Shown here piece by piece: positions 1 through 22,908 of a stretch of DNA of 22,908 nucleotides (the stretch's first letter is position 1; the number at the start of each line of letters is the position of its first letter). The position numbers and the translations under genes were made by a program. Where the stretch lies: the IMG/VR virus record IMGVR_UViG_3300015263_000790, positions 1 through 22,908 of that record; one strand, given 5' to 3'. Source of the DNA: a virus. The notes under the pieces were generated by a model. It saw nothing but the letters and a program-made list of their open reading frames with translations, searched no databases and was not told the DNA's origin.

Positions 1-23
1 CTTTCGTATCGGTATAGTGTCAT
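1..23 (-). CDS. Start of a gene cut by the window edge
   Basis: An ATG at 23 on the minus strand lies 4 nt beyond the stop of the upstream gene (28-222), and the frame stays open to the left edge. Only seven codons are visible (MTLYRYE), so nothing can be said about function. The close spacing fits the small operon running leftward from 405. It could be chance. Confidence 0.3.
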
Positions 24-27
24 TTTT

Positions 28-222
28 TTATCTTTTAATAGTTTGTCTTTCAATCCAATATTCTTCATAATTGAAAGGCATTTTCATCCGGTAGAGCTTG
101 TTTTCGTTCCAATCTTTATCCCTACATACAGTTCTAAGATCCGCATAAACTTGCACATCGCCTTTACCTTCTAATCTTAGATCTGTTACCAGAACTACTG
201 TTTTTCTTCTTTGTCCGCTCAT
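28..222 (-). CDS. Small phage protein, paralogue of the 946-1122 product
   Basis: This encodes a 64-residue basic protein of unknown function. It has a beta-like start (KTVVLVTDLRL), a predicted helical middle and a C-terminal stretch MKMPFNYEEYWIERQTIK. The same pattern occurs in the 58-residue product of 946-1122 (WKFPFEYAGWLVEKKSIK), so the two are paralogues. Small proteins ending in a 'K-x-P-x-x-Y-x-x-x-x-I' pattern recur, as far as I recall, in flavobacterial phages and prophages; a DNA-binding role is possible but only inferred. The gene starts 3 nt after the stop of the upstream gene (226-405), so both are probably transcribed from the promoter at 444-474. Confidence 0.7.
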   Translation of the reverse strand: MSGQRRKTVVLVTDLRLEGKGDVQVYADLRTVCRDKDWNENKLYRMKMPFNYEEYWIERQTIKR

Positions 223-225
223 CTT

Positions 226-405
226 TTATTCAGTTATGCTATTTCCTTTTTCTAAAGAAATGTTTTTTCTATGGAACGCCATACATGCATTTGAATACTC
301 TGGACTACCCTTTTCTAATTTTCTAGAAAAACTATCGCCTGATTCGGTAGTTGTTGTTTTAATGAAGCTGTAGTTAGTGTCTCTTATGATTGTTACTTTT
401 TTCAT
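226..405 (-). CDS. Small hypothetical protein, 59 residues
   Basis: The minus-strand frame runs from ATG at 405 to TAA at 226. It gives a 59-residue protein beginning MKKVTIIRDTNYSFIKTTTT, rich in Ser, Thr and Lys, with no recognised domain. Support for a real gene comes from context. A strong Bacteroidota promoter (444-474) lies upstream, the A-rich leader ends in CAAACAAAATG as at other genes here, and the next gene begins 3 nt after its stop. It appears to be the first gene of a short operon leaving the window to the left. Confidence 0.6.
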   Translation of the reverse strand: MKKVTIIRDTNYSFIKTTTTESGDSFSRKLEKGSPEYSNACMAFHRKNISLEKGNSITE

Positions 406-443
406 TTTGTTTGTTTTTAGTTTGTTATCTCATTTGCTTGAAA

Positions 444-474
444 CAAATATACGGCGCTTATTTTAATTAAGCAA
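444..474 (-). promoter_or_regulatory. Bacteroidota-type promoter for 226-405
   Basis: On the minus strand this reads TTG, 20 nt, TATATTTG, matching the Bacteroidota -33/-7 consensus. The -33 side shares the 12-mer CAAGCTTTTTTG (plus-strand reading, 472-483) with the promoter at 1529-1559. A 38-nt A-rich leader leads to the ATG at 405. Confidence 0.75.
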
Positions 475-551
475 GCTTTTTTGATAATATTTTCATGTTT
501 GTTTGTAAAATACGTGTTTTTACTTAGTTACTGTTAGGAAATACCGGAAAC

Positions 552-587
552 AAAAAACCCCTTGGAAAATGAACGAAAACCAAGGGG
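552..587 (-). terminator. Intrinsic terminator after 648-896
   Basis: An inverted repeat pairs CCCCTTGG (558-565) with CCAAGGGG (580-587) around a 14-nt loop. On the minus strand it is followed by six T (552-557). It lies 60 nt after the stop of the 648-896 gene and separates that unit from the promoter at 444-474. The rest of 406-647 holds only that promoter and the leader of 226-405. Confidence 0.8.
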
Positions 588-647
588 GAAATTATACTAA
601 CACAAAACTAAAGACTCGATATAAAGATAGGAAGTTTTATTTTAATT

Positions 648-896
648 TCAATGTGCCAATGCCAAGCATTCAGTTTCGTCTATGTCTTTTGTTGTTTCTG
701 CATACAACTGAACATTGTTTAGGTCTCCATTAACTCTATATTGGTCGAACTGTTTAATAAACTTATCTACTGTTTCTTCTCCACCATCAAGCAACTTATG
801 GAATTTATACTCTAAATCGTTTGGAATTACGTACCAATGACCGTCCTCATCTCTTATTGCTTTTACTTTTTGAACGTATTTAGTTTCTGTTTGCAT
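648..896 (-). CDS. Conserved-type small phage protein, 82 residues
   Basis: This encodes an 82-residue acidic protein. The section RDEDGHWYVIPNDLEYKF resembles a type of small protein seen in many phages and prophages ('DEDGHWYVIP'); that is from memory, and no function is known to me. The C-terminal half (YRVNGDLNNVQLY) looks like a short beta segment. The ATG at 896 follows the stop of 946-1122 by 49 nt with no clear promoter between, so the two are probably co-transcribed and end at the terminator 552-587. Confidence 0.75.
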   Translation of the reverse strand: MQTETKYVQKVKAIRDEDGHWYVIPNDLEYKFHKLLDGGEETVDKFIKQFDQYRVNGDLNNVQLYAETTKDIDETECLALAH

Positions 897-945
897 AGTT
901 TTAGATTTTGTTTAACGTAGTAGATCCTATTTTTTCGTTTTATTC

Positions 946-1122
946 TTATTTAATTGATTTCTTTTCCACAAGCCACCCGGCATACTCAAATGGAAACTTC
1001 CACCGCCTTATTGGCCAGTTTGGCCAGCCCTTGGCAGCTATCAAATCAGATAGAGACCCGTAGGCCTCCCTTGTTTCTGAATTTGAAACTATTATTACTT
1101 GCTTAAGGTGCCTTGTTTTCAT
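946..1122 (-). CDS. Small phage protein, paralogue of the 28-222 product
   Basis: ATG at 1122 to TAA at 946 gives 58 residues. The protein begins MKTRHLKQVIIVSNSE, has a helical-looking middle (YGSLSDLIAAKGW), and ends WKFPFEYAGWLVEKKSIK. It lines up over its full length with the 64-residue product of 28-222: same beta-like start, same W after the helix, same K-x-P-F-x-Y and I-K ending. Function is unknown; a small nucleic-acid-binding fold is a guess. It lies just after a minus-strand terminator (1142-1173). No good promoter was found between that terminator and the start, so expression may depend on readthrough or on a weak signal. Confidence 0.65.
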   Translation of the reverse strand: MKTRHLKQVIIVSNSETREAYGSLSDLIAAKGWPNWPIRRWKFPFEYAGWLVEKKSIK

Positions 1123-1141
1123 TTTTTAGTTTTAAGGTGAG

Positions 1142-1173
1142 AAAAAAAACAGATTTTTTACGCTGAAAATCTG
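1142..1173 (-). terminator. Intrinsic terminator after 1195-1503
   Basis: An 8-bp inverted repeat pairs CAGATTTT (1150-1157) with AAAATCTG (1166-1173) around an 8-nt loop. On the minus strand it is followed by eight T (1142-1149). It begins 21 nt after the stop of the 1195-1503 gene. Confidence 0.75.
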
Positions 1174-1194
1174 CAAAACGAAACTATAGTGCTT

Positions 1195-1503
1195 TTATTT
1201 AAGTAGGTTTTTTATCGCTGATATTGTTTTTTTATTATCTCCTTGATAAATACTTAACGAATAATAAACATTACCGCAAGTTTCTTGATAAGTCATTTTT
1301 ACTTCTAATTCTCCTTTTTGAGTAATGAATTTAACGTCTGGATTACTTTTAACGAAAGACTTTTCCTTTGCCCTCCTACTTGATGCGCTTGTTGATGGTT
1401 TGTAGAAATAACTGTTTCTATATCTTTCGTGTGTTTCAATAATTCTATTGATTTCATCTTTTGCTTTAGCGCTTAATCTTTTTGTTAAATCGTAAGTTTT
1501 CAT
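1195..1503 (-). CDS. Hypothetical protein, 102 residues
   Basis: This encodes a basic 102-residue protein. The N-terminal 30 residues are probably helical (LTKRLSAKAKDEINRIIETH). A Ser/Thr-rich basic section follows (STSASSRRAKEKS), then a predicted beta-rich half (EVKMTYQETCGNVYYSLSIY) and a short C-terminal helix. No family was recognised. It forms a single-gene unit with its own promoter at 1529-1559 (TTG, 20 nt, TATATTTG) and its own terminator at 1142-1173, as expected for an independently controlled accessory gene. Confidence 0.75.
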   Translation of the reverse strand: MKTYDLTKRLSAKAKDEINRIIETHERYRNSYFYKPSTSASSRRAKEKSFVKSNPDVKFITQKGELEVKMTYQETCGNVYYSLSIYQGDNKKTISAIKNLLK

Positions 1504-1528
1504 TTTATTTCGTTTTAGTTTGTTGATT

Positions 1529-1559
1529 CAAATATACTATATAATTTTTGTTTTGTCAA
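1529..1559 (-). promoter_or_regulatory. Bacteroidota-type promoter for 1195-1503
   Basis: The minus-strand reading is TTG (within TTGACA), 20 nt, TATATTTG, followed by a 25-nt A-rich leader to the ATG at 1503. It has the same 20-nt spacing and the same -7 box as the promoters at 444-474, 1907-1938 and 4366-4397. Confidence 0.8.
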
Positions 1560-1594
1560 GCTTTTTTGCAATTATTTTGCAGAGGATTTGCATT

Positions 1595-1876
1595 TTATAT
1601 TTTAGCTCTTTCGCATATTTCTTTTGCGCCACAAGCATTTTTAAGAACATCAATTACTAATGGATAGTTATTCTCTGAAACAATCCACTCAATTGCCTTG
1701 CTTGCTGCGCTTAGTTTTTCTGCGTATTTTTCATACTTAGGGCTATCTTTTTTTTCTTCACATGCTCTTGTCCATGTGGTAACTTCTTCTCTTAATTGTG
1801 GTAACCATTGGTTCTTCAAAGAGGCTCCGTAAGCAATTTGTTTTTCTGTTCCGATTTTTTCTGTTGAATTTTTCAT
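1595..1876 (-). CDS. Hypothetical helical protein, 93 residues
   Basis: This encodes a 93-residue protein, mostly helical. The N-terminal part STEKIGTEKQIAYGASLKNQ resembles segments of other phage and plasmid small proteins in which 'T.KQI.YA..L' precedes a helical bundle, but I cannot name a family. Two Cys lie in the C-terminal part (CGAKEIC). It has its own promoter at 1907-1938 and starts inside the 3' part of the 1758-2363 frame, in another phase. It ends 36 nt before the next promoter; no hairpin terminator is visible there. Confidence 0.75.
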   Translation of the reverse strand: MKNSTEKIGTEKQIAYGASLKNQWLPQLREEVTTWTRACEEKKDSPKYEKYAEKLSAASKAIEWIVSENNYPLVIDVLKNACGAKEICERAKI

Positions 1877-2363
1877 TTTGTTTGTGTTTTATCGTTTTGT
1901 ATACAACAAATATAATACACATTTTTTGTTTCTGCAAATATTTCTGCAAATATTTTCGAAAATTTTTTGCCTTTTCAATGTTTTCAAGGGCTTGTTCGGT
2001 TATATGGCCTATCAAATATGCAATTGCTTCTTCGCTTTCATCACAAAATCCAATTCCAACATGATCAGCTATGTAACTAACCGCGTGGAATATCTCATGT
2101 GCTAAATATCCGTATTCCGCATGTGTTTCAGGAGTTTTAGGCATCCATATTATTTTTATGTTATTATCAAGCCCTGAAAAGAACTTACCCTTTGTGTTGT
2201 AATTCTGATCACTTATGAATTTCTTATCTTCTTCCGTAAAGTATTTATCCAGGTACTTTACAATTCCTTTGGGACCTTTGCAGAATACAAACGCTAAATC
2301 TTGTTTATAGATTGGTATTTCTATAGTGAAATTGAATTTTGTTTTTGTTTTTTCGCGCATCAT
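1758..2363 (-). CDS. HExxH metallopeptidase-like phage protein
   Basis: This frame encodes 201 residues. The recognisable part is residues about 1-140. It contains HEIFH (HExxH zinc-binding form) followed about 20 residues later by DESEEAIAYLIGHIT, which could supply the third ligand (Glu). Phage proteins with this 'HE.FHA...D..G......SEEA.AYL.G..T' arrangement are found near terminase genes, as far as I recall; substrate and activity are not established. After about residue 143 the frame runs through the promoter and coding region of 1595-1876 and becomes Lys/Arg/Asn-rich, so the C-terminal 55-60 residues may be a readthrough tail gained by loss of an earlier stop. It starts 16 nt after the terminase large subunit; two adjacent ATGs (2363, 2360) are possible. 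Confidence 0.7.
   Translation of the reverse strand: MMREKTKTKFNFTIEIPIYKQDLAFVFCKGPKGIVKYLDKYFTEEDKKFISDQNYNTKGKFFSGLDNNIKIIWMPKTPETHAEYGYLAHEIFHAVSYIADHVGIGFCDESEEAIAYLIGHITEQALENIEKAKNFRKYLQKYLQKQKMCIIFVVYKTIKHKQNEKFNRKNRNRKTNCLRSLFEEPMVTTIKRRSYHMDKSM
1907..1938 (-). promoter_or_regulatory. Bacteroidota-type promoter for 1595-1876
   Basis: The minus-strand reading is TTTG, 20 nt, TATATTTG, then a 30-nt leader. That leader (ACGATAAAACACAAACAAAATG) is almost the same as the plus-strand leader of 4429-4764. The -33 box lies inside a 12-bp tandem repeat (1930-1953). Confidence 0.8.
1930..1953. repeat. 12-bp tandem duplication
   Basis: TTCTGCAAATAT occurs twice head to tail (1930-1941, 1942-1953). 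It adds the repeated KYLQ in the 1758-2363 product and carries two copies of the TATTTGCAG that supplies the -33 box of the 1595-1876 promoter. The 12-bp length keeps the reading frame. Confidence 0.85.
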
Positions 2364-2379
2364 TAGATATTTTTTAATA

Positions 2380-3792
2380 TTAACTCCATTTTCTTGCTGA
2401 ATAGTTTGGTCTTAACTCAAAATCCATTAGCATTATATCACAATCCAAATCATCTGGGGACTTTCCCCCTAAAATTTCTTTCATATCTTCCTTTTTTATA
2501 AGCCTTTTTTTACCGTCTCCCGTTTCCATTCTCTTTAGCACAGAGTATTGAAGTTTAAGCTCGTCCTGGTTATCAGTACATTTATGCCAAATTAGATTAT
2601 CGTTAACCATTTCGGCTAACAGGAATCCGCATTGGTCTTTGTAATGACCGAAATTACCCTTTTGGTAGTGCATTACTGGCGCCTTGTTTGCTATAAATCT
2701 CTTAACATTTGGCATTATATCAGCTACCTCACCTCCTACTCCGTTACCATCTACAATTACCTGCCTATCTGGTATTCTAAACTTTCTCTGAACCTTTTGA
2801 ATTAGTTCTTTTACTGTAAACTTGGTAGATTTCTTTTCTTCTTCTCGGTATACACACACTAATCCTTTGTATACCTTAAGTACGGTTAAGTCCCGACCCT
2901 GGCCAGAAACATCAACCACAATTCTCCCTTCTCCTTCATCAACAAAATTATTTCCCCAAAGATCGTTTACAGCTTCCGTTGATATCAATAACATTGGATC
3001 ATCGTCAAAGTCAAAATTACCGTGTATAAGCCTTTCTATTAGAACTTTGTTGCCATCGTCTATAATTCCTTGGATATATTCTTCTGTGGACGGGTGCGGA
3101 TTGTCTTTTGGTAATGCCCGGATAAATTTCCTTGTTTCTTTTTCCTCCTTTTTTACCCATGGTAAATAAAACCTTCTGTAAACATGTCCTTTGTCTGGGT
3201 TAAATGTTTCTAATAGCTTCTTTTTTATGCCGTATTCGTAATTTTTGCACCGGCCAATCCTGGTAAATAATGTTGCTATTGCCTTGCCGTTGTTTTCGTT
3301 GCTTTCATCTATACAAGCCCCTGTTAACTCTAACCCTCCTATTTCTGTAAATTCTGGGTCAGATGGTTTCATAGCCATGTTTATTAACAAAATTTCACTT
3401 CCATTTGGAAATATAATTTCATTAGCTCCCTGGCCACTCCTATAAACATAATCAACTTTATCCTTAAACCCTTCCCCTTTAAGTACCTTAAACATTGTTT
3501 TTAGCACTGTTTTTTTCAGCCTTACGGAGTCTTTACGGCCTAACGCCCAACGAGTACCAGGGTATGCGCTACACATTAGCAAAAGGAAATAACAAAGTAA
3601 TGCTGATTTACCTCCAAATGCACCTCCTCCGTAACCCAAGGAAGTAGTTATATCATCTCGGAGATACTCTAATGCCTCTAATTGCTTTGGAGAAAAGTAA
3701 AAAATACCTATGTCCTTATCTATGTGTAAAGGTATTTTATCGTAATGTCCAAGCTTAAAAAGCTCTACTTTGGCCCGCCAAGCTAGATTCAT
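2380..3792 (-). CDS. terL: Terminase large subunit (packaging ATPase-nuclease)
   Basis: This 470-residue motor protein drives DNA into the prohead and cuts it. The ATPase half has a Walker A-like GGGAFGGKS at about 55-63, a Walker B-like stretch ending ACIDE at about 159-163, and the coupling motif TFNP at about 196-199. The nuclease half has IVVDVSG (Asp at 294), VIVDGNGVGG (Asp at 348) and a late acidic cluster SPDDLDCD (445-452), as expected for the RNase H-like metal site. Length is normal for the family. Its ATG overlaps the stop of the small subunit by 4 nt (ATGA), so translation is probably coupled. Head genes usually follow terminase, but here small accessory genes follow. Confidence 0.95.
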   Translation of the reverse strand: MNLAWRAKVELFKLGHYDKIPLHIDKDIGIFYFSPKQLEALEYLRDDITTSLGYGGGAFGGKSALLCYFLLLMCSAYPGTRWALGRKDSVRLKKTVLKTMFKVLKGEGFKDKVDYVYRSGQGANEIIFPNGSEILLINMAMKPSDPEFTEIGGLELTGACIDESNENNGKAIATLFTRIGRCKNYEYGIKKKLLETFNPDKGHVYRRFYLPWVKKEEKETRKFIRALPKDNPHPSTEEYIQGIIDDGNKVLIERLIHGNFDFDDDPMLLISTEAVNDLWGNNFVDEGEGRIVVDVSGQGRDLTVLKVYKGLVCVYREEEKKSTKFTVKELIQKVQRKFRIPDRQVIVDGNGVGGEVADIMPNVKRFIANKAPVMHYQKGNFGHYKDQCGFLLAEMVNDNLIWHKCTDNQDELKLQYSVLKRMETGDGKKRLIKKEDMKEILGGKSPDDLDCDIMLMDFELRPNYSARKWS

Positions 3793-4223
3793 TCAAGAAG
3801 TCCAAATTTTGCCAAAACGGCTAGTTCTTCAGGGGTGCATTTAGTTAGGTCTAATGGGTCTTTTTCTTTACCTTCTTCCTTGCCTTCATCTTCTCTTATA
3901 CCATGGTGAGCAGCTAACATTAATCTTGTTATGCCAGGGTTATATTTATTTAAAAGGCCATTTTTAGACAATCTTATCTCCTGATAATCGTATGCCCTTT
4001 CTATAGCTTTCGAAAACGCTTTTGATTTTTCGCTTAGATAACTTACTATGGATGAGTAATATCCTTTATGGATTACAAAGAAATCTTTTAGGAAAATGTT
4101 GTTTATTTGATCTGTCTCAAACCATTCAAAGAGCTCATTTATAAGCTCTTGTATTGTTTCTTCTGTCCACTTTTCAGCAGCTTTGTTTCCTTCCTCAAAA
4201 GGGGTTCCTATTCTCCTGGCCAT
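3789..4223 (-). CDS. terS: Terminase small subunit
   Basis: This 144-residue protein is likely to recognise the packaging site and recruit the large subunit. It starts MARRIGTPFEEGNKAA, a basic start common in small terminases. Helical segments at about 20-90 could form the DNA-binding and oligomerising core, followed by NPGITRLMLAAHHG and a charged, Glu/Lys-rich linker. The C-terminal LTKCTPEELAVLAKFGLLE helix is typical of proteins that contact the large subunit. The call rests mainly on its 4-nt overlap with terL, its size and this layout; sequence conservation in the family is weak. Confidence 0.85.
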   Translation of the reverse strand: MARRIGTPFEEGNKAAEKWTEETIQELINELFEWFETDQINNIFLKDFFVIHKGYYSSIVSYLSEKSKAFSKAIERAYDYQEIRLSKNGLLNKYNPGITRLMLAAHHGIREDEGKEEGKEKDPLDLTKCTPEELAVLAKFGLLE

Positions 4224-4238
4224 CCCTGCGGTATTTAT

Positions 4239-4272
4239 GGGAGGGCAAATAAGTTACAACCTCCCCGGTAAC
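4239..4272 (-). promoter_or_regulatory. Possible leader pseudoknot upstream of terS
   Basis: Two interlocking inverted repeats lie just upstream of the terS ATG: GGGAGG/CCTCCC (4239-4244 with 4260-4265) and GTTAC/GTAAC (4253-4257 with 4268-4272). One arm of the second lies in the loop of the first, giving an H-type pseudoknot order in the minus-strand RNA with linkers of 2, 2 and 8 nt. The stems are short, so chance is possible. Confidence 0.3.
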
Positions 4273-4286
4273 TTTTTTCATAATCT

Positions 4287-4317
4287 TAAATATACGTAAA
4301 AATAATCTAATTTCTAA
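4287..4317 (-). promoter_or_regulatory. Weak candidate promoter for terS-terL
   Basis: The minus strand shows TTA, 20 nt, TATATTTA: the same spacing as the strong promoters here, with one change (G to A) in each box. It would start RNA near 4280, just before the pseudoknot-like leader. Confidence 0.35.
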
Positions 4318-4365
4318 GTGTATTTACGTATTTTCAAAAAAAACTTAAAAATTCTTGTTGTTTTG

Positions 4366-4397
4366 TTTGTGGTAACAAATATTTTGTATTATATTTG
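4366..4397 (+). promoter_or_regulatory. Bacteroidota-type promoter for 4429-4764
   Basis: On the plus strand TTTG (4366-4369), 20 nt and TATATTTG (4390-4397) precede the ATG by 31 nt. The leader GAGATAAAACACAAGCAAA is nearly that of the minus-strand gene 1595-1876, so the promoter-leader unit looks copied. Confidence 0.85.
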
Positions 4398-4428
4398 TTA
4401 TGTACAAATGAGATAAAACACAAGCAAA

Positions 4429-4764
4429 ATGAAAGATCAAATAAACATCAATGAGCAAGAATTAAGGGATATTTTAATTGAGGCCGTAAAAGAAGCGTAT
4501 AAATTTGATTGGACTGGTTGGAGAATTCCTATCTACATAGATGAACAAGGTGAAATATCAAAAGGATCTTGGTTAAATAATTCATCTTGGCAGCCAGGTA
4601 TTGAGGAATTGCCTATTACGGTTGAAACTTGGGAAATTCCTTTGCTTTATGATGATATCTATGATGATACTTCTTTTGAATATGAAGTTGAAGAAATGGT
4701 AGATTTCAAGATAAAACAACTTAGAAATTACTATGACGAAAACAAAGAATATATTATTACCTAG
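4429..4764 (+). CDS. Lone plus-strand acidic protein (moron-like)
   Basis: This encodes a 111-residue, strongly acidic protein with many Trp and Tyr (DWTGWRIPIYID, GSWLNNSSWQPG, ETWEIPLLYDDIYDD). No known domain was recognised. It is the only well-supported plus-strand gene in the window and sits between the tail module and the terminase genes, divergent from terS and convergent with the tail operon. It has its own promoter (4366-4397) and a terminator whose stem contains its TAG stop (4763-4784). This self-contained layout is that of a 'moron', a gene expressed independently of the late operon. An acidic protein of this size could be a DNA mimic or inhibitor, but nothing in the sequence proves it. 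Confidence 0.85.
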   Translation: MKDQININEQELRDILIEAVKEAYKFDWTGWRIPIYIDEQGEISKGSWLNNSSWQPGIEELPITVETWEIPLLYDDIYDDTSFEYEVEEMVDFKIKQLRNYYDENKEYIIT

Positions 4765-4784
4765 CCCCTATATGGGGCTTTTTT
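4763..4784 (+). terminator. Intrinsic terminator of 4429-4764
   Basis: AGCCCC (4763-4768) pairs with GGGGCT (4774-4779) around a 5-nt loop and is followed by a run of T to 4784. The stem starts inside the TAG stop codon. On the minus strand no T-run follows, so it should not stop the tail operon. Confidence 0.85.
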
Positions 4785-4785
4785 C

Positions 4786-5679
4786 TTAACAATTCAAAGC
4801 TCTGTTATTGCTTCTCTTTGCCAGGAAAACATATTCTTGCTTTAGCATCCTTGATATATCGAAGTATTTATTTTCGTTTGCTTTGTCTACAACTATCTTA
4901 AAATCAATGTATTCGTAGCTTGTATTATTGTTGTTGTAGTCATTTACTCTTAGATCCGAAGCTAAAAACACTCGATCCCAAAGTTGATAAGCGATACATT
5001 CAGGAATCATCAAACTTTTGAACGTGTACCTTTCTACGTTTTCAACTTCTGTATATTCTGTATTCAATAGGTTGTCTTGGTAAGTTATTTGTTTTATTTC
5101 GTTTTGACGGTACCCGAAGATACCTCTTACCCTTACCTGGTCTTTCCAGCGTGTTCCGGTGAAATCAATATCTAATTTGTCGAAACAACTATTGTGGTAA
5201 GCATCAAATCTAACTGTATTATGAGCTAATGCCCACGAAAACTGTTTTAGGATGAAAGAGTTACTTAAAATAATCGATTGGTCTGGGCCTGGGTTAATTA
5301 CTGCTTTTGCTTGGTATTTCCCTTCGCCTTCATTGGCGAGAACTTTTTTCCATTCTACTTGTACCCCGGATAATTCAGGTTGGTTGGGTACGTCTCCAAA
5401 ATCATAATAAGTTCCATGGCTGGAAGTAAAAGCAATATCACCTCCATTTTTTATAAGGTAAAAAGCAATTGTATCGGTTGGTTCTTCGCGCTTAAATATA
5501 TGGCCCCCGTAAATATCGTTTTTCTCATTGTCTGAACTTGTATCACCAAAAGCATAATTTATATAACAGCATTCCTCAAATCCTCTGTCAGGATCTTGAC
5601 CCTGTGTTTTCACTGGCCCTATTACAGGATTTGTGAATTTTGCTCTTATTCCAGATGTAAGAAGATTTAATTTAGCCAT
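4786..5679 (-). CDS. Phage structural/tail-associated protein
   Basis: This encodes a 297-residue protein, predicted mostly beta, last in the tail operon. It has no signal peptide or membrane segment. The central part (NGGDIAFTSSHGTYYDFGD ... VQVEWKKVLANEGEGKYQAK) resembles a virion protein type seen at the end of tail operons in Bacteroidota phages, in which 'W..VL...GEG.Y' is a recurring element; this is recollection, not a search. A role in the tail tip or fibre is inferred from position. A TAAATTTG box 6 nt before its ATG may give a separate, nearly leaderless transcript. It ends a few bases from the convergent terminator of 4429-4764. Confidence 0.75.
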   Translation of the reverse strand: MAKLNLLTSGIRAKFTNPVIGPVKTQGQDPDRGFEECCYINYAFGDTSSDNEKNDIYGGHIFKREEPTDTIAFYLIKNGGDIAFTSSHGTYYDFGDVPNQPELSGVQVEWKKVLANEGEGKYQAKAVINPGPDQSIILSNSFILKQFSWALAHNTVRFDAYHNSCFDKLDIDFTGTRWKDQVRVRGIFGYRQNEIKQITYQDNLLNTEYTEVENVERYTFKSLMIPECIAYQLWDRVFLASDLRVNDYNNNNTSYEYIDFKIVVDKANENKYFDISRMLKQEYVFLAKRSNNRALNC

Positions 5680-5717
5680 CTATTGCAAATTTACCTTAAT
5701 TTTTGTAACTTTTAATC

Positions 5718-5795
5718 ATGATAGGAGCTATATTCGGTTTACTTCTTGTTGTCGTTATCATAATTCACATTATTAGAGTTAGGTCGTTACGGTAA
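5718..5795 (+). CDS. Possible 25-residue hydrophobic peptide
   Basis: On the plus strand, ATG at 5718 to TAA at 5795 gives MIGAIFGLLLVVVIIIHIIR plus five residues, a single membrane helix with a basic end. It fills the 99-nt gap between two minus-strand genes and overlaps the end of the 999-residue gene antisense. The shape resembles small hydrophobic toxins or holin-like peptides, but there is no clear ribosome-binding site and no exact promoter. Chance is quite possible. Confidence 0.15.
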   Translation: MIGAIFGLLLVVVIIIHIIRVRSLR

Positions 5796-8778
5796 TAGTC
5801 CAAGATTTACCTTCTAGTGATGTTTTATAACCTAAGCCTAGCGCCCCTGGGGCTTCGTTTGTGCCATCTGCTATATAGGTTCCCCCAGTTGTTCCAGAAT
5901 CGTCTAAATCCTTCAATTCCATATCTATTTCTTCTTGTGTTTTATGGTTGTCTTTAACATTTATCGTTATATTATTTGAAAGTATGGGAGTAAAATTAAT
6001 ATACTCCAAATCGCAATTATGGCAATCTAAGGTTGCTACGGTTCCGGCTGTTACCGACTTGAATTCTATAAATCTTAAATTTACGTTATCGTAGAATTCC
6101 CATAAGGAGCCGGTTACGTCTGCGTCTGTCATTGTTAAGTCAACCTCTTGAAGATCACAACCTTTGAATCTTAAATCTCTTACGGTTGACATTGGCAAGA
6201 ATACTTGCTTAAGATTAATTTGGTCTTCGCAATTAAGAATAGTTAATGATGTTAATCTGGTGAAATCTGCCCACTTCTCTAAGTCGCATCCTGAAAAATC
6301 GGCTATAGAAAAATTACCTATTCCAATTATCTGCCCATAACCCCCAGTGGTAATTGGGTGTGTATCTGTTATAATTGTGTTGTATTCTACTTGTATTGTA
6401 ACTGAAATATCAAAAGAAGCATCAAAAGTATTAATGTTGTGAACGGTCCAACTAACAGGCTTGTCAATTCTTCCAATTCTTGGATAGAAACTAACTTGGC
6501 TTTTGTTTATGAAATCTGGATCCACAGAAAAGCTTAACCTTAAGGTGTTTACGTCTATCTCTGTTAATTGTGCTTTTGTTTGCCCTGTGTTAGGAATCAG
6601 CATTCCAGTAATAGGGTCTTTTATCGTTGATATTTCGTAAACACTTAAAACTCCATCTTGGTAATTTTCTGCTTTGCACTCGCCGTAATAATTCGCAACG
6701 CCACCATGCACCGGTGAGCTAACAAAATCATACTGCATAACTGTGATATCATTCCGCTGGATATTATCGCTTATTTCTGTTACTCCATCGGATTTGAATG
6801 TTTTTTGTGTTGGCGCAGACCATGTAATTGTATTGTCCATTGCTTCACCGTATTCACCAAACAACATTCTTGTTTCCATGGTTTCAGTATTGTAATCTCC
6901 TGTTTCTTTTGATTTTATTGTTATCTGAGATCTGAAATAAACATTAGCCTTGTTATCATATACATTCCATTTTTCGTTTTTTCCATCGTTAAGCTCTGTA
7001 TTATCATAGAAAAAATCAGGAACATTTGCTTTTTTAATCCAATCTTCGTATCTAATTCGCCAGGCGTATATTAACTTAACATAATGAAATTCTCCATCTA
7101 ATGTGGTATTTCTTAACACTTGTATTTTGCTATGATTATCCGTTGAATCTAACAAATAACCTCTACTTATATTTGCTGAAATATCTTCCAGGCTTAAACC
7201 TTCTGTTTTAAATTCGAATTCCTCCAATGGGAATTCACCGCTTCCCCCTCTATCGCTATAAACAACATAAACGCCCATTTTTATATTCGCTATTTCAGCG
7301 AAAAGATCCCTTAAACCAATATTTTGTACCGCAAAAACATCATCAGTAAGATAACCACAATATGATGTTTTACTATCTCCTGTTATTATTTCATCATGTT
7401 CAAAAAATGCCCATGGTCCCAATCTTAATAACGAGTCTAGATTAGGATCCGTTATAAGATTTCCGCATGAAATCGGTACCGGAACTTCCTTTGTGTTGTA
7501 AATATCTGTTTCGGCTTTTAATTCCGTGTTGATCCAAAGTTGGAATAATTTCCTTTCTTCGTTAAGTACTGTATTTCTTAACTTTGCACCTGGGTATATT
7601 CTTGCTTCTACAAATATTGTGCTGGAATCAATATAATTACAACGCACATACTTGAATCCTTCTCCATCTATACCGAATCTAACACCAACGGAATTTCCTG
7701 GTCCAGAGACTATTGCGTTTGCAATTGCATGCTCGAAGTATACATTTTCAGTGTAATAATCGTAATTTTCTTTATACTCATCTCCTTCTAATATGGTGGA
7801 AAAACATAATTGAAAAGTATCATTTGATGTAAATAACCCAGCTGATTTAAGATTGAATGTTACTTCTGTTGGTTTATCTAGTTGTATACCAGAGACATCT
7901 TTATTTCCTGGGAAATTCTTATATGTAACATTATCCGTATAATACAAGCTTTGGCCTTGGTTATAACTTTCTCCTTTCCAACCTGTGTTTGCAGACGTTT
8001 CAGGGACTATTACTTCTCTGTATTCGTTTGGATTATTTATATTTTTAAGCAGTCTTATTCTCGTGTACCAATTAATGCACTCACTTTCAAAAAAGAAAGA
8101 TGGAAAGTCTCCGTCACATTGATTATAATCTTCAAAAAAAGGCCCAATATGTTGTTGTAATTGTATTCCAATTTGCTGGGTATCTGAAATATAATTAGCA
8201 ACTTGTACATAGCCTGTAATTGGCTTTATGTAGCCGGACATTAATCCTGCATTTTCCAGTGTTCCTAACAAACTCCCTACAAATCTAGGGGAAGTGCCGT
8301 CAATTGGAAATATAGGCGCCTGGTCAGAATTGGTATTAAATGCACTAACTAATTCTATTGCAGTATACTGTGTATCTAATAGTGTTAATGTTGCTGTTGC
8401 AGTTATTGTATCTGAAAAAGAAATCGATGTTTCTTCAAAAACAATTAATTCCTCTGTTATTGTTTTGATTGTCAATAACTCTGTTGTTGGGGAATCTTCC
8501 AGAGTTGCTAAGTCTCCCGCAATAAAACCGTCCGCTAAAAAACTTCCCTGCTCCCTCGATAATGTTGTTTTACCGCCATAAACTGAATTAGACTGGACAA
8601 TTGTAAATCTTTCATCTATGCTATTTACTGTATCATTTGGCCCTGCCTCTGCCTTTGCGTAGATATGTAATTCAATGTACTTTTCGATCAAACGACCAAT
8701 ACCCCCAATTAAATGGGTTTTCGTTCCCTTGCCAAATGTTTCGTCTGTAAACTGAACTATATCTACTATTATCGACAT
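5779..8778 (-). CDS. Large tail protein with LRR-like C-terminal end
   Basis: This 999-residue structural protein lies downstream of the tape measure and fibre genes. Most of it (about 1-800) is beta-rich with no recognised domain. Residues about 820-940 show leucine-rich-repeat-like lines (FTRLTSLTILNCEDQINLKQ, STVRDLRFKGCDLQEVDL, LDCHNCDLEYINF), ending in GYKTSLEGKSWTITVTT, a form seen at the end of BspA-like LRR proteins of Bacteroidota. LRR faces bind proteins or glycans, so a receptor-binding or tail-tip role is plausible. The start codon overlaps the stop of 8778-9011 (TAATG). A 99-nt gap precedes the next gene. Confidence 0.8.
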   Translation of the reverse strand: MSIIVDIVQFTDETFGKGTKTHLIGGIGRLIEKYIELHIYAKAEAGPNDTVNSIDERFTIVQSNSVYGGKTTLSREQGSFLADGFIAGDLATLEDSPTTELLTIKTITEELIVFEETSISFSDTITATATLTLLDTQYTAIELVSAFNTNSDQAPIFPIDGTSPRFVGSLLGTLENAGLMSGYIKPITGYVQVANYISDTQQIGIQLQQHIGPFFEDYNQCDGDFPSFFFESECINWYTRIRLLKNINNPNEYREVIVPETSANTGWKGESYNQGQSLYYTDNVTYKNFPGNKDVSGIQLDKPTEVTFNLKSAGLFTSNDTFQLCFSTILEGDEYKENYDYYTENVYFEHAIANAIVSGPGNSVGVRFGIDGEGFKYVRCNYIDSSTIFVEARIYPGAKLRNTVLNEERKLFQLWINTELKAETDIYNTKEVPVPISCGNLITDPNLDSLLRLGPWAFFEHDEIITGDSKTSYCGYLTDDVFAVQNIGLRDLFAEIANIKMGVYVVYSDRGGSGEFPLEEFEFKTEGLSLEDISANISRGYLLDSTDNHSKIQVLRNTTLDGEFHYVKLIYAWRIRYEDWIKKANVPDFFYDNTELNDGKNEKWNVYDNKANVYFRSQITIKSKETGDYNTETMETRMLFGEYGEAMDNTITWSAPTQKTFKSDGVTEISDNIQRNDITVMQYDFVSSPVHGGVANYYGECKAENYQDGVLSVYEISTIKDPITGMLIPNTGQTKAQLTEIDVNTLRLSFSVDPDFINKSQVSFYPRIGRIDKPVSWTVHNINTFDASFDISVTIQVEYNTIITDTHPITTGGYGQIIGIGNFSIADFSGCDLEKWADFTRLTSLTILNCEDQINLKQVFLPMSTVRDLRFKGCDLQEVDLTMTDADVTGSLWEFYDNVNLRFIEFKSVTAGTVATLDCHNCDLEYINFTPILSNNITINVKDNHKTQEEIDMELKDLDDSGTTGGTYIADGTNEAPGALGLGYKTSLEGKSWTITVTT

Positions 8779-9011
8779 TACCCTTTTTTGTATTGATTGG
8801 CAAATTTAACAAAATCACTTCTTAAATCAGGCATTTCCATGCCATCAATAAACTGCTCCATTTCTTTTTCAAATTGCTTTCTTTCTTCTTTTGTTAATTT
8901 CTTGTATGCTGGAATTATAATTTCGCTTTGAACTTTCCAAATTTGCTCTTTAAGCTCAGAACAAACATTTTTAATTTGTTCGGCTGATTCTTTTATTTTT
9001 TTTTCATCCAT
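8778..9011 (-). CDS. Small helical protein between two tail genes
   Basis: This encodes a 77-residue, highly charged helical protein (KIKESAEQIKNVCSELKEQI; LTKEERKQFEKEMEQFIDGM). No domain was recognised. Both ends overlap the neighbours by one base in TAATG form, so it is translated in step with the large fibre-like and LRR-like proteins. Small proteins in this position can be fibre-assembly chaperones; here that is inference only. Confidence 0.8.
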   Translation of the reverse strand: MDEKKIKESAEQIKNVCSELKEQIWKVQSEIIIPAYKKLTKEERKQFEKEMEQFIDGMEMPDLRSDFVKFANQYKKG

Positions 9012-11395
9012 TACGATAAAATTATAACATCTTCAATCATTAACGTTCTGTTACCGCCATAAGCCGGACCCATTAACACGTATTTTATTAATCCGGTAGT
9101 TCCAAAAGGTAAGTTTATTGTAACAGGGTTTGTTCCGCTTTCTGTTTTAACATACGTTATTGCGCTGTCCATATGGAAGGTAACGTCAATTGAATTATCC
9201 GCATTAAATATAATATAACCCTGTGCGTTATTAACGCTATTTGCGCCTACTCCGCTCGTGTCAAAATCTATTGTAACTGTTGTTTGTGTCCCGGTAAATA
9301 AATTAGCTATAAATCCATTCCTTAAAATAAAATCAACGGTTGCTCCAGAGGAAAGGCTTTGTTGTTTAGTTGCAGCTAAATCTGATTCAAAATTATTCCC
9401 AGTCAAAAATTTTCCACCAGCATACGCGCTAGAAAAAGACGTTGGAAATTCATAAACATTCCCATTTGCATCTTCCAAAGCCCCGTTTGTATATGTAGAT
9501 CCTGGTGGATGTATTTTGATAAATCCACTTGGCCAATCTCCGGGGTCTTGGCCTGTGTACGAGCCTGTGGCGAATCCAAAGAAATTATTTTCATCGGATG
9601 AATTCGCATAAAACATCATAGCGCTTAGACTAGCCCCATCGTCTTGGAACGATATTGCCGCCTCCGTGATTCCAAAGGTGTTATTGAATCTCTTAACTAT
9701 GTCGTTTGTCGCTGCGGTATCTATTAAGAAATTAGTTCCGTCATAACGCGCTAAATAAGGATAATTACCAATTCCATTACCAGATGTTTGTCGCAAAGAA
9801 ATTACAACATTTGTAAGGGAATTAACTTGTATTTCCATGCCGTCTTGAAACAGCTGGCTAAAGACAAAAACATAAAAATAATTAGTTAAATCACCTAAAA
9901 CAGTAATATGAGCAATAGAACAGGTAAATAACCCAGCCCCAGCATAAGTAAGGGATACCGGAATTAATGCTTTTTGAATAGAGCTTTCTATTTTCGAAGA
10001 ACTCCACGTATAATTTAAATTTGTTACCAGATCATTAACAAACTGCACATCGGTATAAACTATAAAATTTCCCGCGTCATATCTAGCTAAATAAAATGTA
10101 TCTTGTAATATTTTACTTTTATTAGTTTGAATCGTTATAGGGATAGGAGTAAGCGCATTTACTGTTAATGTGGGCGATCCACTCAAGTTTGGTTCTGTTT
10201 GAAATCTACAAACAAAAAAATAATTCCCCATATCACCTATTACAGTAATATAGTTTAATGTAACTGTAAAAACTGTGGTTCCTCCTAAACAATAAATAGG
10301 CACCATGGTTTTTCTTGCCCTATCTTCTATTTTTGAGGAACTATATAATGTATTTGTATTAATAGAACTATCGTTTATTGGGGGGACAGTTAAGCTAATT
10401 CCTGGACCTGTACCACCCTCAGAGCCTATATTAACTGACCCGTCATCACTGGTTAAACGGTTAAAAATATGGTATCCACTCATATCTTGTCCTTCGTAGA
10501 CATTTATACCGCCTCCCGCATTATCAATTAATACTGAAAAATCAATATCATTTGTATTAGCTACCAACTGTAAAGTACCGTCTGAGCTTCGTAATCCTTT
10601 TATTTTTACATCATTAGGCGAATCACTATTTATCAATGAATTTCCTGTGCCGGTAGTCGAAATTTTAAATGTTTGCGAAATATAAATTTCGTCTATACCG
10701 GTTTCTTTTGTAAAGAAATAAGCGTAATTAGCTTTTAAGGTTCCTGATATAACATTGTTTTTGCCTGATGGAGAAACTATTTTTATGGCTAAAGCAGTAA
10801 AAGCATTAAATTGTATTGTTGCGACACCAGTTGAGTCCGTATTGAAAATTACAAAATAAATATTTCCGTCTAAATCAGAATTTGCAGTGATTTCTGAATC
10901 AGTCACGGTATAAGCAGTTCCACTTCCAGATGTATTGAATACTTTTGTTCCACTTCCAGAACCTACATTCCTTAAGTAAATTTCACTTACTCCGGTTTCT
11001 TTTGTCGCTAAATAAGCGACATTTGCCTTAATTTGATTTGCAATAGGATCTGACTTGCCGGCTTCTCCCACTAATTTTATGTCTAAAACTGGAAGTGAAT
11101 TAAATTGTATTGTTGCGGCACCAGTATTATCTAAGTTGAAAATTATAAAAAATGGCTTACCATCCAAATAACTATTTGCTATAACATCCGTATCGGTTAC
11201 CGTGTAAGCTGTTGCAATGCCTCCGGTGGTGAATGTTTTTGTCGGCTCAATAGCATCATCCACCTTATTGTATGCGGAATCAATAATTGATTCCATAAAA
11301 TTAAAGCAATTGGCAACGGTCGTCCCTTTTAAAACACCTGCTTTATATGTATTTGTTCTATCTGTTTTTAGTGCTGCTCTACCTTTTTCTGCCAT
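9011..11395 (-). CDS. Repeat-built tail fibre-like protein
   Basis: This encodes 794 residues. After a 50-residue start with a helix, two related modules stand in tandem at about 55-145 and 153-243 (AYTVTD at 63 and 161; IFN, ATIQFN, KAN-AY, TKETG-EIY in both). A linker of about 100 residues follows, then a second pair of related modules at about 351-449 and 465-561 (SSSKIE; NYF; YLARYD in both, offset about 113). The remaining part contains a beta-rich C-terminal region (TVTIDFDTSGV; IIFNADNSIDVTF). Such serial beta modules are typical of trimeric fibres and appendages. The gene starts 2 nt after the tail-tip gene, in the same operon. Confidence 0.85.
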   Translation of the reverse strand: MAEKGRAALKTDRTNTYKAGVLKGTTVANCFNFMESIIDSAYNKVDDAIEPTKTFTTGGIATAYTVTDTDVIANSYLDGKPFFIIFNLDNTGAATIQFNSLPVLDIKLVGEAGKSDPIANQIKANVAYLATKETGVSEIYLRNVGSGSGTKVFNTSGSGTAYTVTDSEITANSDLDGNIYFVIFNTDSTGVATIQFNAFTALAIKIVSPSGKNNVISGTLKANYAYFFTKETGIDEIYISQTFKISTTGTGNSLINSDSPNDVKIKGLRSSDGTLQLVANTNDIDFSVLIDNAGGGINVYEGQDMSGYHIFNRLTSDDGSVNIGSEGGTGPGISLTVPPINDSSINTNTLYSSSKIEDRARKTMVPIYCLGGTTVFTVTLNYITVIGDMGNYFFVCRFQTEPNLSGSPTLTVNALTPIPITIQTNKSKILQDTFYLARYDAGNFIVYTDVQFVNDLVTNLNYTWSSSKIESSIQKALIPVSLTYAGAGLFTCSIAHITVLGDLTNYFYVFVFSQLFQDGMEIQVNSLTNVVISLRQTSGNGIGNYPYLARYDGTNFLIDTAATNDIVKRFNNTFGITEAAISFQDDGASLSAMMFYANSSDENNFFGFATGSYTGQDPGDWPSGFIKIHPPGSTYTNGALEDANGNVYEFPTSFSSAYAGGKFLTGNNFESDLAATKQQSLSSGATVDFILRNGFIANLFTGTQTTVTIDFDTSGVGANSVNNAQGYIIFNADNSIDVTFHMDSAITYVKTESGTNPVTINLPFGTTGLIKYVLMGPAYGGNRTLMIEDVIILS

Positions 11396-11397
11396 TT

Positions 11398-13071
11398 TTA
11401 ATCAAATTCGTCTGAAAATCCATCACCGTGGTATCTTGCTTTGTTTTCGTCTTCTTCGTCTATTACAATTACATCCGGAGGCGTTACATTTCTAAAATTA
11501 TTGGTATAAGTTTCGTACAAAATGAAATCCAAAACAGCATTGTTGCTTTTGAATTTCCATCTTATTTTTAACATATCACCAGACTTTCCGTCATGTGTTT
11601 TGAATCCGTTGTAATCCAATAAAGTTACGAAATCTTTTAGACAAAATACGGTACTTACATCTTGGTATATTTTTCCTTGATTGTTATATTTTGGGTCAAA
11701 TTCATTGATGATATGGTAATTCTTGTATAAATATTCTGCACTCATTTTCTCGTAACTATCTTCTGTTACTTTGCCACCCTCCATCAAAAATACCTTATCA
11801 ACTGCAAAAGTGTCTGCGCTTAATTTTATAACTCCTTTTAGCTTATTTTCAATTGTTTGAAGTTTTAATTGTTGCGGGTCTCCTGGGTCATTTCCTGCGC
11901 TTGCATTTATTTTTATTCCAACAAATTTTAGAACTTTAGCCAGTTTTTTAATTAATTTTGTGATCTTATCAAAGGCTTTTCTTACTTCATAAACCGCTTT
12001 CAGCATTGCATTTGCAACGGATACAATTGGCCTGGTAATTACATTGAAAAACTTTTGCCATTCGTTTAGTTCGTTTTTTCTGTAACCATGTGCCAAGGGG
12101 ATAGTTCCATGGTAAAGCCCTTTAAGTAAATTTAAATCTTGTTCGATTTTTATTTTTGGCTCTGTTGTTGACTGGTAATTAAGGTCATCCGTATTCTCTA
12201 ATGTATTCAAATCAGATGGATCCGTTACATATCTTAGAACATAATTAGAATACAAAGCAGATGTATTATAAGAAAACGGACCTAACCTAACTTTTGGTAG
12301 CGTGTAACTTGTCATTGAACGCCAAAAATCTCGCCTTTCTAGCCTCAGAACGCCATCGTTAATTCTAATTGCAGCGTTGAACATTGTCATTATAACCCTT
12401 AGATAACTTCCAAAATCATAAATTGGCGAGTTTCTACCTGGGTATCCGTAGTTTTCTGGATCAGAAATTAAAAATCCTTTATCGTCTTTTGATGGTAGAT
12501 GGAACATTTTGTTATAGGGCCCTTCCAGAATAGAAGACTTGAAAGTTAACCCAAGGTGATTTGCTGCTACCGTGGCCATATCTAAGGAATACATTCCGTT
12601 ATGCCTTCTATCTCCGGAAAGAATGTATTCTGCTAGATCTTTCAGTAATGCAATTATTGCGATTATCGTTAAAGTAGCTTTTAATAATGTTGGAAATGCT
12701 TTTATTAAGGCTTTAATTACGGGGAAAAATCCGGCCACCTCCGCTAATCTATCGCTTATTTCATCTATAATCTGTTTTATTGATTCGATTATGAAATAAA
12801 CAGTCAATCCAACCAAAAAAATCCTTATAGGGTCCAATCTTTGTTCAACTGCATATCTTACAAAATGTATTAGATCATCTGTTATTTTCCCAATATCGTA
12901 CAAATACGAAAAGCTAAATCCCTCCGCGTTTTCATATAACCAATCCAATGAATGTCTTTTAACCAATTGGCATTCAAATCTTATTCCATGGGTATCATCA
13001 TATCTAAGGTGTGGTAAGGTAAAATCAATAAAATACTCTAACTTTAATTCAATCCCTTTTTCTTCAAACAC
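11398..13071 (-). CDS. Tail-tip/baseplate protein, main part after an apparent frameshift
   Basis: This is a tail protein with two long hydrophobic helical stretches (residues about 84-100 and 115-150 counted from the GTG at 13071), then GLTFKSSILEG and a long C-terminal part with a Lys-rich helix (AFDKITKLIKKLAKVLKF). Large proteins with this layout follow the tape measure in Bacteroidota phages. The GTG is probably not the true start: the frame is open upstream to about 13167 and reads KKDLTTGGIFEALPVNFVFE before it, which continues the 13110-13295 product. Joined by a -1 step near 13122 the gene would run 13295-11398 and give about 632 residues. The cause may be an indel, a sequencing error or recoding. 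Confidence 0.8.
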   Translation of the reverse strand: MFEEKGIELKLEYFIDFTLPHLRYDDTHGIRFECQLVKRHSLDWLYENAEGFSFSYLYDIGKITDDLIHFVRYAVEQRLDPIRIFLVGLTVYFIIESIKQIIDEISDRLAEVAGFFPVIKALIKAFPTLLKATLTIIAIIALLKDLAEYILSGDRRHNGMYSLDMATVAANHLGLTFKSSILEGPYNKMFHLPSKDDKGFLISDPENYGYPGRNSPIYDFGSYLRVIMTMFNAAIRINDGVLRLERRDFWRSMTSYTLPKVRLGPFSYNTSALYSNYVLRYVTDPSDLNTLENTDDLNYQSTTEPKIKIEQDLNLLKGLYHGTIPLAHGYRKNELNEWQKFFNVITRPIVSVANAMLKAVYEVRKAFDKITKLIKKLAKVLKFVGIKINASAGNDPGDPQQLKLQTIENKLKGVIKLSADTFAVDKVFLMEGGKVTEDSYEKMSAEYLYKNYHIINEFDPKYNNQGKIYQDVSTVFCLKDFVTLLDYNGFKTHDGKSGDMLKIRWKFKSNNAVLDFILYETYTNNFRNVTPPDVIVIDEEDENKARYHGDGFSDEFD

Positions 13072-13109
13072 GAAATTAACCGGTAAAGCTTCAAAAATTC
13101 CCCCGGTAG

Positions 13110-13295
13110 TTAGATCCTTCTTGCACCTTCCCCGATAAACGTTACACCAGTTGAAGATAAATTGGTATTATCGCTTAACGATGCTTGTAACGACCCATCC
13201 GAAAAAGTAGCAATTAATTCCAAATCAATCCACTTTTCAGGGACAAATTCAGGGTGCTGTTCTCCTTTTATGAATACTTTAACGTTAGAAATCAA
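13110..13295 (-). CDS. N-terminal part of the tail-tip protein (frame broken)
   Basis: This 61-residue frame starts at a TTG (13295), 23 nt after the tape measure stop; no ATG is available because a stop lies a few codons upstream. It begins MISNVKVFIKGEQ and contains WIDLELIATFSDGSLQASLS, the kind of N-terminal beta domain expected at the start of the next large tail protein. It ends GEGARRI and stop. Stepping back one base after GCA (13122) gives GEGAKKDLTTGGIFEALP, which flows into the 11398-13071 frame. I regard it as one gene interrupted by a -1 frame change rather than a free 61-residue protein. Confidence 0.65.
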   Translation of the reverse strand: MISNVKVFIKGEQHPEFVPEKWIDLELIATFSDGSLQASLSDNTNLSSTGVTFIGEGARRI

Positions 13296-13318
13296 GCGTA
13301 TACGTGTTTATAATTTTG

Positions 13319-16123
13319 TTATCCTTGGTAACCTCTACGGTTATTCGTAATCCCTTTGCTGTTGCTGTAACCACCTTGTATAATTTTTTCGATTATTTTT
13401 CCTTGCATGTTTATTTTGGCTGCTAATTGGGGTAATTGCCCCAATAAATCTCCGTTTATTTCCTGTGGTTGTATGTTTTCTAATCTTGATTTTATCCCTC
13501 TAAGCTCATCTATCATTTCTTTATTATCTCCGGTTTTTTCTATTGAAATAATACTTTTTACCGAGCCTTTCAATAGATCGTTGTGTTTTCCTCCGTTTCG
13601 TAGAAATTCATGATACTGCTTGAATTGCTCTGGACTATCATAACCGCGCATACCTTTCTTGGATATGACCCCTTCGCTTCCTTCTAATAGCATTGGAATG
13701 CCTCCTTTCTTGTTTTCGTGAGAAACACCAGACAAATAACCTCTATCAAATCTACCGTATTTACTTGTCCCGTTCTGGGCGTTTACCGCGTCTATCGCTA
13801 TACCACCATCCCGAAGGCTTGCCGCGTATGTCTCGCCTGTTAGAGTTATTGCTCCGGCTTCTCCCAGGGCAATTAATGGGTTTCTTCCGCTTTCCAATAA
13901 TGAATTGAAGGTATTATAAAATGTTTGAATTCTTTGGCGCCTTTCTCTCCTTTGTTGTAATCGCTCTTTTCTTAATTCTTGTTTTGCAAGCTCCCTTTCT
14001 TCAAAGGCTAATTGATTTCTAAGGCCTAACCTTGCCCTTTCCTCCTGGGATGTTACCAATCTGTTTGTTGCGGCCGTTTCGTTTTCTAATCTCCTTAGTT
14101 TTCTTTCGTAGGCATTTTGGTCCAATTGGTCTATGAAGTTAATAGCTTTGGAAAAATCATCCCTAAGTTCTTTTATTTGCTTTTCTCTCTCTTGCTGTGC
14201 TAATATATTTAGCAATTCTTCCGCTTTTTCTTTTGATTGTTCTGCGCTTAATGTTCCAGCGGCTAAAGCCTGGTTAATTGCTAATATTTTTTGTTCTTGT
14301 TCGGTATAAAGTAAATTTGAATCTTTTGTTAAATCTGCCTGAAATTTTTGTTCCTGGCTTATTTTCTCCATTACCGGTAGTCTTGCATCTTCTATTTTTT
14401 TTCTTTCTCTTTCAGCTACTTTCGCTATTACTTCGTCTCTATGTGTTTTTTCTGCCTGCTCATTTACTTTTGCGGCTTCTTTTGCCCTTTCTTTTTCTGC
14501 TTCTTTTGCTTCGTTTAATAATTTGGTTAGCCGTTCGATTTGAAACAGAAATATAGTGGCTTTCTTACTTTCAAATCCATTGTCAAACTCTGTATTATCA
14601 ACTAATTCCCTTAAGTACTCTATTCTTTTTTCAATGGCCCCTATTCCTTTTGGGCCGGTAGCGTCTTTTGAAAGTCTTTGAAATTCTTCATTTATCCCAT
14701 TTAGTGCGGAATTCAATTTTGTTCTTTCATCAGTATTGAATATGTTTTCAGAAATTTGAAAAGTAAATGATTCTCCAAAAATTTCTTTAAACTGCGTAAA
14801 TCTTTCATTTACCTCTGTAATCGAACTTAAAGCACCTGTTAATTTATCAGATAAGAAACCAAATACTTTAGAAATTGGCCCTTGGCCCTCGTCTATTGTT
14901 CTAATTAATAACTTCCAAGCATTTGTAAGTCTTGTTTGTTTTGCTGTTAACGTCTCAACTGTATCAATGCGTTTTGTGTTATATGCGTTTTCAAAGCCTT
15001 TTGCTAGTTTTGGCAAAACATCAATAGCGAGTAACTCTCCTCGTTGGAGCATTTTTTCTAACTCAGCAGTAGTTTTTCCGGTAACATCCGCAACAATTTG
15101 CATAACCCCTGGCAAACGGTCTCCAAGCTGTCCACGGAGCTCTTCTGCTTGCAATTTTCCTTTGCTAAGTATCTGACCTAGAGCGCGTAACGCGCCTTGG
15201 GTGTCTTCCGTACTGGCACCTAAAACTGCCGCTGATTTTGTTACGCTATCAAACAATTCCTTTCCTTGTGAAAGATTAATTCCGGTATCCTTTAAAGAAG
15301 CGGCAAACTTGGTGTAATCCCTGGTAAGAGAATTAATTTCAATACCATATCTTTGGGCCAAATCTCTCAAAAACAACTGGCTTGCGTTGTATTCTGCGGT
15401 AGTTCTTGTAACTGTTTTAAGTGCTAGATTAAGGCTTTGAATTTCTTTAACCTCGTTGAATATATTTTTTGCTATTTGTATCCCAGAATAAAGACCAAAA
15501 GCACCAGCCAACTGAACAACTGCACGTCTTGCTATTCCGAATACCTTTGGATAATTACCTACATTAGCATTTAGTTTACCTGCTGCTATTTCAGCCTCCC
15601 TTAATGCATCCCTTTTTTTTCTAAGCTGTTCAGAAAAACGCCTTGCTTCACGCCTTGCCTTACGTGTGCTTAGATCCATTCTTTCTAATGCGGCAGCGTC
15701 AAGGTTAATCTGCGCTCTAAGCCTTTGAAGTGTGTTTATCTCAGATATTCTAAGCCTTTCTATTCTTTCTGTTTCTCGCCTTAACTCTTGCGTTGCTATT
15801 TTATCTTTGGCAATCGCCTCCCTTTCTTGGTTGGTGAGGTCAATGTATCTTTTTTTGGTTTGATTTAATTGTGTTCTTGCTGTTTTTGTTGTATTTAGTT
15901 CCCTGGTTATCGCTTTTGTCTCAGAAACTAACTGAGATAGTTTTCCGGTATCTATTTTGGGTGCTTTTAAAGCTTCTGATATTGCCTTCGTTAATTCTTT
16001 TGTTATTTCAATCATGGATTTGATTGATACCTCGTACCTCTTGTCTAATTCTTCAAATCCGCGGGCAAATTCTTTATCCTTCCCGTCAAAATTTAAAAAA
16101 TCACCATACCCAATTTTACCCAT
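13319..16123 (-). CDS. Tape measure protein
   Basis: This 934-residue protein sets tail length and helps DNA enter the cell. A long N-terminal coiled coil (about 1-190, rich in Arg, Glu, Leu) precedes a short hydrophobic segment (about 205-220). The typical tape-measure domain follows at about 240-390, with ALGQILSKGKLQAEELRGQL, RLPGVMQIVADVTGKTTAEL and LLAIDVLPKLAKGF. A second charged coiled coil spans about 470-760. Near the C-terminus, GYLSGVSHENKKGGIPMLL and EGVISKKGM match the end region seen in Bacteroidota tape measures. At the usual 0.15 nm per residue the tail would be about 140 nm. A TATATTTG box lies 4 nt before its ATG. Confidence 0.95.
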   Translation of the reverse strand: MGKIGYGDFLNFDGKDKEFARGFEELDKRYEVSIKSMIEITKELTKAISEALKAPKIDTGKLSQLVSETKAITRELNTTKTARTQLNQTKKRYIDLTNQEREAIAKDKIATQELRRETERIERLRISEINTLQRLRAQINLDAAALERMDLSTRKARREARRFSEQLRKKRDALREAEIAAGKLNANVGNYPKVFGIARRAVVQLAGAFGLYSGIQIAKNIFNEVKEIQSLNLALKTVTRTTAEYNASQLFLRDLAQRYGIEINSLTRDYTKFAASLKDTGINLSQGKELFDSVTKSAAVLGASTEDTQGALRALGQILSKGKLQAEELRGQLGDRLPGVMQIVADVTGKTTAELEKMLQRGELLAIDVLPKLAKGFENAYNTKRIDTVETLTAKQTRLTNAWKLLIRTIDEGQGPISKVFGFLSDKLTGALSSITEVNERFTQFKEIFGESFTFQISENIFNTDERTKLNSALNGINEEFQRLSKDATGPKGIGAIEKRIEYLRELVDNTEFDNGFESKKATIFLFQIERLTKLLNEAKEAEKERAKEAAKVNEQAEKTHRDEVIAKVAERERKKIEDARLPVMEKISQEQKFQADLTKDSNLLYTEQEQKILAINQALAAGTLSAEQSKEKAEELLNILAQQEREKQIKELRDDFSKAINFIDQLDQNAYERKLRRLENETAATNRLVTSQEERARLGLRNQLAFEERELAKQELRKERLQQRRERRQRIQTFYNTFNSLLESGRNPLIALGEAGAITLTGETYAASLRDGGIAIDAVNAQNGTSKYGRFDRGYLSGVSHENKKGGIPMLLEGSEGVISKKGMRGYDSPEQFKQYHEFLRNGGKHNDLLKGSVKSIISIEKTGDNKEMIDELRGIKSRLENIQPQEINGDLLGQLPQLAAKINMQGKIIEKIIQGGYSNSKGITNNRRGYQG

Positions 16124-16127
16124 AAGA

Positions 16128-16135
16128 CAAATATA
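16128..16135 (-). promoter_or_regulatory. -7 box abutting the tape measure start
   Basis: The minus strand reads TATATTTG, 4 nt, ATG. The expected -33 position holds TAA instead of TTG, so promoter strength is doubtful. If active, the RNA would begin at or very near the start codon. Confidence 0.35.
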
Positions 16136-16151
16136 CGAAAACTAAGAATAT

Positions 16152-16463
16152 TTACTTAGGTGTTTTAGCTTTCTCTTTTAACTGGTTGAAGGCAATATAC
16201 CACTCAATTATTGTGAATTGTTCAGCTGACTTGTTAAATTCTGATTGAATAATATTGTTTATTTCGTGAAAATTCTTTGTTGTGGATATATCAACCTTAT
16301 CAAAAAGGTTAATTAATGGGCGTTTTTCGTAGAGGTATTTTTTTGGTTTTTGAACATCCTCAATAGCTTCCTCTAATTCTTCCAAAGCTATTTTTGCTTC
16401 GTTGATTATGAATTCTATACCTGTTTCTTTTGACGGGAAAAAAAGTTCAATATCCCTTTCAAT
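16152..16463 (-). CDS. Tail assembly chaperone, frameshift extension (GT-like)
   Basis: This frame is open from the A10 run at 16463-16472 to the stop at 16152, 28 nt before the tape measure. It has no ATG; the first common start codon is a TTG at 16385. Read from the slip site it gives 103 residues: ERDIELFFPSKETGIEFIIN, then an acidic helix (ALEELEEAIEDVQK) and a helical end (EQFTIIEWYIAFNQLKEKAK). It is exactly one base behind the 16415-16858 frame. Two overlapping frames directly upstream of the tape measure, the second reached by a -1 slip, is the classical gpG/gpGT chaperone arrangement. The fusion would have 235 residues. Confidence 0.75.
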   Translation of the reverse strand: MERDIELFFPSKETGIEFIINEAKIALEELEEAIEDVQKPKKYLYEKRPLINLFDKVDISTTKNFHEINNIIQSEFNKSAEQFTIIEWYIAFNQLKEKAKTPK

Positions 16464-16858
16464 TTTTTTTTTATCGAGGAAGTATTTTGCTTAATTTCGT
16501 TTATAGTCATTAAATCACAAATGATTTTTGACTTTTGTTCAACTGGCATAAACTGAACGTCCTGGCCATTTATTTTTGTTACCAATGCGGAATAGCTGAA
16601 TAACTCCCAGTTGTTCAATTGTATTGCATTGTAGTAAGATTGGTACAAATTTCCTAGCTCTGTAATTAACCGGTCTTTCATGCCTTCATTGGCGTAGTTA
16701 ATTAATTGCTCGAGCTTTTCCGGTATTTTTGTTGGGTCGTTTGAACCCCAAATTTCGGTAGTAGTATACATACAGAATTCGTTCCAATTAATCATACCTC
16801 CTTTGGTATAATTTGCGTCAACATGTTCTATTTGTACAGCAGATATGTTATCCCCCAT
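16415..16858 (-). CDS. Tail assembly chaperone, first frame (G-like)
   Basis: This encodes 147 residues with a helical core (EKLEQLINYANEGMKDRLIT, ELGNLYQSYYNAIQLNNWEL) and no membrane segment. It is the first of two frames directly upstream of the tape measure gene, the usual place for the chaperone that coats the tape measure during tail assembly. At codons 130-132 it reads AAA AAA AAA. Ribosomes staying in frame finish with 15 more residues (LKGILNFFSRQKKQV), and those slipping by -1 enter the 16152-16463 frame. Its ATG at 16858 lies inside the end of the membrane-protein gene 16828-17058. Confidence 0.75.
   Translation of the reverse strand: MGDNISAVQIEHVDANYTKGGMINWNEFCMYTTTEIWGSNDPTKIPEKLEQLINYANEGMKDRLITELGNLYQSYYNAIQLNNWELFSYSALVTKINGQDVQFMPVEQKSKIICDLMTINEIKQNTSSIKKKLKGILNFFSRQKKQV
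16463..16472 (-). other. A10 slippery site, probable -1 frameshift signal
   Basis: On the minus strand ten A follow GAT. In the zero frame they read ATA AAA AAA AAA TTG, containing the heptamer A AAA AAA in the correct phase for tandem -1 slippage. After slipping, the frame reads AAA ATT GAA AGG and stays open for 103 codons. Polymerase slippage on A10 could give the same product. Confidence 0.7.
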
Positions 16859-17058
16859 ATTGGAAAGAAATCTATAATATTAATACCAAAAATCAAATGA
16901 ACTAAAATTGTGTATATTATTGATACCCAAAAAGATGTACATAATTTGCAGTCTAGTATTTTGTAAAAAAAACGGGGGCAATACATTCTACACCAATCTA
17001 AAAGCCCCCATTTCTCAAATGATAATAAAATGAAACCACACAAAACAAACCAATACAT
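16828..17058 (-). CDS. Small membrane protein, two helices
   Basis: This encodes 76 residues with a hydrophobic start (YWFVLCGFILLSF), a central LLDWCRMYCPRFFYKILDCK and a second hydrophobic part (SFWVSIIYTILVHLIFGINI). The motif DCKLCTSFW recalls the 'C-x-x-C-x-x-F-W' element of DUF1360-like membrane proteins found in phages; function is unknown. Size and topology would also allow a holin, but no endolysin lies nearby. The ATG shares one base with the stop of the 47-residue gene upstream (TAATG), and the end overlaps the chaperone gene by 31 nt. Confidence 0.7.
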   Translation of the reverse strand: MYWFVLCGFILLSFEKWGLLDWCRMYCPRFFYKILDCKLCTSFWVSIIYTILVHLIFGINIIDFFPIWGITYLLYK

Positions 17059-17201
17059 TATCTTTTCTTTCTTCTCTTCCTGTTTTTTTGTTTTGTCATT
17101 TCTGACTTATGTTTTTGCTCAGTATATGAGCTTTTGGGACTATTTTGTTTTACAGAGCCAAACTTTCTGGTGCCTGTTTTTGTTTCTTGTTTAAGATACA
17201 T
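17058..17201 (-). CDS. 47-residue very basic protein
   Basis: ATG at 17201 to TAA at 17058. The protein begins MYLKQETKTGTRKFGSVKQN and ends KNRKRRKKR, giving a strong positive charge and no hydrophobic core. It starts within the last codons of 17191-17436 and its stop overlaps the start of the membrane-protein gene in TAATG form, the same coupling used elsewhere in this window. That tight fit makes it likely to be real although very short. A nucleic-acid-binding or packaging-aid role is a guess from charge only. Confidence 0.6.
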   Translation of the reverse strand: MYLKQETKTGTRKFGSVKQNSPKSSYTEQKHKSEMTKQKNRKRRKKR

Positions 17202-17436
17202 TTTGAACGTGGTTTAAAAGATCTTCTATTGTAGAAAATCTTGAAATTTGCTTAATTGTTAACTTAAACTCTCTTTCATTATCTCTTTTAATGTTCCAAT
17301 TTTTTAAATCGGCATCATGAACAAGTTTTTTTCTTTCCTCCACTGGTATTAATCCTGGCGTTTCTAAAATTCTTTTGTTTCTTTCATCTGAAAGCAAATA
17401 ACTACCAAAACTAATTAAATCCTTTTCTTCGTACAT
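17191..17436 (-). CDS. Hypothetical protein, 81 residues
   Basis: This encodes 81 residues, mostly helical and charged (MYEEKDLISFGSYLLSDERN; PVEERKKLVHDADLKNW; ISRFSTIEDLLNHVQN). The segment 'FG.YLLS..R' near the start is of a form found in small proteins of flavobacterial phages, without known role. It begins a transcription unit: a promoter (TTTG, 19 nt, TATCTTTG) lies at 17454-17484, and the following genes overlap one another down to the chaperones, so this promoter may serve the membrane protein and tail chaperones as well. Confidence 0.75.
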   Translation of the reverse strand: MYEEKDLISFGSYLLSDERNKRILETPGLIPVEERKKLVHDADLKNWNIKRDNEREFKLTIKQISRFSTIEDLLNHVQNVS

Positions 17437-17453
17437 TATTACAAGTATTGAAA

Positions 17454-17484
17454 CAAAGATAATACTTTTTTTAGTTTAAACAAA
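17454..17484 (-). promoter_or_regulatory. Bacteroidota-type promoter upstream of 17191-17436
   Basis: The minus strand shows TTTG (17481-17484), 19 nt, TATCTTTG (17454-17461), then a 17-nt leader to the ATG at 17436. It is a candidate promoter for the late/tail operon. Confidence 0.65.
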
Positions 17485-17740
17485 CAACAATACCGTTTTT
17501 CAAGACTTCTGCTTTAATACTTAACCAACTTGTTAATTCTTCCTCTACTTTCATCCAAAAATTAAAGTCACTTCCTGAAATTTGTAGCATGTTTATGCTA
17601 TCACTTGGATACAATGAATCTTTTATTATTAGACCTCTTTTTTGATACTCCTTAATAAGGCTGTAAGCTATACACCAACATTCAATACTAACTTTTTTTT
17701 GTATATGGTCTAAAAGTTTTTCCAGGTTTTTATTTTCCAT
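17471..17740 (-). CDS. Hypothetical protein, 89 residues
   Basis: I place the start at the ATG at 17740 (MENKNLEKLLDHIQKK) rather than farther upstream, because this overlaps the previous gene by only 11 nt. The protein is helical at first and contains CWCIAYSLIKEYQKRGLI and a C-terminal part with Trp residues (FWMKVEEELTSWLSIKAEVL). No family was recognised. It is the last gene before the promoter at 17454-17484. Confidence 0.65.
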   Translation of the reverse strand: MENKNLEKLLDHIQKKVSIECWCIAYSLIKEYQKRGLIIKDSLYPSDSINMLQISGSDFNFWMKVEEELTSWLSIKAEVLKNGIVVCLN

Positions 17741-18038
17741 ATCCTTTGTTTTGTTTTGGGTTGTCTTTATAGTACTTATCCCACCAATACCGCTGTATTT
17801 CTTCATCTGTTTTACCTTGCGCGTTCATTACCAGGTTGCAACAATGATAATAAGCCGCCTCCAACTGTTTTATACCTCCCCGCTTATCTAAAATTTGACA
17901 ATAATAAATATAGCATAATTTTTTTGGTTCTGGAACTAAAACGCCTAAAACTTTTACGTTCTTTTTCCATTGCCCACATTCCAAATGCTCTCTAATTGCT
18001 GTTAAGCCTGATTCTGGTATTTTAGGTTCTTCTTTCAA
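17730..18038 (-). CDS. Hypothetical protein with Cys pairs, 102 residues
   Basis: This encodes 102 residues. The only start codon available near the 5' end is a TTG at 18038, overlapping the upstream gene by 17 nt; the first internal Met is far into the protein. It contains four Cys and a tyrosine-rich centre (KKLCYIYYCQILDKRGG; AAYYHCCNLVM) and a C-terminal YWWDKYYKDNP. The Cys could bind metal, but their spacing matches no motif I know. Confidence 0.65.
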   Translation of the reverse strand: MKEEPKIPESGLTAIREHLECGQWKKNVKVLGVLVPEPKKLCYIYYCQILDKRGGIKQLEAAYYHCCNLVMNAQGKTDEEIQRYWWDKYYKDNPKQNKGYGK

Positions 18039-18237
18039 TTAATTTAGCTTTTAATACTTTCTCCCATTGTTTTCCATACCCAACTATACCTGAGGTATTT
18101 TCGCTAGTCCAATTAGAACATGCAAACCATCTTGATCCATCATGAAGGCTTCCAACACATGCTAACGAATAACTTTTTGTTGTCCAGTAAAGCCTATAAA
18201 CACCATGGTCTAATTCATCAACGTCCTCTTTAGTCAT
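18022..18237 (-). CDS. Hypothetical protein, 71 residues
   Basis: This encodes a 71-residue, single-domain-looking beta protein. The core GVYRLYWTTKSYSLACVGSL and HDGSRWFACSNW belongs to a small phage protein type in which 'G.Y.I.W..G..SLA.VG...DG.RW.AP.NW' is the common form; no function is known to me. It is translationally coupled to 18234-18746 through a 4-nt ATGA overlap. Confidence 0.75.
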   Translation of the reverse strand: MTKEDVDELDHGVYRLYWTTKSYSLACVGSLHDGSRWFACSNWTSENTSGIVGYGKQWEKVLKAKLIERRT

Positions 18238-18746
18238 AATTTTGTTATTTCAGATTTAAAAATAGTATCATGTTCCGCTTTGTTCTGCCCTCCTATGTAA
18301 GGATTAAGCCAGTAACCAGGTAAGTTTTTTGGGTGGGTGTAAGTTTGTGTTTGAATATCCTTTAATGAAAACCAACTTATTAACGAATCAGAAATAAAAG
18401 GCAATTTTACTAGATCATCGTATGAATTCAAAGGGTAATCTACTTGAAATTTATTGCCATCTGCCCTAAAGACAATTTCATCCAAAGGGAGTAAATCGCA
18501 TATCCATAACGAGTCTTTAGCGTCTACAAAATTTACCGTGGTATACCAATATAATTTAATTACCCATTTATTTTCAAAATCAGGCACCCAACCTAACCTT
18601 ACCGAATCCATAACATGCCATCCAATAGACTTTCCAAATATCTTGTTAACATCTTTTGAGTCTTCGTTTTCTTTTGGATACCACCAAGATTTGTCAACTA
18701 TAATTCTGCATTCGAACTTTTTTGGAGCGATTCCAAAACGCTCCAA
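18234..18746 (-). CDS. Hypothetical Trp-rich protein, start altered by a duplication
   Basis: This encodes 170 residues from a TTG at 18746. It is rich in Trp and Tyr, with probable beta strands (RLGWVPDFENKWVIKLYWYT) and two acidic patches. No signal peptide or known domain. The expected ATG (M-R-F-G-I-A-P) exists in the DNA at 18755 but is now out of frame because of a 10-bp tandem duplication at 18732-18751; without one copy, ATG CGT TTT GGA ATC would begin the protein. The present gene must use TTG or another poor start, or may be weakened. Coupled to the next gene by ATGA. Confidence 0.65.
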   Translation of the reverse strand: MERFGIAPKKFECRIIVDKSWWYPKENEDSKDVNKIFGKSIGWHVMDSVRLGWVPDFENKWVIKLYWYTTVNFVDAKDSLWICDLLPLDEIVFRADGNKFQVDYPLNSYDDLVKLPFISDSLISWFSLKDIQTQTYTHPKNLPGYWLNPYIGGQNKAEHDTIFKSEITKL

Positions 18747-18751
18747 AACGC
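18732..18751. repeat. 10-bp tandem duplication at a gene start
   Basis: TCCAAAACGC occurs twice in direct succession (18732-18741, 18742-18751). Ten bases are not a multiple of three, so the copy changes the frame between the ATG at 18755 and the body of the 18234-18746 gene. Confidence 0.9.
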
Positions 18752-18784
18752 ATATCTTGTAAGCGCGTGTAATGGTGTCCTGCT

Positions 18785-19141
18785 TTAATTATTTGGGTCT
18801 TCATACATTAATTTTTTTAATGCCATTTCCCACTGCTCTTCTGTCACCATTTTTTTTAATATATTAACTAACTTTCTGTCGTTTGAATCCTTTCTAATAT
18901 CATTAAGTTTAGCGAGCCTTAATTCTATTTGTCTAATTAACTTATGAATTAGGAATTTACTAAGATCTAAATTTCTAATTCTCTTTTTATTATTAGGATC
19001 AGTTAGTTTAATTGAAACTATAATTTTGTCTATCTGATTTCTTAAATTTTCTCTCCATTCTCTAAGTGTTGAATTGTTGTCACAATTATAAACATCTTTT
19101 GAGTCTATGTTTAAATGTTTATTATAAATATTTATTTCCAT
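18785..19141 (-). CDS. Hypothetical charged helical protein, 118 residues
   Basis: I choose the ATG at 19141 (MEINIYNKHLNIDSKD) because the longer frame begins at a TTG with a start unlike its neighbours. The protein is basic and mostly helical (LREWRENLRNQIDKIIVSIK; FLIHKLIRQIELRLAKLNDI), ending EEQWEMALKKLMYEDPNN. No family was recognised. It lies in the row of small genes between SSB and the tail module; a 50-nt gap separates it from the membrane-protein gene upstream. Confidence 0.65.
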   Translation of the reverse strand: MEINIYNKHLNIDSKDVYNCDNNSTLREWRENLRNQIDKIIVSIKLTDPNNKKRIRNLDLSKFLIHKLIRQIELRLAKLNDIRKDSNDRKLVNILKKMVTEEQWEMALKKLMYEDPNN

Positions 19142-19191
19142 TGTTTTAATTTTAAAAAACCACTGTTTTACCAATGGCTTTAAGTTTTAGT

Positions 19192-19722
19192 TTACTTTTT
19201 ATCGGTTCCAAATACTTTCGATAGAAATTTAAGCATGTATTGATACACAATTATTACCCCGTTTTCATCCCTGGGAACATTAGGCTTTACAAAGCCTTTT
19301 TCCAAGGCGTAATTCATGGAATCCTTAAAGAATAACCTATAATTACCCTTTCCGGTATCACTAAAAACGTTTTCACCGTCAAGCAATCTAATTGTTCCGG
19401 TAAATCTTCCTTTTGGGATATAATTTGAAAGAACAACCATAAACCTATTATCCATACATTTTCTTGGCTTAACTAAGTCACCTTCATTCCATGGAAGTCT
19501 GTTCCAAATTCTTGATTGCCTGTGCCACTCAATAAACAATCCAAAAATTGGAGGTATTGAAATTATTAATCTTTCTAAAGGTGAATTATCAAAAGGATTT
19601 AAAAACCAATTTGGAATTGCCTTTTGAATTAAGGCACCAGCCCAATAACCTATTAACCATAAGCCGCATACAAATAATACCCAACTGCTGTAATTTTTTA
19701 GTATGAAATCTTTCTTATCCAT
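19192..19722 (-). CDS. Two-helix membrane protein, 176 residues
   Basis: Residues about 14-35 (WVLFVCGLWLIGYWAGALI) and 49-66 (LIISIPPIFGLFIEW) are membrane helices. The rest, from about 70, is soluble and basic (WHRQSRIWNRLPWNEGDLV). No known family. Its first codons MDKKDFI and the 17-bp DNA around the start are identical to those of the upstream gene 19725-20042, so the start region seems to have been copied from one to the other. Possible roles include host-membrane modification or superinfection exclusion; nothing proves either. Confidence 0.7.
   Translation of the reverse strand: MDKKDFILKNYSSWVLFVCGLWLIGYWAGALIQKAIPNWFLNPFDNSPLERLIISIPPIFGLFIEWHRQSRIWNRLPWNEGDLVKPRKCMDNRFMVVLSNYIPKGRFTGTIRLLDGENVFSDTGKGNYRLFFKDSMNYALEKGFVKPNVPRDENGVIIVYQYMLKFLSKVFGTDKK
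19706..19722. repeat. 17-bp direct repeat, copy 1 (gene start)
   Basis: AAATCTTTCTTATCCAT is identical to 20026-20042, 320 bp away. In both places it covers the ATG and the next codons (MDKKDF) of a minus-strand gene. Confidence 0.9.
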
Positions 19723-19724
19723 CG

Positions 19725-20042
19725 TTATTTATTTTTTTCGTTTAACATTTTAACTAAAATATTATTTTTTTGTTCCAATGATTTTATCCTTCCTTTCAAT
19801 GAATTGATACTGTTATTTAATTGATTTATCCATTTATCATGAAATAGAGCGTATTTTTGTTCCTGAGAGAAACTACTTATTTCCTCTAGCTTATAATTAA
19901 GTTCATCAACTTCACTTTTCAAAATTCCGTTTTCAAGTTCGATCTGTTTAATCCTTTTTATCAACGACATAACCAATTCATCCTTACCATACTTTCTTTT
20001 TAATTTAACTAAAGATCTTTCTATAAAATCTTTCTTATCCAT
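19725..20042 (-). CDS. Coiled-coil protein, 105 residues
   Basis: This encodes 105 residues with long heptad-like helices (SLIKRIKQIELENGILKSEV, DELNYKLEEISSF; LKGRIKSLEQKNNILVKMLN). It is therefore a probable dimeric coiled coil, cytoplasmic. No family was recognised. It starts 34 nt after SSB and shares its first codons (MDKKDFI) and 17 bp of DNA with the next gene, whose ATG comes 2 nt after its stop. Confidence 0.7.
   Translation of the reverse strand: MDKKDFIERSLVKLKRKYGKDELVMSLIKRIKQIELENGILKSEVDELNYKLEEISSFSQEQKYALFHDKWINQLNNSINSLKGRIKSLEQKNNILVKMLNEKNK
20026..20042. repeat. 17-bp direct repeat, copy 2 (gene start)
   Basis: Identical to 19706-19722. Covers the ATG and first codons of the coiled-coil gene. 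Confidence 0.9.
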
Positions 20043-20076
20043 TTTAAATTGTATTTATATGATTTTAAGTTAGTTA

Positions 20077-20493
20077 TTAAAAAGGAAGATCAGAATCATC
20101 AGGCTCAAAGCCATCGTTTTCATTACTATATTGTACGATGTTTTCTTGTTGTGGTTTCGATTCTGTAGCTTTGTCTAAAAGCATAAAATCTCTAACTATA
20201 ATTTTAGTTATGAACTTTTTTACTCCATTTTGCTCATACGATTCTGTTTTTATTTGGCCTGACAAATACATTTTAGAGCCTTTTTTGGCGTACTTTGAAA
20301 TCAATTCCGCCGTTTTGTTCCAGGCTACGCAGTTATGCCATTCTGTTATTGTTTGTTTTTCTCCTGATTTATCTTTGTAGTTTTCGGAGGTGGCCATCGT
20401 AAAGCTGCATACCGTGGTTCCGTTTTGTAAGGTTCTTTGTTCAGGATCTTGGCCTAAGTTACCAATTAATTTTACCTCATTTAAGCTAATCAT
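20077..20493 (-). CDS. ssb: Single-stranded DNA-binding protein
   Basis: A 138-residue SSB. The N-terminal OB-fold (about 1-105) shows the usual landmarks: NEVKLIGNLGQDPEQR, then FTMATSENY, TEWHNCVAWNKTAELISKYA and KGSKMYLSGQIKTESY. A short linker follows, and the protein ends in the acidic tip DDSDLPF, which recruits partner proteins in bacterial SSBs. It coats single-stranded DNA during phage replication and recombination. The ATG overlaps the stop of recT by 4 nt (ATGA), so SSB and the annealase are made together. Confidence 0.95.
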   Translation of the reverse strand: MISLNEVKLIGNLGQDPEQRTLQNGTTVCSFTMATSENYKDKSGEKQTITEWHNCVAWNKTAELISKYAKKGSKMYLSGQIKTESYEQNGVKKFITKIIVRDFMLLDKATESKPQQENIVQYSNENDGFEPDDSDLPF

Positions 20494-21398
20494 TTTCTAT
20501 CATTTTTAAGCACTTTGTCCAATGCTTTGTTAATATCTCCTTGTGAATTACCTAAAATAGCATTTGAAGCTCTATCAACTTGATTTTCTTTAAGATCATT
20601 TATTATATTATCAGCTTCAAAATAAGACATTTCATTAATTTTGTCCTCTAAAATTGATTTATAATCATCTTCATAAGATGAAGTGTTAATCAACGATCTT
20701 ATAAAGCTTGCCTTACTTCCGTATGGATCTATCAAGTATTCTTTCTGCTCTGCTTCAACTACTTTTTGGAAATTCTTATTTTTTGGAATATAATTACAAA
20801 GCCTTAAAATAGCTGACTTTCTACACATTTGGCCTTCAAACTTCTTCCACGGTGTGGAGCCGTCTTTATCATACTTCAACCCGTCTGAGCAAGTTTTAAT
20901 TGCTTCTATATCTTCTTTCGAAAGTATTTCAATGTATTGTTTTCCTCCTGGAACATTTGCGATTGCATATGCATGTGTTATTTCTTTTGTTTTGAATTTA
21001 GGTTTATGAACAATTTCCTGAGACGTTCCCATTATAACTTCAAATTCATCTCCTTCATAAACTACATTTGCGTAAATTTGATTAACAACTCCCCAATGTT
21101 GTGCAGCCCAAGCAACACCCTTATACGTTGGCCTAAATTCTGCTATTGTTCCAACATGTTTCCTGTCCTTGTAAACTTTCTTTGGAAGAATGTTGCAGTA
21201 ATCAAAGCTAGGGTTAAATGTGAATCCAAGAGAAATTCCGTACATGAATTCTTTCAACAATAAATCTGTTCTAACTTCTTTAAGTTTTGAACTTTTAGAA
21301 AGTTGCTCAATAAAATAAGCTCTTTCGTTTATAAAATTATCTCGGCCACAAATCTTAACGGCCTCGTATTCTATTTTATCAAAATCAGTATATTTCAT
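20490..21398 (-). CDS. recT: RecT-family single-strand annealing protein
   Basis: A 302-residue annealase that pairs complementary single strands during phage recombination. RecT-type features appear in order: LLLKEFMYGISLGFTFNPSF with DYCNILPKKVY (about 46-75), FRPTYKGVAWAAQHWGVVNQ (about 88-107), VVYEGDEFEVIMG (about 112-124), HAYAIANVPGGKQYIEILS (about 142-160) and PWKKFEGQMCRKSAILRLCN (about 183-202). The charged C-terminus is variable in the family. The start at 21398 has a good Shine-Dalgarno (GGAGG, 8 nt upstream), unusual in this window. A partner exonuclease is not obvious; the nuclease at 22173-22601 is of another type. Confidence 0.9.
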   Translation of the reverse strand: MKYTDFDKIEYEAVKICGRDNFINERAYFIEQLSKSSKLKEVRTDLLLKEFMYGISLGFTFNPSFDYCNILPKKVYKDRKHVGTIAEFRPTYKGVAWAAQHWGVVNQIYANVVYEGDEFEVIMGTSQEIVHKPKFKTKEITHAYAIANVPGGKQYIEILSKEDIEAIKTCSDGLKYDKDGSTPWKKFEGQMCRKSAILRLCNYIPKNKNFQKVVEAEQKEYLIDPYGSKASFIRSLINTSSYEDDYKSILEDKINEMSYFEADNIINDLKENQVDRASNAILGNSQGDINKALDKVLKNDRK

Positions 21399-21400
21399 TT

Positions 21401-21904
21401 TTAGTCCTCCTGGTCTTTTAAAAGTTGCTCAATTTGAGCAATGTCGCAATATTCAGAAACTTCAATTTCATGTACGCCTATTGTAACAAAATCGTAAATT
21501 TTTTCTATTGCTTTTTTTAGTTCTAAAACTGGTTCTTTTGATTCTAAAACTTTTCTTATAGAAAGTGAAGCATTAACCATTTTCTTATCTATATAAATAA
21601 ATTTTTCATCACTGAAATCATCTAAAAAAAGTTTTTCTAGCTCCATACAATCAAATTCATTTGACCAATAAAGCATGTCAGATAACATCTTAATCGTGTA
21701 ATTCTCCCACTCTCCACCGTCAGAAAAGTCTTTAAACTTTTCTTTCCAAATCTTTGTTTGAGGTGTTTCGTATATCTTAACTGATATAATTTCGTAGTGG
21801 CGTCTTAAGCCTGTAGATTCATCGCCTGGGTGAATTGAATATTTAACTTCCAATTCAGATTCACCGATTTTAACGGTAGTAACTTCAAAATTTTGTTGTT
21901 TCAT
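21401..21904 (-). CDS. Hypothetical acidic protein, 167 residues
   Basis: I choose the ATG at 21904 (MKQQNFEVTTVKIGESELEV) because a promoter lies just upstream at 21929-21959; the longer frame would include it. The N-terminal third is beta-like (ELEVKYSIHPGDESTG), followed by acidic helices (FDCMELEKLFLDDFSDEKFI; LELKKAIEKIYDFV). No family was recognised. It heads a unit with recT and ssb (2-nt and overlapping spacing), so a role in DNA metabolism is possible by association. Confidence 0.7.
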   Translation of the reverse strand: MKQQNFEVTTVKIGESELEVKYSIHPGDESTGLRRHYEIISVKIYETPQTKIWKEKFKDFSDGGEWENYTIKMLSDMLYWSNEFDCMELEKLFLDDFSDEKFIYIDKKMVNASLSIRKVLESKEPVLELKKAIEKIYDFVTIGVHEIEVSEYCDIAQIEQLLKDQED

Positions 21905-21928
21905 TTTTATTTGTTTTGTTGTGTTATA

Positions 21929-21959
21929 CAAAACTAAAAAAAGTTTTTGAATTACCAAA
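21929..21959 (-). promoter_or_regulatory. Bacteroidota-type promoter for the recT-ssb unit
   Basis: The minus strand shows TTTG (21956-21959), 19 nt, TAGTTTTG (21929-21936), then a 24-nt A-rich leader to the ATG at 21904. It lies at the end of the 21952-22176 gene. Confidence 0.6.
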
Positions 21960-22176
21960 TATTGTTTTCGGTTTTTATTATTTGTTTTGTTAATTCAATG
22001 CTTCTTTCTTGTTTATAATGTTTGAATAACCTTTTCATTTGTCCCCTATCATTAGAATTTACGTATGGTTCCAATTCTTCCCATGAAAATCCATTAAGAG
22101 CAAAGTTTTCAACATTTTCAGGTAAAATTTCCGGGATAGAGTTATCCATTGATTCTTCTAATTCTGTTATTTTCAT
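21952..22176 (-). CDS. Hypothetical protein, 74 residues
   Basis: This encodes 74 residues: an acidic start (MKITELEESMDNSIPEILPE), then FSWEELEPYVNSNDRGQMKR and a basic helix (LFKHYKQERSIELTKQIIK). The pattern could be a small adaptor or helix-turn-helix, but no family was recognised. Its ATG overlaps the stop of the nuclease gene by 4 nt, indicating co-translation. Confidence 0.7.
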   Translation of the reverse strand: MKITELEESMDNSIPEILPENVENFALNGFSWEELEPYVNSNDRGQMKRLFKHYKQERSIELTKQIIKTENNIW

Positions 22177-22601
22177 TTTTTTCGTCTTAAAATTGAGTAC
22201 AAAATTTTTCGTTCTGAGTATATGTTTCCGTAGTGATGAATAGGGGGTTTTACAATGTATATTTCGTTGTCTTCTCTAACGTATATAAGGCCCCAAAGCA
22301 AAGGGATTTCACATTCTTTTATTAATGATTCAGGACATAGATAGCATTTGTAATTTCCCATTCCTTCAAGCTCATCAAAACGAAAGCTTTTTTCCTGGTC
22401 TTTCAAGAAATCAGCCCGTGACGTTTTAACTTCAATCATAACCGAACTATGCGAACAAAAGCCTAAAATATCAGGAATTTCACCGGTTAAATTTGATGTT
22501 TTTAATTCTTTTGCTATAATTGGGCAATTTGGTATTTTCATGTTTCCATAATGGTTTTTAAGCCATTTAGCGCCTATTTTTACTAGTTCTGAATGTGTCA
22601 T
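22173..22601 (-). CDS. MmcB-like PD-(D/E)XK nuclease-fold protein
   Basis: I choose the ATG at 22601 (MTHSELVKIGAKWLKNHYG); the longer frame needs a TTG. The 142-residue protein has the restriction-like core: EIPDILGF (Asp) then VMIEVKTSRADFLKDQEKSF, giving D...E-x-K with the 'EVK.SR.DFL.D' element of the MmcB family, and later CYLCPESLI and IPLLWGLIYV. MmcB proteins are linked to DNA repair, and phage copies are common; whether this one cuts DNA is not shown. It is the first complete gene of the DNA module, coupled to 21952-22176. Confidence 0.75.
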   Translation of the reverse strand: MTHSELVKIGAKWLKNHYGNMKIPNCPIIAKELKTSNLTGEIPDILGFCSHSSVMIEVKTSRADFLKDQEKSFRFDELEGMGNYKCYLCPESLIKECEIPLLWGLIYVREDNEIYIVKPPIHHYGNIYSERKILYSILRRKK

Positions 22602-22668
22602 TTTTATTGAATTAAGGTCGTTAAACAAGTCTTATTTTTACATTTTTTATTGTTTTAAGTATTTTTAT

Positions 22669-22908
22669 TCATTTTTTAATTTGCTTTAAAGGTTTGTGAT
22701 TATCTCTAATTTCTTCCAAGGCTAGTTTGTATTGGTATAACGAAATAAGCCATTTTGAAAGAGCTACATGAATCTTTTTTGGTTCTTCTTGGAACATCGA
22801 ATCAACTAACCATTTAGGGGCATCGCAATACATCAAATACTTCCTTATTTGGTCCAGGTTCATCCGGTCCAGTTGTAGGCCGAAAGACATAATCAAAACG
22901 TCTTGTTG
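22669..22908 (-). CDS. Hypothetical helical protein, open at the right edge
   Basis: The frame is open from the right edge (22908) to the stop at 22669. The first ATG is at 22890 (MSFGLQLDRMNLDQIRKYLM), but six codons before it are also open, so the true start may lie outside the window. The visible part is helical and basic (YCDAPKWLVDSMFQEEPKKI; LSKWLISLYQYKLALEEIRD). No family was recognised. A 67-nt AT-rich gap separates it from the nuclease gene. Confidence 0.65.
   Translation of the reverse strand, partial: QQDVLIMSFGLQLDRMNLDQIRKYLMYCDAPKWLVDSMFQEEPKKIHVALSKWLISLYQYKLALEEIRDNHKPLKQIKK

Follow-up and report, generated by a model that had tools for sequence, protein, structure and literature searches.

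A phrog_8914-family chaperone gene of Bacteroidota siphophages probably carries a conserved slip site in the middle of its coding sequence, a run of A on which the polymerase would stutter so that one gene supplies both a short and a long form of the protein. According to the proposed mechanism, the host RNA polymerase would produce mRNAs with one A more or fewer at the run, and the gene would yield a short form consisting of the N-terminal domain (~135–150 aa) together with a long form (~235–260 aa). Phages need the short and the long tail chaperone in a fixed proportion, and ribosomal -1 frameshifting is the textbook route to such pairs, unlike the polymerase to which the comparative evidence points here. 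An element composed of a hairpin and ten A is kept in about a hundred distinct phages, including phages of Bacteroides, Parabacteroides, Alistipes, Croceibacter and Elizabethkingia as well as those of environmental Bacteroidota. If the proposal is true, phages would have one more way of making a G/GT pair, next to ribosomal frameshifting and separate genes, and the element would be one of nascent RNA that is conserved across phages of several host families.

One gene across two frames

The window, the whole stretch of 22,908 nucleotides that was analysed (IMG/VR virus record IMGVR_UViG_3300015263_000790), contains the following features around the junction:

13319..16123, minus strand: tape measure protein of 934 aa, matching phrog_18891 and many other tape-measure families (best 4e-64)
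16152..16858, minus strand: whole slip-joined gene, with a predicted long form of 235 aa
16152..16463, minus strand: -1 frame part of the predicted long form, 103 codons, beginning ATT GAA AGG
16415..16858, minus strand: zero-frame ORF (ORF1) with an ATG start, encoding the putative short tail-chaperone form of 147 aa
16463..16472, minus strand: candidate slip site, a run of ten A read as KKK in the zero frame (AAA AAA AAA after ATA)
16828..17058, minus strand: gene for a small membrane protein upstream of the chaperone, with an overlap of 31 bases at the chaperone start

The initial annotation had described two frames directly upstream of the tape measure, the second without an ATG, joined at ten A into a fusion of 235 residues. 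On re-reading, its coordinates, its codons, the ten-A run, the missing ATG and the fusion length were all correct, and its placement of the frames is borne out by a tape measure that begins 28 bases past the chaperone stop, an order of genes that is the same in the relatives. The zero frame crosses the run as ATA AAA AAA AAA TTG at 16474-16460 and ends in a product of 147 aa, made of 132 shared residues and a 15-residue zero-frame tail (LKGILNFFSRQKKQV). The -1 frame lies one base behind ORF1 and stays open between 16490 and its stop codon at 16152; it holds no ATG and no internal stops, with GC contents by codon position of 0.41/0.21/0.29, and a -1 slip would give the predicted fusion of 132 + 103 = 235 aa.

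The window has no second run of ten A or T besides the one at the junction, while dinucleotide shuffles of the window contain a mean of 5.3 such runs, so that a ten-A run taken alone is unsurprising. Such ten-base runs are depleted in the window and the remaining one sits exactly at the junction; it is homology, not run length, that makes the junction more than chance. A7 matches were likewise fewer than expected from the dinucleotide shuffles (44 vs 71), as if long runs were selected against. The second-longest run, an A9 on the minus strand at 8996-9004, lies at the very start of a 77-aa ORF (9011-8778, MDEKKIKES...).

The homology is to a single tail family. The 235-aa fusion matches phrog_8914 with an E-value of 4e-13 (residues 43-233 vs profile 43-248 of 250), the halves taken from the raw genome match the profile consecutively (N half 41-154, -1 frame half 134-248), and in tblastn the fusion aligns through the junction with single-frame Bacteroides phage proteins. 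In the family alignment, the slip site coincides exactly with three invariant lysines, K130-K131-K132, and a nearly invariant I133. Since the fusion matches one family across the junction, the two frames read as one protein, as the initial annotation had claimed, and on these alignments they almost certainly represent one gene. That they should be two separate genes, each with its own start, is scarcely credible: the second frame does offer a TTG at 16385 as a potential start of a 77-codon ORF, but this codon falls within the conserved region, the homologues are single proteins across the junction, and no relative was found to have a separately started second gene, save for the automatic split of one phase-flipped copy in phage BF8P1. 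The initial annotation had named separately started frames in relatives as evidence against a joined product, and that split record is the one instance found.

The identification of the protein as a tail chaperone is suggested by synteny, by annotation and by the logic of two products. Database records name the family hypothetical, virion structural or tail assembly chaperone, and none of the phrog_8914-family records examined mentions slippage. In phage B124-14 the homologue is placed between small upstream genes and the tape measure, and several relatives have a similar small gene upstream of the chaperone; the small upstream membrane protein shows a weak likeness to Pfam DUF1360, below the cut-off in the window (0.09) and above it in the relative L004 (3e-4). 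No Pfam family matches the chaperone itself. As the -1 fusion is not a letter-for-letter translation, an in-frame homologue (L098) was modelled in its place with AlphaFold2 (pLDDT 94.8). The model had zero matches in the PDB at E ≤ 0.001 and three significant ones in BFVD, all of them unnamed proteins of 32–36% identity. One of these, A0A088C3C2, is a viral protein of 158 residues that is 36% identical and covers part of the model; it could be a split-annotated copy.

The window is the most diverged member of the family, with at most 22% identity. Single-sequence scans of IMG/VR gave zero matches with the window fusion and just two distant loci with the window tape measure, and on these poor returns the collections contain no close relative of the window, so that alignments were needed to find relatives. 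Among 399 host-family genomes, phrog_8914 was found at full length once, in a prophage, and otherwise as two weak, partial matches. The nearest tape measures to that of the window are in Leeuwenhoekiella phage Arctus_1 (42%) and in Polaribacter phages. These phages fill the chaperone slot with proteins unrelated to that of the window, as in a mosaic tail module. Arctus_1 and Polaribacter P12002L/S, which also lack a long A run, were therefore rejected as comparators.

The A run in relatives

The first locus search, which was seeded on the VKKKI motif, returned 91 loci, 89 of which showed A9-A11 at the junction at first look; the remaining two (L081 and L082) had been mislocated, and L081 has A10 at the aligned place. 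Because of that seed, a scan using only the N-terminal half, and thus blind to the junction, was added, and all 80 of its 80 loci carry A9-A12 at the junction. Run lengths over 218 loci, a count that includes the window and some contigs fetched twice, were A10 in 197, A9 in 16, A11 in four and A12 in one. The non-redundant set comprises 123 relatives and the window; its locus counts are phylogenetically non-independent, with a median pairwise protein identity of 42%. A frame-blind scan for the DNA pattern found A10 in 88 stretches, nearly all of this gene, A11 in one (this gene, split), and A9 in none of this gene.

The usual layout of the family is one uninterrupted frame of ~250 codons running through the A run. 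In the phages of Alistipes, Parabacteroides, Elizabethkingia and Croceibacter, in B124-14 and in a gut contig, the junction codons read GTC/ATC AAA AAA AAA AT(A/C) in frame, with ten A. The window departs from this organisation, being out of phase by one A, and the other out-of-phase members are BF8P1, L102, L223 and the clade of L248. The gpG/gpGT layout proposed by the initial annotation therefore holds for the short and long frames of the window, while most relatives encode the full length in one frame. It had also regarded a corrected A count that put both frames into one phase as grounds for abandoning the slip; one phase is indeed what most relatives have, yet they keep the slip site at the DNA level.

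Evidence for that retention comes from codon usage. The lysine codons at the slip site are AAA in 267/267 cases, against 777/1637 (47%) elsewhere in the same genes, and even genes that use almost only AAG keep AAA AAA AAA at the site (elsewhere AAA is 0/19 in L059 and 0/12 in L046). This difference suggests that selection acts on the nucleotides and not only on the lysines. Beyond the run, the shifted frames of the relatives close early, at a median of 2 codons in the -1 frame and 0 in the +1 frame, against 10 in controls, which is partly explained by the conserved Ile-Asp/Glu codons. ATA, which creates an immediate +1 TAG, is over-used after the run (50/87 vs 472/1351, p 4e-5). With such early stops, a slip in either direction would give the relatives a clean short form ending just past KKK. 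Taken together, the run is very probably a conserved functional slip site. Phase variation by replication slippage was considered as another role for it and rejected, because the run length is too constant (A10 in about 88 copies, A11 in one, A9 in none) and the hairpin would be left unexplained.

Since the long form is already in frame in most relatives, it is the short form that slippage would add there, in the manner of dnaX. As the majority of these genes have the appearance of an ordinary single frame, the second product would escape annotation and any frameshift predictor that searches for overlapping frame pairs. In lambda the short:long ratio is 30:1; with the polarity that the relatives have, the long form would instead predominate, which counts against the proposed explanation.

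The upstream hairpin and the probable agent of slippage

A hairpin directly before the run was scored when it had at least 5 bp and a free energy of -5 kcal/mol or lower, lay within 30 nt before the run, and had its last pair 1–3 nt from the first A. Such a hairpin was present in 84/89 non-redundant relatives, against 170/1555 (11%) control windows, and its last paired base lay at -1 from the first A in 53, at -2 in 28 and at -3 in three of the 84. The mean MFE was -10.0 kcal/mol at the site and -0.7 to -5.8 elsewhere along the gene, and synonymous-codon permutations with the protein held fixed gave a mean hairpin z of -1.9. The stems vary by clade (GACCGC/GCGGTC, ACCGA/TCGGT, GGTGGCC/GGCCACC, CTGAGT/ACTCAG), and in a fixed register they show 32 double-sided changes vs 15.8 when shuffled, with 0/500 shuffles as high. 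The valine codon before the run is GTC in 74/80 cases and in 280/1362 elsewhere, as expected if that codon belongs to the stem. No Rfam family matches the element of hairpin and A run. A terminator was rejected as its identity, because a hairpin followed by A, not U, is none on either strand.

In the enlarged set the hairpin accompanies A10 in 101/105, A9 in 0/15, A11 in 0/2 and A12 in 1/1 relatives, giving 102/123 non-redundant relatives in total; the window has none before its A run (0.0 kcal/mol). The association of A9 with hairpin absence is suggestive, with 3 supported pairs and a sign test p of 0.25. The two designs, A10 and A9 (e.g., L013, L235, L250 and L283), may work differently.

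A hairpin that ends directly before a tract of about the length of the RNA:DNA hybrid (9-10 bp) suggests slippage by the polymerase. In the A10 relatives, the hairpin would stand at the upstream edge of the ~10-bp hybrid and stimulate the slip, and polymerase slippage is likely in the hairpin-bearing relatives. Slippage of transcription on stretches of at least nine A/T is also well known (PMC5009743, PMC3711429), and runs of 9 A/T slip efficiently in vivo (PMC5009743); the A10 of the window falls within this class of about nine or more A/T in a coding frame. The closest parallel is IS1447 (IS3 family), in which A9 after a stem-loop slips by +1 and -1 at ~16% each (PMC6211511); as in the relatives, a stem-loop is followed directly by an A run in the middle of a coding frame, and slippage separates the products, as it would in the phages. 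IS1447, however, encodes a transposase and one direction of slip gives its functional fusion, whereas the chaperone long form is usually in frame. The Roseiflexus IS630 element has a stem-loop adjoining the slip tract U5C5 (reviewed in PMC5009743), which resembles the relatives in a nascent-RNA hairpin 5′-adjacent to the tract, though the tract is heteropolymeric and the carrier an insertion sequence. Thermus thermophilus dnaX, a bacterial replication gene, likewise gives a short and a long form by homopolymer slippage (PMC5009743). No report of slippage or frameshifting in the tail chaperones of Bacteroides or Flavobacterium phages was found among open-licence papers, a weak indication of novelty. 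Further hidden products may lie at other long homopolymers that a hairpin precedes.

The family resembles lambda gpG/gpGT in its predicted short and long products with a common N-terminal domain, a place upstream of the tape measure and similar domain sizes. It differs in its tract of 9-12 A, where lambda has a heptamer with ribosomal stimulators, and its usual polarity is the reverse; sequence kinship between the two is undetectable. The window does have the lambda-type layout, a common N-terminus with an extension in the -1 frame, as far as its predicted products go. Frameshifting of the lambda kind, in which the ribosome would be programmed to slip by -1 on A AAA AAA and polymerase slippage would be only incidental, has several points in its favour. 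The zero frame ends in the short form, with the heptamer in phase, both in the window and in the clade of L248 (GTA AAA AAA AAC); an upstream hairpin is missing from the window and from fifteen A9 relatives; and lambda-type frameshifting of tail chaperones is widespread (PMC5009743). We consider such a frameshift doubtful for the family nonetheless. In most relatives the long form is in the zero frame and a -1 slip would truncate it, and the run is held at nine or more A, beyond the need of a heptamer. Ribosomal stimulators are absent as well, downstream structure not rising above background (mean -6.0 vs control -6.95) and an SD-like motif occurring in just 6/124 loci, and a hairpin abutting the run on its upstream side would presumably be covered and melted by the decoding ribosome. 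What the initial annotation mentioned as an aside, namely that the run of A could act through polymerase slippage, is thus the better-supported mechanism for the family, given a hairpin and run without ribosomal stimulators.

For the lineage of Bacteroidota siphophages as a whole, a fairly probable picture is one of hairpin-stimulated slippage on A10 with the long form in the zero frame, the hairpin having been lost in the A9 lineages and in the window and the phase flipped in a few members. In the window, ordinary decoding would give the 147-aa short form, and to reach the long form either the transcript would have to gain one A or the ribosome would have to slip by -1 on A AAA AAA. Without a hairpin, the window must depend on the A run alone, and slips by polymerase and by ribosome are both possible there.

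The phase of the window

Phages of Bacteroides, Parabacteroides and Flavobacterium, such as B124-14 (YP_005102488) and FPSV-S2 (QCW20388), carry proteins that share the family with the window over almost their whole length, in the same slot before the tape measure, with 9-11 A at the same codons; they have one continuous frame, and the window is shifted by one A. We lean towards the flipped phase of the window being real. An alternative is that one A was lost in assembly or sequencing, the true sequence having A11 and a single frame (ATA AAA AAA AAA ATT GAA). This is compatible with the best explanation and does not exclude it, as the slip site would still be real. The relatives are for the most part in frame, with few phase changes, mostly at single tips (BF8P1, L102 and L223; 5 changes on the tree), and A11 occurs in frame in the same setting in FPSV-S2 (GTA AAA AAA AAA ATC) and in L221. 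However, only 1 of about 88 copies in the frame-blind scan is off by one A, so assembly errors at such runs appear to be uncommon.

A stable, selected flip, moreover, exists in three separate metagenomes. L248, L251 and L265 from IMG/VR have A9 at a junction near 2893 in flipped phase (GTA AAA AAA AAC), with a zero-frame product of 147 aa. L248 and L251 diverge by about 6%; upstream of the run they differ by 25 synonymous and 3 nonsynonymous codons in the zero frame, and downstream by 16 synonymous and 1 nonsynonymous in the -1 frame, against 2 and 15 in the zero frame. This pattern of substitution indicates that the -1 frame of the clade is translated and under purifying selection, which would make the flipped phase a workable one. 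Loss of an A in the window is accordingly regarded as the less likely reading. A true inactivating frameshift, by which the gene would be broken, finds its one argument in a frame that is split relative to most homologues, and it is highly improbable: coding periodicity persists in the -1 frame, whose match to the family runs through to the end, a phage is expected to need its tail chaperone, and the flipped relatives include the cultured phage BF8P1 besides the clade under purifying selection.

BF8P1 (L007, OP172661.1, 801-1554) is a cultured Bacteroides phage that has A11 and is 98% identical to B124-14 in this protein; its record splits the gene into two hypothetical proteins, WAX06396.1 and WAX06395.1. 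Its A11 is either a sequencing error or the mark of a viable phage that depends on slippage. L005 and L006 carry, at 4602-4610, a run of nine T in an unrelated gene that precedes a tape measure. The two copies are identical, so that the coding frames are indistinguishable by comparison; the run is followed by two long overlapping open frames (ends 4839 and 4880) and is possibly another slip site.
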